Source: an uncultured Flavobacteriales bacterium
GTDB lineage: Bacteria > Bacteroidota > Bacteroidia > Flavobacteriales_G > Salibacteraceae
DNA length: 64,000 bases
Direction: 5' to 3'
Assembly: GCA_937899835.1 (NCBI GenBank)
Contig: CALCCE010000022.1
Coordinates: forward strand, 1-64,000
Part shown: in pieces, positions 1-64,000 of the stretch
Position numbering within the stretch: the first letter of the stretch is position 1
Layout of the letters: every line of letters begins with the position of its first letter
Made by a program: the position numbers and the translations under genes
The notes under the pieces: generated by a model
Database searches by the model: none
Seen by the model: only the letters and a program-made list of their open reading frames with translations
What the model was told of the DNA's origin: nothing

Positions 1-22
1 TACTGTTGGCGGACAGCAGTAA

Positions 23-49
23 CCCGAGGCGGCTGGATACCGCCTCGGG
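23..49 (-). other. GC-rich hairpin after the S74 array
   Basis: A perfect 10-bp inverted repeat (CCCGAGGCGG / CCGCCTCGGG) with a 7-nt loop lies 37 nt after the stop of the last S74 gene. There is no following T-run on either strand, so it is not a classical intrinsic terminator. It may be an RNA 3'-end protecting structure. Confidence 0.5.
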
Positions 50-86
50 AAATGCGTTAATTGACTTTGTCGGGTATGATGTCGAA

Positions 87-1451
87 TTACTTCGACAACA
101 CAAGGGTTTTGCTGTCTACCACTTCGTTGTCGGCAATCAGGCGGTACACGTAGTTGCCGGGCATCAGTTGGCCCGCTTCTACCAATACGTTGCCGTAGCC
201 ACGGTCCAGATTATTGAAGCTCATCAACTCTTTACCGTCCAGGCTATAAACTACCAGGGTAGCTTGCTCTACATCTGTAGGAAGGTAGAAATGGATTTCG
301 GTGCTTTCACGGAAGGGATTTGGGCGGTTTTGAAACAACTGGCTGGTTTCACCAGCGGCAGCAGAAGTTCCATTGGCTGCAGGTGCAGTACCGTTTTTGA
401 TCGCCTCTAAGTCTTCCATGATCTGACGAATCAACTGATCTTGCTGCTCCAATACGGCTTGTTGTTCTTGCACCTGGTTGTTCAACTCTTCGTTGGCCAG
501 TTTGGCGGCTTCCAGGTCTTCGTTTTGAGCAAGGATGGCCTGGTTTTGCTCTTCGATGGTGATGTTAGCAGCATCAAGGGCCTCCTTTTGAGTAGCGACT
601 ACTTCTTGCTGCTCTTTCAAGCCTTCGACCAGCAGCGGCACCATAGCAGTGTAGTTCACAGCCAGGTAGCCATCTTCGTTGGCTTGCACCAATTCGGGAA
701 TAACCGCCTGAACATCTTGCGCAATGAGGCCATACTGGGTACCTTCCTTAAAGTGCATCTCAGGAAAAGCCTCCAGGTTCATGGTATAGGTGGTTCCTTG
801 CAATTGGGAAATCAAACCCATCGCATCACCAATCGGTTGAATGTTTTGCTTATAGCGTGCATCCGAGTTCATAAACATACCACCAGAAGCCAAAGCATCG
901 CCAAATACAGTGAATTGAAAGCTGTTGGCAGGAGCCGACATGCGGGCTACAATATCACCACAATCTGAGTCAGAATTATCAAACAAGAAGTCCAGGTTTT
1001 TACGAATGGTAAAAGGAATGCCTCCAATAGTACCCAGGCTAAATTGTGACCCCCAGGAAATGGTGGGAGCACCATCACCAATAAACTGAACACCACCGGG
1101 TACTGACTGCCTGCGAATGCCCATGTTGATGAAGGCTCGGGTGTCTTGCTGCGCGCGAAAACCGTAGATGTCGCAGCCGTTGATGGGCCCGGTGACACCA
1201 CCTGATTCGCCAATTCCAATGAATTTACGGGTCGGATTGAAAGGGTCGGTAGAACGAAGTAAAATATTGTTGCCCACTACATCCAGAGGTGCTAAGGCAG
1301 GGTCGGCCCCAATGCCAATGCCCTGGGTACCCAAGGCACCAGTAGAAACAGTTCCTGAAGGAGTAAAAAGGGTTTGTGCTGAAACCGAGCCGGCCCAGCT
1401 TACCACTACCGCTGTGGCTACAGCGGCAAGTGTGCGTATTGAATTCTTCAT
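87..1451 (-). CDS. S74-domain surface protein with T9SS sorting domain (array copy 1)
   Basis: Exported surface or secreted protein of 454 aa, last in the direction of transcription of a six-gene array. Signal peptide 1-25 (cut near SVSA-QTLF). The domain shared by all six copies (about 26-105) ends in NGCDIYGFRAQ with Cys93; a variable stretch follows and closes at Cys164. The peptidase S74/intramolecular chaperone domain starts at NSDARYKQNI with the Ser196/Lys201 dyad spacing (S+5=K) known for this family. A Gln/Glu-rich coiled coil (about 290-365) leads to the type IX sorting domain (NRPNPF to LVLSK). The start at 1451 is chosen over an in-frame ATG at 1487 because MKNSIRTL opens the signal peptide. 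In phage tail proteins S74 domains trimerise and then cut themselves off; trimerisation here is inferred. The ligand is unknown. Confidence 0.85.
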   Translation of the reverse strand: MKNSIRTLAAVATAVVVSWAGSVSAQTLFTPSGTVSTGALGTQGIGIGADPALAPLDVVGNNILLRSTDPFNPTRKFIGIGESGGVTGPINGCDIYGFRAQQDTRAFINMGIRRQSVPGGVQFIGDGAPTISWGSQFSLGTIGGIPFTIRKNLDFLFDNSDSDCGDIVARMSAPANSFQFTVFGDALASGGMFMNSDARYKQNIQPIGDAMGLISQLQGTTYTMNLEAFPEMHFKEGTQYGLIAQDVQAVIPELVQANEDGYLAVNYTAMVPLLVEGLKEQQEVVATQKEALDAANITIEEQNQAILAQNEDLEAAKLANEELNNQVQEQQAVLEQQDQLIRQIMEDLEAIKNGTAPAANGTSAAAGETSQLFQNRPNPFRESTEIHFYLPTDVEQATLVVYSLDGKELMSFNNLDRGYGNVLVEAGQLMPGNYVYRLIADNEVVDSKTLVLSK

Positions 1452-1534
1452 AACGATGGATATTTTAGTAAGAAGCCGCCACTTCAAATGAATGAGGTAA
1501 AAAAGACCGCTGGCGGACGGTAATGGTTGAGGAA

Positions 1535-1558
1535 GCCCGGAGGCCTTGGCCTCCGGGC
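1535..1558 (-). repeat. Intercistronic palindrome between array copies 2 and 1
   Basis: GCCCGGAGGCC / GGCCTCCGGGC forms an 11-bp perfect stem with a TT loop, 31 nt after the stop of copy 2 and about 84 nt before the start of copy 1. No T-run follows. Possibly an mRNA processing or stabilising element. Confidence 0.55.
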
Positions 1559-1589
1559 AGTGGTTGAAATCGTTAGAGTGGAGTAGTGC

Positions 1590-2933
1590 TTATTTAGACA
1601 ATACCAAGGTTTTGCTGTCCACCACCTCGTTGTCGGCAATGAGGCGGTACACGTAGTTGCCTGGCATCAGTTGACCAGCTTCTACCAACACGTTGCCATA
1701 GCCACGGTCGAGGTTGTTGAAGCTCATCAATTCTTTACCGTCCAGGCTGTATACTACCAAAGTAGCCTGCTCTACATCCGTAGGGAGATAGAAATGGATT
1801 TCGGTGCTTTCGCGGAACGGATTTGGACGGTTTTGAAACAACTGGCTGGTTTCGCCAGAGCTGGCCGAAGTTCCGTTTTTGACGGGTTGCAGGTTATTCT
1901 GCAAGGCCATCATGTCTTGCTGCAATTGGCGAATGGCCAAATCTTGTTGCTCCAACACGGCTTGTTGCTCTTGCACCTGATTGGTCAATTCTTCATTGGC
2001 CAGTTTAGCAGCGTTCAAATCTGCATTTTGATTTTCGATAACGGCATTTTGCTCGTCGATGGTGGCTTTTTGAACTTCCAATTGATCTTGTTGCTCTTTC
2101 ATGCCTTCCACCAACACAGGTACCATAGCATCGTAGTTCACGGCCAGGTAACCATCCTGATCTTCTTTGACCATGGTAGGCATTACCTCTTGAAGTTCCT
2201 GCGCAATGAAGCCGTATTGCAATCCTTCGTTGAAGTTGCGATCGGGAAAGTTTTCACGATCCATGGTGTAGGTGGTGCCGCGCAGTTGACCAATCAAATC
2301 CATAGCATTGCCAATGGTTTGAATATTTTGCTTGTAGCGCGCATCAGAATTGACCCACATACCGCCAGAAGCCAAACCGCTACCACGAATAGTAAATTGG
2401 TAGGTACTGGATAAACCCGACATGGTAGCAATCAATTCACCACAACTGGTGTTGGAGTTGTCGAAGCGAAATTCCAGGCTTTTGGGAATTTGGGTCGGAT
2501 TTGGAAAAATGGGGAGTGTAGCCGTTGACCCCCAGGAAATGGTGGGAAAGTTATCAATCAGGGGAACCGGAATTGGGTCTCCAGGATTGACCGGAGTGAA
2601 GGAGAACTTCCGAATTCCCACATTGATAAAGGAGCTCTGGTTGCGTTGTGCCCGGAATCCGTAGATATCACATCCGTTGATCGGTCCAACTATACCTCCC
2701 GATTCACCGATGCCGATGAATTTCCCGTTGGGGTTGAAGGTATTGGAAGGCCGAAGCAACATGTTGTTGCCTACCACGTCAAAAGGCGCAAAGGCTGGAT
2801 TGGCATCTACACCGATACCGCCAGAACCAAGCGCAGCTCCTCCGGGTAAGAATAAAGTTTGTGCGGAGGCGGTAGAAACACCAAAGCCTACTGCTAAGGC
2901 CATAATGGCCACTATGCGTGCATATTTTCGCAT
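1590..2933 (-). CDS. S74-domain surface protein with T9SS sorting domain (array copy 2)
   Basis: 447 aa. Signal peptide 1-24 (STASA-QTLF), constant N-domain, Cys88 and Cys164 bracketing a variable segment rich in Pro (PVNPGDPIPVP), S74 dyad Ser196/Lys201 in NSDARYKQNI, coiled coil about 285-355, T9SS sorting domain at the C-terminus. The last 88 residues are identical to copy 1, yet the two DNA stretches differ by many silent bases, so the identity looks maintained by selection rather than by a recent duplication. The C-terminal domain should direct export through the type IX secretion system and anchoring or release at the cell surface. It shares its reading direction with copies 1 and 3-6 and may be cotranscribed with them. 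Confidence 0.85.
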   Translation of the reverse strand: MRKYARIVAIMALAVGFGVSTASAQTLFLPGGAALGSGGIGVDANPAFAPFDVVGNNMLLRPSNTFNPNGKFIGIGESGGIVGPINGCDIYGFRAQRNQSSFINVGIRKFSFTPVNPGDPIPVPLIDNFPTISWGSTATLPIFPNPTQIPKSLEFRFDNSNTSCGELIATMSGLSSTYQFTIRGSGLASGGMWVNSDARYKQNIQTIGNAMDLIGQLRGTTYTMDRENFPDRNFNEGLQYGFIAQELQEVMPTMVKEDQDGYLAVNYDAMVPVLVEGMKEQQDQLEVQKATIDEQNAVIENQNADLNAAKLANEELTNQVQEQQAVLEQQDLAIRQLQQDMMALQNNLQPVKNGTSASSGETSQLFQNRPNPFRESTEIHFYLPTDVEQATLVVYSLDGKELMSFNNLDRGYGNVLVEAGQLMPGNYVYRLIADNEVVDSKTLVLSK

Positions 2934-3092
2934 AACTAAAAAGGTTTAGGTTGAAACAGACAGCCACCGCTTGCCTGCGGGTAAGATGAATTGTCGATGG
3001 AGAAAAGGCAGTTCGGTGGTACTACCTCAAGGCAGAAACGGATGTACCGAAACCATGGGTCTCAGCACATCCGGATATTGTTTGGCAGAAAA

Positions 3093-4373
3093 TTAGCGGG
3101 AGAGAACCAACTGCTTGCTGTCCACTACTTCACCGTCGGCAATGAGGCGGTATACGTAGTTGCCCGACTCTAAAGAGCCGCCTTCCAGCAGCACATTACC
3201 GTATCCACGATCGAGGTTTTCGAAACGCTTCAACTCGGTGCCATCCAGGCTATACACCACCAATGTGGCGTTGGCCACGGTGGTAGGCAGGTAAAAATGA
3301 ATTTCTGTAGACTCCCGAAAAGGATTAGGACGGTTCTGGAACAATTGAATTTGATCTTCCTGAACGGCAGAACTGGTGGTGGCCTTGGCAGCCGGCTCCA
3401 CATTCATGGCCAATTGCAACGTACGCAGATCATCCTGCATTTGCTTGATGACCGCATCTTGCTGGGTCACCACGGCTTCCAATTCGTCTACCTGATTGTT
3501 GAGTTCTACGTTTTCGGTTTCGGCAGCTTCCAGGCGTACTTGTTGCTCCTTGATTCCCTCTACCAAAACGGGCACTACGGCATCGTAGTTCACCGCGAGG
3601 TAACCGTCTTCATCGGCCATCACCACTTCGGGCATCACCTCTTGCAAGTTCTGAGCGATGAATCCGAAATGGGTGCCTTCGTTGAAGTTACGCTCGGGAA
3701 ATTCGGCCACATTCATCGTATAAGTGGTTCCTTCCAGCTTTGAAATCAAATCCATAGCATTGCCAATGGGCTGAATGTTTTGCTTGAAGCGGGCATCCGA
3801 ATTCACAAAACTACCGCCAGAAGCCAAAGCGCTACCGAATACAGTGAGTCTGAATCCAAACCCCGACATACGGGCAACAAGATTACCACAGTCGGTATTG
3901 CTGTTGTCATAACGGAACTCGAGGTTGCGAACGATCGGACGCGTGAAGGGCGAGGTTTGAATTTGCGACCCCCACGAAATGATCGGAATATCATTGGGTG
4001 GCGGTGGAGGAAAAGGCGTGATGAATGTTGGAATCCGTGCTACTCCAATATTGATAAAAGAGGTTTGACTGCGCTGAGCCCGAAACCCATAGATGTCGCA
4101 ACCGTTGATGGGTCCAACAACACCTCCTGATTCGCCAATGCCGATGAATTTGCCGTTGGGATTGAAGGTATTGCTGGGACGAACGAGCACGTTGCTGCCC
4201 ACCACATCCAAGGGGGCGAGTGCTGGATTGGCGTCAACGCCTACCCCATTGGTTCCTAAAGTACCAGTCGATACCGTTCCGCTCGGTGTAAAGAGCGTTT
4301 GTGCTTGGGCTGTGTTCCAGCTAAATACGCCTGCAACTGCCAGAGAAGCAGCGTAAAGTAAATATTTTTTCAT
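3093..4373 (-). CDS. S74-domain surface protein with T9SS sorting domain (array copy 3)
   Basis: 426 aa, the shortest array member because its coiled coil has fewer heptads. Signal peptide 1-24 (NTAQA-QTLF). Invariant Cys92 and Cys162 flank the variable loop, which carries a proline run (FPPPPPND) shared with copy 4. The S74 dyad is Ser192/Lys197 in NSDARFKQNI, followed by the conserved FIAQNLQEVMPEVV and YLAVNYDAVVPVLVEGIKEQQ blocks of the family (positions about 240-280). The T9SS sorting domain has diverged from copies 1-2 (ELKRFENLDRGYGNVLLEGG). Copies 3 and 4 are the closest pair in the N-terminal half, suggesting local duplication. Confidence 0.85.
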   Translation of the reverse strand: MKKYLLYAASLAVAGVFSWNTAQAQTLFTPSGTVSTGTLGTNGVGVDANPALAPLDVVGSNVLVRPSNTFNPNGKFIGIGESGGVVGPINGCDIYGFRAQRSQTSFINIGVARIPTFITPFPPPPPNDIPIISWGSQIQTSPFTRPIVRNLEFRYDNSNTDCGNLVARMSGFGFRLTVFGSALASGGSFVNSDARFKQNIQPIGNAMDLISKLEGTTYTMNVAEFPERNFNEGTHFGFIAQNLQEVMPEVVMADEDGYLAVNYDAVVPVLVEGIKEQQVRLEAAETENVELNNQVDELEAVVTQQDAVIKQMQDDLRTLQLAMNVEPAAKATTSSAVQEDQIQLFQNRPNPFRESTEIHFYLPTTVANATLVVYSLDGTELKRFENLDRGYGNVLLEGGSLESGNYVYRLIADGEVVDSKQLVLSR

Positions 4374-4392
4374 GTGATGAATTATTTCCTCC

Positions 4393-4412
4393 TCCAGGCC
4401 TCACTGCCTGGA
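4393..4412 (-). repeat. Palindrome upstream of array copy 3
   Basis: TCCAGGC-ctcact-GCCTGGA forms a 7-bp hairpin 19 nt before the start codon of copy 3. The homologous position before copy 4 (near 5905) has TTCAAGCctcactGCATGGA, where pairing is lost, so the hairpin is not strictly conserved. Confidence 0.4.
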
Positions 4413-4524
4413 AGTAGTTGAGTAGATGGTTTGAAAAACAGGGAGCTGAGTGAGCAGCCACTGAGAAATAGGGAGAGAAAACTGCTGCGATGGTGGGAGC
4501 AGCAATTTTCTTCTCCGCTATAGT

Positions 4525-5886
4525 TTATTTGGAGAGTACCAGCGTTTTGCTGTCTACTACTTCGTTGTCGGCGATCAGGCGATACACGTAGTTACCGGGT
4601 TGCAATGCACCAGCTTCCAGTACTACGTTTCCGTAGCCACGATCGAGGTTGCCAAAGCGGGCAATCTCTTTGCCTTCAAGGTTGAATACCACCAAGGTGG
4701 CTTGCTCTACGGTTGAAGGTAGGTAGAAGTGGATTTCGGTAGACTCCCGAAAAGGATTGGGACGGTTTTGAAAGAGTTGCACTTGCTCATCGGAAGCGGA
4801 AGTAGTTTTAGTCGCTCCCGAAGCTTGAAGGCTATTTTTCATGGCCATCATTTCTTCTTGCAACTGGCGAATGGCCGCATCTTGCTGCTCTACCACCGAA
4901 ACCAGTTCGTCCACCTGATTGGTGAGTTCTTCGTTTTTGATTTCAGCAGTTTCCAAACGAACTTGCTGCTCCGCGTTGACTTGTTGCGCATTTTCCAGAT
5001 CGGCATTTTGCTCCTCGATGGTCACTTTCTGAGCAACCAACTGGTCTTGCTGTTCTTTCATGCCTTCTACCAGCAGCGGCACTACCGCATCGTAGTTCAC
5101 AGCGAGATAACCTTCTTCATCGGCCATCACCACTTCGGGCATTACTTCTTGCAAGTTTTGCGCGATGAAACCGTATTGGGTGCCTTCGTTGAAGTTACGC
5201 TCAGGAAATTCCGCCACTTTCATAGAATAGGTGGTTCCTTCCAACTGTGAAATCAAATCCATGGCATTGCCAATGGGCTGAATGTTTTGCTTGAAGCGGG
5301 CATCAGAATTTACCCAGTTACCGCCAGAAGCCAAAGCGCTTCCAAAAACAGTGAAGCGGTACAGTCCTACTCCCGACATGCGCGCCACGAGGTTGCCACA
5401 GCTGGTATTGCTATTGTCCCAACGAAACTCGAGGTTGCGCGCCCTTCTGCGAACAAAGGGAGAAGTCGGCGGTACTTCCGATCCCCAGGAAATGATCGGA
5501 ACATCATTCGGTGGTGGGGGTGGGAAAATTGGAGAGATTTGAGGGAAACGACCTACTCCAATATTGACAAAGGCACTCAAACTGCGTTGTGCGCGAAAAC
5601 CATAAATGTCGCAACCGTTGATGGGTCCTACAACTCCACCCGACTCGCCAATACCGATAAACTTTCCATTAGGAGAAAATGTATTAGTAGGACGGAGCAA
5701 AATGTTATTGCCTACAATGTCCAACGGAGCAAAGGCAGGGTTGGCGTCTATACCAACTCCAGCACTACCCCCGGCTCCGGTAGATACCGTACCAGAAGGT
5801 GTAAACAAGGTTTGTGCTTGTGCTGAATTCCAGCCCATAACACTTGCAACTGCTAAGGAAGCTGCAAAGAGTACATACTTTTTCAT
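4525..5886 (-). CDS. S74-domain surface protein with T9SS sorting domain (array copy 4)
   Basis: 453 aa. Signal peptide 1-24 (NSAQA-QTLF). Cys92 and Cys163 flank a variable loop with the FPPPPPND run and a basic RRRAR patch near 147-150. S74 dyad Ser194/Lys199. The coiled coil (about 278-352) is the longest in the array and carries repeated EEQNADLENA / EQQVRLETAE units, so stalk length varies between copies. The T9SS domain uses ATLVVFNLEGKEIARFGNLDR, almost the same as in copy 5 and different from copies 1-3. So the N-terminal half resembles copy 3 while the C-terminal half resembles copy 5: a mosaic. Confidence 0.85.
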   Translation of the reverse strand: MKKYVLFAASLAVASVMGWNSAQAQTLFTPSGTVSTGAGGSAGVGIDANPAFAPLDIVGNNILLRPTNTFSPNGKFIGIGESGGVVGPINGCDIYGFRAQRSLSAFVNIGVGRFPQISPIFPPPPPNDVPIISWGSEVPPTSPFVRRRARNLEFRWDNSNTSCGNLVARMSGVGLYRFTVFGSALASGGNWVNSDARFKQNIQPIGNAMDLISQLEGTTYSMKVAEFPERNFNEGTQYGFIAQNLQEVMPEVVMADEEGYLAVNYDAVVPLLVEGMKEQQDQLVAQKVTIEEQNADLENAQQVNAEQQVRLETAEIKNEELTNQVDELVSVVEQQDAAIRQLQEEMMAMKNSLQASGATKTTSASDEQVQLFQNRPNPFRESTEIHFYLPSTVEQATLVVFNLEGKEIARFGNLDRGYGNVVLEAGALQPGNYVYRLIADNEVVDSKTLVLSK

Positions 5887-6039
5887 TTGGTGAGAGATAG
5901 TGCTTCAAGCCTCACTGCATGGAAGCGATTGATCATTGGATAGTTTGGAAATTGGTTGCAGAGTGAGCTGCACCCAAGCATAGATGAAAAAGGGAGAAAA
6001 CTGCCGCGATGGTGGTTGCAACAGCTTTCTCTTTATTAA

Positions 6040-7344
6040 TTATTTGGACAGTACCAGCGTTTTGCTGTCTACTACTTCGTTGTCGGCAATCAGGCGATAC
6101 ACGTAGTTGCCAGGTTGCAATGAACCTGCTTCCAATACCACGTTTCCGTAGCCACGATCGAGGTTACCAAAGCGGGCAATCTCTTTGCCTTCAAGGTTGA
6201 AAACCACCAGGGTGGCTTGTTCCACGGTTTTAGGCAGGTAAAAGTGGATTTCGGTGGTTTCCCGAAAAGGATTAGGACGGTTTTGGAAGAGTTGAACCTG
6301 CTCTTCGGAAGTGGAAGTATTTTTGGTAGCTCCCGAAACCTGAAGGCTGTTTTTAATCGCAGTCATCTCTTCCTGCAATTGACGAATGGCAGCATCTTGC
6401 TGCTCTACAACGGTTTCCAGCTCATCCACTTGATTGGTGAGTTGTTGGTTCTCAGTTTTGGCCGTTTCCAATTCTTTTTCCTGAGTTTCCATTTGTTGGG
6501 CCTGAGTTTCAAGCTGCGCTTGCTGCTCTTTGATCCCTTCTACCAACACGGGCACAACGGCATCGTAGTTGACACCGAAATATCCCTCCTGATCGGGCAT
6601 TACGGCTTCTGGCATCACCTCTTGCAGGTCTTGTGCAATGAAACCGTATTGTTGGCCTTCATTGAAGTTGCGCTCTGGAAAATTTTCACGGTCGAAGGTA
6701 TAAGTCGTTCCCTGCAAGCGCTGAATCATGTCCATAGCATTGCCGATGGGCTGAATGTCTTGCTTAAACCGTGCATCCGAATTCACCCAACTTCCACCGG
6801 AAGCTAAAGCAGATCCAAATACAGTGTAGGTGTAACCAATGCCACTAAATTGCGCTACTACGTTGCCGCATGGCGAGGGAAAAACGCCGAGATCGTAACG
6901 AATTTGGAGCGGCTTTGGATAGCTCGTAAAATCAATATCATCAAACGATCCCCAGGAAATGGTGGGCGTATTGTTGTAAGGTGCCTTGGGAGATGGGTCC
7001 GGTTCAAAACGTAAACCAATGTTGATGAACGAACGGTCGTTGGCTTGTGCTCGGAATCCATAAAGGTCACAGCCGTTGCTCGGACCTACAAATCCTCCCG
7101 ATTCGCCGAGGCCAATAAATTTTCCGTTGGGATTGAACGCGTTGTTGGGACGAAGCAAAAAATTATTGCCCACTATATCGAGTGGGGCAAGAGCAGGATC
7201 AGCATCAATGCCTACTCCAGCAGTACCACCGGTTCCGGTGGAAACCCCACCAGATGGGGTGTAAAGAACTTGGGCGTTGGAGGTTCCAACGGTGAGGGCG
7301 AGGGCGCAAGTAGCACCTAAAGCCCATTTGATAGATTGGATCAT
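6040..7344 (-). CDS. S74-domain surface protein with T9SS sorting domain (array copy 5)
   Basis: 434 aa. Signal peptide 1-24 (TSNA-QVLY), whose sequence differs from copies 3 and 4. Cys92 and Cys159 delimit the shortest variable loop of the array, without the polyproline run. S74 dyad Ser189/Lys194 (NSDARFKQDI). The chaperone block reads FIAQDLQEVMPEAV with YFGVNYDAVVPVLVEGIKEQQ. A Gln/Glu coiled coil with QLETQAQQMETQEKELE occupies about 275-335. The sorting domain is near identical to that of copy 4. A 12-bp perfect palindrome lies about 30 nt upstream of its start. Confidence 0.85.
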   Translation of the reverse strand: MIQSIKWALGATCALALTVGTSNAQVLYTPSGGVSTGTGGTAGVGIDADPALAPLDIVGNNFLLRPNNAFNPNGKFIGLGESGGFVGPSNGCDLYGFRAQANDRSFINIGLRFEPDPSPKAPYNNTPTISWGSFDDIDFTSYPKPLQIRYDLGVFPSPCGNVVAQFSGIGYTYTVFGSALASGGSWVNSDARFKQDIQPIGNAMDMIQRLQGTTYTFDRENFPERNFNEGQQYGFIAQDLQEVMPEAVMPDQEGYFGVNYDAVVPVLVEGIKEQQAQLETQAQQMETQEKELETAKTENQQLTNQVDELETVVEQQDAAIRQLQEEMTAIKNSLQVSGATKNTSTSEEQVQLFQNRPNPFRETTEIHFYLPKTVEQATLVVFNLEGKEIARFGNLDRGYGNVVLEAGSLQPGNYVYRLIADNEVVDSKTLVLSK

Positions 7345-7374
7345 GGGTGAAAAATTTAGGGGTGAAACAGTCTC

Positions 7375-7405
7375 CCCCGTTGGAGTGCCTTTAACTCCAA
7401 CGGGG
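7375..7405 (-). repeat. Intercistronic palindrome between array copies 6 and 5
   Basis: CCCCGTTGGAGT / ACTCCAACGGGG makes a perfect 12-bp stem with a 7-nt loop between the stop of copy 6 and the start of copy 5. No T-run follows on the minus strand, so read-through is plausible. Confidence 0.6.
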
Positions 7406-7450
7406 TTATCTGTTAAAATTTGAACTGAGAGAGTTGATTCAAATACTGGC

Positions 7451-8758
7451 TTATTTCGCCAATACCAAAGTCTTGCTTCCTACTACTTCATCATCGGCAA
7501 TCAAGCGGTAGATATAATTGCCGGCTTCCAGGTCTCCACCGCGCAGTAATACGTTGGCATAGCCACGGTTGAGGTTTTCGTAACGGAGCATTTCAACACC
7601 TTCGAGGTTGTAAATCACCAGGCTGGCTTGTTGAACCGTAGTGGGAAGGTAAAAGTGAATTTCAGTGTTTTCCAATACAGGATTGGGACGGTTTTGAAAC
7701 AATTGGCTGGTTTCACCGGAGCCGGCAGCATTGGTTTTCACCGGATTGGCAGCGGCACCATTGCGTACCTCATCGCGCAATTCGGCCAATTCCGTTTGTA
7801 ACTGGCGAATGGCCAAATCTTGCTGCTCCAACACTACTTGTTGCTCTTCCACCTGCGTGGTAAGTTGCTCATTAGCATCATTTGCGGCATTCAATTCTTC
7901 TTTTTGGGTTTCCAGTTGGCTTTGTTGCAACTTGATGCCTTCCACCAAAACCGGCACTACTCCATCGTAGTTAACCCCCAGATAACCATCTTCATCTTCC
8001 AATACTAAACTTGGAAGTACCTTCTGTAGGTCTTGTGCGATGAATCCGTACTGCACACCTTCGTTGAAGTTTCTATCGGGAAAATTTTCCCGGTCCATGG
8101 TGTAAGTGGTGCCTTGCAGTTGGTCGATCAAGTCCAAAGCATCGCCAATGGGTTGAATGTTTTGCTTGAAACGTGCATCAGAATTCATGAACATGCCGCC
8201 AGAGGCCAATGCACTTCCGAAAACGGTGAACCGAAAAGTACTGGTACCACTCATACTGGCTACCCGAGTACCACAATTGGTATTGGAGTTGTCGTACAAG
8301 AAATTCAAAGACCTGGAAATGCTGAAGTTGCCAAAAATATTTTCGTCGGCACCCCAGGTGATCACTGGAATATTATCAGGAATTGGAGTCAATACAGGAC
8401 CGCCACCAGGTTGTGGGTTGGCGATTTGCTGTATTCCCATGTTAATGAACGAATTGCCCAGTTTTTGGGCGCGAAAGCCGTAAATGTTACAGCCGTTGAT
8501 GGGCCCAACAATTCCGCCTGATTCGCCAATGCCGATGAATTTGCCGTTGGGATTGAAAAAATTGCTGGGGCGCAACAAGATGTTGTTTCCAACAATATCT
8601 AAGGGAGCAAAAGAAGGATTAGCATTAATACCAATGCCAGACCCTGATCCGGCAGAAACCGTGCCGGTAGGTGTAAACAAGGTTTGCGCATTCACCGTGG
8701 CCAAATTAAGGCCAGCGGCTACTAAAAGTGCAAATGAAAAGCGGGTAAACATTTTCAT
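7451..8758 (-). CDS. S74-domain surface protein with T9SS sorting domain (array copy 6)
   Basis: 435 aa and first in the direction of transcription. The start at 8758 (MKMFTRFSFALL) is preferred over an in-frame ATG at 8905 because it opens the signal peptide (cut near TVNA-QTLF). Cys90 and Cys162 bracket a loop with NPQPGGGPVLTPIPDN. S74 dyad Ser193/Lys198. The sorting domain is the most divergent of the six (RPNPVLENTE, then LRYENLNRGYANVLLRGGDL). The chaperone block has lost the usual Gly-Glu pattern (FIAQDLQKVLPSLVLEDEDG). Any array promoter would lie in the 457 bp upstream. Confidence 0.85.
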   Translation of the reverse strand: MKMFTRFSFALLVAAGLNLATVNAQTLFTPTGTVSAGSGSGIGINANPSFAPLDIVGNNILLRPSNFFNPNGKFIGIGESGGIVGPINGCNIYGFRAQKLGNSFINMGIQQIANPQPGGGPVLTPIPDNIPVITWGADENIFGNFSISRSLNFLYDNSNTNCGTRVASMSGTSTFRFTVFGSALASGGMFMNSDARFKQNIQPIGDALDLIDQLQGTTYTMDRENFPDRNFNEGVQYGFIAQDLQKVLPSLVLEDEDGYLGVNYDGVVPVLVEGIKLQQSQLETQKEELNAANDANEQLTTQVEEQQVVLEQQDLAIRQLQTELAELRDEVRNGAAANPVKTNAAGSGETSQLFQNRPNPVLENTEIHFYLPTTVQQASLVIYNLEGVEMLRYENLNRGYANVLLRGGDLEAGNYIYRLIADDEVVGSKTLVLAK

Positions 8759-9215
8759 ATCAGATGGTGGATTTAGGTGATGGGTAGCCAAAAGGCTGAT
8801 TGATTCGAGTGGTTGGGGAAAGTGGAGCGAGGAATAGCATATTATGCTCCTGATTGGCACCTGACGGTTGTAACTGTGGGATGGACGGTTGAGTGTAGCG
8901 TGCAATCATACTTTCGCGCGATGTGTGGGGCACAAAGAAGATGGAACTCAGAATGAGTTTTGAAAGCAAGCTTTCACAAGCGGGCAGCTTGTTGGTAGCT
9001 TAGACCTTGCACTGGGAACAAAGGGAAGAACAGAAGAATTGAATTATTGTTCGGCGTTCATGAATTTTTTTTTGAAAAAACAATCAAAACCACCTTATTT
9101 ATCCAATAAACCAAATAAAAATTTGGTAAAATTTACAAAATGGAAAATAAAAGATTTCTCAAAAAGTGAGTTTTAGCCTATCAATAGGAGACAACAAGAT
9201 GGGGAGTGCGCTGCT
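8759..9215. other. Intergenic region upstream of the S74 array
   Basis: Non-coding between the GH31 gene stop and array copy 6. It holds a perfect palindrome AGCATA-T-TATGCT at 8836-8848, 78 nt before the copy 6 start, that could be an operator, and a very A/T-rich stretch at about 9050-9170. I found no exact TAnnTTTG element on the minus strand and no recognisable RNA gene. Confidence 0.4.
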
Positions 9216-11645
9216 TTAACCTTGCTCCAGTCGGATGAAAAATGCCTCCATTTCCCATTCGATAACCAGGCTTGGCAAATCTTCGATCACCTTGGTCCGA
9301 TCTTCCGCATATTCCCAGGGATCGAAATTGGAAAGCGGAGCTACAAACCGGTAATCGGAACGATGGAGCGGTAATTCAGTAGCGCCACGAAATGCCTTTA
9401 AATTGGCATCAAATCCGTGTAAATAGAGTTTTATGGCACGAAACTTCGACAGGTAAGTACCCTCAACTGCCCCAATCTCCAAGCGTTTTCGATCAGTATT
9501 GTAATGCACCATACGGCGGTAAAATTCCCCCTCAGCGTAAGCCTCTGATTCACCATCGTCTTCGTAGTATTCCCATGCTACGCCCTTTTGGCCCTGATAG
9601 AGGTGCAACTCCAAAACCGGATCCACCGTGGCACTGGTGTACTGTACTTCGTTTTGCAACGCCACTATTCCTCCTGCCTTAACAAAAACCGGTAGCTTGT
9701 CTTTGGGGCAATCCAATACGATTTCTTGTTTTCCGGTAAAAAATTGATCGTTGAACAGGTCATACCACTCCCCTTCCGGCAAATACACCTTAGCATATTC
9801 CTTACCAGGCACTACCGGTGCTACCAACAAATGGGCGCCAAATAAATATTGATGTTGGTATGCCCCGTCGTAAACTTTAGGATCATAGGTATAATCGAGC
9901 GCCAGGCTTCGTTGAACGGGTAAACCTGTTTGAAATGCTTCGTAAAAAGTAGCATACAGATAGGGCAGTAAGCGGTAGCGCAGACGAATGTAATTTCGAG
10001 CAATTTCCTCCGACTCTTCGCCAAATGCCCACGGTTCGGCCGCACGGCTATTGATCATGCTGTGGCAACGAAAAAACGGAGAAAAAGCCCCAATAGCGAT
10101 CCACCGATTGAACAGTTCGGAACTGGCCTCGCCCACAAAACCACCAACATCGCAACCCGCAAAGGCTACGCCACTCAATCCAAGGCTGTTCACCAGGTGT
10201 ACATCTGTGAGAAGGCCCTCCCCTGAAGATACATTATCACCCGTCCACACTGCGGCATGCCGCTGTATGCCCGAAAAGCCCGATCGGGTGAGCACAAATG
10301 GCCGCTTCCCTTTGAATTGATTGCGGGCACCTTCATAGGTACTTCGGGCCATCTGCAGGCCATACACATTGTGGGTTCGTCGGTGGGTTGCTCCGGCCCC
10401 TTCAAAATCAAACTCTACCAAATCGGGAAAATGCTTGCCCCAAACGGCAGGTTCGTTCATGTCGTTCCAAAAACCCTCTACTCCGGCTTCTGCCAAACCT
10501 TTCAACCACGCACCCCACCAATTTCGGGTGTTGGGCCGTGTAAAATCAGGAAAATGGCAAGCGCCCGGCCATACCGACCCGGTGTAGTGCTCCCCATCCG
10601 GATAGCGGGCAAAAACGTTTTTCTCCATGCCATCCTCATAAGGTCCATAGCCCGCTTCTTTTTTAATACCCGGATCGAGGATCACCACCACGTGAAAACC
10701 TTTTTCGCGCAAACGCGCAATCATCGTAACCGGATCAGGAAAACGCTCACCATCCCAGGTAAACACCTTGTAGCGCTCCATGTAGTGGATGTCGAGGTAG
10801 ATAACATCCGCCGGAATTTCTTTTTCCCGAAAGGTGTTGGTCAAACGCAATACTTCACTATCCGGGTAATAGCTGTAGCGGCTTTGTTGAAAGCCCAAAC
10901 TCCACATAGGCGGAAGGGCAATGCGACCGGTCAGGCCCGTATAGGCCGTTACCACCTCAGGCAACGTGGGCGCATGGAAGAAAAAGTAATCCATCAGGCC
11001 GCCATCGGCTTGAAAGAAAGTAAAACGATCGTTCGCAGCCCCAAAGTTGAAACGGCTGCGGTAGGTGTTGTTAAAATAGAGGCCATAGCAGCGGTGGTCG
11101 AGCACTCCCAAATAGAAAGGAATGGAAACATACAAGGGATCAGAATCGCCACCGTAGGCAAACTGGTCGGTATTCCAATTTTCGTACTGAACACCCCGGC
11201 GGTCGAGGCCCCCGGTTTTTTCACCCAAGCCCAGAAAACGTTCTCCGGCTTGCAATTGCTTGTAATTGGTTACCCGTTCGCCTTGCCACGAAATACCAAA
11301 GGCAGGATCATCCGTATTGAGCAGTTGACCTTGAAGGTCACAAAAAGTGAGCCGCAAGGGAGACTTTTGAATCGCTACTTTCAACTGGTCGGTAACCAAT
11401 TCAAAGTGCTCGTCCAATTCTTCCCATTGGAATTGGGTAGGTGCTGGCTGCCCGCTAATCGCATAGTGGATGCCATCATCGTACTGCCCTTGCAACATGG
11501 CTTTGACCCGAACCGTTCCGGCAGCCCATACTTCAATGCTGAGCGAGGCTTCCTCGGTAATGAATTTCAGGCCGTTTTCCAGCTGTTCATGTCGAATAAC
11601 AGCTCCTAAAGTCCGGTTACCCGGATCTTGTCTTTGCTTGCTCAT
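9216..11645 (-). CDS. Glycoside hydrolase family 31 (alpha-glucosidase-like)
   Basis: 809-aa retaining alpha-glycosidase that probably removes alpha-linked glucose or xylose from oligosaccharides. An N-terminal galactose-mutarotase-like domain (about 1-210) precedes the TIM barrel with GLGEKTGGLDRRG, MWSLGFQQSRYSYYP, the nucleophile motif GFWNDMNEP (Asp near 392) and the acid/base region WTGDNVSSGEGL, then RSLALDYTYDP and beta-sheet domains including a DUF5110-like tail. No signal peptide is visible, so it is probably cytoplasmic. Length is normal for the family. There are no sugar transporter or SusCD genes next to it, so the substrate cannot be read from context. The long ORF on the opposite strand is a shadow. 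Confidence 0.93.
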   Translation of the reverse strand: MSKQRQDPGNRTLGAVIRHEQLENGLKFITEEASLSIEVWAAGTVRVKAMLQGQYDDGIHYAISGQPAPTQFQWEELDEHFELVTDQLKVAIQKSPLRLTFCDLQGQLLNTDDPAFGISWQGERVTNYKQLQAGERFLGLGEKTGGLDRRGVQYENWNTDQFAYGGDSDPLYVSIPFYLGVLDHRCYGLYFNNTYRSRFNFGAANDRFTFFQADGGLMDYFFFHAPTLPEVVTAYTGLTGRIALPPMWSLGFQQSRYSYYPDSEVLRLTNTFREKEIPADVIYLDIHYMERYKVFTWDGERFPDPVTMIARLREKGFHVVVILDPGIKKEAGYGPYEDGMEKNVFARYPDGEHYTGSVWPGACHFPDFTRPNTRNWWGAWLKGLAEAGVEGFWNDMNEPAVWGKHFPDLVEFDFEGAGATHRRTHNVYGLQMARSTYEGARNQFKGKRPFVLTRSGFSGIQRHAAVWTGDNVSSGEGLLTDVHLVNSLGLSGVAFAGCDVGGFVGEASSELFNRWIAIGAFSPFFRCHSMINSRAAEPWAFGEESEEIARNYIRLRYRLLPYLYATFYEAFQTGLPVQRSLALDYTYDPKVYDGAYQHQYLFGAHLLVAPVVPGKEYAKVYLPEGEWYDLFNDQFFTGKQEIVLDCPKDKLPVFVKAGGIVALQNEVQYTSATVDPVLELHLYQGQKGVAWEYYEDDGESEAYAEGEFYRRMVHYNTDRKRLEIGAVEGTYLSKFRAIKLYLHGFDANLKAFRGATELPLHRSDYRFVAPLSNFDPWEYAEDRTKVIEDLPSLVIEWEMEAFFIRLEQG

Positions 11646-11808
11646 AACCTCGGTGAAAGCAACAAATAAACGAATTTTTTAACGCCAATAGTGTCCAATG
11701 TACACCAATCTGTTTTGAAAGTCTTTATCAGGCCTCAAATGGGCTTATCACCGCCTCCTACCTTCATCTTTCCCACTAAAAATCGAAACGTAGTCGGTGT
11801 AGTTTACC

Positions 11809-11816
11809 TAATTTTG
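11809..11816 (+). promoter_or_regulatory. Putative -7 promoter element of the CHAT-fold gene
   Basis: TAATTTTG matches the Bacteroidota TAnnTTTG consensus exactly and ends 18 nt before the ATG at 11835. This argues for that start rather than the upstream in-frame ATG at 11691. No clear -33 TTTG was found. Confidence 0.5.
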
Positions 11817-11834
11817 GCGCCAGAATCACGTGCT

Positions 11835-13772
11835 ATGAAACCGGTTTATTTTTGGCTGTTTGCCCTTTGCCTGCAATTGACCTTTCCCTACTCGCTTTTT
11901 GCCGGTGCCGCCTGGCCCGGAATTTTGGAAGAAGAGCAAGTAACTGCCGCGGATTCTGCACAGGTACCTACTGACTCCCTGATAACACCTGAATTGATGG
12001 TGGAATATGACCTGGGTATGGCCACCATTTACCATCAAAATTTCAAAACCAGCCAATCTGCCAAAGACCTGGAGCGTTCGCATGAGGCATCGCGCAGAAA
12101 CCTGAGTCGCCTGGACATGCTCCACCACGGTATTTATTCGGGCAACCTTCCCCGTTTTTCTTTCGAAGGACGCAACCAACTGTTCACCTCCAGTTTGGAG
12201 ATTGCTTTTGAATTGTGGAACCAAACCGGAGAGGAGCAATACCTGGCCGAAATGCTGGAAGTGGCCGAAGTGAAGCAACTGAGTCACTGGCGGCACGCCT
12301 TGAGCGCCTGGCCCTTAGCCTCGATTTCGGGTGTGGATGAAGGGCTGCTGAAAGCGGAACGCCAACTCGCCGAAAAACTCAATAAGATCAACGGGCAAAT
12401 CAGTAATTGGAATACGGATAAACCCATTGCTCCTGAAACCCAGCTGGCCTTTACCCGAGAGCGGAACTCCCTTGAAAAGCAATTCAACGACTTGGTCATT
12501 CGGATTGGCAAGGAGGCTCCGGCATATTATCGACTGCGCTACGATTACGGCCGAACTCCGGTAGCGACCTACCAAAAGCAACTGACGACACAGTTTGCAG
12601 ACGGTGCCCTGATTCAGTTTTTTGCCACCCCGAAGCGTTACTACGTCTTGGTGCTCACCCCTACCGAGCTTCACATCGATACGGTAACGGTGAATCGGGA
12701 GCTTCAAATTGCATTGCGCAACCTCAAAGACCATGGGGCTAATTTGGAGGCCCTACTTTCTGATCCGGCGGGCAGTTTTGAGGCGTATACCCGAGATGCT
12801 GCAATGATTTATCAACGAGTGCTGAGTAACTCTATAAAATGGATTCAGAGCCGGGAAGCCTCCTCCATCAACCGCCTCGCACTGGTACCCGACGGCGATC
12901 TGCAAGGATTACCCTTCGCGGCCTTGCTCACCGAGGAGGTAAAAGACAGCCTTCGCAACTATCGGGAATTGCCTTACCTGATTCGGGATTTTGCCATCTC
13001 TCGATATGCCTCGGCCCACCAGTTTTTTGATAAGTTTAGCGCAACACCTGCCACCACTAACTTTGAGTACAATTTTGCGGGCTTTGCTCCTACCTATCCA
13101 AGTAAAAACGAAGCTTGGCTCTCACACAATCAAAACGAGGTGCACATGACGGTACGCAGCTTTTTCGGCAACGGTTATTTTGCTGAAGATGCGCGTGAAA
13201 CCGATTTTAGGACCCTGGCCCAGGAAACAGAAATTCTGCACCTGGCTTTGGTAAGTGCCCAAACCGAAATGGGGCCTTTCATGAGTTTTACTCCGCAAAA
13301 AGATTCGCTGCACGATGGCATGCTTCATGCCCACGAACTTATGGCGTGGCCCCTCAGTGCCGGCTTGTTGGTCTTACCCAATGGCATGGATCCAATGGGG
13401 CAACAATCGGGGCAAACGGGATGGAGTCAGCTGGCCCGTAGCCTTGCCTTTTCGGGCACGCCTTCCTTGTTAACTGGCCTGTGGCGCCTCGATGATCCTG
13501 CTTGTTCCGAAGTTACCGGGCACTATTATGACGCCCTTGCCGAAGGGTTTGCCAAAGACATAGCCCTGCAAAAAGGGCAGTTGAACTATCTGGCCAAGGC
13601 TTCGATTGATGCTGCTCATCCCTACTTTTGGGCCGGCCTCATTCAATCCGGAGAGCTGCGATCACTCGAGGTCAGCCGTGGTTCCGAAGGCGACCTGATT
13701 CAGGTGTTTGGAATAATGTTGATTGTGGTTTTGGTCATTTTCGGCGGCTACCGCTTAGGGCAGTTGTTTTAG
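11835..13772 (+). CDS. CHAT-fold protein lacking the catalytic dyad
   Basis: 645 aa when started at 11835, where MKPVYFWLFALCLQL opens a signal peptide just after a -7 box. The N-terminal half is helical (repeat-like, with a long Glu/Lys helix near 190-230). The C-terminal half looks like a CHAT (caspase HetF Associated with TPRs) domain: RLALVPDGDLQGLPFAALL near 355, YASAHQFF, then EILHLALVS and AGLLVLPNGMDPMG where active family members have HxATHG and LSACxTG. Both the catalytic His (in THG) and Cys are therefore absent, which suggests a non-proteolytic scaffold. One transmembrane helix (IMLIVVLVIFGGYRLG) ends the protein. It is convergent with the sigma-like/TPR gene, 4 bp apart. In this phylum CHAT and TPR proteins often travel together; the role is unknown. 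Confidence 0.75.
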   Translation: MKPVYFWLFALCLQLTFPYSLFAGAAWPGILEEEQVTAADSAQVPTDSLITPELMVEYDLGMATIYHQNFKTSQSAKDLERSHEASRRNLSRLDMLHHGIYSGNLPRFSFEGRNQLFTSSLEIAFELWNQTGEEQYLAEMLEVAEVKQLSHWRHALSAWPLASISGVDEGLLKAERQLAEKLNKINGQISNWNTDKPIAPETQLAFTRERNSLEKQFNDLVIRIGKEAPAYYRLRYDYGRTPVATYQKQLTTQFADGALIQFFATPKRYYVLVLTPTELHIDTVTVNRELQIALRNLKDHGANLEALLSDPAGSFEAYTRDAAMIYQRVLSNSIKWIQSREASSINRLALVPDGDLQGLPFAALLTEEVKDSLRNYRELPYLIRDFAISRYASAHQFFDKFSATPATTNFEYNFAGFAPTYPSKNEAWLSHNQNEVHMTVRSFFGNGYFAEDARETDFRTLAQETEILHLALVSAQTEMGPFMSFTPQKDSLHDGMLHAHELMAWPLSAGLLVLPNGMDPMGQQSGQTGWSQLARSLAFSGTPSLLTGLWRLDDPACSEVTGHYYDALAEGFAKDIALQKGQLNYLAKASIDAAHPYFWAGLIQSGELRSLEVSRGSEGDLIQVFGIMLIVVLVIFGGYRLGQLF

Positions 13773-13776
13773 CCAC

Positions 13777-14760
13777 CTACAAATCCGACATCAATGCCGC
13801 TACTGCCTGGTGTTGATAACCGTCGGTAGCCAGCTTTTCAAGATTCTCCCGTGCTGCTGGTTTATCTCCGGCCTTTAGATAAGCCAGGGACAAATACCAA
13901 ATCGCTACTTCTTTGTAGTCCGTATCTTGATTGATGACCTGTTTGAAATACGGAACAGCATCCATGGGGTCAGACTCTTCGTGGGCCAGCAGGCACATGC
14001 CACGGTAGAAATCGGCGAGATAGCTGGCTTCTTCCAGCGATAGCCCGTCCAGCTGCTCCAAAGCACCTGGATAATCGGCTGCGATGTAAAAGCCCAAAGC
14101 CTTGTCCCAATTGTCTCCACCAAAAGTAACGGCCGGCATGCGATAGGGTTGAAAATTATCGTTGAAAAGCACCCTCCCGGAAGGAAAAGCGCCTTGCCAG
14201 ATAAGGTATCCTGCAACAAAAAGCAGCAAACCCAACATCCCCAACCAGGCCATCCGGGTACTGCGGTTGCGGGTCGGCTTTTTGGCTTCCTCTACCTCCA
14301 CTTCTACCGATTTCAATTGTTCGCGAAAGCGGTTGAGGTCTACTTCGTGGTTGCGCGCATGTCCCGAACGGCCATGCTCCAACCAATCCAGCAAAGGATC
14401 GCCAGAAAGGTCTATTTCGGGTTCAGTATCCTGAAAATCAGGTTTCAGTTCATCGCCAAACCGGTACAACCACAAAAACTTGCCCACTGCGAAGAGGTAG
14501 GTGCGCAAGAGTGCATTGGGATCGTATTGTCCGTTTCGAATGTGTTGGCGCACAATTAAAATAGCATCGCGAAAGAGCGTTCTGGCATCTTCTTCCTTGC
14601 CGTTGCGGAAACGAACGTATTGCACGAAGTTAGGTTCCAATTCCTTCACCAACTCACGGATAATTTCCCATTCCCGCTCGTTGGAGGCCAGCCCCTCTAC
14701 CATTTCAGCATCACTTAATCCGGCCCGTTTCAGCGCCAGTCTGGCCTCAATTACTCCCAT
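13777..14760 (-). CDS. Sigma-factor-like, membrane-spanning TPR protein
   Basis: 327 aa. Residues 1-105 resemble sigma-70 region 2 of ECF-type factors (FVQYVRFRNGKEEDARTLFRDA, then LLRTYLFAVGKFLWLYRF), with no region 4 DNA-binding helix-turn-helix after it. An acidic linker (105-165) leads to a transmembrane helix at about 170-188 and a periplasmic TPR part (LDGLSLEEASYLADFYRGMCL and VAIWYLSLAYLKAGDKPAARENL, about 230-320). This would place the sigma-like domain in the cytoplasm tethered to the membrane. A -7 box (TACTTTTG) sits about 18 nt before the start. Convergent with the CHAT-fold gene, which also has one membrane helix; a functional pair is an inference. It may no longer act in transcription. 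Confidence 0.65.
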   Translation of the reverse strand: MGVIEARLALKRAGLSDAEMVEGLASNEREWEIIRELVKELEPNFVQYVRFRNGKEEDARTLFRDAILIVRQHIRNGQYDPNALLRTYLFAVGKFLWLYRFGDELKPDFQDTEPEIDLSGDPLLDWLEHGRSGHARNHEVDLNRFREQLKSVEVEVEEAKKPTRNRSTRMAWLGMLGLLLFVAGYLIWQGAFPSGRVLFNDNFQPYRMPAVTFGGDNWDKALGFYIAADYPGALEQLDGLSLEEASYLADFYRGMCLLAHEESDPMDAVPYFKQVINQDTDYKEVAIWYLSLAYLKAGDKPAARENLEKLATDGYQHQAVAALMSDL

Positions 14761-14778
14761 GCAATCCTAAGTTTGCCG

Positions 14779-14786
14779 CAAAAGTA
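14779..14786 (-). promoter_or_regulatory. Putative -7 element of the sigma-like/TPR gene
   Basis: On the minus strand the bases read TACTTTTG, an exact TAnnTTTG match ending 18 nt before the start codon at 14760. No TTTG at the -33 distance was recognised. Confidence 0.45.
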
Positions 14787-14846
14787 ATTAAACCCGGCAT
14801 TTTGTGCACAGAATAGCAAGTAAGGGTGACGGGTAGATTAAGGGGT

Positions 14847-15332
14847 TCAGGGGCGGCCTTCTCCAAGGTACCTGCGGTTGAGTTCTTTGAGGGTTTCGTT
14901 TTCCTCTTCCAACTGCTGGCGCCACTTGCGTTCTTTCACCAACTCACGCTCCAAGCGCAAGATGCGCTCTTGCCAATCGTGCCCACCAACAGCATCTTCT
15001 GCAAAAGGGGTTTCGTCCGGCAGTTTGCTGAGGTCAAGGTCGGTTCTTACGCGGGTAAGCTCTGCCTCCCGTCGGTGATGGTTGATGAGTGCGGTATAGT
15101 CAATGCCTACCGCTTCGGCAAATGCCACCAGGTACTCCAATTTGGTGTAGCCGTTTTTTCCCCTGCGGAAACGCGAAAAGGTGGAATCGTCCATTTCCAT
15201 GCGGCTCCTGATTTCGGTGATGCTCATGGGAACTTGTTTTATAAAATATTCCAGGTTATCACGTATCTGCTGAGCCGCCTTCTGGACTGAAGGGCGCTGC
15301 AGAATAGGGTCTTCACGGTTTGGCCGAACCAT
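14847..15332 (-). CDS. HTH protein with C-terminal coiled coil (paralogue A)
   Basis: 161 aa. Residues 20-80 form an XRE-like helix-turn-helix (SITEIRSRMEMDDSTFSRF, RRGKNGYTKLEYLVAFAEAVG) and about 115-155 a Glu/Lys/Arg coiled coil (LERELVKERKWRQQLEEENETL) that would dimerise it. It shares DDSTFxRFxxGKN and AFAEAxG with the gene at 15504-15923, so the two are paralogues. No ligand domain is present. A 15-bp palindrome lies 53 nt upstream, matched at the other gene, which suggests auto- or cross-regulation. A TAGATTTG box ends only 5 nt before the ATG, so the transcript may be leaderless. Targets are unknown. Confidence 0.75.
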   Translation of the reverse strand: MVRPNREDPILQRPSVQKAAQQIRDNLEYFIKQVPMSITEIRSRMEMDDSTFSRFRRGKNGYTKLEYLVAFAEAVGIDYTALINHHRREAELTRVRTDLDLSKLPDETPFAEDAVGGHDWQERILRLERELVKERKWRQQLEEENETLKELNRRYLGEGRP

Positions 15333-15337
15333 AGAAA

Positions 15338-15345
15338 CAAATCTA
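15338..15345 (-). promoter_or_regulatory. -7-like element immediately before HTH gene A
   Basis: Minus strand TAGATTTG, an exact TAnnTTTG match, ends 5 nt before the start codon at 15332. If it is used, transcription would start at or next to the ATG. The paralogue has TAGTTTCG 4 nt before its own ATG. Confidence 0.45.
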
Positions 15346-15385
15346 ACCGGCCCAAATACAAAGCATGACTCGTTAAAAAAGACAA

Positions 15386-15400
15386 TCTCTTAATTTGAGA
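15386..15400. promoter_or_regulatory. Palindromic putative operator of HTH gene A
   Basis: TCTCTTAATTTGAGA has inverted arms TCTC(T)/(T)GAGA. The minus-strand reading of 15978-15992 is TCTCTTAAAATGAGA, differing only at two central bases. Each site lies 53-54 nt upstream of its HTH gene, the pattern expected for an autoregulatory operator. Confidence 0.6.
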
Positions 15401-15503
15401 TTTTTAGCAAAAAACCACCCATTTAATGACAAAAAAGGCATTATTTTAATCATTATTCGGGCATTGATCGCCTTTTACCCTATTTGCGCTTTAAAAGCCG
15501 CCA

Positions 15504-15923
15504 CTAATTCTGAAGGTATTGAATCCGAGCTACTAATTCTTGGTTGCAGGCCAACAGGTGATCCACTCGATCCTGGGCTTTCACCAAGGCTTGTTTCAAA
15601 GCTTGATTTTCTTTCTGCTGGGTGGCCAGCAGTTCCTCTTGCCACGACCCAAAAGGTTTCGCGCTTGCCGCCAACATCTGCTTTTTATCGTGGTGGTGTT
15701 CGTGGTAATGGTAGATCACCTCAAACGACAAGCCGAGGGCTTCGGCAAATGCCTCTACCCGTTCTAAAGGCGTGAATCGGTTTTTTCCGTGTAGAAATCG
15801 TTCAAAGGTAGAATCGTCCCATTCGAGCCAATCGCAAATGGCGCGTTGGGTGTGCCCCAAATCCTTGAGCAATTGTTGCATGTTGCGGTGAATCTGATGG
15901 CGTGAGGTTGAATTGGTGGACAT
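15504..15923 (-). CDS. HTH protein with C-terminal coiled coil (paralogue B)
   Basis: 139 aa. The helix-turn-helix spans about 15-75 (HTQRAICDWLEWDDSTFERF, LHGKNRFTPLERVEAFAEALG) and is followed by a His-rich linker (YHYHEHHHDKK) and a coiled coil (about 100-138). The His cluster is missing from paralogue A and could bind metal, though nothing else supports that. It lies 171 bp upstream of paralogue A on the same strand, each with its own copy of the palindrome, so they probably form a small regulatory circuit rather than one operon. No clear Shine-Dalgarno sequence precedes the ATG. Confidence 0.75.
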   Translation of the reverse strand: MSTNSTSRHQIHRNMQQLLKDLGHTQRAICDWLEWDDSTFERFLHGKNRFTPLERVEAFAEALGLSFEVIYHYHEHHHDKKQMLAASAKPFGSWQEELLATQQKENQALKQALVKAQDRVDHLLACNQELVARIQYLQN

Positions 15924-15977
15924 TTACCGAAACTACACTGCAATCTTATCGGCGGTAAATCGGATAAGCAAAAGATA

Positions 15978-15992
15978 TCTCATTTTAAGAGA
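15978..15992. promoter_or_regulatory. Palindromic putative operator of HTH gene B
   Basis: TCTCATTTTAAGAGA, 54 nt upstream of the start of HTH gene B. It is the reverse-complement variant of the site before HTH gene A with only two central mismatches. Confidence 0.6.
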
Positions 15993-16015
15993 ATTGTTAC
16001 CCAAAAATCGTAAAT

Positions 16016-16588
16016 CTACGGTTTCTCCTTTTCCTTAGATTGCTTCACGTAGCGCACCCCTACTACCCCTCCTTTGTACTGATTCAGTTCAATGAGCTCC
16101 CAATGGGTTTGAGGAAAACCACCAGGAAACAGTCGCAGCCCATCACCAAGCGTCACTGGCATCAGACTCAACCAAAGTTGATCTACTAAACCGGCGTTGA
16201 GAAAAGACTTGATTACTTCTCCTCCCCCGCACAGCCAAATGTTCTTTCCTTTTTCTTGTTGCCATAACCGCACTTGATCCATCAATTCAGGACCTGCCAG
16301 TTGCGTATCCGGCGAAGCAACCGACAATTCAGTTTGCCGACTCATTACATAGGTTTTACAATCGGGATAAGGCCAGTCTACGCCAAAACCCATCACCTCT
16401 TCGTAGGTTTTCCGGCCCATAATCACAGTATCCACCGAACGGTAAAAAGTGCCGTAGCCATAATCCGTGCGCTGAGGCGGATCGAAGGCATTGAGCCAAT
16501 CCAATTCTCCGTTGGGTCCTGCTATATAGCCATCGAGGGAACAGGCAAGATAGGCGATGACTTCGCGCAATATGGGTTGAGGTTGCAT
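16016..16588 (-). CDS. RibD C-terminal / dihydrofolate reductase-family protein
   Basis: 190 aa with the fold of RibD-C/DHFR-like NADPH reductases: IAYLACSLDGYIAGPNGELDWL at the N-terminus (about 9-32), VIMGRKTYEEVMGF near 55-68, then IWLCGGGEVIKSFLNAGLVDQLWLSLMPVTLGDGLRLFP at about 117-155. These are the cofactor-binding and strand motifs of the family. Stand-alone members are common and rarely have a known substrate; it is not necessarily a riboflavin or folate enzyme. It stands alone between the HTH genes and a small membrane protein, on the same strand, with no sign of an operon. Confidence 0.88.
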   Translation of the reverse strand: MQPQPILREVIAYLACSLDGYIAGPNGELDWLNAFDPPQRTDYGYGTFYRSVDTVIMGRKTYEEVMGFGVDWPYPDCKTYVMSRQTELSVASPDTQLAGPELMDQVRLWQQEKGKNIWLCGGGEVIKSFLNAGLVDQLWLSLMPVTLGDGLRLFPGGFPQTHWELIELNQYKGGVVGVRYVKQSKEKEKP

Positions 16589-16656
16589 AAGGTTGGGTTG
16601 TTTTAATCTTGATTGTAAAGAATTATCCTCTATTGTTTTAGTCTTTCAAGGGTTGC

Positions 16657-16929
16657 CTAAATGACTTTTGAGTAGCCACAAATCAGTCCGGTCTTGCTGC
16701 ATTTAATTACGAGTTCGTCGGTCGCTCCTTTGCTTACCAGCCAGGTCACCCATTTGGCAAATAACCATCGCCAGGAAAAATGAAACAATACGGGCAGGGC
16801 GAAAACCAGGATTTGAAAGGCAATATTGCTCCTTATTAAAAGAAGCAGAACACTACCTAATAAGGCCAAAGGAGAGGTCACCGTTACCTGTCCGGCCACA
16901 ATTCCCCAAAATTCCAATCGGATTTTCAC
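16657..16929 (-). CDS. Small two-helix membrane protein
   Basis: 90 aa, not recognised. Two hydrophobic segments (about 9-33, GQVTVTSPLALLGSVLLLLI, and 36-50, IAFQILVFALPVLF), then an amphipathic WRWLFAKWVTWLVSK stretch and a short polar tail with two cysteines. A -7-like sequence (TACTTTTA, one mismatch) lies about 10 nt upstream of the start codon, which supports expression. The gene is short and has no recognisable relative, so chance cannot be excluded. Confidence 0.45.
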   Translation of the reverse strand: MKIRLEFWGIVAGQVTVTSPLALLGSVLLLLIRSNIAFQILVFALPVLFHFSWRWLFAKWVTWLVSKGATDELVIKCSKTGLICGYSKVI

Positions 16930-16968
16930 CGTGATAAAAGTAAGCGGAAATTGGAAAGACTTATCGCC

Positions 16969-17457
16969 TCAAAGCTTCTTTACGGAAATGAATACTTCCT
17001 CTACTGAATCGGAATGGGTTGGCCCCAGGTAGCGTTGGTCGAGTCGCTCAAAGTGTGGGCGGTGATCAAGCGCAAATCCAGATTGGGGCAACCACGCTCC
17101 GTAAAAGCGCCCCATAGCAGCGCCAAAACCCGAAACCGCACCTTTGTAAAGAAAGTGTGCATACTGCCCTCGTTCTATTTCCAATTGCTCCATCCCTTCT
17201 GGTACCTCAAAACTGAGGTCTAACTGTTCTACTGCCGCCCACTTTTCGAATTCGGTGTTCGGGTGAAAATTGATTACACTGTCGAGGTTATCGTAACGGG
17301 AAACTGAAAAAGAAACCGCCGGATCAACTCCTTGCAAAAAGCCGATCCCTGGCTTAAATCCTTGCCAGAGCGCCATAGTTCCATTATTCGCCAAAGAGCT
17401 TCGAATGTGCATGCCCACCAAGTGGATGGGGCCTTTTTCTACGATGGTAACCTGCAT
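16969..17457 (-). CDS. GyrI-like / AraC effector-binding domain protein
   Basis: 162 aa, a stand-alone GyrI-like (SOUL/AraE_B) small-molecule-binding domain: VTIVEKGPIHLVGMHIRSS at the start, the central IERGQYAHFLYKGAVSGFGA near 95-115 and LPQSGFALDHRPHFERLD near 125-142, the typical GxYA...Y.G and P.FE.Y pattern. There is no DNA-binding domain. Family members bind drugs or other hydrophobic ligands or block gyrase toxins; the ligand here is unknown. It lies 39 bp upstream of the small membrane protein gene on the same strand, so the two may be cotranscribed. Confidence 0.82.
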   Translation of the reverse strand: MQVTIVEKGPIHLVGMHIRSSLANNGTMALWQGFKPGIGFLQGVDPAVSFSVSRYDNLDSVINFHPNTEFEKWAAVEQLDLSFEVPEGMEQLEIERGQYAHFLYKGAVSGFGAAMGRFYGAWLPQSGFALDHRPHFERLDQRYLGPTHSDSVEEVFISVKKL

Positions 17458-18010
17458 AGGAGTTCGGGTATTGGAGTGAAGACAAATAAAAGACTATTTA
17501 CCAGTGAAGCGAATGCTGTTTTATCCTGATTCGAAGCGAATTTCGGTTTGTTTTATCCCATAAAATCTTCCAACGATCAGGGTTTCAGAGGATAGCCTTG
17601 CTGCGGTACTATTCATCGATCCGTACCTATTTTTCGAGGATGCATGTCCAAAAATCCAGAGGGTGCCTCAATGATCACGACATGTTCTCACGAAGCCATT
17701 GAATGAGCATGTATTCGCCCATTGCAATTACCAGGACTTGGTTGCCCATCAGGAATTAGGTGGGAATTTAGAAAAGTACAATGCGCCAAGCCTTAGCTCA
17801 ACGATAGCTTGAGTTGCAGCAAAATCAATTGGAAATGTTTCCTTCACACGATTGGGAAATTCAACTGGAACTTAACTGCATTCGATAGGAACTACTGAAA
17901 GCATTGTAACGAATTCAACAGCAGATCGCTCCCTGGGGTGATGCTTGCTGTCTCAAAACCAAGAAGGCCACTCCAAGGGAGCAGCCTTCTCAAGAGCCGG
18001 AAGATGGGTA
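17458..18010. other. 553-bp intergenic region
   Basis: No open frame of useful length in either direction. The plus-strand frame through about 17590-18010 keeps protein-like composition but is broken by at least six stops, so it could be a decayed gene; I cannot name a family. The 3' end carries a hairpin that probably terminates the BNR-repeat gene. Confidence 0.35.
17962..17990 (-). terminator. Putative terminator of the BNR-repeat protein gene
   Basis: AGAAGGC ... GCCTTCT (7 bp) with an inner CTCC/GGAG stem, 20 nt after the stop at 18011 on the minus strand, followed by TTGGTTTT. The T-run is interrupted. Confidence 0.5.
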
Positions 18011-21000
18011 TTACTCTACGTTCCACTTGGGCAGGCGACCTGGTGTCCAGGGCACCCCAGCGGATTCAAGCGTAGTCTCAATCGACTGTAAATTGTTGGT
18101 GATATTTTCTAATTCAGCCAAAATGGGTTTGATTTCTTCGCTGGCAATCCGGTAAGATTCCCGAACGGTTTGGGTCGGTGTGGACGACGACCGCCAAAGG
18201 GTGTAGACCGCCAAACCAACCCGGCTTCCAATGCTTTCGGGAGTTTCAAACTCACGTCTTGAAAGGCTTGGATCCCCGTTTAGGCTCATTTTTACTTCAT
18301 TGAGTCGCACCTCTGCGTCTTTCACCAATTCCATCATTCCAAGGCCGGCAGTAGGAGAATTGCGCACCGCCACCTTGAGGTAATCAATGCGCTTGGAGAG
18401 TTCGCTTACATAAGCGCTGGTGCCGTAGACTACCCGTTGCAGCTCCGCCACTTTTTGCTGAAAGGCCAACAATTCTTGCTGATCAGCTGCGGGCAAACTC
18501 ACTTGATTGAGCATCTTGGTGTTGAAGTTAACTGGTGCTGCCAGCTCCGTGAACTTTCCATTTTCACTTTTCAGAATGCGTACCGAGTAGGTTCCAGGCA
18601 TCGCCAAGTGGCCCACTGGTGCACTGGCAAAAGGGTTGCTGACCGAAGCATCCTGCAACCTTACCGGCGAGGCGCTCGGGTAGCGAAAGTCCCAGGTCAT
18701 CCGGTGTACACCTGCAGTTGGGGGGGCTTTGAGGCGCCTGACTACCCGCCCTTGCGCATCGGCAATTTCCAGCAAAATGTAGGGCGCTTCTTCCCGGTCT
18801 TCTGCCCGCATGGCTTCAAAACTTGGGTAATCGACGGGCTCACCTGCTTTCACCTTTTTGGCTTCTTCTTTTTGGCGTTTCTCTTTTTGAGTGCTTAGCG
18901 ACTCTTTGATGTGAAAGGTGAACGTAGCACCCACTTTAGGATTTTGGGCGGCATACATGGCATGTCCCTGAAAGGCATTGCCCCGCAAACCGAGTGGTAG
19001 CGATTCGATGTACATCCAGCTGTCTTTCACCGGAAAGATATGCGCATCCTCCGCCAAATTTTCTGCATTCATAGTACGCAGCGCAGAGTAATCGTCTAAT
19101 ACGTAAAAACCGCGACCGAAGGTGGCCAAAACCAAATCGTTTTCTCGCGCCTGAATGGCGAGGTCGCGCACTGCAACGGGAGGCAATCCGCTTTTGAGTT
19201 GCACCCAATTGCTTCCACCATCCACTGAAACATACACACCAAACTCGGTTCCGGCGAACAACAAATTGGGGTCAACATGATCTTCGGCGATGGAATACAC
19301 CGAGCCACGCTCTGGCAACCCGTTGGTCATTTTGGTCCAGGACCTTCCGGCATCGGTGCTTTTGTAGAGATAGGGCTTAAAATCACCGTTTTTGTGGTTG
19401 TTGAAAGCGCCATAAACGGTATTGGCCTGGTGTTGTGAAGCCAGCAGTTGGTTGACATACGTGCGTTCTGGCACACCGGGAGCGGCACTGGCCTTGCGCC
19501 AGTTTCCTCCACCATCTTCTGTCACGTGCATCAAACCATCGTCAGTACCCGCATAGAGCAAACCCTCCTTCGCAGGAGATTCGCTTAGGGTAACGATGTT
19601 GCCATAAATGGTGGTGCTTTTGTTTTTGGCTACGGCATCCATGCTCCAAACGCGCCCCATCACCGGCAGTTGGTTGCGATCGAGCTGGCGGCTAAGGTCT
19701 TCGCTGATCACCTTCCAGGTGTTGCCCCGGTCGTCAGATCGAAATACCTTGTTGGCCGCAAAATAGAGCCGGGTGTGCTGGTGTGGACTAATGATCAATG
19801 GCGCATCCCAATTCCAGCGGTAGCCGGGTTCCCCTTTTCCGGGCATGGGTTTGATGGAGGTTTTTTCGCCACTCTGCCGGTCGTAGCGCACCAACCAACC
19901 GTATTGCGATTGTGCATACACAATGTTGGGGTCTACCGGGTCGGCCTGCGATTCAAATCCATCGCCACCGTTGGTGATGAACCAATCGGAATTTAAGATA
20001 CCGTGGGCACTGGTGGTGCGCGATGGCCCTCCTAAGCTAAAGTTGTCTTGGGTTCCCCCATAGACATAATAAAAAGGTTCGCTGTTGTCTACTGCAACCC
20101 GGTAGAATTGCGTGACGGGCAAATTGGCTTTGTATTGCCTGTGTTGGGTGCCATCCCAGGTTTCATAAATGCCGCCATCGCAGCCCATGAGCAGGTGATT
20201 CGGATTTTTAGGATTGATCCAAATGGCGTGGTTGTCGACGTGCTTGAAACGCTCCCCAATTTTGTTCCAGGTTTTACCACCATCGGTGGTGTGGTGTGCC
20301 CAGGTATCCATAGCATACACCTTATCTACGTTGTGTGGGTCGCAATAAATTTCCTGGTAGTAATTGCCACTGGTAGAATAGCTGTTTTGCTTGCTCCAAC
20401 TGGCTCCCCGATCGGTCGACTTGAAAAAGCCTCCCTTGCCATTGCTGGCTTCGATAATGGAGTATACCACATCGGGGTTCACTGGTGAAACTGCTAACGC
20501 AATTCGGCCCATATCCACAGACGGCAAGCCGGTGCGCAGCGTATCCCAGGTGGTGCCACCATCTTCGGTTTTAAAAATCATTGACTCGGGCCCGCCACTG
20601 ATGAACGTCCATACGTGACGCCTGCGTTGCCAACTGGCAGCATACATCACGTCAGGATTGCGCGGATCGAAGGCAATGTCGCTAATTCCGGTGTTTTCGC
20701 TGACGGTAAGGACCGGTTTCCAGTTCTTTCCACCATCGGTGGTTTTATACAGTCCACGATCGCCACCTGGTTTCCAAAGTGGGCCTTGAGCAGCTACATA
20801 TACAGTACGGGAATCACGCGGGTCAATCAGAATTTTTCCAATGTGCTCTGAATTTTTGAGCCCCATGTTTATCCAGGTTTTTCCCCCGTCGTTGGAACGG
20901 TATATACCATCGCCATAGCCTACTGAGCGTTGGCCGTTATTTTCACCGGAGCCAACCCAAACCGTATGTGGATTGTTGGGGTCGAGCGTAACGCAACCGA

Positions 21001-21304
21001 TGGAATACGACCCTTGACTATCGAAAACCGGTTGATAGGTAGTTCCTGAGTTGGTGGTTTTCCACACCCCACCAGAGGCTACTGCAACGTAGTACTCAAT
21101 TGGGTTTTCAGGATTTACGGCAAAATCGATGATTCTTCCGGAGGTAAGGGCTGGGCCAATGGAGCGAAACCGGAGTCCACTTAGTTTTCCGGCATTCAAC
21201 GAACTTTCCTGAGAATCGGCATTTCCCTTTTTCTTTTGTGCTTCAGCTGGGAAGGTGAGCATCCCGGCCAACAACAAAAACAGCAGTGTGTAGCTAAATT
21301 TCAT
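18011..21304 (-). CDS. Large exported BNR/sortilin-type beta-propeller protein
   Basis: 1097 aa with signal peptide 1-22 (PAEA-QKKKG). Residues about 40-740 form beta-propellers of the VPS10/BNR type, with Asp-box motifs such as SNDGGKTWINM, TTDGGKNWKPV, STDRGASWSKQ, STDAGRSWTKM and SVDGGSNWVQL. After FATFGRGFYVLDDYSALR (about 745) the C-terminal 340 residues comprise a beta-rich segment and a helical region (about 960-1090). This architecture is common in Bacteroidota and Acidobacteriota, usually annotated as glycosyl hydrolase or sialidase-like, but catalytic evidence is lacking. No T9SS sorting domain is present, so it is probably periplasmic. A hairpin follows the stop codon. Confidence 0.85.
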   Translation of the reverse strand: MKFSYTLLFLLLAGMLTFPAEAQKKKGNADSQESSLNAGKLSGLRFRSIGPALTSGRIIDFAVNPENPIEYYVAVASGGVWKTTNSGTTYQPVFDSQGSYSIGCVTLDPNNPHTVWVGSGENNGQRSVGYGDGIYRSNDGGKTWINMGLKNSEHIGKILIDPRDSRTVYVAAQGPLWKPGGDRGLYKTTDGGKNWKPVLTVSENTGISDIAFDPRNPDVMYAASWQRRRHVWTFISGGPESMIFKTEDGGTTWDTLRTGLPSVDMGRIALAVSPVNPDVVYSIIEASNGKGGFFKSTDRGASWSKQNSYSTSGNYYQEIYCDPHNVDKVYAMDTWAHHTTDGGKTWNKIGERFKHVDNHAIWINPKNPNHLLMGCDGGIYETWDGTQHRQYKANLPVTQFYRVAVDNSEPFYYVYGGTQDNFSLGGPSRTTSAHGILNSDWFITNGGDGFESQADPVDPNIVYAQSQYGWLVRYDRQSGEKTSIKPMPGKGEPGYRWNWDAPLIISPHQHTRLYFAANKVFRSDDRGNTWKVISEDLSRQLDRNQLPVMGRVWSMDAVAKNKSTTIYGNIVTLSESPAKEGLLYAGTDDGLMHVTEDGGGNWRKASAAPGVPERTYVNQLLASQHQANTVYGAFNNHKNGDFKPYLYKSTDAGRSWTKMTNGLPERGSVYSIAEDHVDPNLLFAGTEFGVYVSVDGGSNWVQLKSGLPPVAVRDLAIQARENDLVLATFGRGFYVLDDYSALRTMNAENLAEDAHIFPVKDSWMYIESLPLGLRGNAFQGHAMYAAQNPKVGATFTFHIKESLSTQKEKRQKEEAKKVKAGEPVDYPSFEAMRAEDREEAPYILLEIADAQGRVVRRLKAPPTAGVHRMTWDFRYPSASPVRLQDASVSNPFASAPVGHLAMPGTYSVRILKSENGKFTELAAPVNFNTKMLNQVSLPAADQQELLAFQQKVAELQRVVYGTSAYVSELSKRIDYLKVAVRNSPTAGLGMMELVKDAEVRLNEVKMSLNGDPSLSRREFETPESIGSRVGLAVYTLWRSSSTPTQTVRESYRIASEEIKPILAELENITNNLQSIETTLESAGVPWTPGRLPKWNVE

Positions 21305-21484
21305 TGAGCGTTGGTTTAGATTTAGGCGGAGGTCTAAATTAAACCAAAGCCAGCAATTGGCGCCACTTTTTGGAGAGAGACGGTAGAAGGGTTAAGTAAA
21401 TGTTGGAGGCATTGCCATCGGAGGCCAAAATAGTTGGAAGAAAAAAGAGTTTTCCTTTAAAATGAAATGATACAAAGTCTATCA

Positions 21485-21910
21485 ATGTTTCATCGCCAAG
21501 CCATTCTGTTGGTCCTTTTGTTGTGTAGCTTCTGCCCGTTTTGCAATGCCCAAAACGAGGTATTGGGAGACTGGTTTCTCATCCATGCTTTGAATACCAC
21601 TCTTGATGGACAAGACAGCCTTTGCTTTCAAACTACAACACCAGATTGCAAGGCTACGAAAAGCATCTTTTTTCGGTGGACATTTTTTCCAAGTGGCACC
21701 CTGAAACTTGACCATGAACCGTTTTGTCCGGTCAATTACCTGGATTTCGCAGGAGTTACTCCTGATCGGTTTGCTTTAAGCACTGCTACAAGAATCGATC
21801 TTTATTACCCTAAAGCAGAAGCGGGAAGTAAACAGCTGTCTTTCAAAGTCACTTTCCCCGAAGAGGGCAGGATGGTTTGGTACCCCATAAGGACTATGGA
21901 GTCGGAATAA
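21485..21910 (+). CDS. Small exported lipocalin-like protein
   Basis: 141 aa when started at 21485 (MFHRQAILLVLLLCS), which gives a clean signal peptide cut after CNA-QNEV; an in-frame ATG six codons upstream is possible. The mature part resembles short lipocalin-like proteins of Bacteroidota: VLGDWFLIHALN at the start, a pair of cysteines near LCFQTTTPDC, FFRWTFFPSGTLKLDHE in the middle and VTFPEEGRMVWYPIRTM at the end. Lipocalin-like proteins bind small hydrophobic molecules, but no ligand can be inferred. It stands alone, divergent from the BNR-repeat gene. Confidence 0.65.
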   Translation: MFHRQAILLVLLLCSFCPFCNAQNEVLGDWFLIHALNTTLDGQDSLCFQTTTPDCKATKSIFFRWTFFPSGTLKLDHEPFCPVNYLDFAGVTPDRFALSTATRIDLYYPKAEAGSKQLSFKVTFPEEGRMVWYPIRTMESE

Positions 21911-21934
21911 AGCAATATGGTTAGACGAATGCCG

Positions 21935-22615
21935 TCAAACTCCATTAGCCGCCACGTAGGCATCCAGCTGACTCACAAAGGCTTGTAGGGCTGCCTTTTG
22001 CTTATCAGAACAGGTATCGCACACTTTTTCCAGGCGTTTTTTATACGCATTGAGGGCACTCTTAGGATCGTCTTCCATTAAAAACTCAAAGCCGACCAGC
22101 TCCACCCATTTGCTTTTGGCGGCAGTGTATTCGTCGGTAGAATTCACCGCAAAACTGGAAAAGGTATTGGGGTCTTTGCCCACAAATTCCTTGGCTGGTG
22201 CACCCAATGCACCACTCACCGTTTCATCGGCCTCTCCCACTATTTTGTTGAAAACGGCAAGGTAAAATGGACGGTGAGCTTCTCCACAGTGGTTTAGCTC
22301 ATTCACCATGGAATGGGTTTTGGGCTCGTCAGAGATTTCGTATCGGCCGGTGTAATAGTCTTTGGCTACTTGCAGGATAGAGGGGTCCTCCAAATAATTT
22401 TGCATGGGTTTTCCGTCAATTGTGTGCACCTTTTCTTCTGTTGGTGCTTCTATTTCGGCGGAAGCTTCTTCTGGTTTAGGCTCAGATTTCTCTGGCGAAG
22501 CGACTGCTTCGGTCCCAGAGTTATTTTCGGAAGCTTCAGCCGTTTGATTGCTTTCAGTTGGTGAACAGGCGGCAATCATCGCCAATATAATTAGTGCAGC
22601 AAAGGTCGATTTCAT
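21935..22615 (-). CDS. Hypothetical lipoprotein
   Basis: 226 aa lipoprotein, not recognised. The lipobox is LAMIAAC with the lipidated Cys17, followed by a low-complexity Glu/Ser/Pro/Ala linker (18-65) and a compact helical domain (about 75-226) with YYTGRYEISDE, NHCGEAHRPFYLAVFNKI and KKRLEKVCDTCSDKQKAALQAF. There are four cysteines in the mature domain, including a CDTC pair that could be redox-active or form disulfides. The Asn-His-Cys stretch is striking but I know no family with it. It is 40 bp downstream of the siroheme gene on the same strand and might be read from it. Confidence 0.7.
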   Translation of the reverse strand: MKSTFAALIILAMIAACSPTESNQTAEASENNSGTEAVASPEKSEPKPEEASAEIEAPTEEKVHTIDGKPMQNYLEDPSILQVAKDYYTGRYEISDEPKTHSMVNELNHCGEAHRPFYLAVFNKIVGEADETVSGALGAPAKEFVGKDPNTFSSFAVNSTDEYTAAKSKWVELVGFEFLMEDDPKSALNAYKKRLEKVCDTCSDKQKAALQAFVSQLDAYVAANGV

Positions 22616-22654
22616 GCCCTGAAAGTAAGGTATTCCATAAATTCGGACAAGGAA

Positions 22655-23257
22655 TCAATTCAAATGTTGTGCTCCAACGATGGCGGAGGTGAGTTCACGA
22701 ATGGCGCGCACTTTCACGGTTCCAGTGCTTTTTAAGCGGTCGCGAATCAAGCGCAGGTGCGCTAGTACAATTGGAATTTCTTCGGGCAACACTTCTTCCA
22801 ACAATTCCCTCACCCTGCGCGAAAATGTAGGTGATTTGCCGTTGGTGGATACTGCGATCTTAATATCGCCTTTGGTGACCACTGACCCCAAATAAAAATC
22901 GCTCAGGTGAGGCACATCGGCCACATGCACCAGCAACTTGCGGTATTTCGCTTTCTCCCAAATTCGGTGGTCGAGTGCTGCATCTTCGGTAGCGACAATG
23001 ACGACATCTTTTTCGTTGAGGTCCAGGATGGAAAAAGGCCGTCGGTGTAGAATCACCCCTGGATGAGCATCGGCCAGCTGGCCTATTTCTTCAGTAATGG
23101 AAGGTGCCACCAGTTCTACACGGGCGTTGGGGCTACTTTTGAGCAAAAACCGAAGTTTTTCGCTGCCCTTAGCTCCACCTCCTATGATGAGTAGGCGCAT
23201 TCGGTCCAGCCGTAAAAACACGGGATACAGTTCATTTTGATCGGATTGCATATTCAA
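22655..23257 (-). CDS. Precorrin-2 dehydrogenase / sirohydrochlorin ferrochelatase (siroheme synthesis)
   Basis: 200 aa equivalent to the N-terminal half of CysG or to Met8p: it oxidises precorrin-2 with NAD and can insert iron to give siroheme, the cofactor of assimilatory sulfite reductase. The Rossmann motif IIGGGAKGSEKLRFLLKS is at 24-42, VVIVATEDAALDHRIWEKA at about 86-104, and DFYLGSVVTKGDIKIAVSTNGKSPTFSRRVRE at 121-152, the last matching the family signature FxxPaxvxrgdlxIaISTnGxSPxlAr. It lies downstream of the sulfate-assimilation and methionine operon, past a terminator hairpin. Neither sulfite reductase nor the uroporphyrinogen methyltransferase is in the window. Confidence 0.92.
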   Translation of the reverse strand: MNMQSDQNELYPVFLRLDRMRLLIIGGGAKGSEKLRFLLKSSPNARVELVAPSITEEIGQLADAHPGVILHRRPFSILDLNEKDVVIVATEDAALDHRIWEKAKYRKLLVHVADVPHLSDFYLGSVVTKGDIKIAVSTNGKSPTFSRRVRELLEEVLPEEIPIVLAHLRLIRDRLKSTGTVKVRAIRELTSAIVGAQHLN

Positions 23258-23309
23258 GATATTGGTTCGGTTGTTTGAGTAGTATTTTATGGGTTGAAAA
23301 TCAACAAAA

Positions 23310-23336
23310 AAGGCCCTCCTGTATCGGGAGGGCCTT
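23310..23336 (-). terminator. Intrinsic terminator between the sulfur operon and the siroheme gene
   Basis: On the minus strand AAGGCCCTCC - CGATAC - AGGAGGGCCTT followed by a T-run, a strong rho-independent terminator. It starts at the stop codon of the small Cys-containing ORF (23335-23517) and lies 53 nt before the siroheme gene, so it could be either an operon end or an attenuator. Confidence 0.8.
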
Positions 23337-23517
23337 AAAGTGGTGCGTAGAGATCCATCGATCTACGAACATTTGAGCGTCCCGGCGGGAAGTACGATTG
23401 TGTACAACAACAAACCCATGGCCTACAACAGCCAGGATGGGAACGTAGCAGCAACAGGTTGTTTTCCTGCCCTCCTAAATTGATCTTCAGCGCCAACGAT
23501 TGATGCATTCTATCCAT
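23335..23517 (-). CDS. Possible Cys-containing leader ORF before the siroheme gene
   Basis: 60 codons starting 4 nt after the stop of the sulfhydrylase gene. It has GCCRPWVCCC at about residues 29-38, five Cys codons within nine, and ends exactly where a strong terminator begins. A hairpin CCCA/TGGG with inner TGGC/GCCA overlaps the Cys codons. This would fit transcription attenuation of siroheme synthesis by cysteine supply, but the distance from the Cys codons to the terminator (about 68 nt) is larger than usual. It may equally be a chance ORF. Confidence 0.3.
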   Translation of the reverse strand: MDRMHQSLALKINLGGQENNLLLLRSHPGCCRPWVCCCTQSYFPPGRSNVRRSMDLYAPL

Positions 23518-23520
23518 GGC

Positions 23521-24720
23521 TTACAAGGTAACGGGTTCAGGTTTCTGGGTAGCCAACAGGGCTTGTTGCAGGTCGGCCCAAATATCATCGACGTGTTCCA
23601 AACCAACGGAAACACGAATAAGACCAGGAAGTATTCCCGCAGCCAAACGTTCAGCTTCGGTCAACTTGCTGTGGGTAGTGGAGGCGGGATGGGTAACAAT
23701 GGTACGGCTATCGCCCAAGTTGGCAGAAAGGCTGCAAAACCGGAGGGCATCCAGAAATTTTCGACCTTGGACGATCCCTCCTTCCAAAGAAAAGGAAAGC
23801 ACTCCCCCACCCGCAATCATTTGCCTTTTGGCAATCGCGTATTGGGGATGTGAGGGTAAAAACGGATACCGCACCCAATCCACTCCGGGGGTTTGTTCCA
23901 GGCGACTGGCCACTGCCAAGGCATTGGCCGAATGACGGTCCATCCGAACTGCAAGGGTTTCCAGGCTTTTGCTCAATACCCAGGCATTGAAAGGGGAAAG
24001 GGCCGGACCACTGTGACGGGCAAATCCTTGCACCTGCTCCATCAGGTCTTGTCGGCCTACAATTAAACCACCCAACACCCTGCCCTGACCGTCCATAAAC
24101 TTGGTAGCACTGTGCACTACCAAATCGGCTCCAAAGCGAATGGGCTGTTGCAAATAGGGTGTGGCAAAGCAATTGTCAACCACCAATATCAATCCATGCT
24201 GCCGGGCAAAAGCTCCCAGCCATTCCATGTCAAGCAGTTCTACACCCGGATTAGACGGCGTTTCGACCAACAGCATCCGGGTGTTATTTTGCACCAGGTC
24301 GTGCCACGATTCAGGAGCTTCGATCGGGCCATAGCTGTGATGTATGTTCCACTTGGGTAAAATGTTGGTGAGCAATTGATGCGTAGATCCAAAAACCGAT
24401 CGACAGGCCAAAACATGATCGCCTGCTTTTAGCAGTGCGGCCAATGTGGTGAAAACGGCCGCCATTCCGGTAGCAGTGGCAAAACCATCTTCGGCTCCTT
24501 CCATCGCGCACACCTTTTCAATCAGCTCAGAGGTGTTGGGGTTGGAATACCGACTGTAGATGTTTCCCGGCTCTTCGTCGGCAAAGCGGGCCCGCATCTG
24601 TTCTGCATCTTCGAACACAAAACTCGATGTGAGGTAAAGGGGCACGGAGTGCTCTCCTTCCGAACTGCGTTCTCGTTGGTGCCGCACAGCTCCGGTTTCA
24701 AATTGCCAGTTTTCAGACAT
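23521..24720 (-). CDS. O-acylhomoserine sulfhydrylase / PLP-dependent Cys-Met metabolism enzyme
   Basis: 399 aa when started at 24720 (MSENWQFETGAVRHQ); an upstream ATG at 24756 gives 411 aa. Fold-type I PLP enzyme joining sulfide to O-acylhomoserine to make homocysteine, by family and context. Motifs counted from 24720: YLTSSFVFEDAEQMRARFA near 30-50, YSRYSNPNTSELIEKVCAMEGAEDGFATATGM at about 55-85 with the family's Tyr-Arg-Asn pattern, VDNCFATPYLQQP near 175, and the PLP lysine in HSATKFMDGQGRVLGG near 200. It overlaps the OsmC gene by 8 bp. The sequence is of the MetZ type; acetyl versus succinyl donor cannot be decided, but the adjacent metX supports direct sulfhydrylation. Confidence 0.92.
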   Translation of the reverse strand: MSENWQFETGAVRHQRERSSEGEHSVPLYLTSSFVFEDAEQMRARFADEEPGNIYSRYSNPNTSELIEKVCAMEGAEDGFATATGMAAVFTTLAALLKAGDHVLACRSVFGSTHQLLTNILPKWNIHHSYGPIEAPESWHDLVQNNTRMLLVETPSNPGVELLDMEWLGAFARQHGLILVVDNCFATPYLQQPIRFGADLVVHSATKFMDGQGRVLGGLIVGRQDLMEQVQGFARHSGPALSPFNAWVLSKSLETLAVRMDRHSANALAVASRLEQTPGVDWVRYPFLPSHPQYAIAKRQMIAGGGVLSFSLEGGIVQGRKFLDALRFCSLSANLGDSRTIVTHPASTTHSKLTEAERLAAGILPGLIRVSVGLEHVDDIWADLQQALLATQKPEPVTL

Positions 24721-25138
24721 GCTTGGTATGGATCGTAAAATCGGTTTTAAGTTCAATTCCTGGATGAAGCGACAGGGCTACTGAGCAGTATTTCTCAATC
24801 GCCAGATCAATGGCGCGTTTTACCTTTTCAGCTTCCAAATCACCCCAAAGGTGGTAGTGTACCCGAATGTGCTTGAATTCCCTGGCTGGCGTATCCTGGT
24901 TGCGCTCCCCTTCCAACTCCGCACGAAAATCGAGCACCTCCTGTTTTTGTTTTTTGAGGATGAGGCCGATATCAATGGCGCTGCACCCAGCCAAAGCAGC
25001 CATCAAAGTCTCCATGGGCCGAAACCCGAAACCCTCTCCGCCAATATCAGGGGAAGCATCCAGGCGCAATTCCTGTCCATGTTCGTTGTGTACCTCGAAC
25101 TGAAAAGGCGCCTTTTTGCGGTGCAATTCAATTTTCAT
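24713..25138 (-). CDS. OsmC family protein
   Basis: 141 aa OsmC/Ohr-fold protein. It carries SPDIGGEGFGFRPMETLMAALAGCSAIDIGLILKKQ (about 29-64) with the active-site Cys in GCSA. The second peroxidatic Cys is at the expected place in YCSVALSLHP (about 116-125). Family members reduce organic hydroperoxides or act in sulfur-related stress. It is embedded in the sulfate-assimilation operon, overlapping cysN by 4 bp upstream and the sulfhydrylase gene by 8 bp downstream. That context suggests a thiol or sulfide-handling role, though this is inference. Confidence 0.88.
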   Translation of the reverse strand: MKIELHRKKAPFQFEVHNEHGQELRLDASPDIGGEGFGFRPMETLMAALAGCSAIDIGLILKKQKQEVLDFRAELEGERNQDTPAREFKHIRVHYHLWGDLEAEKVKRAIDLAIEKYCSVALSLHPGIELKTDFTIHTKHV

Positions 25139-26388
25139 CGTTCGGCAATCATTCCGGCAGCGACCGTATTGTTGCTGTGTTCGTCAATGAGCACGAAAGC
25201 TCCGTTGGCCCGGTTTTGTCCGTAGTCGTCGTAAAACAAGGGCTTGGCGCTGCGCAAAACAACTCGTCCAATCTCGTTGAGGGCCAACTCTCCGGCTTCT
25301 TCATCTTTTTCCAAAGTGGTGGGGTCTACTTTATAAGCAAACTGGCGCACCTTCACAGGGGTGCGGCTGGCAGCATGCTGCAACAAGTAGCGCCCAGCAG
25401 GATTCAGCGCTTCATCTCCCATCCAGCAGAGGTCGGCTTGAATGTCCTGACTAATCACCGGCAGGTTGTTCGGCTTCACCAACATATCGCCTCGGGAAAT
25501 GTCAATGTCATCTTCCAACCGAATGGTTACCGAACGGCCGTGGTCGGCCTGCTCCAATGTTCCATCGAGTACATCAATCGATTGAATCCTACTGGTTTTT
25601 CGAGAAGGAAGTACCATCACTTCGTCTCCTTTAGAAAAACTTCCTCCGGCAACCCGACCACTGTATCCACGGTAGTCCCGGTGCGCTTCACTTTGTGGCC
25701 GAATGACCCACTGCACCGGAAACCGCGCTTCGGTGAGGTTGGCGGTAACTGGAATGGGTACCGTTTCTAAATGCTCCAGCAAGGTTTTGCCTTCGTACCA
25801 GGCCAGTTTTTCAGAGGCGTATACTACATTGTCGCCACCCAGGGCATTCACCGGAATGAAGCTAATTTCCTGTCCCTTGTGACTCAAATTGCCTGCAAAC
25901 TTTCTAAACTCGGTGGTAATTTCATCGAAGCGCTCTTGCGCATAATCCACCAGGTCCATTTTATTGACCGCCACCACGATTTGTGGAATTTTCAACAGCC
26001 ATGCAATGTAATAGTGCCGAAAGGTTTGCTCTACCACTCCATGGCGGGCATCGATGAGAATGATCGCCAAATTGGTATTGCTGGCTCCGGTCACCATGTT
26101 GCGGGTATACTCCACATGGCCCGGAGTATCGGTAATGATGAATTTCCGTCGGGGAGTATTGAAATAAATGTGGGCCACGTCAATGGTAATGCCCTGTTCG
26201 CGCTCCGCTTTCAGGCCATCCGTAAGCAGCGAAAGGTCGAGGTAGTCGTGTCCCCGGCGTTTGCTGGTGCGCTCCACGGCTTCCAATTGATCGGTGCGCA
26301 AAGCTTTTGTATCGTACATCAACCGTCCGATGAGGGTACTCTTGCCGTCGTCGACACTTCCGGCGGTTGAAAATCGCAAAACATCCAT
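25135..26388 (-). CDS. cysN: Sulfate adenylyltransferase GTPase subunit 1
   Basis: 417 aa GTP-binding subunit of ATP sulfurylase, which activates sulfate to APS together with CysD. The GTPase motifs are in order: GSVDDGKSTLIGRL (about 10-23), EREQGITIDVAH (about 63-74), DTPGHVEY (about 87-94) and NKMDL (about 144-148), followed by EF-Tu-like beta-barrel domains (SGRVAGGSFSKGDEVMVLPS near 240). It ends without the APS-kinase domain found in CysNC fusions, so this organism probably reduces APS directly, in agreement with the CysH neighbour. Separated from cysD by 35 bp, overlapping the OsmC gene by 4 bp. Confidence 0.95.
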   Translation of the reverse strand: MDVLRFSTAGSVDDGKSTLIGRLMYDTKALRTDQLEAVERTSKRRGHDYLDLSLLTDGLKAEREQGITIDVAHIYFNTPRRKFIITDTPGHVEYTRNMVTGASNTNLAIILIDARHGVVEQTFRHYYIAWLLKIPQIVVAVNKMDLVDYAQERFDEITTEFRKFAGNLSHKGQEISFIPVNALGGDNVVYASEKLAWYEGKTLLEHLETVPIPVTANLTEARFPVQWVIRPQSEAHRDYRGYSGRVAGGSFSKGDEVMVLPSRKTSRIQSIDVLDGTLEQADHGRSVTIRLEDDIDISRGDMLVKPNNLPVISQDIQADLCWMGDEALNPAGRYLLQHAASRTPVKVRQFAYKVDPTTLEKDEEAGELALNEIGRVVLRSAKPLFYDDYGQNRANGAFVLIDEHSNNTVAAGMIAER

Positions 26389-26423
26389 ATTGCTTATAAA
26401 AAGTAGTTTGTAGCTAATCTTGA

Positions 26424-27323
26424 TTAGAAGTATCCGGCCTCTTTGCGGTTTTCCATGGCCGTTTCCGAACGCTTATCGTCGATGCGTGCGCCCCTTTCGG
26501 TGATGGTGGAGGCACTGATCTCTGCGATAATCTGGTCGATTTGATCGGCCTCCGATTCTACCGCGGCCGTGCAGGTCATGTCGCCCACGGTGCGAAAACG
26601 CACCGAGCGTTCCACAATCGGTTCGCCTTCTTCAATGTTGAGAAATTCGGAGTGGGGCCATAGGAAACCATCGCGCATCACCAATTTTCGGCGGTGTGCA
26701 TAGTAAATTGAAGGAATTTCCAGGTTCTCTTTTTTGATGTAGTTCCAAACGTCCAACTCGGTCCAATTGCTGATGGGAAACACCCGCACATTTTCACCGA
26801 TTTGAATCCGGCCGTTGTAAATGTTCCAAAGCTCCGGGCGTTGCCGCTTGGCATCCCATTGCCCAAATTCATCGCGCACACTAAAAACCCGTTCTTTGGC
26901 CCGTGCTTTTTCTTCATCTCGTCGGGCGCCACCAATGCAAGCGTCTAACTTCAGTTCTTCAATGGCATCGAGCAAGGTGACCGTTTGCAAAGCATTGCGA
27001 CTGGCGTACTTTCCCGATTCTTCTTTCACCTTTTTTTGATCGATAGAAGTTTGTACGTAACGCACCTCCAAACGCTCCCCAATGCGGGCTACCAAACGGT
27101 CGCGAAAATCAATGGTTTCGGGAAAATTGTGTCCGGTATCCACATGCAACAAGATGAAAGGAAAACGCCCGGGGCGAAATGCCTTTTCGGCAAGCCGTAC
27201 CAAAGTGATGGAATCTTTCCCACCTGAAAACAGCAGTGCCGGTCGTTCAAATTGTGCCGCCACCTCACGCATAATGTAGATGGCTTCGTCTTCCAGTTCT
27301 TGTAAATATTTAAGGTCTGTCAT
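26424..27323 (-). CDS. cysD: Sulfate adenylyltransferase subunit 2
   Basis: 299 aa catalytic subunit of ATP sulfurylase. PP-loop SGGKDS at about 34-39, LHVDTGHNFPETIDFRDRL at 62-80, GARRDEEKARAKERVFSVRDEFGQWDAKRQRPELWNIYNG around 135-175, FPISNWTELDVWNYIKKENLEIPSIYYAHRR at about 182-212. Length and motifs are typical. It overlaps cysH by 4 bp upstream and is 35 bp from cysN downstream, so it belongs to the operon driven from the SAM-riboswitch promoter. Confidence 0.96.
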   Translation of the reverse strand: MTDLKYLQELEDEAIYIMREVAAQFERPALLFSGGKDSITLVRLAEKAFRPGRFPFILLHVDTGHNFPETIDFRDRLVARIGERLEVRYVQTSIDQKKVKEESGKYASRNALQTVTLLDAIEELKLDACIGGARRDEEKARAKERVFSVRDEFGQWDAKRQRPELWNIYNGRIQIGENVRVFPISNWTELDVWNYIKKENLEIPSIYYAHRRKLVMRDGFLWPHSEFLNIEEGEPIVERSVRFRTVGDMTCTAAVESEADQIDQIIAEISASTITERGARIDDKRSETAMENRKEAGYF

Positions 27324-28063
27324 AGCTTGTTAGTGTGTTGAGTTTGGGGCAAATTGGTGGCTTGAGCCGTATGCAAGCCGCACTCTTTGTGCGATTGCTC
27401 CCACCACCAACGGCCCGCGCGCAAATCTTCGCCTGGCGCAATGGCACGGGTGCAGGGAGCACAGCCGATGCTTATAAATCCTTTTTTGTGCAGTGGGTTG
27501 CAGGGAATATTTTCCCGGTCGATGAAATCGAGCATGTGCTCGTAGGTCCAATCGATAAGTGGGTTGTATTTGAACAGTGAAAAGCCGGCATCCCATTGCA
27601 CTTTGTTGAGTCCTTGCCGAGCATCCGATTGGGCGGCCCTGAGGCCAGTCACCCAGATGGTGGTGTCTTTCAGCGCCCGCTTCAAAGGCTTGACCTTGCG
27701 CAAAAAGCAGCATTCTTTTCGGTTTTCTACCGAATCGTAAAAGCTGTAAGGTCCTTTCTCGGTGAGTAAAATCTCGATATCTTCCGATCCAGGAAAATAG
27801 GTTTCGATCGGCTGTTTGTATTTCATCCGGGTGCGCTGGAACAAGTCGTACGTTTCGGCAAACAAGCGCCCGGTATCCAATGTAAAAACCCTGATGGGCA
27901 GTTTTTGCCGAAAAATGAAATGGGTAATTACCTGATCCTCCTGCCCAAAGCTGGTAGAAAAAGCCACCTTGCCTTGGTAATTATACGCCAACCACCGTAG
28001 GCCTTCCTCCGGAGGAAGACCTTCTAACTCACTTTGCAAATAGGCCAATTGGTCGTCGTTCAT
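27320..28063 (-). CDS. cysH: Adenylyl-sulfate (APS) reductase, assimilatory
   Basis: 247 aa PAPS/APS reductase family enzyme reducing activated sulfate to sulfite with thioredoxin or glutathione. It has VAFSTSFGQEDQVI near 33-46, FTLDTGRLFAETYDL at about 60-74, ENRKECCFLRKVKPLKRAL near 112-130 and GCAPCTRAIAPGEDLRAGRWWWE at 202-224. The CC...CxxC pattern (ECC and GCAPC) marks the [4Fe-4S] subgroup that uses APS rather than PAPS. The family's C-terminal catalytic Cys is present in KECGLH. It overlaps the DUF2061 gene and cysD by 4 bp each. Confidence 0.95.
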   Translation of the reverse strand: MNDDQLAYLQSELEGLPPEEGLRWLAYNYQGKVAFSTSFGQEDQVITHFIFRQKLPIRVFTLDTGRLFAETYDLFQRTRMKYKQPIETYFPGSEDIEILLTEKGPYSFYDSVENRKECCFLRKVKPLKRALKDTTIWVTGLRAAQSDARQGLNKVQWDAGFSLFKYNPLIDWTYEHMLDFIDRENIPCNPLHKKGFISIGCAPCTRAIAPGEDLRAGRWWWEQSHKECGLHTAQATNLPQTQHTNKL

Positions 28064-28353
28064 ACATGATCATTTTTGGTTCTCTTCCCCCACCGCACCT
28101 GCACCCAGGCTCGCTCATGGATATAGTACAAGACCATTTTGGTCACCAACTCTACCGATCCAATAGAAAAGGCAATGGTAAACTCGTTGGTCAACACCCA
28201 GGAAATGGCAATTGTATCGAGGGTGCCAACCGCTCGCCACGTAAAGGCTTTTACCAAACTGCGTATGGGTGTATCCGGTCCGTTGCTGCTTTTACGCAGC
28301 CGTTGCCTGACTTTTACCTTGGTTCGGTTGTCAATGAGTTGATCGATGATCAT
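28060..28353 (-). CDS. DUF2061 small membrane protein
   Basis: 97 aa predicted DUF2061 protein. It begins with a basic, soluble stretch, then RSLVKAFTWRAVGTLDTIAISWVLTN (about 32-57) and FSIGSVELVTKMVLYYIHERAWVQVRWG (about 63-90), both typical of the family and each with one membrane helix. The conserved HERAW is at the end of helix two. The gene lies inside the sulfate-assimilation operon with 4-bp overlaps on both sides. DUF2061 genes often sit near cysteine biosynthesis in this phylum, so a role in sulfate or sulfite transport is possible but unproven. Confidence 0.9.
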   Translation of the reverse strand: MIIDQLIDNRTKVKVRQRLRKSSNGPDTPIRSLVKAFTWRAVGTLDTIAISWVLTNEFTIAFSIGSVELVTKMVLYYIHERAWVQVRWGKRTKNDHV

Positions 28354-29660
28354 ACCACGTTGTTTTTTAAGACAGGAATCAATTCAGCAACTTCTGACTG
28401 GTGGGCTTGTAGCACTCCCGAGATGGGGTCTTTTCGAAGTAAGTTGCCATTCAAAGCCACAAATACCTTTTGTTCCTGTAGTAGTTTTTGGTGGGCTACC
28501 AGTTGTTTTAGTCCAATGATGCCCTGCACCGTATCGATGCTGCGGTGTTCGACTTGTTCCCAGGTCAGGTGTCGGTGTATGGTTTCGTTAGCTCGCAGGT
28601 AAACCGGCAAATACAAATCGTTGGTAATGCCCTGCAGCAAAGTGGTTTTAAGCTTTTCATACCCGTAGCTAAAACTTCGGGCGGCCGCTTTCACATCGGC
28701 CCAAACTGCGGAAGCGGTAGGATGGCTGCCCGCCCCTTTGCCGCGATAGAATTGTGGCCCGGAAAAAGAACCCTCTATTACTACTGCATTGAATTCATTT
28801 TCTACCCCGCGCAACAATTGATGAGCGTCTAATAATTGTGGCATCACAAACAACGCCAGCTCAGTACCAACCCGCTCGGCAGTTGCCACCAAACGCAATT
28901 GTTTGTCTTGCGAACGCGCAAATTCCAGATCAGCATTGTTCAACCCGTGGATGCCTGCACTGAGCACCTGCTCGGGCTTCACCAAGACACCAAAGGCATG
29001 TGCCGCCAGCAAGCACAGCTTGTAGCGGGCATCGAATCCTCCCACATCCAAAGTTGGATCGGTTTCCGCAAAGCCCAGTTGCTGTGCCGATTGCAAGGCC
29101 TCACTATAAGCAACGCCTTCAGAAAATACTTTGGAAAGAATGTAATTGGAGCTCCCATTGAGGATGCCGCTGAGCCGAATCAAGGGTTCATCAGCGTAAT
29201 AGTCTTCGATGGTGCGAATCACCGGAATGCTGCCGCAAACGGCCGCTTCGTAGAGCAGTGTTCCACCAAAATCATGTTGCAGGCTGATGAGTTCCGGCAA
29301 GTTCTCAGCCAACATCTTTTTGTTGGCAGAAACCACCTTTCGACCCGCAATTAAGGCTTCGCGTACAATCCGATAAGCCTCGGCCGCATCATCGATCACC
29401 TCTACCACCAATTGAATAGTGGGGTCGTTCAAAATCTGAGTTTTGTCCAGGGTGAAACGGTCGGCCGTTAGGTCGCGGGACTTCTTGCCATCCTTAATTC
29501 CGATGCGGACCACCTCCGCGCCAGCGTGTTTCAACTGATCAATGAGGTGGTACAGACCTTGCCCAACACATCCATAGCCAAACAGGCCGATCTTATAGGG
29601 TTCATCTGAAGCAAGGTCCTCAGGTTTGGGCACTTGCGGTTTTGTGGAATCGGTTTTCAT
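28350..29660 (-). CDS. hom: Homoserine dehydrogenase
   Basis: 436 aa NAD(P)-dependent homoserine dehydrogenase reducing aspartate semialdehyde to homoserine, the step before methionine and threonine. The Rossmann motif KIGLFGYGCVGQGLYHLIDQL is at about 23-43, VVSANKKMLAENLPELIS near 108-125, LLYEAAVCGSIPVIRTIEDY at about 133-152 and LSGILNGSSNYILSKV near 158-173. The catalytic Lys/Asp and NGxxNYI region are present. The C-terminal 100 residues do not match a classical ACT domain to my eye. The gene is not fused to aspartokinase, and overlaps metX and the DUF2061 gene by 4 bp. Confidence 0.94.
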   Translation of the reverse strand: MKTDSTKPQVPKPEDLASDEPYKIGLFGYGCVGQGLYHLIDQLKHAGAEVVRIGIKDGKKSRDLTADRFTLDKTQILNDPTIQLVVEVIDDAAEAYRIVREALIAGRKVVSANKKMLAENLPELISLQHDFGGTLLYEAAVCGSIPVIRTIEDYYADEPLIRLSGILNGSSNYILSKVFSEGVAYSEALQSAQQLGFAETDPTLDVGGFDARYKLCLLAAHAFGVLVKPEQVLSAGIHGLNNADLEFARSQDKQLRLVATAERVGTELALFVMPQLLDAHQLLRGVENEFNAVVIEGSFSGPQFYRGKGAGSHPTASAVWADVKAAARSFSYGYEKLKTTLLQGITNDLYLPVYLRANETIHRHLTWEQVEHRSIDTVQGIIGLKQLVAHQKLLQEQKVFVALNGNLLRKDPISGVLQAHQSEVAELIPVLKNNVV

Positions 29661-30691
29661 GATGCTATTTCTAAATACTCAGTTTGGGGTAAGAATTGGG
29701 TCAAAGCCCTTTCAATTTGCTTGTATTCCAACAAGAAGCCATCGTGTCCATACTCCGATTGCAAGACTTGAAGAGTAGCGTTGGGCAAGTGCTTGGCCAG
29801 GTATTCTTGTTCTACCAAAGGAAAGAGCACATCGGATTGCAAGCCCATCACCAGGCAGTTGGCTTGTACCTCTCCCAGGGCCTCAGCAATGCTTTGTCGC
29901 CCCCGGCCTACGTTGTGGCTGTCCATGGCTTTGGACAAAAGGTGGTAACTATGGGCATTGAAACGATCAGCCAGTTTGTCCCCTTGGTGGTGCAGGTAGG
30001 AGCTCACCCGAAAATCGTCCAGTTGTTCGTGGTTGGGTTGCGCCTGTCGCTCGGCATAAGCGCTATAGCTGCGGTAGCTCAACATGGCGATGGCGCGTGC
30101 AGCGCGCAATCCTTGTTTGCCCCCGTCGAGCGATTGGTTGTAGAAAGTACGGTCGGCCCGAATGGCCATCCGCTGCGATTCGTTGAAGGCAATGCCCCAA
30201 GGTGAATGTTGGGCGTTGGTGGCCAATAAACTTAGGTTTTCAATCAAATTGGGTTGAAGAATGGCCCATTCAAGGGCTTGTTGCCCACCCAAGGACCCTC
30301 CGATCAGCAAATGGATCCGCTCAATGCCCAGGTGCTGGCGCAAGCGTTCGTGCACCTGTACCATGTCGCGCACCGTTACCGCAGGAAACAAGTGACACCA
30401 GGGTTGGCGCATGCCGGGATAAGTGGTTTCAGGACCGGTAGTGCCGTAACAAGACCCCAGCACATTGGCACAAATCAATCGGTAGCGCTTGGGATCGAAA
30501 TACCGATCGCCTCCTACCAAACCAGGCCACCATTCCGAAGGGTCTGCATTGGCCGTCAAGGCATGACAAAACCACACTACAGGAGCATCCTTGGGTCCTT
30601 CGTCGGTAAAGGAAATTTCCAGCTCACCAAGGGGAGTACCTGATTCAAGAATCAGTGTTTCGGAAGATTTATGGAGTTTTTTGGAGAACAT
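29657..30691 (-). CDS. metX: Homoserine O-acetyltransferase (MetX family)
   Basis: 344 aa alpha/beta-hydrolase acyltransferase that activates homoserine for sulfhydrylation. Motifs: VVWFCHALTANADPSEWWPGL near 39-59, CYGTTGPETTYPGMRQPWCHLFPAVTVRDMV (about 82-112), the nucleophile loop LIGGSLGGQQALEWAI (about 127-142), and the catalytic His in SEYGHDGFLLE near 311-321. It is the first structural gene of the operon, 124 nt after the poly-Cys leader ORF and downstream of the SAM-I riboswitch. Acetyl versus succinyl specificity cannot be settled from sequence alone, but MetX-type motifs usually indicate acetyl. Confidence 0.93.
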   Translation of the reverse strand: MFSKKLHKSSETLILESGTPLGELEISFTDEGPKDAPVVWFCHALTANADPSEWWPGLVGGDRYFDPKRYRLICANVLGSCYGTTGPETTYPGMRQPWCHLFPAVTVRDMVQVHERLRQHLGIERIHLLIGGSLGGQQALEWAILQPNLIENLSLLATNAQHSPWGIAFNESQRMAIRADRTFYNQSLDGGKQGLRAARAIAMLSYRSYSAYAERQAQPNHEQLDDFRVSSYLHHQGDKLADRFNAHSYHLLSKAMDSHNVGRGRQSIAEALGEVQANCLVMGLQSDVLFPLVEQEYLAKHLPNATLQVLQSEYGHDGFLLEYKQIERALTQFLPQTEYLEIAS

Positions 30692-30793
30692 CTTAATAAT
30701 TTGAAAACAGGATGAGGTATAGGAGTTTCACAGTACAAAGCACAAATAGTAGCCTTGTGAAACCGGGCTTGCCTCGGCATCAAATCAGAAAAA

Positions 30794-30808
30794 AGTCGGA
30801 ATCGGACT
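30794..30808 (-). terminator. Weak terminator-like hairpin after the poly-Cys leader
   Basis: Minus strand AGTC-cgattcc-GACT followed by six T, starting 8 nt after the leader stop codon. The stem is only 4-5 bp, so alone it would be weak. It is placed where an attenuator would be expected. Confidence 0.3.
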
Positions 30809-30810
30809 CA

Positions 30811-30860
30811 ATGCATCAGCAGCAGTTGCAGCAACAGCAACAGCAACAACAGAGATGCAT
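30811..30860 (-). repeat. Inverted repeat whose loop holds the Cys codons
   Basis: ATGCATC (minus strand 30860-30854) and GATGCAT (30817-30811) are perfectly complementary over 7 bp. The whole run of Cys codons lies in the loop. Ribosomes translating or stalling there would open the stem. Confidence 0.5.
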
Positions 30861-30953
30861 CATAGAAGAAATAGCGGAAAGAGGGTTGCGCAGGAAAGAA
30901 CCTATGGAGGTATTTCCAGAGAGATTGGAGATGGAGTGGAGCGCGGTAGTCAT
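30816..30953 (-). CDS. Poly-cysteine leader peptide of the sulfur/methionine operon
   Basis: A 45-aa ORF starting at the ATG at 30953, just 3' of the riboswitch, and ending in HLCCCCCCCCNCC: ten Cys in the last eleven residues, then TGA. An in-frame GTG at 31004 lies inside the riboswitch aptamer and is unlikely. An internal ATGATG (from 30863) would give a 15-aa peptide MMHLCCCCCCCCNCC. Cys codons are mixed TGT and TGC, so the run is not a single-codon slip. The peptide precedes cysteine and methionine genes, as in classical attenuation leaders, and poly-Cys upstream ORFs are known to sense cysteine in mycobacteria. Function here is inferred: charged tRNA-Cys shortage would stall ribosomes and change folding downstream. 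Confidence 0.65.
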   Translation of the reverse strand: MTTALHSISNLSGNTSIGSFLRNPLSAISSMMHLCCCCCCCCNCC

Positions 30954-30968
30954 GTTAGTTAGCTTCAA

Positions 30969-31070
30969 TTTATCTTCTCCCTTATCGGGATCAGGAATTG
31001 GCACCTTTCTAAACGTATTAGGGTTGCCAGAGGGTCATCGAGCCTGGTCTCTCGCCTCGTTCTTAATAAA
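30969..31070 (-). ncRNA. SAM-I (S-box) riboswitch
   Basis: On the minus strand the 5' P1 arm UUUAU AAG pattern is followed by the core GAGACCAGGCUCGAUGACCC and CUGGCAACC, then GGUGCCAAUUCC, GAUCCCGAUAAG and the 3' end GAGAAGAUAAA, whose AUAAA pairs with the 5' UUUAU. These are the conserved kink-turn, GGCAACC and GGUGCCA elements of the S-box aptamer that binds S-adenosylmethionine and normally lowers expression. It lies 30 nt after the predicted start of transcription and ahead of the poly-Cys ORF and metX. Confidence 0.93.
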
Positions 31071-31098
31071 CAATGATTACTCTCAGCGAATAACAACG

Positions 31099-31131
31099 CA
31101 AAGGTAGACCCGAATCGTTCAGTTTTCCAAA
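31099..31131 (-). promoter_or_regulatory. Promoter of the SAM-riboswitch sulfur/methionine operon
   Basis: On the minus strand TTTG (31131-31128), a 21-nt spacer, then TACCTTTG (31106-31099): a full match to the Bacteroidota TTTG-N(19-21)-TAnnTTTG consensus. It is 29 nt upstream of the riboswitch. Confidence 0.8.
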
Positions 31132-31357
31132 CCTTTTTTGAGATTGTTGTGTTCTGCAACGCTTCACCATCCAACATATACATCTGTAAATCAAACACTT
31201 ATACCGCTTTTTAAATTCATGTTAAAAAAATTTTAACCGATTTTGTGGAATTTGATTCGAAAAGGACCTAATGGGTACCAAACTATGATTTGAATAGCGT
31301 CTTAAGGCTCACAACTTACTCCATCTCCACAGTTGATGAACCGATCCAAGTTCGCTC
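31108..31357. other. Divergent intergenic region between the sulfur operon and the stress-protein gene
   Basis: About 250 bp, A/T-rich (about 31185-31270). The minus-strand promoter overlaps its left edge. For the plus-strand gene I found no exact TAnnTTTG box. No other RNA or ORF is apparent. Confidence 0.4.
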
Positions 31358-32146
31358 ATGGAAACCCGATCTATCCTGGTCGTTACCGACCTTAGCCTAT
31401 CCGGTAGATGTGCTCTGAACCACGCCCTTGCAGTAGCTCAAGCTACCGGTGCACACCTACATTTGCTTTACACTGTCCGCCGAAACCGCGAAGTACCGCG
31501 AGGCAAAGTAGCTCTCTATGCCCTTGCAGAAGAGGCCAAACTTCAACACGCCAACCAAGTGGCGAGGCACATCCGGGTAGGCCCAGGATGGGTCGCTACG
31601 GCCCACCTTGCTGAAGAGGTAGAAGCCGATCTTATTGTGATGGGCTCTAATCTGGTTGCCGGGCTCCCCAAACTGTTTGGGCATCCTGCCCTCAAGTTGT
31701 TCGACCGGTGTTGCCGACCATTTGTGGTGGTGCAAGACCGGGAAGCTCCCGGAGAATTCCGAAGAATTGTGTTGCCAGTAGAACCCGATCCCGACTTCAA
31801 CCGACAGTTGCAAGTAACAGCAGCCCTGGCAGCTTCTTGCCAAAGCCGTGTTTTTCTGTTGGCCCGCCGGTGTCAAAAAATAGCCTCTCAACGGCTGTTG
31901 CAAGAAAAGATAGAGTTGGGTACCCGCTTCCTTCGCCGGAAAGGCATTGCCGCCCAGTTGGCTTTTGCCAGTGGAAAACAAGATTTTGCGCAGGAAGTGC
32001 TTAGCTATGCACAAGAGGTAGCGGCTGACAATATTACGGAGCGTCAATTGCCAGAACAGCGGTATTGGTTCCGGGGCTTCGAGCCTCAAATTCTTACCAA
32101 CGCTCAGCAAATTCCCGCCTTGGTAGTTTCCCCATTGGCCAAATGA
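31358..32146 (+). CDS. Tandem universal stress protein
   Basis: 262 aa with two UspA-type domains. The first (1-135) begins SILVVTDLSLSGRCALNHALAVAQATGAHLHLLYTV and ends with LIVMGSNLVAGLPKLFGHPALKLFDRCCRPFVVV, an ATP-binding-type signature (G-2x-G-9x-G) in altered form. The second (138-260) starts RRIVLPVEPDPDFNRQL and is more degenerate. Start ATG at 31358. Two-domain USPs are usual in this phylum; function in general stress or energy limitation is by family only. It is followed 9 bp later by the EEP-family gene, probably cotranscribed. Confidence 0.85.
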   Translation: METRSILVVTDLSLSGRCALNHALAVAQATGAHLHLLYTVRRNREVPRGKVALYALAEEAKLQHANQVARHIRVGPGWVATAHLAEEVEADLIVMGSNLVAGLPKLFGHPALKLFDRCCRPFVVVQDREAPGEFRRIVLPVEPDPDFNRQLQVTAALAASCQSRVFLLARRCQKIASQRLLQEKIELGTRFLRRKGIAAQLAFASGKQDFAQEVLSYAQEVAADNITERQLPEQRYWFRGFEPQILTNAQQIPALVVSPLAK

Positions 32147-32155
32147 GGTGCCCAT

Positions 32156-33211
32156 TTGCTTACCTTCGGAGCGCTTATGGCTCCCCTACCCCATCGCAAC
32201 GGAATCATCGGATTCAACACCACGGCAGCCCTGGCGTTTGGCCTGCACGGCTTGTTGCGGTTTCTTCCGCCTGAAATCTGGTTTTGGCTGCAATGGCTGG
32301 ACCTGTTGACCCCGGGCTTGGTGGCTTCGCTTTGGCTCTGGCTGCTTTGGCGCCACAAAAAAGGCCGTGGTATTTTGGTCTTGAACGGAGTGTTGATGGC
32401 CTTGCTTTTTGCCGGTTTCAATTCCAACTTAGGATTTCAACCCGAGAGCACAAATGCCGACTTGCGGATCCTCACATTTAACGCAGGGGGATTTTCCAAC
32501 TCCGAGGCTGACTTAAGTGCTGCCAATGAAGCGATCCGCAACCTCAATCCCGATGTGGTGGTCTTTCAAGAGTTTGGCTTTCTTCCCTGGTGGAAGAAAG
32601 CCGACACCCTGGTTGGCGTGGTAGCTTCCCAACTAAACCTCCCCTATTCAAGCTTGTATCGGCACCGCTTTAACGTATTTGGATTGGCGATTTTTTCCCG
32701 GTATCCCATTCTGCAGGCCGACACGCTTTTTCTACCGGTAAATGTGGGGAATGCTGCCATAAAACCCACCTTGCAACACCCTGATAAAACCATTGACCTG
32801 TTGCACCTGCACCTTGCTTCTTTCAATTATGGCCATCGGCTCGATACGGTGAAGGGAACCTGGAACCGCATCCAGAGTTTTCCGCAAATCACCCGAGAAA
32901 CCTACAGGGAACAAAAGCAGCAGCTGAAACAAATCTTTGAAACTGCTGAAGAAAGCACCTCCCCCTTAATGCTGGCTGGTGATTTCAACAACGTTCCCGG
33001 TTCCTGGATCTACCGGCAACTCGACCTGAAATACCAAGAGGCTTTTCAGGAAGCCGGATCGGGTTTGGGCTATACCCACACCTCCTGGTTGGTGCCTCTC
33101 AGGATCGATCATGTGTGGTCGGATGAAAACTGGGAGCCCGTTTTTGCCCGGACCGTAGCCCTACCGGGAAGTGACCACAAAGCGCTGTTGGCCGATTTTC
33201 GCTGGCGATAG
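32156..33211 (+). CDS. Membrane-anchored endonuclease/exonuclease/phosphatase family protein
   Basis: 351 aa; a downstream ATG at 32177 is an alternative start. The N-terminal 95 residues have three hydrophobic helices (TTAALAFGLHGLLRFL, WLDLLTPGLVASLWLWLLW and ILVLNGVLMALLFAGF). The rest is an EEP fold: ILTFNAGGF near 103-111, VVVFQEFGF near 132-140 with the metal-binding Glu, SPLMLAGDFNNVPGSWIYR near 272-290, and GYTHTSWLVPLRIDHVWSDE with a C-terminal SDHKALLADF. All catalytic elements are seen. The N-terminal membrane domain is a common form in Bacteroidota; the substrate is unknown. Confidence 0.88.
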   Translation: MLTFGALMAPLPHRNGIIGFNTTAALAFGLHGLLRFLPPEIWFWLQWLDLLTPGLVASLWLWLLWRHKKGRGILVLNGVLMALLFAGFNSNLGFQPESTNADLRILTFNAGGFSNSEADLSAANEAIRNLNPDVVVFQEFGFLPWWKKADTLVGVVASQLNLPYSSLYRHRFNVFGLAIFSRYPILQADTLFLPVNVGNAAIKPTLQHPDKTIDLLHLHLASFNYGHRLDTVKGTWNRIQSFPQITRETYREQKQQLKQIFETAEESTSPLMLAGDFNNVPGSWIYRQLDLKYQEAFQEAGSGLGYTHTSWLVPLRIDHVWSDENWEPVFARTVALPGSDHKALLADFRWR

Positions 33212-33250
33212 ACGTTGGTCATGCTCTCATGACTCCTTACTTTTAACCAC

Positions 33251-34324
33251 ATGGATTTTTCAAAGCTAAAAGTGGTGGAATTGGCCAATGTGTTGGCCGG
33301 GCCGGCTGTAGGGATGTTTTTCGCTGAGTTGGGTGCCCAGGTGATCAAAGTGGAAAATGCGACTACCGGTGGCGACATGACCCGTTTTTGGAAATCGGAA
33401 AAAGAAGATGCAGATGCTTCTTTGTCGGCTTATTTCGCCAGTGTAAACTGGGGAAAACAGCACGTGATGCTCAACCTGAAAGACCCGGAAGGCATGGCAG
33501 AAGCCCAAAATCACCTCCGGTCAGCCGATGTGGTTATCGCCAATTTTAAACCCGGATCGGCGGTGCGCATGGGCCTTGATGCCGCTACTCTGGCACAAGA
33601 GAATCCAAATTTGATTTACGCCCACCTTACCGGCTTTGGGTCCACCGATACCCGAACCGCCTACGATGTAGTGTTGCAAGCCGAAACGGGGTTCATGTCG
33701 ATGAACGGCACTCGCGAAAGCGGACCATTAAAAATGCCGGTCGCGTTGATCGACCTGCTGGCCGCCCATCACTTGAAAGAGGGCATTTTGGTGGCTTTAC
33801 TGCAACGGCAATCTAATGGAAAAGGAGCCGTCGTAGAGGTGTCCTTATACGATGCTGCCATTGCCTCTTTGGCCAATCAGGCCACCAATTGGCTCATGGC
33901 CGGCAAGGTGCCTCAGGGAATTGGTTCGCTGCACCCCAACATTGCGCCTTACGGTGATGCGCTCCATACCAGGGATGGACTGCAAATTGTGATGGCGGTG
34001 GGTACCGATGGCCAATTCAATCGCTTATGTGAGGTGCTCGGAGCTCCTGATTTGGCGCGGGATACCCGCTTCAAAACCAATCCGCAACGATTGGGGCACC
34101 GCCAGGCTCTTATAGAGGCACTGAATGTATTCAGTCGGCAATTTGACCGGGACTTACTGCTGGAAAACTTATTAACTGCCAATGTTCCATGTGGCGCAGT
34201 TCGGTCGATGGACGAGGTGTTTGAGTTGCCCAATGCCCGTGCCTTGGTCTTGGAAAGTGATATGGAAGGTGTGGCCACCCGAAGGGTAAAAACGGCGGTA
34301 TTTCGCTTGAGTCAATTGAGTTAA
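33251..34324 (+). CDS. CaiB/BaiF family CoA transferase
   Basis: 357 aa class III CoA transferase moving CoA between carboxylic acids. Motifs: KVVELANVLAGPAVGMFFAELGAQVIKVEN at the start, SVNWGKQHVMLNLKDPEGM near 66-84, YAHLTGFGSTDTRTAYDVVLQAETGFMSMNG at about 123-153 and ALIDLLAAHHLKEGILVALLQRQ near 163-185, which carries the catalytic Asp of DLLAAH. Length is short for the family (about 400), mostly at the C-terminus, but the active-site region is complete. It overlaps the convergent minus-strand gene by 4 bp. Its substrate is unknown, with no beta-oxidation neighbours. Confidence 0.9.
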   Translation: MDFSKLKVVELANVLAGPAVGMFFAELGAQVIKVENATTGGDMTRFWKSEKEDADASLSAYFASVNWGKQHVMLNLKDPEGMAEAQNHLRSADVVIANFKPGSAVRMGLDAATLAQENPNLIYAHLTGFGSTDTRTAYDVVLQAETGFMSMNGTRESGPLKMPVALIDLLAAHHLKEGILVALLQRQSNGKGAVVEVSLYDAAIASLANQATNWLMAGKVPQGIGSLHPNIAPYGDALHTRDGLQIVMAVGTDGQFNRLCEVLGAPDLARDTRFKTNPQRLGHRQALIEALNVFSRQFDRDLLLENLLTANVPCGAVRSMDEVFELPNARALVLESDMEGVATRRVKTAVFRLSQLS

Positions 34325-34887
34325 CCCCGGTTTTGCTCCCGAATTTTCTGCCGCATCACGTGGTGGATGGCTTTTACCTCTTCTTGCTGTAGCTGCATGG
34401 CGATGCGTGTGGAATTGCCCAGGTAGTCGAACTCAATGGTTTCGCCTCCTACTACCCACCATGACTTACCGTAGGCTTTGGCAAAAGATCGATCGGGCTG
34501 ATCGATGATCTGAAACTTTTGAATGTTGTTGGTTATATAGGTTTTGGCTTTGCCAAAAGACCGCATTTCCCGCTTGTAAAACATTTTTCCCTCTCCGATC
34601 CGCAAGCGTTCATTTCCGTATTTCCGCCAAAGGAAAGCCCGCCCAATCCGCAACTCAAAATACAACCAGAAAGACAGGTAGATCAACAGGAAAATGAAGT
34701 TTTGCTGAGAGTTTTCAGCAAACGCCAACTGACCTGCAACAATGCTTCCGCAAATCGTCCAGGCCAGCAGCCAAACCATCAGCAAGGTTTCTTTCCAAGG
34801 TTCTACTTTTCCAGAAATAGTGACATAGAGACTTTGGTCTTTTTCATACCACGTGATGCGCGGACCGATGTGATGCAGCTTGCTCAT
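34321..34887 (-). CDS. Two-helix membrane protein with PH-like tail
   Basis: 188 aa, not recognised at family level. An N-terminal soluble stretch (1-33) is followed by helices at about 35-55 (LLMVWLLAWTICGSIVAGQLA) and 66-82 (FIFLLIYLSFWLYFELR), then a C-terminal beta-rich domain with RIGEGKMFYKREMRSFGKA and KSWWVVGGETIEFDYLGNSTRIAMQL, which looks like a bacterial PH-type fold. A TAATTTTG box ends only 7 nt upstream of the start codon, suggesting a very short or absent 5' UTR. Convergent with the CoA transferase (4-bp overlap). Confidence 0.7.
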   Translation of the reverse strand: MSKLHHIGPRITWYEKDQSLYVTISGKVEPWKETLLMVWLLAWTICGSIVAGQLAFAENSQQNFIFLLIYLSFWLYFELRIGRAFLWRKYGNERLRIGEGKMFYKREMRSFGKAKTYITNNIQKFQIIDQPDRSFAKAYGKSWWVVGGETIEFDYLGNSTRIAMQLQQEEVKAIHHVMRQKIREQNRG

Positions 34888-34894
34888 TGGAGGG

Positions 34895-34902
34895 CAAAAT
34901 TA
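34895..34902 (-). promoter_or_regulatory. -7 element next to the PH-like membrane protein start
   Basis: Minus strand TAATTTTG, exact TAnnTTTG, 7 nt before the ATG at 34887. Transcription would begin at or almost at the start codon. Confidence 0.4.
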
Positions 34903-35010
34903 GCTAAGCCAGCCCATTTAACCAGCACCTTTGAATGGATTGGCCCGCGATTTGCATAAGGCTCTACAGCATCAACTTTGCATTCCATTAGTTCAATTAG
35001 TTACCTTTGA

Positions 35011-35018
35011 TAACTTTG
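35011..35018 (+). promoter_or_regulatory. -7 element of the TPR-like exported protein
   Basis: TAACTTTG, exact TAnnTTTG, 37 nt before the ATG at 35056. No TTTG at the proper -33 distance was seen. Confidence 0.5.
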
Positions 35019-35055
35019 TTTCGGTTCGATATCCGGAATAACCATGGCAATTATT

Positions 35056-35802
35056 ATGAGACTTCTTCTTTTATCTACTCTTTTTGCAACTATCTTTTCA
35101 ACTACGGCTACCGCTCAAGTGGTAGGTGGTGAATTTCAGAAACTCTTCGACCTTTATGCGGTAGAGAAATACGAAGCTTGTCTTATTAAGGCCATGAAGT
35201 ACACCGAAGACGACCGGTACCGGAAGAGCCCGGAACCCTACTTGTACGTATCGATGTGCTTCCACTACATCAACGAGAACATCAACGAATTCGACGAGCT
35301 TTATTATGAAAAAGCGCTCTACGATGCGATGAAATATGCGGCCAAGTTTCGTAAAAAAGATAAATCGGGCGAGATGTATGCCAACAACACTGAATACATC
35401 GAGGAGTTGACCAAAACCTGCATCGACGAAGCCAACTATTTTTACTTCGACGATAACTTTCGCAAAGCGGCCGGGGTGTTTCGCAAAATCCACAAATTTC
35501 TTCCTGAAGACGCTGGTTTGCTATACATGGTAGCGGTTTGTCAAATACGTTCGCGCAACCTGGGTGAAGGGGTAAGAAATATGAACCTTGCCTTGGATTC
35601 ACTGCGTGTGAAATATGCAAATCCTGCTTATGAGCCGATGGAACTCACCGAAAAACTCTTGGTTAGAGCATTCATAGATTATTCTACTTATCTGGAAGAG
35701 TCCGGGCAAAAAGACTCTGCCGAATCGACCATCTCCACTGCGCGTGAATTGCTTAAAAAAGACGAGGCAGTAAAAGAACAATACGACAAGTTGGTGAACT
35801 AA
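35056..35802 (+). CDS. Exported TPR-like protein
   Basis: 248 aa when started at 35056 ([12 protein letters not shown]); an ATG four codons upstream is in frame. Signal peptide cut near ATAQVVGG. The rest is helical with TPR-like units: [81 protein letters not shown] and [23 protein letters not shown]. Probably a periplasmic scaffold. It has its own promoter and a strong terminator directly after the stop, so it is monocistronic. It is unrelated in function to trmD, so far as I can see. Confidence 0.75.
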
Positions 35803-35827
35803 GGTCACCTTCAACGAATAGCTTTAC

Positions 35828-35855
35828 AACAGACGGTTTTTGCCGTCTGTTTTTT
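35828..35855 (+). terminator. Intrinsic terminator of the TPR-like gene
   Basis: AACAGACGG - tttttg - CCGTCTGTT followed by TTTT: a 9-bp perfect stem and T-run, 25 nt after the stop codon and 21 nt before trmD, so trmD needs another promoter or read-through. Confidence 0.85.
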
Positions 35856-35876
35856 GTTTCCCCCTATTGGAAAACC

Positions 35877-36581
35877 ATGCGCATTGACATCATCACGGTT
35901 TTGCCCCAGTTGTTGGAAAGTCCTTTTTCCGCTTCTATATTGAAACGGGCACAAACCAAAGGATTGGTAGAGGTTCACCTCCACGATTTGAGAAAATACA
36001 GCACTAACAAACACGCCCAGGTAGATGACTACCAATACGGGGGTGGTGCGGGTATGGTCATGGCATTGGAGCCGGTGGTGGCCGCTATTGAAGACCTACA
36101 AGGTCAAAGAAACTACGATGAGGTAATTTACCTGACGCCCGATGGTACAACCCTCGACCAGCGCATGGCGAATCGCTTGTCGGTGCAAAACAACCTGATG
36201 CTACTGTGCGGACATTATAAAGGAATCGACGAACGGATCAGGGAACACTTCATTACCAAAGAAATTTCTATTGGAGACTATGTGCTCTCCGGTGGTGAGT
36301 TGGCTGCAGCAGTGCTGGCTGATAGCATCATTCGGCTCATTCCTGGCGTTTTGAATGATGGCACTTCTGCCCTCACCGATTCTTTTCAGGACGATTTGTT
36401 GGCCCCACCGGTCTACACCCGTCCTGCCGAATACCGGGGGTGGCCAGTACCCGAAATTTTGCTTTCTGGCAACACGCCAGCAATTGAAGAATGGCGGCAC
36501 CAAAAAGCCCTTGAACGTACCCAAAAAAGGCGCCCTGACTTGCTAAAACGTCAATCTTCGGAAGAGGGTGGGAAAATTTAA
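35877..36581 (+). CDS. trmD: tRNA (guanine-37-N1)-methyltransferase
   Basis: 234 aa SAM-dependent SPOUT methyltransferase that modifies G37 next to the anticodon and prevents frameshifting. It begins [20 protein letters not shown], with [16 protein letters not shown] near 55-70, [37 protein letters not shown] around 105-141 (the knotted SAM-binding loop), and [23 protein letters not shown] near 179-201. Normal length and complete. Downstream, rplS follows after 69 bp with its own -7 box; trmD-rplS is a conserved order, usually with rpsP and rimM, which are not nearby here. Confidence 0.97.
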
Positions 36582-36612
36582 AGAGACCGTAGGGGAACTG
36601 AGAATTAATGTC

Positions 36613-36620
36613 TAACTTTG
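36613..36620 (+). promoter_or_regulatory. -7 element of rplS
   Basis: TAACTTTG, exact TAnnTTTG, 30 nt before the rplS ATG. It suggests independent transcription of rplS. Confidence 0.55.
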
Positions 36621-36650
36621 CAGACAGATTTTCGGAATAATAACAAGTAC

Positions 36651-37001
36651 ATGAACCACATCATCATCCAGGTAGAAAAAGAACTGGTGCCAGTCCAGAA
36701 CCTTCCAGCATTAAGAGCTGTCGATACTGTAACGGTACACTATAAGATTCGGGAAGGAAACAAAGAACGTATTCAGCTCTTTAAAGGAGTAGTGCTGCAG
36801 CGCAGCGGAAACGGTGTTACCGAGACCTTTACTGTTCGCAAGATTTCAGGAAACACTGGTGTGGAGCGTATCTTCCCCGTGGCTTCTCCATTCATCGACA
36901 AAATCGTAGTAGACAAAAAAGGAGTAGTTCGTCGTGCACGAATTTTCTACCTGCGCGGCCTCCGCGGTAAGTCTGCTCGTATCAAAGAGAAACGTCAATA
37001 A
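36651..37001 (+). CDS. rplS: 50S ribosomal protein L19
   Basis: 116 aa. [13 protein letters not shown] is the N-terminus; an upstream frame to 36618 is too long for the family and starts inside the -7 box region. The typical L19 motifs are [31 protein letters not shown] and [27 protein letters not shown] and the end [20 protein letters not shown]19 sits at the subunit interface near the 16S/23S contact. Strong terminator directly downstream. Confidence 0.97.
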
Positions 37002-37020
37002 GCTATTCTCTATATTGACC

Positions 37021-37060
37021 AAAGAGGGTGTTCCGATAAAGGTTCACCCTCTTTTTTTTT
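37021..37060 (+). terminator. Intrinsic terminator of rplS
   Basis: AAAGAGGGTG ... CACCCTCTTTTTTTTT: 8-bp stem with an 18-nt loop region and nine T, 19 nt after the rplS stop. Confidence 0.85.
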
Positions 37061-37066
37061 ATCCAA

Positions 37067-37101
37067 AAAAGGGGCTGTCGCAATTGAGCGCAGCCCCTTT
37101 T
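37067..37101 (-). terminator. Terminator of the seventh S74 gene
   Basis: AAAAGGGGCTG ... CAGCCCCTTTT, 11-bp stem with a 13-nt loop. On the minus strand it is followed by a T-run after the S74 gene stop at 37142. It could work in both directions. Confidence 0.8.
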
Positions 37102-37141
37102 GGGATTTCAGAAGAAATGGTGGTTTTCTTCTGCGGTCGAT

Positions 37142-38380
37142 TTATCGTGCTAAAATCATTTGCTTGCTGTTCACTACTTGTCCGTCGGCAAAAATGGTGT
37201 AGATGTAATTGCCATTTTCCCAATCGTAGGCTTGCAGGTCTACTTTGGAATAGCCTCTACCTTCTAAGCGAACCCGGGTCACTTCGTTTCCAAGGGCATT
37301 GTACACCACCAATACGGCATCGTTTACTGAGGTAGGGAGGTAATATTCTATCGAGGTGCTTTCCTGAAAAGGATTGGGCCGGTTTTGTTGCATTTCAGGT
37401 GCATCTTCGAACAGGCTGCTGTTCTGTGCATCATTCGCCTTGGTTGTTTTAGTTTCCATATCGCTAAGGCGAGCTTCCATGGCAGTAAGTGCGGTTTCCA
37501 GGTCGTCAATTTTACGGGCTTGCTCGTCGATGATGGTTTGTTGCTCTTTCACTGCTTCCACCAGCAAAGGCGTCATCAAGCTATAGTTGATGCCCAAGTA
37601 GCCATCCTCGTCAGATTTCACCAATTCGGGCATCACTTTTTGCAAGTCTTGCGCGATGAATCCATAGCTCCGCCCATCGGTGAAGTTGCGGTTGGCAAAT
37701 TCTTCGTTCCTAAACTCGTAGGTAAGGCCATCGATTTGCTGCAAGGTAGAAAGTGCATTGGCAATGGGCTCCACGTTTTTCTTGTAGCGCGCATCAGAAC
37801 CAGCCCACACGCCTTGTGTACACCAGGTAAGGCCAACGAAGTAACCAGCATATCCGTTGGAGCTGGTTCCCCGAACGCCGTTTCCGTTGTCGCTGTCGCC
37901 CCAAACGCCCCAGGCAAAGCTTTCGCCCCATACGCCTACATCGGGACCAGAACCGTGCACACCAATGGAACCAGTGGTGTTGCTCGATTGACCTCTTACC
38001 GCAGTAAGCCCGGTGGCAAAAACGCCGGTTCCGCTGCTTCCGGTAACGGCATAAACCCCGTAGGCATTTCCTTCGCCAATGACACCAATATTAGAAGAGG
38101 AACCGTGAACACCGGCATCTGGACCTTCGCCCATCACGCCAAAGCTTCCGTTGGAAATACCGTGAAGGCCGAAGCCATCTGCATTAGAAAGTATGCCATT
38201 GGAGCCCATGTTATTGAGCACATCCAAGGTATAGTTAGGGTTGTCGGGCGTACCGATACCAATGTGGTCACCAGTATTGACACGTGGGCTATCCCAGGCC
38301 CCGAAGGTTTGGGCGTTGGCCATTGACTCCCCTGCAAGGAAGGCAACGGCAATTAATCCATAGTTGAGAACTTTTTTCAT
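37142..38380 (-). CDS. S74-domain protein with glycine-rich head and T9SS sorting domain (seventh, divergent member)
   Basis: 412 aa when started at 38380 (MKKVLNYGLIAV), with signal peptide to about residue 23 (ANA-QTF). It lacks the constant N-domain and cysteines of the 1-9 kb array. Instead residues 60-185 form repeats of the GVxGEGPxxGVHGSSSNIGVIGEG kind, Gly-rich collagen- or adhesin-head-like units. The S74 domain starts at GSDARYKKNV with the Ser195/Lys200 spacing, then FIAQDLQKVMPELV and YLGINYSLMTPLLVEAVKEQQ; a coiled coil (about 265-305) and a T9SS sorting domain (QQNRPNPFQESTS to MILAR) follow. So the head was replaced while the S74-coil-sorting module was kept. Followed by a strong terminator. 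Confidence 0.85.
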   Translation of the reverse strand: MKKVLNYGLIAVAFLAGESMANAQTFGAWDSPRVNTGDHIGIGTPDNPNYTLDVLNNMGSNGILSNADGFGLHGISNGSFGVMGEGPDAGVHGSSSNIGVIGEGNAYGVYAVTGSSGTGVFATGLTAVRGQSSNTTGSIGVHGSGPDVGVWGESFAWGVWGDSDNGNGVRGTSSNGYAGYFVGLTWCTQGVWAGSDARYKKNVEPIANALSTLQQIDGLTYEFRNEEFANRNFTDGRSYGFIAQDLQKVMPELVKSDEDGYLGINYSLMTPLLVEAVKEQQTIIDEQARKIDDLETALTAMEARLSDMETKTTKANDAQNSSLFEDAPEMQQNRPNPFQESTSIEYYLPTSVNDAVLVVYNALGNEVTRVRLEGRGYSKVDLQAYDWENGNYIYTIFADGQVVNSKQMILAR

Positions 38381-38622
38381 CGTAGATATTGGTTTGGGTG
38401 ATACATAATTCAATTGGGCGTAGTGCCTGCTACCTGATTTGAGGCGAGATGCATTCGGTAGCAGCCTTTGCCTTCCAAAAGAAGAAGGCACCATAAATTT
38501 CTGGCTCTTTCAACGAGACTTCAAGAGGGTTTATACGCAATCCGGTTTACCGTAAAAGCACGGTTATTTATTAGCAAAAAATCCCTAATTCTTGAAATCT
38601 TCCACAGCAATCGGCTTTTCGT

Positions 38623-38630
38623 TACTTTTG
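38623..38630 (+). promoter_or_regulatory. -7 element of the YwqK-like lipoprotein gene
   Basis: TACTTTTG, exact TAnnTTTG, 25 nt before the ATG at 38656. Confidence 0.5.
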
Positions 38631-38655
38631 GGCGAAACCAAATAGCTATTTCCCC

Positions 38656-39417
38656 ATGAACAAAGTTTTGATCTTCTGCGCCTTGATTTTAGTCTGGAGT
38701 TGCAACGGCTCCGGCGATGCCAAAACCAGTAAAGCCAAAGGTGGTGAAGCCACGGAAGAAGGAGCGTTGCAAGAAGGTGAAACACTCACCTATCACGCCG
38801 ATGGTACGGTGAAAACCCGCGTCAACTACGTGGCTGGTAAGCGCAACGGCACTGCCTACACCTACTATCCCGGTGGAAAAAAGGTGATGTACTCGGTAGA
38901 TTACGAAAACGGTGTAAAACACGGTGACAACAAAGCTTTTTACGATGATGGCACTCCCAACCGCGTGGTACCTTACAAAAACGGCCGGAAACACGGTGTG
39001 GAAGTAAAGTATTGGCCCAATGGGAAAGTGGCATCGGAGAAGCCCTGGCGCAACGATCAATTGGGTGTTGGCTTGAAAGAATACAAAAAAGACGGCAAAC
39101 AGCTCAAGAAGAATATTCCTGAGATTGTGCTGACGACCGAAGATCAAACCGCACTGAGCGGCATCTATTCCATCAACATGAAGTTGAAAGACGGCAGCAA
39201 AGCCGTAGAGTTTTACATTGGTGAACTCACCGATGGCGAATTCATGAACGACAATTTGAAGGAACTGACCACCGTTGGCGGTAAAGCCAGCCACAACCTC
39301 AGCGTGGGCAAAGGTGGTTTTCTAATGGAAAAGGTGAACGTGATTGCCAAGGTGAAAACCTACTACAAGAACTACCACATCGTTCAAAAGTCGATCAACG
39401 TAGCGGTCAACAATTAA
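38656..39417 (+). CDS. MORN-repeat (YwqK-like) lipoprotein
   Basis: 253 aa. Lipobox LILVWSC with lipidated Cys16. Four or five MORN-like repeats (YHADGTVKTRVNYVAGKRNGTAYTYYPGGKKVMY, FYDDGTPNRVVPYKNGRKHGVEVKYWPNGKVASEKPW) from about 46 to 150 are typical of the YwqK antitoxin family in name only; lipoprotein versions are widespread in Bacteroidota. The C-terminal beta-rich domain (160-253) ends in NYHIVQKSINVAV. The role is unknown. It is a single gene with its own -7 box, between convergent neighbours. Confidence 0.8.
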   Translation: MNKVLIFCALILVWSCNGSGDAKTSKAKGGEATEEGALQEGETLTYHADGTVKTRVNYVAGKRNGTAYTYYPGGKKVMYSVDYENGVKHGDNKAFYDDGTPNRVVPYKNGRKHGVEVKYWPNGKVASEKPWRNDQLGVGLKEYKKDGKQLKKNIPEIVLTTEDQTALSGIYSINMKLKDGSKAVEFYIGELTDGEFMNDNLKELTTVGGKASHNLSVGKGGFLMEKVNVIAKVKTYYKNYHIVQKSINVAVNN

Positions 39418-39439
39418 TTCCCCGCAATAAATTATTTAA

Positions 39440-41014
39440 CTACCGGAGGGCTTGTTGTCGCCTTTTGAGCTGGTAATTGTTGGGCGCATATTTTAAGCCC
39501 TGCGCACAGGCTTTACGGGCCGCTCCCATGTTTCCGATTCGAAAGTAGTAGGCTACTGCGGCACCGTAAGCATCGCCGATCAACTCGGAGGGGATGGTGA
39601 TGTCTGGCGGCAAACCTTCCATGCCCGTTTCGAAGGCAGTTCTACTTTTCTCGGCGTCTTTCAACTTTCTGCTTTCGAAGAAGAATTCCATTTTACCCAG
39701 TTCGAGAAGCATTTGTAAGCCCACAAACCGGGTGTTGGCGGCCAACCCGGGAAAGGCGGTGGCCACACTGTCTAAATGATTTCCCAAGGCTTCAAAATCG
39801 TCGTTGAAGGGCATGAGGTTGGCCAACGTAACGATGTACAGCGATTGGGCATCCAAATCGTAGGGTTCGTAGGAGAGCGCAGCTTCGGCATAGCGGTGGG
39901 CCTTCTTATACCGGGATTGAACCGTCATTTGATTGGCTTTGCCCACGTTGTAAATGAAGTTGCACCTCCGGATGAGGGTAGTATCGGTTATCTGCCCTAT
40001 CAGGTAGTGATGTAGCGTATCCAACCCGGGCGACTCCCCTACTTTGCTGGTTTCTTCTTCCACCGCCTTGGCGTAGAGAAATTGGAGGTATTCTCCATTG
40101 ACGCCGTATTCCATCTGACGTTCCGCCCGAACAAACAATTCCCGGTCTTCTTGCTTGCTCCAATCAATTTTGTCCAGCAACTCCATGGTACAACTCATGA
40201 TGGACAACAAGGTGCGTTGGTCGGGATTGAGGAAGTAGGACTTTTCAAACTGCTGCAAGGCCCGTTTGTAGCGGTCTTGTTCCAAATTGTAGATGGCATC
40301 GTTGGCGTATTGAATGCCTGCCAATTGCCGCAAATCGATGTCGGTATCGGCAAAGTAGTATTTGGCAAACAGGTATTCGAAGTCCACTTCTTCCATCTCA
40401 CGGTCGGAAATGACACCGGTATTGTGCAGAAAATCGACATAAAAGCGCTTGAACCGCAAATTGAACTTAAAATAGCCCAATTCGGGAGCCGTGGGTTCTA
40501 CCGGAATGTTATCCGATTTTGGATATGCAATCAGGTAAACGTGGGAGGGCCGCTCACGGATGGAAAACGGAATCTCCAACTGCTGAAAAAACCAACCAAT
40601 GATGGCCGTGGAAGAAACACAGTTGTAGGTGCCATCGTCGAAGACCTGATACATGAGGCTGTTTTCCTTGTACTTCCCCAACAGGTTTTCGTGCACGTAG
40701 CTGTATACCATTTTCACCTGTTTGGCAGGTGATTTAGAGGTAATCTTTTTGCTTTTCAATGCTGCCAGGTCTTTCAACAAGCGCTTTTCAATCATTTCTC
40801 GGCGTTGAGTGCTCACCTTTCCCCGAGGGGCGAGAAACAAACCGAGAAAATCAATTTTTTGGTTCGCATAGGCTTCAAACAGTCCTTCCTCCGTTTCGGT
40901 ATCGAATCGCAAGTGCTCCAACTTGATGAATTCAGGATCGACCTGGGATTGACCCATCAAATCAAAACAGAAAAACGAGCAAAGGGCAAGGAGGAATAGA
41001 AAGGTATTTTTCAT
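39440..41014 (-). CDS. Exported transglutaminase-like protein with TPR tail
   Basis: 524 aa, signal peptide 1-21 (FDLMG-QSQVD). Residues 90-190 look like a transglutaminase-like domain: VKMVYSYVHENLLGKYKENSLMYQVFDDGTYNCVSSTAIIGWFFQQ with the candidate nucleophile Cys near 132, then RPSHVYLIAYP with His near 159. The Asp of the classical triad is not obvious. A helical TPR-type part follows (about 215-510; NLEQDRYKRALQQFEKSYFLNPDQRTL, AHRYAEAALSYEPYDLDAQSLYIVT, AVAYYFRIGNMGAARKACAQGLKYAP). Possibly a peptidase or peptide-handling protein of the periplasm. Substrate unknown. It has no evident operon partner; a strong hairpin separates it from the DUF4920 gene. Confidence 0.7.
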   Translation of the reverse strand: MKNTFLFLLALCSFFCFDLMGQSQVDPEFIKLEHLRFDTETEEGLFEAYANQKIDFLGLFLAPRGKVSTQRREMIEKRLLKDLAALKSKKITSKSPAKQVKMVYSYVHENLLGKYKENSLMYQVFDDGTYNCVSSTAIIGWFFQQLEIPFSIRERPSHVYLIAYPKSDNIPVEPTAPELGYFKFNLRFKRFYVDFLHNTGVISDREMEEVDFEYLFAKYYFADTDIDLRQLAGIQYANDAIYNLEQDRYKRALQQFEKSYFLNPDQRTLLSIMSCTMELLDKIDWSKQEDRELFVRAERQMEYGVNGEYLQFLYAKAVEEETSKVGESPGLDTLHHYLIGQITDTTLIRRCNFIYNVGKANQMTVQSRYKKAHRYAEAALSYEPYDLDAQSLYIVTLANLMPFNDDFEALGNHLDSVATAFPGLAANTRFVGLQMLLELGKMEFFFESRKLKDAEKSRTAFETGMEGLPPDITIPSELIGDAYGAAVAYYFRIGNMGAARKACAQGLKYAPNNYQLKRRQQALR

Positions 41015-41080
41015 GGGGTTAGGCAGTTACGCTCCCTCAAAACTACAGCATCACTGGCAATGAGGGTCTGATGCGAAGGC

Positions 41081-41119
41081 AAAAAAAAGCGGGACCGTTT
41101 CAAGGAAACGTCCCGCTTT
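41081..41119 (-). terminator. Terminator of the DUF4920 lipoprotein gene
   Basis: AAAGCGGGA(c)CGTTTC-aag-GAAACGTCCCGCTTT, a 15-bp stem with one bulge, then eight T on the minus strand, 25 nt after the stop at 41144. Confidence 0.9.
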
Positions 41120-41143
41120 AAAATTCTTAGGAAGGGATTTGAC

Positions 41144-41704
41144 TTACATGGTCCCACCTTCTTTGATTATGACCCCCGTGGCCTCAAACATCAATTGTTT
41201 TTCGGGTTCGGTGATGGCAGCAATTTCTTCTTCACTTTTTCCGCCATCTTCAGCAAGGTGGCGCAGGGCGTCAACCGATACGGTTTCTACCCGTACACGG
41301 CCTTCCATGATGGCCATGTTGCCGTCGGCGTATTTGGGGACGAAGAAGCCGTAATTTTTGAAACGGACCATCATTTCTTCGCCATTTCCGAGGTCAACGG
41401 TCATCCAGCAACCTTTCTTACGGCAGCATTGGTTGATGGAAGCCATCACCTTCACATCCATAGAATCTTTGCCTTCCATGGCGGTGAGGAATGCTTCGGT
41501 GTTCATGGCACCATCTGCGGTAATGGCGTCACCAAAAGCTCCGGTAGTGGGCTCTTCTGCCTCGTCGGTGGTCGTGTTTTCAGCAGTTTCAACTGCTGGC
41601 TCTTCGGTTGGGGTCGCTTTTTCGGCAACCTCTTCTTTGGGTGCTGCATTCTGACAGCTCATCAATAAGGCAATCAGACACAAGCTCAATATGCTGGTTT
41701 TCAT
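41144..41704 (-). CDS. DUF4920 lipoprotein
   Basis: 186 aa. Lipobox LLMSC with lipidated Cys17, a Glu/Thr-rich linker (20-55), then a DUF4920 domain (about 55-185): GAFGDAITADGAM, VKVMASINQCCRKKGCWMTVDLG with the CxxKGCWM motif, and MMVRFKNYGFFVPKYADGNMAIMEGRVR. Such proteins are exported in Bacteroidota and thought to relate to metal or copper handling because of the Cys motif, though no function is established. Own promoter (TACTTTTG at 41728-41735, minus strand) and own terminator: monocistronic. Confidence 0.88.
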   Translation of the reverse strand: MKTSILSLCLIALLMSCQNAAPKEEVAEKATPTEEPAVETAENTTTDEAEEPTTGAFGDAITADGAMNTEAFLTAMEGKDSMDVKVMASINQCCRKKGCWMTVDLGNGEEMMVRFKNYGFFVPKYADGNMAIMEGRVRVETVSVDALRHLAEDGGKSEEEIAAITEPEKQLMFEATGVIIKEGGTM

Positions 41705-41727
41705 AAGTGTTTGGTTGGTTTTCGGTG

Positions 41728-41735
41728 CAAAAGTA
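41728..41735 (-). promoter_or_regulatory. -7 element of the DUF4920 gene
   Basis: Minus strand TACTTTTG, exact TAnnTTTG, 23 nt before the start codon at 41704. Confidence 0.5.
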
Positions 41736-41763
41736 CGGAATTACGGGAGTTCGATCAGTCTCC

Positions 41764-43902
41764 CTACAAAGAGAGCACCGTAAACTCCGTCCGACGGTTT
41801 TGCGCCCGGCCAGTGGGTGTGCTGTTGCTGGCGATTGGCCGATCAGGGCCGAAACCATCAAACTCCAGGCGCTTGCCTCCAACGCCTTTTTCTTCCAAGT
41901 ACGATTTGACGGCAAATGCCCGTTCCCAGCTCAATGCTTTGTTGGCTTTGGCGTCCCCTACATTATCGGTGTGGCCATAGATGCCTACCCGCATGCCGGG
42001 GTTCTCTTTCAGGTAAGTGGCAAACTCGTCCAGAATCAACGTGGATTCCTCCGAAAGGTCCGCCGAATTGGTCCGGAAAAAGATATCGTTCAAACGGTAA
42101 GGCTGCCCCACCTTCACGGTTTCCAACTTGGGGTTCATCTCATAAAAGGTCTGGTGCACCGTGTCCTTGGCCACAGTGGCCGACTTCGCCACCTTCAGGC
42201 GCGTTTTGGCGGCCTTTTCACGGGTTTTCTGGCTCGGAATCAACCGTGAGTTAAAGGCTACGTTGTCGCCTTTGAGGCTTACCACCAAATCGGCATCTTT
42301 CTCCACCACGGCCACCGCTGCAAAGCGCCCATCGTTCTGGTCTACCTTCACGGTGGTCACCTTTTTGGTTTTCATGTTTTTGATTTCCAAACGGGCATTT
42401 TTTGCCGGCTTATTGTCTTTGGTTTCAACCGTTCCGGAAAGAAAGACCACCTCCTCCGGTTTGGCCTCCTCGTAGAGCTCAAACGTGTAGATGTCCAATC
42501 CGCCACCGCCGGGTTGTTTCAATTGATCGGAAGCGAAATACACCATCTGGCCATCCGTGCTCACGATAAACCCGTGTTCGTCTTTTTCGGTGTTGATTGG
42601 ATAACCCAAATTCTCCGGCTTTTTCCAGGTGCCATCTTCGTTCTGGCGCACGAAATACACATCGTAGCCTCCGAAGCCCAAATGCCCGTCAGAAGCAAAA
42701 TAGAGCGTGCGACTGTCGGAGTGAATAAAAGGTGTTTTGTCGTTGTACTCGGTATTGATGGGTTCGGGCAAGCGTTCGGCCGGTCCCCAGTTGCCCGTAG
42801 CATCCAACTCACTTTTATAGATGTCCATTTGTAGGCTGCCTTTTCGCGCACTGGCAAAGTAGAGCGTTTGACCATCGCCCGAAAGGCTCGGCTGCGATTC
42901 CCAGCCTTCATCAGTATTGACGTTTGGCCCCAGGTTGCGCAGCTCGGTCCAATACCACATCTCTTTGGCGTGGGTTTCGTTGTAGCCGTACACAAAGTCC
43001 GACACGTAAATGTCACAGTTGTTGAACAGTGCGCCAGTCGTTTTACGGGTAGCCGGTTTGCATACCGTGAGGTAAATGTGCTTGTTGTCTACCGAGATGG
43101 TGGCACCGCCATATTTCTCCTCTTCTTTTTGATTGAAGGGAAACGGCATTTCATCGCCGGCGTTGAAATTTCCGCTTTGGCCTTTACTTTTCACGAAGCG
43201 CTCGTCATAGGCAATCTTATCGCTCTGGAAAGAGGTGCCCCGCACCAGCGTTTTTCGCTCCGTTTTCCGGGTAAAAAACATGTAGTTGTTGTCCGGCGTA
43301 ATCAGTGGCAGATACTCCTGCCCTGCCGACGAAACATTGGAAACAATGGAAGGAGAAAATGGCTTGGGATTGCTGAAGTTGTTGTGATAAAACTTGGCGT
43401 ATTGGTAATCCAGCAGGATTTCAGCGTAAGCCTTGTCGTCTTCATCGCTGTATACTTCTGCCTCTGCCGATAGGTTGAAGTAGGTTTCGTACAACTCTAC
43501 TGCGCGGCTGTATTCTTTGCGCCCGAGGGCAATGCTGGCCAACAGGTTATACGGTTCGTAGTGATAGCTTGGGCAACCTTCTACAATGGCCAGCAGGTGT
43601 TTTTCAGCGGGCCGGTAGGAGGCTCCGCTGTAGCGGGCACTTTTGATCATCTCCTTGGCCAAAAAGAAACGGGCATCCCAAAATTCGGGTTCCATTTCCA
43701 CCGCCTTACGGAGGTATTCCATGCGCTCCGGCTTCTTGTATTTCTTACGGTCGGTGCCCATGTCGAAATACTTCTGCGCCTTCTTCTCAATTTCTGGTTC
43801 ACAAGCATCCTGGGCCACTATCGATCCGGCGGGCCACAACAGGCCAACCAACATCAATCCCGCGAATGCTCCTCTCAACTTGCTTCCTTTTCGGATCATC
43901 AA
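41764..43902 (-). CDS. OmpA-family protein with TPR, beta-propeller and regulatory domain (PorE-like)
   Basis: 712 aa. Signal peptide 1-31 (SIVA-QDACEPE). In order: TPR-like helices (about 40-150; RKAVEMEPEFWDARFFLAKEM), a PD40/WD40-like propeller (about 190-470; LITPDNNYMFFTRKTERK, SLSGDGQTLYFASARKGSLQMDIYKS, IHSDSRTLYFASDGHLGFGGYDVYFV, STDGQMVYFASDQL), a carboxypeptidase-regulatory-like domain (about 490-560; FLSGTVETKDNKPAKNARLEI), and a C-terminal OmpA domain (about 600-710; IFFRTNSADLSEES, VGIYGHTDNVGDAKANKALSWERAFAVKSYL) that binds peptidoglycan. This order matches PorE of the type IX system, though relatives of other function share it. The gene precedes no other T9SS core component here. 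Upstream AsmA gene 28 bp away. Confidence 0.88.
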   Translation of the reverse strand: MMIRKGSKLRGAFAGLMLVGLLWPAGSIVAQDACEPEIEKKAQKYFDMGTDRKKYKKPERMEYLRKAVEMEPEFWDARFFLAKEMIKSARYSGASYRPAEKHLLAIVEGCPSYHYEPYNLLASIALGRKEYSRAVELYETYFNLSAEAEVYSDEDDKAYAEILLDYQYAKFYHNNFSNPKPFSPSIVSNVSSAGQEYLPLITPDNNYMFFTRKTERKTLVRGTSFQSDKIAYDERFVKSKGQSGNFNAGDEMPFPFNQKEEEKYGGATISVDNKHIYLTVCKPATRKTTGALFNNCDIYVSDFVYGYNETHAKEMWYWTELRNLGPNVNTDEGWESQPSLSGDGQTLYFASARKGSLQMDIYKSELDATGNWGPAERLPEPINTEYNDKTPFIHSDSRTLYFASDGHLGFGGYDVYFVRQNEDGTWKKPENLGYPINTEKDEHGFIVSTDGQMVYFASDQLKQPGGGGLDIYTFELYEEAKPEEVVFLSGTVETKDNKPAKNARLEIKNMKTKKVTTVKVDQNDGRFAAVAVVEKDADLVVSLKGDNVAFNSRLIPSQKTREKAAKTRLKVAKSATVAKDTVHQTFYEMNPKLETVKVGQPYRLNDIFFRTNSADLSEESTLILDEFATYLKENPGMRVGIYGHTDNVGDAKANKALSWERAFAVKSYLEEKGVGGKRLEFDGFGPDRPIASNSTPTGRAQNRRTEFTVLSL

Positions 43903-43930
43903 TTGGATTCAAAAATGGTTCTATTGCTAC

Positions 43931-46774
43931 TTAGGGTTGTTTCAAGCGCTCGTCGGCTTTCCGTTGTGCCTCCTGCATAATTCCATCGGCCTTTTTGTCG
44001 GCTTCCGAAACCAATTTGTTGGCTTTCTTATCGGCTTCCTTGCGCACTTTGTCGGCAGCTACTTTTGCCGCTTTTTTCTTCAAAGGGTTGTTGCCCGCTT
44101 GTTTGATCAAATCATCGGCTTGCTTATCGCCTTCTTTGCGAACCGCATCGGCTTGCTTGCGGGCCTCATCTTTTACTTGTTGCGAACGCTTGCGGCCCTC
44201 GGCCAAAATTTTGTCGGCTTCTTCTTTAGCCTTTTTGCGCCCTTCGTCAATGGCCTGGGTTTTCACCTCTTCCACCTTCTGTTTCGCCTGGTTTTTCAGG
44301 TCATCGGTCAAAGAACCTTCGCCGGTTCCTCCCGGCCATACCGGACGAATTTTCGGATCGCTCATAGTGCCCGTGATCAGCACTTCTGCATCGATCATCT
44401 CTCCGGCACTCAGGTTGGCCCCTTTGGAATTGGCCGCGGATATCAAGCTACCTAAGGCTATATTGGCCGCGCCACCCATGGCAGACAACGGCAATTTGAG
44501 TTGCATGTTGTAATCAATGGTTTGGTCCAATCGGCTCACCCCTTTCATGGTTCCTTTGCCATTGGCCAGATCGAAATCAAAGGGATCCACCTCAACCTCA
44601 CCGTTCACAATCTTGAACGAAATGTTGGTGTTGTCCAATTCCAGTTTTTTGAAATCGTCGTTTTTCAGCACATCACCCACTTTCGACAACACGCCGGCAC
44701 CTTCTACCCGCACTTCGTGGGTTTTCAATCGGCCATTGCCGTTCACGGTGTTCATCACCATTTCCATGTTTTCGTCCATGGTGCCCGAAATGCCCAGGGT
44801 AGTACTGAAAGCACCTTTGGCGCTTTCGGCGATGGGAGCCAGTTTTTGCACCGTATTGAAGGTCGTGTAGGTCTCTTGCACATCAAAACGGGTGATGTCC
44901 AAATCGAAATCTACTTTGGGCTGGTTGAACACCTTGGTATCGTATCCGCCATTCATCACCAGGTTGCCTTTGAGCATGTCCATCGAAAGGTCCTGCAAGG
45001 TGGCTCTCTGGTTGCGAATGATCACACCGCCTTTTACTGCCGTCATTTCAATGTTGTCGTAAAGCATTTTGCCAATGTTGGTGGTCAACACAAAATCGAG
45101 GTTCCCGGGTACTTCGGCCACTCCTTCGGAGCTTTCTTCCTCGGTGCCTTCGCCTTCTCCGCTAGCACCGCTTTCTCCCTCAGCAGTAGCTTCTTCCTCT
45201 TCGATAAACTCGTTGAGGTCCATCAGGTTGGAGTTGAGGTCAAAGCTTCCTTTCAAAACATCGTCGTTGAACCAATACGCTAGCAAATTATCGATGCGGC
45301 CGGTGGCACGCATGTCACTTTTTCCAATTTGGGCATCAAAGTCGGCCAATTCCACAAACTGTGGAGCAAATTCCATATCCATCGAGTTGATGAGCATGTC
45401 GTAAGGCGTGGTCGGATCCTGGTAACGCAACTTTTTTGCTTGCAAGCGGCCGGTAGCCTCAAATTGGTCGTACTGCTCGTTTTCCAGGGCGGAAACGTTT
45501 CCTCTCAATCCAATGTTGGCTTTGATCTCTCCGCTGTAGCTTTCGCCTTCCTCCATCGGAATCACATCCTTCAATTCATCCAATACCAGCTTGGCCTTGA
45601 TGCCACCGTCCACGAAAGCATCGCTCACCGGAGTTTTGATGTGCATCACCATATCTACCGGCTGCTTGGCTAAATCTACATGAAAAGTATTGATGTCCAC
45701 CGTGGTGAGGTCGGCATCGCCTCCGGGGTTGGCCACTTCTACATTTACCTGAATGTTTTCGGCGGCCTTGGGCAAGTCTGGGTAATGGAAATACCCGTTT
45801 TCTACAATCAACTTCACATCAAAACCCGGCAGGTTATCGCCTTCATAGCGGCCTTTGGCCATGCCATCCAGGGCCAGTTTGCCTTTGGTTTCAATGTCGG
45901 CAAAATCGCGGGCATACACCGCCGGCACCAGGGATAACACACTGCTAAACTCCGTTTTGAGGGTGTGAAAGGCCACATCCATATCAATCGCCTCTCCTAC
46001 CAGGGCCACAAATCCTTCGAAGCCCAGTTGCAATTGATTGAGGCGAATGGTGTTTTCACCAAAAGTGTATTTCTCATTCGGCAGGTCCACATTGATGTCA
46101 AAATCAATCTCGGTGTTCACCTGGTTCAGAAAGGCGATGCCATCCATTTGATAGGTAATGGCTTCAGCCGTGGTGCGGGTGCGCACATCAAATACATCCA
46201 AGGTAAAATCGCCTCGGCCTTCGTGGGTAAAGTCCACCAACTCGGCATACATGCCTCCTTCGCGATCGTCATACACGACATGGGCATTGCGGATGTAATA
46301 CTCCTGCAAGGTCATGGAAAATTCACTTTCCTCTTCAGCCGATAGCGCTTCTTCTTCTTCCGTTGTTTCTTCCCCTGCTTTGGCGATGTCCCAGTTTGCC
46401 ATGCCATCTTCCAGTACAATCACGTGTATTTCAGGATTGCTCAAGCCCACTGATACGATTTCCATTTTACCTCCTTTGATGAGGCTCATGATGTCTACCG
46501 TAACGGCCAACTCTTTGATGTCGGCCAGCTTAATGCCCTGGAATTGATCGATGCCTTTGACGGTGACATTTTCAATGGCCACCGTGAGGTTGGGAAAACT
46601 GGAAAACAGCGTAAGGTCGTAATCGCCCAGCTGCACTTCTGCATTGACATTGTCGTTGGCCGCATCATTGATCGCGGCTACAATCTTGCCTTTAAACAAA
46701 AAAGGAGCAGCAATAGCAAAGGCTAACGTGAGTACAATCAGGATACCGAGACCGATCAGAATTTTCTTGATCAT
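43931..46774 (-). CDS. AsmA-family envelope protein with helical C-terminal tail
   Basis: 947 aa. An N-terminal transmembrane helix (about 5-25; ILIGLGILIVLTLAFAIAAPFL) anchors a long beta-rich AsmA/DUF3971-type domain (30-830), with the AsmA start KGKIVAAINDAANDNVNAEVQLGDYDLTLF and the AsmA_2-type end (NGNGRLKTHEVRVEGAGVLSKVGDVLKND, DQTIDYNMQLKLP). AsmA-like proteins help move phospholipids or control outer-membrane assembly. The last about 120 residues form a Lys/Ala/Glu-rich helical repeat (EEVKTQAIDEGRKKAKEEADK, RKQADAVRKEGDKQADDLIK, DKVRKEADKKANKLVSEADKKADGIMQEA) of roughly 11-residue period. Such a tail is unusual and resembles apolipoprotein- or LEA-like amphipathic coils. Short intergenic gap to the OmpA gene suggests cotranscription. 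Confidence 0.85.
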   Translation of the reverse strand: MIKKILIGLGILIVLTLAFAIAAPFLFKGKIVAAINDAANDNVNAEVQLGDYDLTLFSSFPNLTVAIENVTVKGIDQFQGIKLADIKELAVTVDIMSLIKGGKMEIVSVGLSNPEIHVIVLEDGMANWDIAKAGEETTEEEEALSAEEESEFSMTLQEYYIRNAHVVYDDREGGMYAELVDFTHEGRGDFTLDVFDVRTRTTAEAITYQMDGIAFLNQVNTEIDFDINVDLPNEKYTFGENTIRLNQLQLGFEGFVALVGEAIDMDVAFHTLKTEFSSVLSLVPAVYARDFADIETKGKLALDGMAKGRYEGDNLPGFDVKLIVENGYFHYPDLPKAAENIQVNVEVANPGGDADLTTVDINTFHVDLAKQPVDMVMHIKTPVSDAFVDGGIKAKLVLDELKDVIPMEEGESYSGEIKANIGLRGNVSALENEQYDQFEATGRLQAKKLRYQDPTTPYDMLINSMDMEFAPQFVELADFDAQIGKSDMRATGRIDNLLAYWFNDDVLKGSFDLNSNLMDLNEFIEEEEATAEGESGASGEGEGTEEESSEGVAEVPGNLDFVLTTNIGKMLYDNIEMTAVKGGVIIRNQRATLQDLSMDMLKGNLVMNGGYDTKVFNQPKVDFDLDITRFDVQETYTTFNTVQKLAPIAESAKGAFSTTLGISGTMDENMEMVMNTVNGNGRLKTHEVRVEGAGVLSKVGDVLKNDDFKKLELDNTNISFKIVNGEVEVDPFDFDLANGKGTMKGVSRLDQTIDYNMQLKLPLSAMGGAANIALGSLISAANSKGANLSAGEMIDAEVLITGTMSDPKIRPVWPGGTGEGSLTDDLKNQAKQKVEEVKTQAIDEGRKKAKEEADKILAEGRKRSQQVKDEARKQADAVRKEGDKQADDLIKQAGNNPLKKKAAKVAADKVRKEADKKANKLVSEADKKADGIMQEAQRKADERLKQP

Positions 46775-46865
46775 GGAAAGGTGTAGATTAATGTTTTGGT
46801 TCGAACAAGCAACGAAACCGGGGTTAGGATATTGTCGATGAACGTAGGGATTACAAAGATGCTAA

Positions 46866-48266
46866 TTATTGCGCTTCGTCTTCCGGCTTTTGTGATGCTA
46901 ATGCCCCTTCGGTACTCGCAATTATGGTGGCGACCGTGGCATCACCGGTGACGTTCACTACCGTACGGCACATGTCCAGCAAACGGTCTACCGGAAAAAT
47001 GATGGCAATCCAGGCAGGATTGAGGCCTACCGACTGCAACACAATGATGAGCATGATGAGCCCGGCACTGGGCACCGCAGCCGACCCGATGGAGGCAAGG
47101 GTAGCCGTGAGGATGATGACCAGTTGTTGCGATACGTCCAAATCCACCATGTGCATTTGTGCGAGAAAAATCACGGCAATGGCTTGATATAGGCTGGTTC
47201 CGTCCATGTTGACCGTGGCACCAATGGGCAAAACGAAGCTGGTAATCTCTTTTTTGACCCCCATGCGGTTGGTCACACAGTCCATGGTGACCGGAAGGGT
47301 TGCCGCGCTACTGCTGGAAGAGAAGGCCAGCAGCTGGGCGGGACCAATGCTCTTGAAAAAGTCGAAAAAACTGCGTTCGCGCACCGCGGTTTTCATCACC
47401 ACAGGATAGAAAATAAAAGCCATGAGGGCCAGGCCCAAAATGACCACAATCATGTACCAGCCCAAGCCGATCAACAATTCCCTAAGTTGTTCCAAGGTAT
47501 CGGCCATAGAAGTCATTTGACCCGCCATAAGTGCAAAAACGAAAAAGGGTGCCCCTTTCATTACCACGTTTACCATGATGAGGAATACCTCGTTGAGGCT
47601 GCTCACCAACTGTATGATGGGTTGTTGTTGGGCGGTAGGCAGCAACAGCAAACAGACGCCAAAAAAGATGGCAAAAAAGATGATTTGCAGCATGAGCCCG
47701 TTGTTGCTCAAAGAGAAGAAGAAGTTGCTGGGCACCATGTCTACCACAAACTGCAGCGGTCCTTCGTCTTTTTTACTGCCGGCACTTTTCATGCCTTTGC
47801 TAAGTTTTTCGTTCATTTCAGGGCCGGCAGCGGCAGCTTCTCCACTTTTCAGCAAGCGCACCTCGTCCATGTATTCCACATCGGGCGTGGCTTCTACCCA
47901 GGCTTCATAACTCTTGCGGTTTTCAATGCGCTGGCTTTCGGCAATCAAATTGCCCGGTGCAATCACATTCACCACCGTGAGGCCCACTGAGACCGCAATG
48001 ACGGTGGTGATCAAATACATGCCAAGGGTTTTTACCCCAATACGCCCCAAGGCGTTAATGTCAGACAGGCTCGTTACTCCGGTGATGATGGACAACAGCA
48101 CCAAAGGAACCGCAATCAGTTTCAGCAGGTTGATGAAAATGGAGCCCCAAGGCTTGATCCAGTCAGCGGTAAATTCGTTGAGGCCGAGGCTGATGGACAA
48201 CACGGCCCAGCCAATCCCCAAGACCAGCCCGAGGATGATTTGAATGTGGAGAGGAAGTCGTTTCAT
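46866..48266 (-). CDS. Dicarboxylate/amino acid:cation symporter (DAACS family)
   Basis: 466 aa glutamate/dicarboxylate:sodium or proton symporter of the GltP type, with eight transmembrane helices and two re-entrant loops. Signatures: LSSITGVTSLSDINALGRIG-type (LSIITGVTSLSDINALGRIG, about 58-77), SSSSAATLPVTMDCVTNRMGVKKEI near 318-342, VLPIGATVNMDGTSLYQAIAVIFLAQ near 346-371, then SIGSAAVPSAGLIMLIIVL at about 390-410 and FPVDRLLDMCRTVVNVTGDATVATIIAS near 425-452. An extra periplasmic loop of about 70 residues (110-180) is somewhat longer than usual. The substrate (Glu, Asp or C4-dicarboxylate) cannot be settled. Separated from the AsmA gene by 91 bp. Confidence 0.93.
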   Translation of the reverse strand: MKRLPLHIQIILGLVLGIGWAVLSISLGLNEFTADWIKPWGSIFINLLKLIAVPLVLLSIITGVTSLSDINALGRIGVKTLGMYLITTVIAVSVGLTVVNVIAPGNLIAESQRIENRKSYEAWVEATPDVEYMDEVRLLKSGEAAAAGPEMNEKLSKGMKSAGSKKDEGPLQFVVDMVPSNFFFSLSNNGLMLQIIFFAIFFGVCLLLLPTAQQQPIIQLVSSLNEVFLIMVNVVMKGAPFFVFALMAGQMTSMADTLEQLRELLIGLGWYMIVVILGLALMAFIFYPVVMKTAVRERSFFDFFKSIGPAQLLAFSSSSSAATLPVTMDCVTNRMGVKKEITSFVLPIGATVNMDGTSLYQAIAVIFLAQMHMVDLDVSQQLVIILTATLASIGSAAVPSAGLIMLIIVLQSVGLNPAWIAIIFPVDRLLDMCRTVVNVTGDATVATIIASTEGALASQKPEDEAQ

Positions 48267-48298
48267 AGAGAGATTTGAGGAGCTTTGGAGGCGGACGG

Positions 48299-48688
48299 TC
48301 AGAGTTGTGGATTGTCCAGCCTTCGCGGAAGCGTGCCCGGATCGGGTTCGAAAACGGCCAGATAGCCGGTGCGTTTGCCGGTAAGTTGCAAGCTGGTTTC
48401 GAGTTGGGCAGCTAAATATTCTTTCAATTGCGTGTCTTCAGGTACTTCCACCAGGATTTCGTTTTCTACCAGCAGACCTACCTCGAATTGATCTTCGATT
48501 TGGTGGTGCAAAAACGAAAGGGGAAGGCGTGCATTGCGCGCTACCTTCAGATTTCGTTGCTGCAATTCCGTTTCAAGCAAGTCGCCGTATTCAGCCGCTG
48601 CTTTGCCGCTTCCGAGTTGATCCCATACCGATTGACAGGCCTCTTCAATGGCTTGGGTCCAGGTGTCGAATGCTTGTTGTTCTTCCAT
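48299..48688 (-). CDS. GxxExxY-like protein, degenerate
   Basis: 129 aa related to the GxxExxY family (Holliday-junction resolvase-like fold of unknown role). The motif region LGSGKAAAEYGDLLETELQQRNLKVARN at about 25-52 lacks the Glu at the expected position (GSGKAAAEY instead of GxGxxExxY) although an E is two residues later. Then QFEVGLLVENEILVEV at 72-87 and LQLTGKRTGYLAVF near 103-116 match the family end. So the core fold may be kept but the hallmark motif is altered. Stands 33 bp upstream of the symporter gene and 39 bp downstream of aroC, same strand. Confidence 0.7.
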   Translation of the reverse strand: MEEQQAFDTWTQAIEEACQSVWDQLGSGKAAAEYGDLLETELQQRNLKVARNARLPLSFLHHQIEDQFEVGLLVENEILVEVPEDTQLKEYLAAQLETSLQLTGKRTGYLAVFEPDPGTLPRRLDNPQL

Positions 48689-48726
48689 CCCTTGTTTGGG
48701 GTTGTGGGTTTGGCAAATAAGCCAGA

Positions 48727-49803
48727 TTAATGATACATTTTTTGTCGCAAATAGTGGTCAGCTAAAGTAATGGCCGCCATGGCTTCTACTATGGGCACTG
48801 CCCGGGGCACTACACAAGGATCGTGCCTTCCTTTGCCCTCTAAAGTCACCTTTTGAGCATCACTGTTCACCGTTTCTTGTGCTTGCATGACCGTTGCCAC
48901 CGGTTTAAACGCCACCTTGAAGGTGATATTTTCACCGTTGGATATTCCTCCCTGTATACCACCGGAGTGGTTGGTCAGGGTGGCTATATCTCCCTCTTTA
49001 CGAACAAACGTGTCATTGTGTTCCGTTCCGCGTAAAGTTGCGCCTAAAAATCCTGAACCGTACTCAAAACCTTTCACAGCATTGATGCTCAACATGGCTT
49101 TGCCCAGGTCGGCATGCAGCTTGTCGAACACTGGTTCGCCCCAACCTACCGGCACACCGGTAACGGCAGCGCTGATCACTCCGCCCAAGGTATCGCCCTG
49201 TTTTCGAATGGCGGTGATGGCCGCTTCCATCTCGGCAGCAGCTTCAGGGTCGGGACAACGCACCAGGTTATTTTCACGCTCATTTAAGTCGAGTTCTTCC
49301 CAATGGCGCTGCATGGTAATGTTACCTACCGCGGATACCCAGGCGTTCACTGTTACCCCTACTTGCTTCAGCAGCAATTTGGCCAGCGCACCGGCCACTA
49401 CCCGGGCCACCGTTTCACGGGCGGAGGACCTGCCTCCTCCCCGGTAATCGCGCACTCCGTATTTTTTGTCGTAGGTGTAATCGGCATGGGAAGGTCGGTA
49501 AGCTTCCTTGAGGTGACGGTAATCTTTCGGCTTTTGATTGGTGTTCCACACCACAAAACCAATGGGCGTACCGGTGGTTTGTCCTTCAAAAATTCCCGAC
49601 AGGAATTCTACCCGGTCTGGTTCCTTGCGCTGGGTAGTGAGCTTGGATTGGCCGGGCCGCCGGCGATCCAGTTCCGATTGAATAAAATCCATGTCGAGGG
49701 CAATGCCGGGTGGGCACCCGTCAATAATGCCACCGATGCCTGCTCCGTGTGATTCTCCAAAGCTGGTAAGAGTAAAGACTTTGCCAAAGGTATTGCCGGC
49801 CAT
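48727..49803 (-). CDS. aroC: Chorismate synthase
   Basis: 358 aa when started at 49803 ([20 protein letters not shown]), the family start; an in-frame ATG at 49947 would add 48 unrelated residues. It makes chorismate from EPSP with reduced FMN, the last common step to aromatic amino acids. Signatures: GESHG (about 17-21), [35 protein letters not shown] near 45-80, [20 protein letters not shown] near 122-141, [15 protein letters not shown]-type ([16 protein letters not shown], near 295-310) and [37 protein letters not shown] at about 325-355. Complete and normal. No other aro genes lie near. Confidence 0.97.
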
Positions 49804-50008
49804 GAAGTGGCAAATTAAGCAATTACCTGCCAAAGAAAGACCGATTGAAAGGGAATTTTGATTGCCTCCACAAAGGCTGACAAAGGCGTCAGGAAAACCA
49901 ATAAATCCTGAATACAAGGTTCTGGAAAGGCGCCTTATTGAAGGCATTCCAATGCGATAAATCCCTTTCTTTGTCCCCGCTCATATTTCACTTGCAGAAT
50001 CAACCAAC

Positions 50009-51277
50009 ATGACCGAGTCGCCTACCAAACTATTGATCAAAAACATTCGCGAATTGCTCTGTGTGGTTCCCGATGGAGAAACGGCTCCCAAGCTGTTGCA
50101 AGGTGCTGCTCTCCATAAGATGACGGTGCTGGAAGATGCGTGGCTGGCGGTAGAAGACGGTAAAATTTCCGATTTCGGTTCCATGTACGATTTGCACGGC
50201 ATCACCGACTGGTCGAGCCTCAAGGTGATTGATGCCGAAGGCAAAGTGGTGATGCCGGCGTGGTGCGACTCGCACACCCACCTGGTTTTTGCCGGCAGCC
50301 GCGAAGGAGAATTTGTAGACCGGATTCGGGGGTTGAGCTACGAAGACATTGCCGCCAAGGGAGGCGGCATTCTCAACAGTGCACGCAAGTTGCAGGATAC
50401 CCCGGAAGAGGTGCTCTTCGAAAGTGCCCTGGCCCGGCTCAATGCAGTAGCTCAACTGGGCACCGGAGCCATAGAGATCAAAAGTGGATATGGACTTACG
50501 CCCGAAGCGGAATTAAAAATGCTACGGGTAGTTCGCCGACTGCGGGAACACTCACCGGTAACGATCAAAGCCACCTTCCTGGGCGCTCACGCTTTCCCGG
50601 AGCGTTTCAAGTCGGTTCCACAAGCTTATGTGGAACAAATCGTACACGAAATGCTACCTCAGGTGGCAGAAGAAGGCCTGGCGGAATACATGGACGTTTT
50701 TTGTGAACGCGGGTACTTTAGCAATAATCAAACCGATCAACTGTTAGAAGCGAGCAATCAATACGGCCTGCGGCCTAAAATTCACGTCAATCAGTTTTCC
50801 ATCTCGGGAGGTATTGAGGTCGCGGTACGCCACAATGCCTTGTCGGTAGACCACCTCGAAGTAGTAGGTGATGCTGATATAGAAGCATTGCGTGGTTCGG
50901 GTACCATGGCTACGCTCTTGCCCAGCTGCTCTTTCTTCATCAACATTCCTTATGCACCAGCACGCCAATTGATCGATGCGGGCTTGCCGGTGGCCTTGGC
51001 CAGCGACTACAATCCGGGTTCTACTCCGAGCGGCAACATGCCCCTGGTGGTAGCCATGGGGTGCATCAAGCTGCGCATGACACCCGCCGAGGCCATTCAG
51101 GCCGCGACCCTCAATGGAGCCTACGCCATGGACCTGAGCGATGAACTCGGAAGCATTGCCGTGGGTAAGAAGGCCAACCTTATCATTACCCAACCCATCC
51201 CCTCCCACGAATTTTTGCCTTACGCCTTTGGCAGCAACCTCATCGAACAGGTGATCCTCAACGGCCAATTGATTTAA
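50009..51277 (+). CDS. hutI: Imidazolonepropionase
   Basis: 422 aa amidohydrolase that opens imidazolonepropionate in histidine degradation. Signatures: VMPAWCDSHTHLVFAGSREGEFVDRIRG (about 83-110, zinc-binding HTH), SGYGLTPEAELKMLRVVRRLREH (about 155-180), LGAHAFPERFK and FCERGYFSNNQTDQLL in the middle, HVNQFSISGGIEVAVRHNALSVDHLE near 260-285, and ASDYNPGSTPSGNMPLVVAMGCIKLRMTPAEAIQAATLNGA near 330-370. All expected zinc ligands (HxH, H, D) can be seen. hutH, hutU and hutG/ftcD are not in the window. About 205 bp separate it from the divergent aroC. Confidence 0.95.
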   Translation: MTESPTKLLIKNIRELLCVVPDGETAPKLLQGAALHKMTVLEDAWLAVEDGKISDFGSMYDLHGITDWSSLKVIDAEGKVVMPAWCDSHTHLVFAGSREGEFVDRIRGLSYEDIAAKGGGILNSARKLQDTPEEVLFESALARLNAVAQLGTGAIEIKSGYGLTPEAELKMLRVVRRLREHSPVTIKATFLGAHAFPERFKSVPQAYVEQIVHEMLPQVAEEGLAEYMDVFCERGYFSNNQTDQLLEASNQYGLRPKIHVNQFSISGGIEVAVRHNALSVDHLEVVGDADIEALRGSGTMATLLPSCSFFINIPYAPARQLIDAGLPVALASDYNPGSTPSGNMPLVVAMGCIKLRMTPAEAIQAATLNGAYAMDLSDELGSIAVGKKANLIITQPIPSHEFLPYAFGSNLIEQVILNGQLI

Positions 51278-51358
51278 ATGCAGCCATTGGTCGGTCTTGC
51301 GACAATCCAATTCCTTCGCTGGATCGTACTTTAGCAATCTAATCCGAAAATCGATCTC

Positions 51359-52051
51359 ATGTACACTTCTGGAAAAATCACCACTGCTGTTCACTACCTG
51401 AGTTTAACTTTTCTGTTGTTGGCACTGCCAGCACTCATTTCCTGCTCGGCCCCTACCACTGGCTCCGACAATGCCGCCGGTGTGGCTGCAGTGAAAAAGC
51501 CGGAGGGATTGAGCAAAGCCTACTTTGCCAGTGGCTGTTTTTGGTGCGTTGAGGCCATTTTCGAATCGGTGAAGGGAGTTGAAGAAGCGGTTTCCGGCTA
51601 TTCGGGAGGACAAATCAACAATCCGAGCTACAAGCAAGTGAGCTCTGGCCAAACCCGTCACGCAGAAGCGGTAGAAGTATTTTATGATCCCGAAGTGGTG
51701 AGCTATGCCACCTTGGTGAAAGTATTTTTCGGCTCCCACGATCCAACCACCCTCAACCGCCAAGGTCCCGACCGTGGGCCCCAATACCGCTCGGCGGTCT
51801 TTTACCAAAACGAGGAGGAAAAAACCATTGTAGAGAACTACATCAAAGAATTGGAGGCCAACAACACGTTTGCCAATTCGATTGTAACGGAAGTGCTACC
51901 CTTTAAAAAGTTTTGGGATGCAGAAGATTACCACCAAAACTACGAGCGCCTCAATCCGAACAACAGTTACATCCAGGCGGTTTCCATTCCGCGACTGAAA
52001 CGCTTTCAGAAAAAATTTCCTGAATTGTTGAAGCCCACCGAGGGGCATTGA
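51359..52051 (+). CDS. msrA: Peptide methionine (S)-S-oxide reductase, lipoprotein form
   Basis: 230 aa. Repair enzyme for oxidised methionine. A lipobox (LPALISC, lipidated Cys29) shows it is exported and membrane-anchored, unlike cytoplasmic MsrA. The catalytic motif ASGCFWCVEAIFESVKGVEEAVSGYSGG is at about 57-84, RHAEAVEVFYDPEVVSY near 99-115 and YRSAVFYQN plus KKFWDAEDYHQNY near 140-195. The usual C-terminal resolving cysteines are not seen, so an external thiol partner is likely. The MOSC gene follows 4 bp later, probably the same transcript. Confidence 0.94.
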   Translation: MYTSGKITTAVHYLSLTFLLLALPALISCSAPTTGSDNAAGVAAVKKPEGLSKAYFASGCFWCVEAIFESVKGVEEAVSGYSGGQINNPSYKQVSSGQTRHAEAVEVFYDPEVVSYATLVKVFFGSHDPTTLNRQGPDRGPQYRSAVFYQNEEEKTIVENYIKELEANNTFANSIVTEVLPFKKFWDAEDYHQNYERLNPNNSYIQAVSIPRLKRFQKKFPELLKPTEGH

Positions 52052-52055
52052 TCAC

Positions 52056-52604
52056 ATGCACATCGTTTCTACCAACCTGGCCCAACCTTTCTCCTTCGAG
52101 TGGAATGGAGAAACTGTGGAATCGGGCATTTACAAATGTCCTGTAAGCACTCCACTGGAGTTGCAAAAAGGAGGTGTGGTAGGCGACAAGGTGGTAGACT
52201 TGCGGGTGCACGGTGGCCCCGAAAAAGCTTGTTACCTCTATTCTGAAGATCACTACCCCGAGTGGCAAGCCTTGTATCCCAATTTGGAGTGGCAAGCAGG
52301 CATGTTTGGGGAAAACCTCACGGTGGCTGGCTTGAATGAAACCCAAACACGAATTGATGATGTTTTTCAGGTGGGCACCGCCAAAGTGCAAGTGAGTGAA
52401 CCGCGACAACCGTGTTTCAAACTCGGAATGCGCTTTGGCAACATGGAGGTGCTGCGGCAATTTGTAAAAAAAGGAAAACCTGGAGCCTACATCAGGGTGT
52501 TAACGCCCGGCAAAGTGCAAGTAGGCGATGCCTTTCAACTGTTGGAGACCAATCCTGAAAAGCCCACCCTGGAAGCCGTCCATTGGCAAAAATTTCGCCG
52601 GTAA
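52056..52604 (+). CDS. MOSC-domain protein (YiiM-like)
   Basis: 182 aa MOSC domain, the molybdenum-cofactor sulfurase C-terminal fold found in sulfur-carrier or hydroxylaminopurine-detoxifying proteins. Motifs: VSTPLELQKGGVVGDKVVDLRVHGGPEKACYLYSEDHYPEWQ near 29-70, GMFGENLTVAGL near 85-96, AKVQVSEPRQPCFKLGMRFGN at about 108-128 with the conserved Cys in RQPCFKL. It resembles YiiM rather than a full MOCS3-type protein. It lies directly after msrA (4 bp), a pair suggesting a joint role in oxidative-damage repair, by inference only. Confidence 0.93.
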   Translation: MHIVSTNLAQPFSFEWNGETVESGIYKCPVSTPLELQKGGVVGDKVVDLRVHGGPEKACYLYSEDHYPEWQALYPNLEWQAGMFGENLTVAGLNETQTRIDDVFQVGTAKVQVSEPRQPCFKLGMRFGNMEVLRQFVKKGKPGAYIRVLTPGKVQVGDAFQLLETNPEKPTLEAVHWQKFRR

Positions 52605-52681
52605 TTTCCCAGGCAAGCGCGCCTTAGAATTCGTCGGGACTAAGCGGGAATCTTCTATTTTCGTAAGCCGAACGCTGCACC

Positions 52682-53965
52682 ATGTCTACCCCTTCCATTC
52701 CCCTTGCTGAGCGGGTCCGCCCTCAACACCTCGACCAATACATCGGGCAACAACACCTGGTGGGCGAAGGAGCGGTGCTGCGCAAGGCCATCAGCAGTGG
52801 CCTGCTGCCTTCCATCGTTTTGTGGGGCCCGCCGGGTGTGGGCAAAACCACCCTGGCGCAGATCATTTCTGCGCAACTCGACCGGCCCTTCTATACCTTG
52901 AGTGCCATTAACTCGGGAGTAAAAGACGTGCGGGAGGTGATTCAACGCGCCAAAAGCCAGCAATTTTTTGGCACCAACAACCCGGTGTTGTTCATCGATG
53001 AGATTCACCGGTTTAGTAAGTCGCAGCAAGACTCCCTGTTGGGTGCGGTGGAAAAAGGCACCATAACCCTCATTGGCGCCACTACCGAAAACCCTTCGTT
53101 CGAAGTCATTCCTGCGTTGCTTTCCCGCTGTCAGGTCTACGTGCTGAAATCGCTCGATAAGCAAGATTTGCTCCAACTCATGGACCAGGCCCTGCAACAA
53201 GACGCTGCCATGGCGGCCCGTAACATCGAATTGAAAGAGACCGATGCGCTGCTCCGCCTTTCGGGAGGCGATGCCCGTAAGTTGCTCAACAGCCTGGAGT
53301 TGGTGGTGTTGGATTCTGCCGACGATCCGGTGGTGATTACCAACGACAAAGTGAGCGCCCTGGTGCAGCAGAACCCCGCCCGCTACGACAAAACGGGGGA
53401 ACAGCACTACGACATTATTTCGGCCTTCATCAAATCCATCCGCGGCAGCGATCCCAATGCGGCCCTGTACTGGTTGGCACGCATGACATCCGGTGGAGAA
53501 GACCCCAAGTTCATCGCCCGACGGTTGCTGATTGCCGCTTCGGAAGATATCGGTAATGCCAATCCTACGGCTTTGGTCATGGCCAACAATTGTTTTCAGG
53601 CGGTGACGGTGATCGGTTATCCCGAATGCGAACTGATTCTATCGCAAACGGTGGTTTATCTGGCCACCTCGCCCAAAAGCAATGCTTCGTACCAAGCGAT
53701 TAAAACAGCCAAAAAGCTGGTGGAACAAACCGGTGACTTGCCGGTACCGATGCACTTGCGCAATGCGCCTACCAAACTGATGAAGGATTTAGAGTACGGC
53801 AAGAGCTACCACTACAGCCACGATTATCCAGGCAATTTTGTGCAACAGGAATTCATGCCCAACGAAATCGAAGGTACTCGGTTGTACGATCCAGGACAGA
53901 ACGCACGGGAGCAAGATATGGCCAAGCGCTTGAAAGCCTGGTGGCAGGAAAAATACGGTTACTGA
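52682..53965 (+). CDS. rarA: Replication-associated recombination protein A
   Basis: 427 aa AAA+ ATPase of the RarA/MgsA (WRNIP1) family, acting at stalled replication forks. [30 protein letters not shown] near 7-36, Walker [15 protein letters not shown] (about 50-63), [14 protein letters not shown] near 76-90, Walker [20 protein letters not shown] near 102-120, sensor 1 [14 protein letters not shown] near 127-140, [12 protein letters not shown] near 190-205 and the family C-terminus with [26 protein letters not shown] near 272-297. Complete. It overlaps the convergent membrane-protein gene by 7 bp. Confidence 0.96.
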
Positions 53966-54375
53966 AGTGGGTTGTAATACCGACGGTGGGAATATTGAAA
54001 GATGAGCATAACGGCAAAGGCTCCTGCTGTTTGCTCGAAGAGTTGCCAACCGGTATCCATTAAAAAGTAGATGGTTTGGTCGGTGAAACCATAAAGACCC
54101 ATTACAAGGTTGACTACTGTAAAAGTGATGATGCCGGTGCTCAAACCTACGATGAGGGTGGCGCTTAAGCTTCGAAACTTTCGCAGCAGGCCCGTAAAGA
54201 GTACCGTTTGAAGCCCTCCCAGGGTAAAATATAAACCTGCGGCAATCGCAAAGAGTGCCGAGTCAGAAAGTGGCGAAAATGCTATATCGTTGAGTATTAT
54301 GCCGTGCCAGCTATACCAGAGGAGTGCCATCAACATCGACGATGCTCCCCACATCTTGATCATCCCTTTATTCAT
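53959..54375 (-). CDS. Small four-helix membrane protein (paralogue 1)
   Basis: 138 aa, family not recognised. Four hydrophobic segments: about 10-25 (SSMLMALLWYSWHG), 39-60 (LFAIAAGLYFTLGGLQTVLFTG), 73-92 (LIVGLSTGIITFTVVNLVMG) and 105-128 (LMDTGWQLFEQTAGAFAVML). Shares YSWHGIILND and DTGWQLFEQTAG with the gene at 54580-55008 (YAWHGWILND and DFCWQVLEQTSG), which makes them divergent paralogues with membrane-buried Trp, His, Asp and Gln/Glu. Those conserved charged residues in membrane helices hint at a transport or metal role; not proven. It overlaps rarA by 7 bp (convergent). Confidence 0.7.
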   Translation of the reverse strand: MNKGMIKMWGASSMLMALLWYSWHGIILNDIAFSPLSDSALFAIAAGLYFTLGGLQTVLFTGLLRKFRSLSATLIVGLSTGIITFTVVNLVMGLYGFTDQTIYFLMDTGWQLFEQTAGAFAVMLIFQYSHRRYYNPLQ

Positions 54376-54579
54376 TTTAACTGTAGTAGTGTAGCAACAT
54401 TATCTACTCAGCGGTCGGTAAAATGTTTCACTTCTTCAGGGTATTATTTGCAGGACTCAAAGAGGGATTTGAAATCCTACCGCCGGGCGTTTGAGCTAAA
54501 TGGTTGAGGTACTAAAGTTTAGGAACAATAAATCTTCAACGCTTAGCAAAAGCTGTCGTAAAAAAAAATTTGAGCGGAT

Positions 54580-55008
54580 TCAACTTTCCGCGGCTTCTTT
54601 GTGGGTTTGGAGGTAGGACAGGTAGGAAACGGTGAGGCCACAGAGCCATCCTCCGGAGGTTTGCTCCAGCACCTGCCAACAAAAATCGGTGAGCAAGTGC
54701 AGCACTCCCTGGCTGGAATTGAAAGAAACGCCAAAGACAAAGGCAATGCTGAAAATGAAAACTCCCGCAAAAATTCCTACTACCCACCCCCGGCGAGGCA
54801 ACCTTTCGGGCACAGTAAGAATCTGCACAAAGAAGGCCATTAGTGCTCCAATACCTAAGTAGGTACAACTGCTGACCAGCAGAAAGAAATCTTTGGGATA
54901 AGCGAGGCGGTCGATGTCGTTGAGTATCCAGCCATGCCACGCATAAAAGGCCAGAAACATATACGTGGAACAAACAATCCAGGAAATGAAAAACTTATAC
55001 TTCAGCAC
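54580..55008 (-). CDS. Small four-helix membrane protein (paralogue 2)
   Basis: 142 aa; starts at GTG (55008) because no ATG gives the first membrane helix. Helices at about 7-24 (ISWIVCSTYMFLAFYAW), 42-64 (LLVSSCTYLGIGALMAFFVQIL), 76-94 (GIFAGVFIFSIAFVFGV) and 108-130. WHGWILNDI near 24-32 and DFCWQVLEQTSGGW near 107-120 are shared with the neighbour at 53959-54375 in the same positions. A -7-like sequence (minus strand TAATTTAG, one mismatch) lies about 63 nt upstream. Separated from its paralogue by 204 bp, same strand. Confidence 0.65.
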   Translation of the reverse strand: MLKYKFFISWIVCSTYMFLAFYAWHGWILNDIDRLAYPKDFFLLVSSCTYLGIGALMAFFVQILTVPERLPRRGWVVGIFAGVFIFSIAFVFGVSFNSSQGVLHLLTDFCWQVLEQTSGGWLCGLTVSYLSYLQTHKEAAES

Positions 55009-55167
55009 TGCTTGGTATTTCGTTCATTGCCAGACCAAAAAATTTGATCTAAGTGTCGTTCGGGTTGCGGCTAAATTAGGAATTATTATGAGGCAAAATC
55101 ATTTCAAGAATGGCCACATATCAACCGGTTTTCATTCGCAATTTTTAAGTAGTTTAGGCCCGTTACC

Positions 55168-56790
55168 GTGATTTCCAAAGCTTTTTCATCATTCGTGCTC
55201 CGGGGAGTGTTGCTTCTGCTGGTGTTGGCGGGTTGCCGGGACGTTTTTGAAGCCCCACGCTGGGATGTGGATTTGTTGGCTCCAATAGCCAAAACCACAC
55301 TCGACCTGCAAGACCTCGACCAGGACAGTTTGCTGCGCGAAAACAACGACCGTAGCCTTACGCTGGTGTTTAGTGAAAAACTGTTTAGCCTGGAGCTCGA
55401 TTCGCTGTTTGAAATTCCTGAACAGCGCTTCGATACCAACACCCCCTCCTACCCCTTTTCAGTCAACCTGCCGCCGGGCAATTCACTCTACACCGATGTT
55501 TCCAACAATAAATTCGATGCCAGTGGTGCGGAGTTGACCAACGCCAAAGTGCGGGAGGGCACCATTGAACTCACGTTGCTCAATACCCTCAACGAAGGAG
55601 TTTTGTTTACCTATTCTATCCCTTCAGCCAAACTGGGCGCTCAGGTTTTTCGCAAGCAGGAGTTGTTGCCTGCGGGTTCTATTGCCGCTCCCACCCAGAG
55701 TTCCTTTACCTACGATTTGGCAGGCTATGAGCTCGACCTCACTGGCCCGAATGGCAACGATCACAATACCATTATCCTCGATGTAGAAGCGGTAGTCGAT
55801 CCGGGTGGTCAAATTGTGAATGTGGCCGCAGGAACTTATTTGGGCATCAAATCCCGGTTTTCGGCAGTGCGCCCCGAATACGTGGAAGGCTACTTTGGAC
55901 AAAGTACCGAACGGGCTACCTCTGATGGGGAACCCACCGATCTTTTCAATTATGTCCAAAACGGTGAATTTGACCTGGAAGAGGTCAACCTGGACCTGCG
56001 CATCAGAAACGGGGTTGGTGTAGATTTTACCGCCGAGATTCTGGGCCTCACCAGCATCAATTCCGAAACCAATACCACGATTGCTTTAACCCATCCTACC
56101 ATTGGCAGTAGCCTCAATGTGAACCGTGCAGGCATTTCGGGCCTGGTGAACACCTCACCGGATGTCCTGTTTTCAGACTTTGACCTGTCATTTGATCAAA
56201 GCAACTCGAATTTGGATGAGCTGATTGAAAACCAACCCGACCAATTGGGCTATCAGGTGGACCTTACCTTGAATCCCTTGGGCAACGTTTCCAACCACCG
56301 CGATTTTTTGTTTTACGACAAGGGCATCGACATTTTTCTTGATTTGGAGGTTCCGCTGTCGTTTTCGGCCAACAACCTGACCTTGTTGGATACTACTGAA
56401 TTGGAAATTGCTGATCGGGAGGATTTCATCAACAATGTGATCGGTGGCTTTTTGTACGCTTATGTGGATATCGGCTATCCGTTTGACGCCACCATTCAGC
56501 TGGTGATGCTGGACTCCAACTTCAACTTTATTGATTCATTGGTAGTGCCCACCACCGTGATCCCGGCGGCTCCGGTCAATGCCATTCTACGCGTAGATGG
56601 CACATCTTCGGCAAAATTGCCCATTCCCATCAATCAAAACCAGATCGACGATTTTTATGCTGCTCGTTACCTGGCTACCAGGATTTCGTTGACCACCACC
56701 AGCCAACCCGATTTTATCAAAATCTACAGCGACTACCGAATGGACTTGAAGGTGGTGGCCGATTTCACCTACCGTGTAGATGAATTTTAG
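55168..56790 (+). CDS. Large hypothetical lipoprotein
   Basis: 540 aa, starting at GTG (55168). Lipobox LVLAGC (lipidated Cys near 23) and a beta-rich body with no named family recognised. Conserved-looking segments: PRWDVDLLAPIAKTTLDLQDLDQDSLL near 30-56, LFEIPEQRFDTNTPSYPFSVNLPPG near 81-105, and repeated sheet-like VNLDLRIRNGVGVDFTAEI and NLTLLDTTELEIADREDF. It overlaps the next gene by 11 bp and that gene is 6 bp from kdsA, so the three are one transcript. A surface-exposed or periplasmic outer-membrane lipoprotein partnered with the following barrel is a reasonable guess. Confidence 0.7.
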   Translation: MISKAFSSFVLRGVLLLLVLAGCRDVFEAPRWDVDLLAPIAKTTLDLQDLDQDSLLRENNDRSLTLVFSEKLFSLELDSLFEIPEQRFDTNTPSYPFSVNLPPGNSLYTDVSNNKFDASGAELTNAKVREGTIELTLLNTLNEGVLFTYSIPSAKLGAQVFRKQELLPAGSIAAPTQSSFTYDLAGYELDLTGPNGNDHNTIILDVEAVVDPGGQIVNVAAGTYLGIKSRFSAVRPEYVEGYFGQSTERATSDGEPTDLFNYVQNGEFDLEEVNLDLRIRNGVGVDFTAEILGLTSINSETNTTIALTHPTIGSSLNVNRAGISGLVNTSPDVLFSDFDLSFDQSNSNLDELIENQPDQLGYQVDLTLNPLGNVSNHRDFLFYDKGIDIFLDLEVPLSFSANNLTLLDTTELEIADREDFINNVIGGFLYAYVDIGYPFDATIQLVMLDSNFNFIDSLVVPTTVIPAAPVNAILRVDGTSSAKLPIPINQNQIDDFYAARYLATRISLTTTSQPDFIKIYSDYRMDLKVVADFTYRVDEF

Positions 56791-58072
56791 TTGGCGCTTT
56801 CGTCTCCTGACCCTTGGGGTGCTCTTGGGTTTCCCCGTGTTGCTTGCCGCGCAGTCGCAGTGGAGCCTTTCGCAGGTTCGGCAGGATTCGGCGGACTACT
56901 CACTTGGTGTACGGTCTGAATTTTTTCTCAACTCCGATGCCCTGGACAACGATTTCTTTCTGGCTTTTTTGGGGAACCGCGATTTTATTGAAACCAGTGT
57001 CAAGGACCGCATCTCTGACCGATTGGGCAGCGAGAACCGCTTTGGCGGGGAACTCAACACCGGTTTGTTTTTCTCCGGACCACTGGCCCGGGGCAAAGGC
57101 GACAATCCTTTTCGGCTTTCTTATTTCATAGGGTTGGCCGACCGCCAGCACGTGCACAGTATCTTTTCGGAAGACGTATTTCGGCTCGGTTTCTACGGAA
57201 ACAAGCGTTTTGCAGGAGACACGGCTAAATTGGGAGATTTTGAACTGCACGCCTACCAATACCAGCAGCTACAAACCGGTGTGCATTACGACAATGGGCG
57301 TGGACGGATTTTAGCCGCAGGACTATCGTTTTTGAAAGGCCAGGGCCAGCAGAGTATTGAGGTGCAGCAACTGGATTTGTTTACCAGTGAAACCGGCGAC
57401 TATCTGGCCGCCGACACCCGCGCCCGGGTGCGGCAAAACGATTCGAGCAATACCAATCTTGACGCCTTCAATGGCCTGGGAGCCTCTATTGATGTGATGG
57501 TGCAATACCAATTCAACTTGCTGGAAGTGAACCGCCACGGCAACGGGTGGTTGCGTTTGGAGGTAAACGACCTGGGGTATTTGTGGTGGAACGATGAAAG
57601 CCTCGACTATCGGGTGGATTCGGTGTACGAATTTGAAGGGGTGGTTTTCGACAACCTTTTTGATTTGAACGATTCGCTGTTGCAATCGCAAAATCCCAGC
57701 CGGATTGTAGACGACATTGAAAATTCGCAAGGGCGATCCAGCTACCGGACGTTGCTGCCGGCACAGTTTCGACTCACCTTTTCGCAAGACCATCACCGGG
57801 GATTTAACTTTAGCATGCGCATCGAACAACGCTTGCAGGCGCAGTTCAAAACTTTTGTGCTGCTCAAAGAGTCTTACCGCTTAAAACCATGGTTTAGGGT
57901 GGCCCTCATGGGCGGAGTGGGTGGCTATGGCCGCTATTACGCTGGTGCGGAAGCACAGCTGAAGTTTGCCCATTGGGAGTTGCTACTTGGGTCAAACAGT
58001 TTGGAAGGTGTAGTTTTGCCCAAAAATTCATCGGGCAGCAATGGCTACCTGGCTTTGCGTACTTCTTTCTAA
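56780..58072 (+). CDS. Outer-membrane beta-barrel protein (DUF5723-like)
   Basis: 430 aa. Signal peptide 1-24 (LLAA-QSQWS), then a plug-free barrel-type sequence of alternating polar and aromatic strands ending in LLLGSNSLEGVVLPKNSSGSNGYLALRTSF, whose last residue is Phe as in outer-membrane barrels. FRLSYFIGLADRQHVHSIFSEDVFRLGFYGNKRFAGDTA and FELHAYQYQQLQTGVHYDNG near 115-170 fit the DUF5723 pattern of this phylum. Function unknown; it probably pairs with the lipoprotein encoded immediately upstream (11-bp overlap). A good outer-membrane localisation call, weak function call. Confidence 0.75.
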   Translation: MNFSWRFRLLTLGVLLGFPVLLAAQSQWSLSQVRQDSADYSLGVRSEFFLNSDALDNDFFLAFLGNRDFIETSVKDRISDRLGSENRFGGELNTGLFFSGPLARGKGDNPFRLSYFIGLADRQHVHSIFSEDVFRLGFYGNKRFAGDTAKLGDFELHAYQYQQLQTGVHYDNGRGRILAAGLSFLKGQGQQSIEVQQLDLFTSETGDYLAADTRARVRQNDSSNTNLDAFNGLGASIDVMVQYQFNLLEVNRHGNGWLRLEVNDLGYLWWNDESLDYRVDSVYEFEGVVFDNLFDLNDSLLQSQNPSRIVDDIENSQGRSSYRTLLPAQFRLTFSQDHHRGFNFSMRIEQRLQAQFKTFVLLKESYRLKPWFRVALMGGVGGYGRYYAGAEAQLKFAHWELLLGSNSLEGVVLPKNSSGSNGYLALRTSF

Positions 58073-58078
58073 ACATTC

Positions 58079-58894
58079 ATGACGCCAAATCTTCCCCTAC
58101 TTCGTCACCGCGACAGTTCTCAGTTTTTTCTCCTGGCCGGCCCTTGTGCGGTAGAAAGTGAAGCCGTGGTAATGGAGGTGGCCGAGCGGGTGGCCGAACT
58201 CACCGACAAGTACCGCATACCCTATATTTTTAAAGCGTCTTACCGCAAAGCCAACCGTTCGCGCTTGGATTCTTTCACCGGAATTGGTGACGAGGCGGCC
58301 CTCGAGTTGCTGGCCAAAGTAAAGGACCGTTTTCAACTGCCTACCGTAACCGACATTCACAAAGACGAAGAAGCTGCTCTGGCGGCTCAATACGTTGACG
58401 TGTTGCAAATACCCGCCTTTCTCTGCCGGCAAACCAGTTTGTTGGTAGCGGCTGCCGCCACCGGCAAAGCGGTGAACGTGAAAAAAGGACAATTTCTATC
58501 GCCTGAGGCCATGAAGTTTGCCGTGGATAAAGTGAAGCAATCGGGGAACCCGGAAGTATGGCTCACGGAACGTGGAACTACTTTTGGGTACCAGGACCTG
58601 GTGGTAGATTTTCGCGGAGTGCCGGCCATGCAGGCCCACGAAGTACCGGTAGTGGTGGACATTACGCACTCGTTGCAACAACCCAACCAGAGCTCAGGCG
58701 TCACCGGCGGCCGGCCCGATTTGATCGGAACCATTGGTAAGGCGGCCATTGCAGTTGGTGCTGATGGACTGTTCTTAGAAACGCACCCTGACCCATCGAA
58801 AGCATTGTCGGACGGGGCCAACATGCTCCATTTGGATCACCTCGAAGATTTGCTGAAAAAGCTCACCCGGATTCGGGAGGCGATAATGGCCTAA
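58079..58894 (+). CDS. kdsA: 3-deoxy-8-phosphooctulonate synthase
   Basis: 271 aa enzyme condensing arabinose-5-phosphate and PEP to Kdo-8-phosphate for lipopolysaccharide. Motifs: AGPCAVESEAVVMEVAERV near 19-37, YIFKASYRKANRSRLDSFTGIG near 49-70, TVTDIHKDEEAALAAQYVDVLQIPAFLCRQTSLLVAAAATGKAVNVKKGQF around 90-140, ERGTTFGYQDLVVDFRGVPAM near 164-185, VVVDITHSLQQPN near 190-202 and ETHPDPSKALSDGAN near 233-248. The Gln-Pro-Asn region and the metal-less or metal-dependent Cys/Asn switch cannot be judged reliably. It ends inside the 3' end of the convergent GT39 gene (32-bp overlap). Confidence 0.96.
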   Translation: MTPNLPLLRHRDSSQFFLLAGPCAVESEAVVMEVAERVAELTDKYRIPYIFKASYRKANRSRLDSFTGIGDEAALELLAKVKDRFQLPTVTDIHKDEEAALAAQYVDVLQIPAFLCRQTSLLVAAAATGKAVNVKKGQFLSPEAMKFAVDKVKQSGNPEVWLTERGTTFGYQDLVVDFRGVPAMQAHEVPVVVDITHSLQQPNQSSGVTGGRPDLIGTIGKAAIAVGADGLFLETHPDPSKALSDGANMLHLDHLEDLLKKLTRIREAIMA

Positions 58895-60518
58895 GGTTTT
58901 CGTCTTTCACCAGGATATATACGCTACCCTCTCCCGGCAGCCACCGGCTCCACGCGTGCTCAGAGACCACTACATAGCCCTGTACCGGACTTAAGGTCAC
59001 CATGTAATCGGCAGTGTAGGTGGTATACCATTCCCGGTTGTCGTTGCTAAAGTGATTCCAGGCATCGAATTCTACTCCACCCACAATGCGGTCTTTTGGA
59101 ATTTTGTGGTGTTCTGTCAGTTCCTGCAAAGCCTGCCAGCGCACCCGGTTCATTTCCATGTAGTCGTGCGCAGCAGCTACGGCAAATCCAACACAGATAA
59201 TCACCATCGATCTTACTGCCCAGCGCAAGGGTGGCCGGTGGTTGCGTTCTCCGATGGCATCGTGTTGCGACAGTAAAAGCACTAGAAAGGGAAACAAAGG
59301 AGGCAGGTATCGGTCGTATAAACCAGTGCACCACAAGGGGGCAAGGTAAATGAGCAAGCCCACCGCGGCCATTGGCCCGATGGGACCGGTGAAGGAAAGG
59401 CTCAACACCGGAGTGAAAAACCGTTTGCTTTGGCTGCGCCAACGCTCCCAAATGACGGTACTGGCCAATACACCCACCAGGGTGAGTACCCAAGAAATGG
59501 CTACCGGCAATTGCGGGGCAGGCCATTGGGTCACGTTGCCGAAGTGATCGGGGGTAGTCACCGGCCCAATGCCCCAATCCACCCAAACATTGTCGAGCGT
59601 GGGGAAAGCTTTGCCACCAATGAGCAGGCCGATGCCGGCTGCCAGTCCTGTCCAGAGCATCAAGTGGCGCTTCCAACGCGGTTCGGTGCGCGGTTCAAGC
59701 AATATGACGGGCAGGGCAAACAAACCCAGGTAGCCCAAGGAAACCAGGGCGTAACCGGCAACATTGCGTACCAGGCGCCAATCGGGATGGGTGATAACCT
59801 CCCAAAGCAGGGCCAGTTTAGAGTTGAAGGTTTCGGGCAGAAAGCCCATGGTGTTGCCAAACCCAAGATAAGCAAAGTAAGCCCCCACCGAAAGCAGGAG
59901 CGGCAAACTCCACCGCCACCATTGCAGCCAATGGAAACGGTAGTGCCAGCCACCGGCCAAGGCAAAGGCCAGCGGCCACACGAAAGCCAGTTGCCGCATC
60001 AATACGGCCACTACGGCCAACAAGGCAGCCCAAAGCAAGTGGGAGGTGTGTGGTTCGCGCATGGCGCGGGCCAGAAATACGGTCAACCAAATCACTACCG
60101 CAGTAAAAGGCACATCGGTCATGTAGGTGAACGACAAACCTGCGTACATGGGATTGAACAGCAACAACAAGCCCCACAAAAGCGATGAGCCGTGCCGGTA
60201 ACCCTGGTCGCGCGCCAGTCGCCACAAGCCCAGGGCGCCCACCAGGCTCCAGGCCAGGGTGGACCACCGCAATACCGTGAACGAAAAACCAAATACTTTG
60301 CAGAAGAGAAAACCCCAACTCAAGTGGGCAATCAAAGTCATTTCACCCCAGTTGTCAAGTTCGAGGCGGTGATCTTCTACCAGCGTTTTCACCGCACGGG
60401 AATAGGTCCAATCGTCGTTGAGTGGAAAATCGCCCGAGGGGTTGACCAAAGCCCATAACGCCACCCAGGCGAGCACCAGTACCCAGGGTCCTGGGTGAGA
60501 AAATATACGGGATTGCAT
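58863..60518 (-). CDS. Glycosyltransferase family 39-like membrane protein
   Basis: 551 aa integral membrane protein, about ten helices, of the PMT/GT39 (dolichyl- or undecaprenyl-phosphate sugar transferase) superfamily. The first extracytoplasmic loop has PLNDDWTYSRAVKTLVEDHRLELDNWGEM at about 31-59 with the paired acidic residues (NDDW) typical of the catalytic DE/DD motif. Later segments YAGLSFTYMTDVPFTAVVIWLTVFLARAM and GLYDRYLPPLFPFLVLLLSQHDAIG. The C-terminal 100 residues are soluble (WEREL-type absent). Acceptor unknown. It overlaps kdsA by 32 bp at its 3' end, and is divergent from the broken membrane-protein gene. Confidence 0.85.
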   Translation of the reverse strand: MQSRIFSHPGPWVLVLAWVALWALVNPSGDFPLNDDWTYSRAVKTLVEDHRLELDNWGEMTLIAHLSWGFLFCKVFGFSFTVLRWSTLAWSLVGALGLWRLARDQGYRHGSSLLWGLLLLFNPMYAGLSFTYMTDVPFTAVVIWLTVFLARAMREPHTSHLLWAALLAVVAVLMRQLAFVWPLAFALAGGWHYRFHWLQWWRWSLPLLLSVGAYFAYLGFGNTMGFLPETFNSKLALLWEVITHPDWRLVRNVAGYALVSLGYLGLFALPVILLEPRTEPRWKRHLMLWTGLAAGIGLLIGGKAFPTLDNVWVDWGIGPVTTPDHFGNVTQWPAPQLPVAISWVLTLVGVLASTVIWERWRSQSKRFFTPVLSLSFTGPIGPMAAVGLLIYLAPLWCTGLYDRYLPPLFPFLVLLLSQHDAIGERNHRPPLRWAVRSMVIICVGFAVAAAHDYMEMNRVRWQALQELTEHHKIPKDRIVGGVEFDAWNHFSNDNREWYTTYTADYMVTLSPVQGYVVVSEHAWSRWLPGEGSVYILVKDENLRPLSPPESG

Positions 60519-60537
60519 GGTGGTCGGGGTGAAGCCT

Positions 60538-60545
60538 TAACTTTG
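60538..60545 (+). promoter_or_regulatory. -7 element of the broken membrane-protein gene
   Basis: TAACTTTG, exact TAnnTTTG, 26 nt before the TTG start at 60572. It shows the gene was, or is, transcribed. Confidence 0.5.
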
Positions 60546-60571
60546 GTAATTTCTACAAACCTACACTTACC

Positions 60572-61624
60572 TTGGGAATAGCCCAACTGAACTATCTCAA
60601 TATCTGTCTGATGCTCTTCAGCTTAGGGCTGGCTTTTGTGCTGCCGTTTGAGGGGTTTATCCTGGCTTACTCGGTGTTAGGACCATTGCACTACCTCACA
60701 GAAATCAATTGGTTGCGCAAGCGAAATTTTTTCACCCTGAGCCCCCGCGACTTTTGGTGGTTGCTGCTCCCCTGCACTTGCTCTTTTATTTGTTACTTCC
60801 TCTATTATTACCGTGAAGCCGAGTGGCTGGCGCCCATCTTAGCATCGGTTTTCGGAGCTCAAACCCCTGCGGCCATTGGCTTTTTCCGCGAGTTTACGGC
60901 ACACTTTATTTTGGCTGGCTTCACCGGAGCCTTTGCCATCGTTGTGTTTCGGGTGCTTTGGTGGTGAGCGGGATTTACCTTGGGTGGACTGTTGCTGGGC
61001 TGGTGGCTCTACGGGCAACATTTCTATACCTTGCTCACTGCCTTTTTGCCTACTTTATTGCACGTCACCCTATTTACCGGAGCTTTTGTGTTGTTGGGCG
61101 CCCTGCGCCACAACGGTCCATCGGGCTACCTCAGCATGCTCGCATTTGCGGGTTGTATTGTTGCCGCTCTCTTCCTGCCTTTGCTCCCGGCCGGCTATTC
61201 CGCTACTGCCTGGGCCTGGGAAAGCTTTCAATGGTCGAAATTCGAATTTCTCAACTTGCTGGTTGGCCGCTTTTTCGATCCAGAGTTAAACCTCAGCGCC
61301 TTGTGGAAAAGTGATTTGGGCATACAAACGCAACGCTTGGTTACTTTCAGCTATACTTACCACTACCTCAATTGGTTTTCTAAAACTTCTTTTATCGGTT
61401 GGCACCGGGTACCCCGTCGGGTGTTGTTCACCACCTTGGGCATTTGGCTGTTGGCCGTAGGACTGTATGCTTACGATTTCCGCACGGGTTTGATGGCCTT
61501 GTTGCTGTTGAGCAATTTACACGTCATTTTTGAGTTTCCTCTAAACTTCCGTTCCTTTCGAGACATCGGACAACTCACCGCAGCCCGCCTCGGTCTTCGA
61601 TCGGTTCCCCTCAAAAACCAGTAG
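60572..61624 (+). pseudogene. Polytopic membrane protein gene interrupted by an in-frame TGA
   Basis: Two parts in one reading frame: 60572-60967 (131 codons) ends at TGA (60965-60967) after VFRVLWW, and the frame continues with AGFTLGGLLLGWWLYGQH to 61624. Together about 350 codons with about eight membrane helices. The two parts join without a frameshift, and no other stop occurs. Conserved-looking polar residues in both parts (PLHYLTEINWLRKRNFFTLS; YTYHYLNWFSKTSFIGWH; NLHVIFEFPLNFRSF) suggest one protein family, of His-rich membrane type, that I cannot name. The stop falls right after two Trp codons (TGG TGG TGA), so it may be a TGG-to-TGA change. Starts TTG (60572); ATG at 60611 is the alternative. 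Confidence 0.65.
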
Positions 61625-61631
61625 TTCCCGG

Positions 61632-62684
61632 TTGATTGCCCTTTTACATAGCCGCTTCACGCTTCATTTTAAGACACTATTGCCGTTGTTGGTTGCGCTT
61701 TTGTTGCAAGAACCCGCTTGGGGGCAGGGCAACAGAAAACCCAACAAGTGGAACCTGAACGAGCACCATGCACTCTCTTTAGGCGCCCGAAGATGGGGCG
61801 TTGCTTTTGGGAATCCTGCACAGTATACCGGCATCCGCTTTGGCATCAAAGACAAGAATGCCAACATCAACGGCTTGAGTTTTACCCTTTATTCCTGGGG
61901 CGACAATTACCAAAAAGCGGTAGTCAACGGGCTCAATTTCGGCTTGTTCTACACCAGTGCCTCCCTGGTTCGCGGCATTTCCTTTAGTCCGGTGTTCAAC
62001 TCTACCAACGAGGTTACCGGCTTTAGCTTCGGCACTTTGGTGAACGACAACCGCGTCCTCAACGGCATTGGTATTGGTGGTTTGGCCATGCTTTCCATTG
62101 AAAACCGTGGGCTTTCCATGGCAAGCCTGGGCATCCTGAGTGATCGTATTTCGGGGGTGGCCATCACCGGTTTGTTTCTCACTGCACCCGAAAAATTGCG
62201 GGGCGTGGGCATCAGTGGTTTCAAGCTGGAAAGCGATGATATTAAGGGTTTCATGGTGGCTCCACTCATCACCAGCTTCGATCATCAACAACACCCTATC
62301 CATCAACTGAAGGGGGTTTCGTTGGGGCTCTACACCCGGGCTGATTTCATCAAAGGCATTCACCTGAGCCTGCGCACCAAGGCCTCCGAAAACCAGCGGG
62401 GGCTGGTGATGTCGTTGGTCAACCACTCGGAATCTACCAACGGCATACAAATCGGCCTGGTGAACAAAACAGACCACCTAAACGGCATGCAGGTTGGGCT
62501 CATCAACATTGTGAAGCGCAAATACACCCAACAAAAACGCTACCGTTGGATGCCCTTTTTCAATTTCTCTTTTCAAAAAGGTCAGGGCGGGAATCCGTCG
62601 GAAAAAACCCGGCAAAAGAAGCTGCGCAAAGACGGGCGGGCCCGCAAGAAGCAGCGCAAGAAAAAATCGAAAGGTGGCAAATAA
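61632..62684 (+). CDS. LA_2272-family surface repeat protein
   Basis: 350 aa; start codon is uncertain (TTG at 61632). A signal peptide (LLPLLVALLLQEPAWG-QG) is clear. The body is a series of about 20-residue repeats with NGLxxGLxx or KGxxxGLxT ends (VNGLNFGLFYTSASLVRGISFSPV, LNGIGIGGLAMLSIENRGLSMASL, LKGVSLGLYTRADFIKGIHLSL, TNGIQIGLVNKTDHLNGMQVGLINIV), which is the LA_2272 surface repeat. It ends in a Lys/Arg-rich tail (about 320-350: RKKQRKKKSKGGK) unusual for a surface protein; it might bind DNA or sugars. Immediately after the broken membrane-protein gene, 8 bp apart. Confidence 0.85.
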   Translation: MIALLHSRFTLHFKTLLPLLVALLLQEPAWGQGNRKPNKWNLNEHHALSLGARRWGVAFGNPAQYTGIRFGIKDKNANINGLSFTLYSWGDNYQKAVVNGLNFGLFYTSASLVRGISFSPVFNSTNEVTGFSFGTLVNDNRVLNGIGIGGLAMLSIENRGLSMASLGILSDRISGVAITGLFLTAPEKLRGVGISGFKLESDDIKGFMVAPLITSFDHQQHPIHQLKGVSLGLYTRADFIKGIHLSLRTKASENQRGLVMSLVNHSESTNGIQIGLVNKTDHLNGMQVGLINIVKRKYTQQKRYRWMPFFNFSFQKGQGGNPSEKTRQKKLRKDGRARKKQRKKKSKGGK

Positions 62685-62828
62685 CACATTAAGCTTCCTC
62701 TACTCCCCTGATTTTTGACCCAAATGCCGCTGCCTCAAAGGGATAGCACCCGGGGGCTACTACTACTTTTTTGCTTATTTTGGAGCTTGTTTTTGCGTTA
62801 GCTGTTTTTATTGATTTTATCCATTTCT

Positions 62829-64000
62829 ATGCGTTACCTCTACTCCTTTCTGTTTGCCCTTTCGTTTTTGATGTGTTTCACCGAAAACCTTCGGGCACAA
62901 GGTGATACCACTATCGTAGAAGTATTGAATTACAATGCGTCCACACGCGATACCATGGCGGTGTTTCCCAACGTACAAGGAGAGACCTACGAAAAGATCA
63001 TCATGCTCTACAACATGCGCTGCACCGATGGTTTGGTTTCTCCACCGGTAGCCGGCCAAACCAACCTGGGTTGTGGCGAATGGGACTACAGTTGCAACAC
63101 GTATATCCACGATCCCGATCGGATAGACTCACTGGCACGCACCACCAATTCACACACCATTACCGCCTTCACCGGAACGACTTACGACTACGTTACTGTT
63201 CCAACGTATACCTATTACCAACTGGACAAAAAGGACGTGCAGGCCACGGTAGTTTCTGAAACCAACCACGCTGTCGGTACCGGAAGTACGGCACTCAGCC
63301 ATGTGGTGCCTACCAACATTGCGGCCACCAAATCGCACTACCTTTTCACCGCAGCCGAATTGCAGTCCAGCGGTTTGGGCGCGGGCACGATTGATGCGCT
63401 CACCCTCAACGTACTTACCGGAGGCACCGCTAATTTTTTCCGCATCGGCTTGAAAGCTACTACTAAAACGGTGCTCGATCCGGCTGACGTGGATCAAAGT
63501 GGATTTACCGAAGTGTATTTCAACACCGCTCCCATGGCAACGGGGGTCAACCGCTTTCAGTTTTACACCCCCTTTACCTGGGACGGCACCTCCAACGTCA
63601 TTGTAGAATTCTCCAACACCAACAGTTCGGCCAGTGGTGGCACTTCGGCTACCATCGAAGGAGGTTCGGTGAGCCCGGATTATGGCCTCTACGCCAACAA
63701 TTCCAACTACATCATTGCCAATGCGGGTCAGGTTATTGACATGCCCGTGGCGCCTCTTTCGGGCATTTCTAACGAGGTCACCATTTCTTTTTGGTCCTAT
63801 GGCGATGAAGATCAATTGCCCCGCAACACCACCATTTTCGAAGGCAGAAACAACAGCAACCAACGCCAGGTGAACGTTCACCTGCCTTGGAACAATTCAC
63901 AAATCTATTGGGACGCCGGCAACGATGGCAGTGGCTACGACCGCATCAACACCACGGCGGGCAACAACGATTTCTCGGGCCGCTGGAACCATTGGGCCTT
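62829..64000 (+). CDS. Large exported PNGase F-like / LamG protein (truncated by the window end)
   Basis: At least 390 codons and open at the right end. Signal peptide 1-24 (MRYLYSFLFALSF ... NLRA-QGD). Near residues 55-95 NMRCTDGLVSPP and GCGEWDYSCNTYIHDP resemble the start of peptide-N-glycosidase F-type proteins; later VTISFWSYGDEDQLPRNTTIF and the following PWNNSQIYWDAGNDGSGY (about 315-360) fit a LamG-like jelly roll. Such proteins in Bacteroidota are usually long, secreted through the type IX system with a C-terminal sorting domain that would lie beyond the window. The substrate is unknown. Confidence 0.8.
   Translation, partial: MRYLYSFLFALSFLMCFTENLRAQGDTTIVEVLNYNASTRDTMAVFPNVQGETYEKIIMLYNMRCTDGLVSPPVAGQTNLGCGEWDYSCNTYIHDPDRIDSLARTTNSHTITAFTGTTYDYVTVPTYTYYQLDKKDVQATVVSETNHAVGTGSTALSHVVPTNIAATKSHYLFTAAELQSSGLGAGTIDALTLNVLTGGTANFFRIGLKATTKTVLDPADVDQSGFTEVYFNTAPMATGVNRFQFYTPFTWDGTSNVIVEFSNTNSSASGGTSATIEGGSVSPDYGLYANNSNYIIANAGQVIDMPVAPLSGISNEVTISFWSYGDEDQLPRNTTIFEGRNNSNQRQVNVHLPWNNSQIYWDAGNDGSGYDRINTTAGNNDFSGRWNHWA

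Follow-up and report, generated by a model that had tools for sequence, protein, structure and literature searches.

A SAM-I aptamer followed by a cysteine-tailed leader peptide: a probable two-sensor leader before sulfur-assimilation genes in Bacteroidota

A single leader RNA located before the sulfur-assimilation genes of many Bacteroidota probably reads two supplies, that of S-adenosylmethionine (SAM) and that of cysteine. The leader would consist of two sensors in series: a SAM-I aptamer and, next to it, a leader peptide with a Cys (and Met) tail encoded within a switchable hairpin. In the absence of expression data and with the caveats set out below, there are good grounds for regarding a cysteine attenuator as the expression platform of this SAM-I riboswitch, with SAM probably gating translation of the leader. 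The aptamer, the open reading frame (ORF), its Cys/Met tail and the alternative pairings are established from sequence and comparison; termination, ribosome stalling and the effect of SAM are predicted only.

The proposed mechanism would operate as follows. With no ribosome on the Cys codons, or after a ribosome has passed and gone, the hairpin and a terminator would form and transcription would end before metX or metY. When charged tRNA-Cys is short, a ribosome would stall on the Cys codons and cover the 5′ arm of the hairpin; the freed 3′ arm could then pair downstream as an antiterminator, allowing the operon to be transcribed. High SAM is inferred to close P1, 4–14 nt before the leader ATG, which would block leader translation and hence favour termination. 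By inference, full expression of the operon would require low SAM together with a shortage of Cys (or Met).

The leader was identified in a window of 64,000 nucleotides, the whole stretch of DNA that was analysed, and its elements lie on the minus strand. Transcription is expected to start from a promoter at 31099–31131, made up of TTTG (31131–31128), a 21-nt spacer and TACCTTTG (31106–31099), in agreement with the Bacteroidota consensus TTTG / TAnnTTTG, of which the TAnnTTTG element has been described (PMC9723704). The aptamer (30967–31072) is the only Rfam match within the window: it scores 64.2 bits against RF00162, above the curated gathering score of 44.4, and the 3′ strand of its P1 helix, GATAAATT, ends at 30967. 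On this score it is a SAM-I (S-box) aptamer, and the binding of SAM is inferred. In SAM-I riboswitches the expression platform is usually a terminator or the gene's own ribosome site, which is blocked. That usual, not defining, platform directly 3′ of the aptamer is absent here, and a leader ORF begins in its place, which leaves the assignment of the aptamer unaffected. The ORF comprises 45 codons (MTTALHSISNLSGNTSIGSFLRNPLSAISSMMHLCCCCCCCCNCC) and runs from an ATG at 30953, 13 nt 3′ of the aptamer, to a TGA at 30816; at its end, HLCCCCCCCCNCC / MMHLCCCCCCCCNCC, ten of the final eleven codons encode Cys, by a mixture of TGT and TGC.

The gene that follows is metX, encoding homoserine O-acetyltransferase (29657–30691, minus strand as are all genes of the operon, with the ATG at 30691; TIGR01392, 1.5e-96, below the NCBI equivalog cut-off). 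Next come hom, for homoserine dehydrogenase (28350–29660; NF004976 above cut-off, PF00742), a gene for a DUF2061 protein (28060–28353; PF09834, 1.8e-20), cysH, for PAPS/APS reductase (27320–28063; NF002537 above cut-off), cysD (26424–27323; TIGR02039 above cut-off) and cysN (25135–26388; TIGR02034 above cut-off). The series continues with an OsmC-family protein (24713–25138; NF008009, 7e-21, below cut-off) and a PLP-dependent sulfhydrylase closest to O-succinyl/O-acetylhomoserine sulfhydrylases (23521–24756; NF006003, 2e-155, just below cut-off). A gene similar to the siroheme synthase N-terminal part, cysG (22655–23257; TIGR01470 above cut-off), is the probable end of the operon.

Three RNA pairings are predicted from the end of the ORF onwards, before metX. 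The Cys hairpin (30810–30861; −19.3 kcal/mol by RNAfold) joins GATGCATC (30861–30854) to GATGCATT (30817–30810) and encloses all Cys codons of the ORF. Its inner helix is GTTGC/GCAAC, and the lone Asn codon (AAC) that interrupts the Cys run is explained by the requirement of this helix, GUUGC:GCAAC in the RNA, for its bases. A terminator-like hairpin recognized from sequence and folding, GAGTC/GACTT followed by TTTT, occupies 30789–30809 and has a weak stem (−2.7 kcal/mol). The antiterminator (30777–30814) pairs GCATTGAGTC (30814–30805) with GATTTGATGC (30786–30777) through 10 pairs at −10 kcal/mol and overlaps both the second arm of the Cys hairpin and the 5′ arm of the terminator. The initial annotation had named a consensus promoter, a SAM-I aptamer, the 45-codon ORF with its ten Cys, a stem with all Cys codons in its loop, a terminator-like hairpin with a T run and the gene order from metX to the sulfhydrylase; all are recovered here, the terminator stem being weak and the cysG-like gene an addition. 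It had overlooked the inner helix, the 10-pair antiterminator and the Met codons in tail and hairpin.

In the ribosome-free minimum-energy fold of the window leader, the Cys hairpin coexists with the GAGUC/GACUU hairpin adjoining UUUU. With Cys codon 1 or 4 masked by a ribosome footprint, the minimum-energy fold turns to GCAUUGAGUC:GAUUUGAUGC and the terminator disappears; with the footprint at Cys codon 8, the terminator is restored. The loss of terminator pairing under the mask has a P value of ∼0.045 against shuffles. The antiterminator of the window taken alone is not stronger than in shuffled sequence (z −0.04), and a general test of the ribosome-mask switch exceeded its null only modestly. 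The modelled folding of the window thus changes in the predicted direction, subject to the weakness of the terminator stem.

The distribution of this architecture was surveyed with a covariance model of the aptamer subtype (R1), run on 395 Bacteroidia genomes and then on single families and one genus; an ORF was accepted if its ATG fell within 45 nt of the aptamer and it encoded at least 3 Cys in 12 residues. The family of the window belongs to Bacteroidia, and its own genus is represented by a single genome in the sample. The same order, namely SAM-I aptamer, ATG about 7 nt on, short ORF with a Cys (and Met) end and target gene, is present in 194 leaders from 14 GTDB families of Bacteroidia. 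The sequences are related and hence not independent of one another, which makes families a better measure than leaders. The initial annotation had proposed as its own test a search for Cys runs after SAM-I aptamers in related genomes, and these are found, with varying codons. Its choice of metX as the target needs correction: metX leaders do occur, together with less frequent cysH or OsmC leaders, and the commonest target is instead metY (O-acetylhomoserine sulfhydrylase).

The run of the window is a near-repeat of TGT/TGC and might on that account be dismissed as a chance low-complexity TGY repeat confined to one genome. Against this stand the 194 leaders in 14 families and the frequency of Cys in them: among metY/metX leaders with this aptamer subtype, 89/115 (77%) have at least 3 Cys in 12 residues, compared with 1.6% of shuffles, and 36/115 have at least 6, a level reached by 0/2300 shuffles. 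A chance repeat is refuted by the survey and can practically be struck from consideration.

The Cys ORF is present in 77/80 leaders of one genus (g98), which includes Mucilaginibacter: the link was drawn from the leader peptide of Mucilaginibacter endophyticus, identical to that of L205. A first survey of 60 relatives had already yielded four metY/metX aptamers of other genera or families with a Cys/Met-tailed short ORF (G007, G038, G042, G054), and no Cys-tailed ORF was found at SAM-I aptamers before metH in the same 60 relatives. The genome of the window itself harbours a second SAM-I aptamer, before metH, without a Cys-tailed ORF. A pattern search of named genomes gave at least 80 readable loci; among the matches listed, 22 passed the ORF filter and approximately 20 looked genuine by eye. 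Cys leaders among the matches listed include those of Mucilaginibacter endophyticus, several Hymenobacter (H. qilianensis and H. roseosalivarius among them), Sphingobacterium thalpophilum (a metagenome-assembled genome), Saprospiraceae and Cyclobacteriaceae. For Bacillota loci with a similar aptamer, there was no Cys leader among the matches listed.

Several loci depart from the common arrangement. In L044 (G007:C4:63388–63488 minus, 63704–63806 plus) two divergent SAM-I aptamers lie ∼215 nt apart in one intergenic region, one with a Cys leader before metY and the other without one before metH, so that nature offers the two kinds for comparison at a single locus. In L049, L063, L064, L084, L139 and L157 an aptamer of the leader subtype stands before a sulfhydrylase/cystathionine gamma-synthase-like gene without a Cys ORF, and therefore the aptamer subtype extends beyond the leader architecture. 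In three Bacteroidales loci (L324, L314, L383) among the matches listed, the gene behind an aptamer of this subtype is aspartokinase-like, and no Cys ORF passed the filter.

As for the peptide, the body of the ORF is free to vary across leaders, even within Bacteroidia, and only its end is conserved. Cys is the last residue in 84% of leaders and stands fourth from the end in 78%; MC or CM occurs in 162/194 tails, Met being part of both tail and hairpin. Leaders of the Mucilaginibacter-type genus have TGT as their final codon in 48 cases, TGC in 28 and another in 3, and the corresponding figures for the penultimate codon are 27, 48 and 4. As both TGT and TGC are used, the amino acid, Cys, is what is kept. 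A conserved short ORF with codons of the pathway's own amino acid, one of the features expected of a ribosome-mediated attenuator, is accordingly present. In 18/194 leaders, e.g. L091, L105 and L115, the hexamer CGAATG stands directly 5′ of the Cys run (∼2 expected from shuffles). In genus g57 of family f42 (L060, L133, L165, L166, L174, L175, L176, L177, L181) the ORF is kept and the Cys run lost: these ORFs end Arg-Met-Arg-stop, and CGAATGCGnTAGTCGTC is nearly invariant, with possible pairing to GACGACC downstream. The g57 leaders may have either a different sensor or a lost one; like the leaders of this aptamer subtype that have no Cys ORF, they count against the proposed two-sensor reading.

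The UGY repeats could be imagined as merely an RNA stem of the SAM-I platform, with the ORF untranslated. The Met and Asn codons of the tail do render the hairpin self-complementary, from which it follows that RNA structure does constrain the tail. Yet a reading frame is present at a near-fixed distance of its ATG from the aptamer, with a stop directly after the run; TGT and TGC exchange freely, a change to another amino acid being rare; and a reading of Cys also suits the metY, metX and cysH targets. An untranslated stem was rejected on codon exchange and the Cys-run survey, and is very improbable. A cysteine-sensing leader peptide acting through the position of the ribosome is, from the sequences, strongly supported, the stalling itself being inferred.

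Evidence for a switch at the level of RNA structure is clearest in families f35 and f43. There, a U-tract hairpin has the Met codons before the Cys run as its 5′ arm and the stretch right after the stop as its 3′ arm, with the Cys codons between. The arms differ among leaders yet pair: AUGAUGC:GCAUCAU-UCUUUUUU, GAUGUGU:AUACAUC and AAAUGAUGAUG:CAUCAUCAUUU, as well as GUAGUG:CAUUAC in a variant with Val-Val for Met-Met. The 3′ arm has an alternative partner downstream, as in AUCAUUCUU:AAGAGUGAU, UACAUCUUU:AAAGAUGUA and AUCGUUCA:UGAACGAU. The f35/f43 pairings were read from sequence without a formal count, which in f35 could not be made by alignment column because two subgroups are offset by one base. 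Some f35 leaders, e.g. L282, L291 and L297, possess an extra small hairpin in the ORF just 5′ of the terminator arm, whose arms differ but remain complementary (CTGT/ACAG, TACTGAA/TTCAGTA, TCCG/CGGA).

For the full set of 194 leaders, pairing between the post-stop stretch and positions +24 to 72 exceeds that of shuffled sequence, with a mean z of −1.04 ± 0.10 (s.e.), controls giving −0.03 and +0.09; complementarity between tail and post-stop stretch is weak over all leaders (mean z −0.43 vs −0.03). An antiterminator model of Mucilaginibacter type, built from 12 leaders and applied to 68 other loci, matched 56; in Mucilaginibacter the antiterminator joins ACACGU to ACGUGU. Among these 56, both-sided changes occur in 9/12 pairs, in 46 cells, and 0/500 shuffles score as high. 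Covariation, for which the initial annotation had proposed a test in the stems, is found in the antiterminator. The rows were aligned by fitting them to the model, and a few of them match on the opposite strand; with one row per locus, the outer helix is 94.9% paired, compared with a shuffled maximum of 93.9%. RNAalifold on a MAFFT alignment of 79 leaders returned no structure because the arms were misaligned, and the covariance model was used instead.

A generic terminator scan gave 70 weak terminators against 60 expected from shuffles and 52 strong ones against 30. By group, terminator evidence is clear in f35/f43, weak in the window and not clear in the Sphingobacteriaceae-type leaders (f42), for which no clear terminator appears in the ribosome-free fold; the antiterminator covaries. 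One could imagine that the same cysteine leader has no intrinsic terminator and relies on Rho-dependent termination or on translational coupling, a mechanism suggested for the mycobacterial cys leaders: many leaders, above all in f42, are without a convincing hairpin and U-tract, and the post-stop stretch is pyrimidine-rich. This alternative is considered unlikely, in view of the f35/f43 hairpins that adjoin U-tracts and of the matching antiterminators that change on both sides. Intrinsic rather than Rho-dependent termination is reasonably well supported overall, with greater confidence in f35/f43 and less in f42.

On the SAM side, the evidence is chiefly one of position. The distance from aptamer to leader ATG has a median of 7 nt (5–95%: 4–14), compared with a median of 69.5 nt from aptamer to metH ATG, and the 3′ strand of P1 is 95% A/U in the leader type versus 62% in the other SAM-I aptamers of the sample. 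The plain-type SAM-I sisters in f35 (L303, L304, L301) carry an intrinsic terminator directly after the aptamer. Because the leader ATG follows the SAM element so closely, a serial arrangement of the two sensors is probable; the tight spacing, the A/U-rich P1 and the terminators of the plain-type sisters make leader translation the most likely target of the aptamer. When P1 was forced in the folding, the leader start stayed open (0.62 to 0.59 unpaired), and without such support SAM gating rests on position alone. An intrinsically weaker P1 in the leader type was also considered and set aside, as folding does not support it (0.34 vs 0.17).

The two inputs might instead be independent, with the riboswitch acting directly on transcription and the leader peptide serving as a separate override. 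Such OR logic is physiologically attractive, for a shortage of Cys could, by inference, open the operon despite high SAM, and the sister SAM-I leaders of the same family rely on a terminator immediately 3′ of their aptamer. In the Cys leaders, however, the 3′ strand of P1 is ∼100 nt away from the terminator, from which the whole ORF separates it; P1 and the terminator showed no conserved pairing, and the spacing to the leader ATG is tight. Independence of the inputs is a doubtful reading, although AND or OR logic remains inferred and is not settled by these data. Gating of leader translation by SAM, whose effect is predicted only, is preferred by a narrow measure. The dual control by SAM and cysteine suggested by the initial annotation is supported in its anatomy, which is conserved as a unit and absent before metH, and unproven by experiment.

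Riboswitches and amino-acid-sensing leaders are each well known; in the open-access literature, subscription papers being outside the search, no description was found of a cysteine leader placed after a SAM riboswitch, nor of a conserved composite with a near-fixed distance from aptamer to ATG. As proposed, the composite is a natural gate with two inputs for sulfur assimilation that can be tested; it bears on the extent of transcription–translation coupling in Bacteroidota and raises the possibility that leader peptides are under riboswitch control elsewhere. Among its hosts, Mucilaginibacter, Hymenobacter and Sphingobacterium are available in culture. Whether it constitutes a widespread natural logic gate and a general Bacteroidota platform, in which a metabolite riboswitch governs the translation of a leader peptide, the ribosome on that peptide reads charged tRNA-Cys, and one RNA integrates SAM and cysteine without protein regulators, is an evenly balanced matter.

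Comparison with known systems sets the composite in context. Like other members of RF00162, it has an aptamer before methionine and sulfur genes, but a leader ORF and an attenuator occupy the place of the platform. It shares with the trp, his and thr attenuators of Proteobacteria a short ORF with codons of the pathway's amino acid, alternative hairpins and a U-tract; it differs from them in that the Cys codons lie inside the hairpin itself and an aptamer directly precedes the start codon. Magnesium is the ligand of the mgtA leader. In Salmonella this leader, with mgtL, combines a riboswitch-type RNA with a Pro-rich ORF at whose Pro codons stalling affects termination (as described in PMC5021804); it differs in its Pro codons, in Rho-dependent termination and in its unrelated target and phylum. 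The B12 riboswitch and uORF before ppe2 of Mycobacterium tuberculosis, where the first target is uORF translation and the gene depends on the uORF, is not described as an amino-acid sensor and has no such attenuator hairpins (PMC11260477). In Rhodobacterales, uORFC-8-2 before cysS has tandem Cys codons in a stem, a U-run and predicted tRNA-Cys sensing, but only two Cys codons, no riboswitch and another target gene (PMC8632094). Within Bacteroidota, leader-peptide attenuation has been suspected in Flavobacterium (PMC9723704). Finally, in the mycobacterial cys operons a poly-Cys leader likewise precedes sulfur genes and carries its Cys run close to the stop codon of a short ORF, with no riboswitch and no conserved hairpins or terminator (PMC1262725); these leaders belong to a different phylum, and the likeness is one of working, with no common descent claimed.
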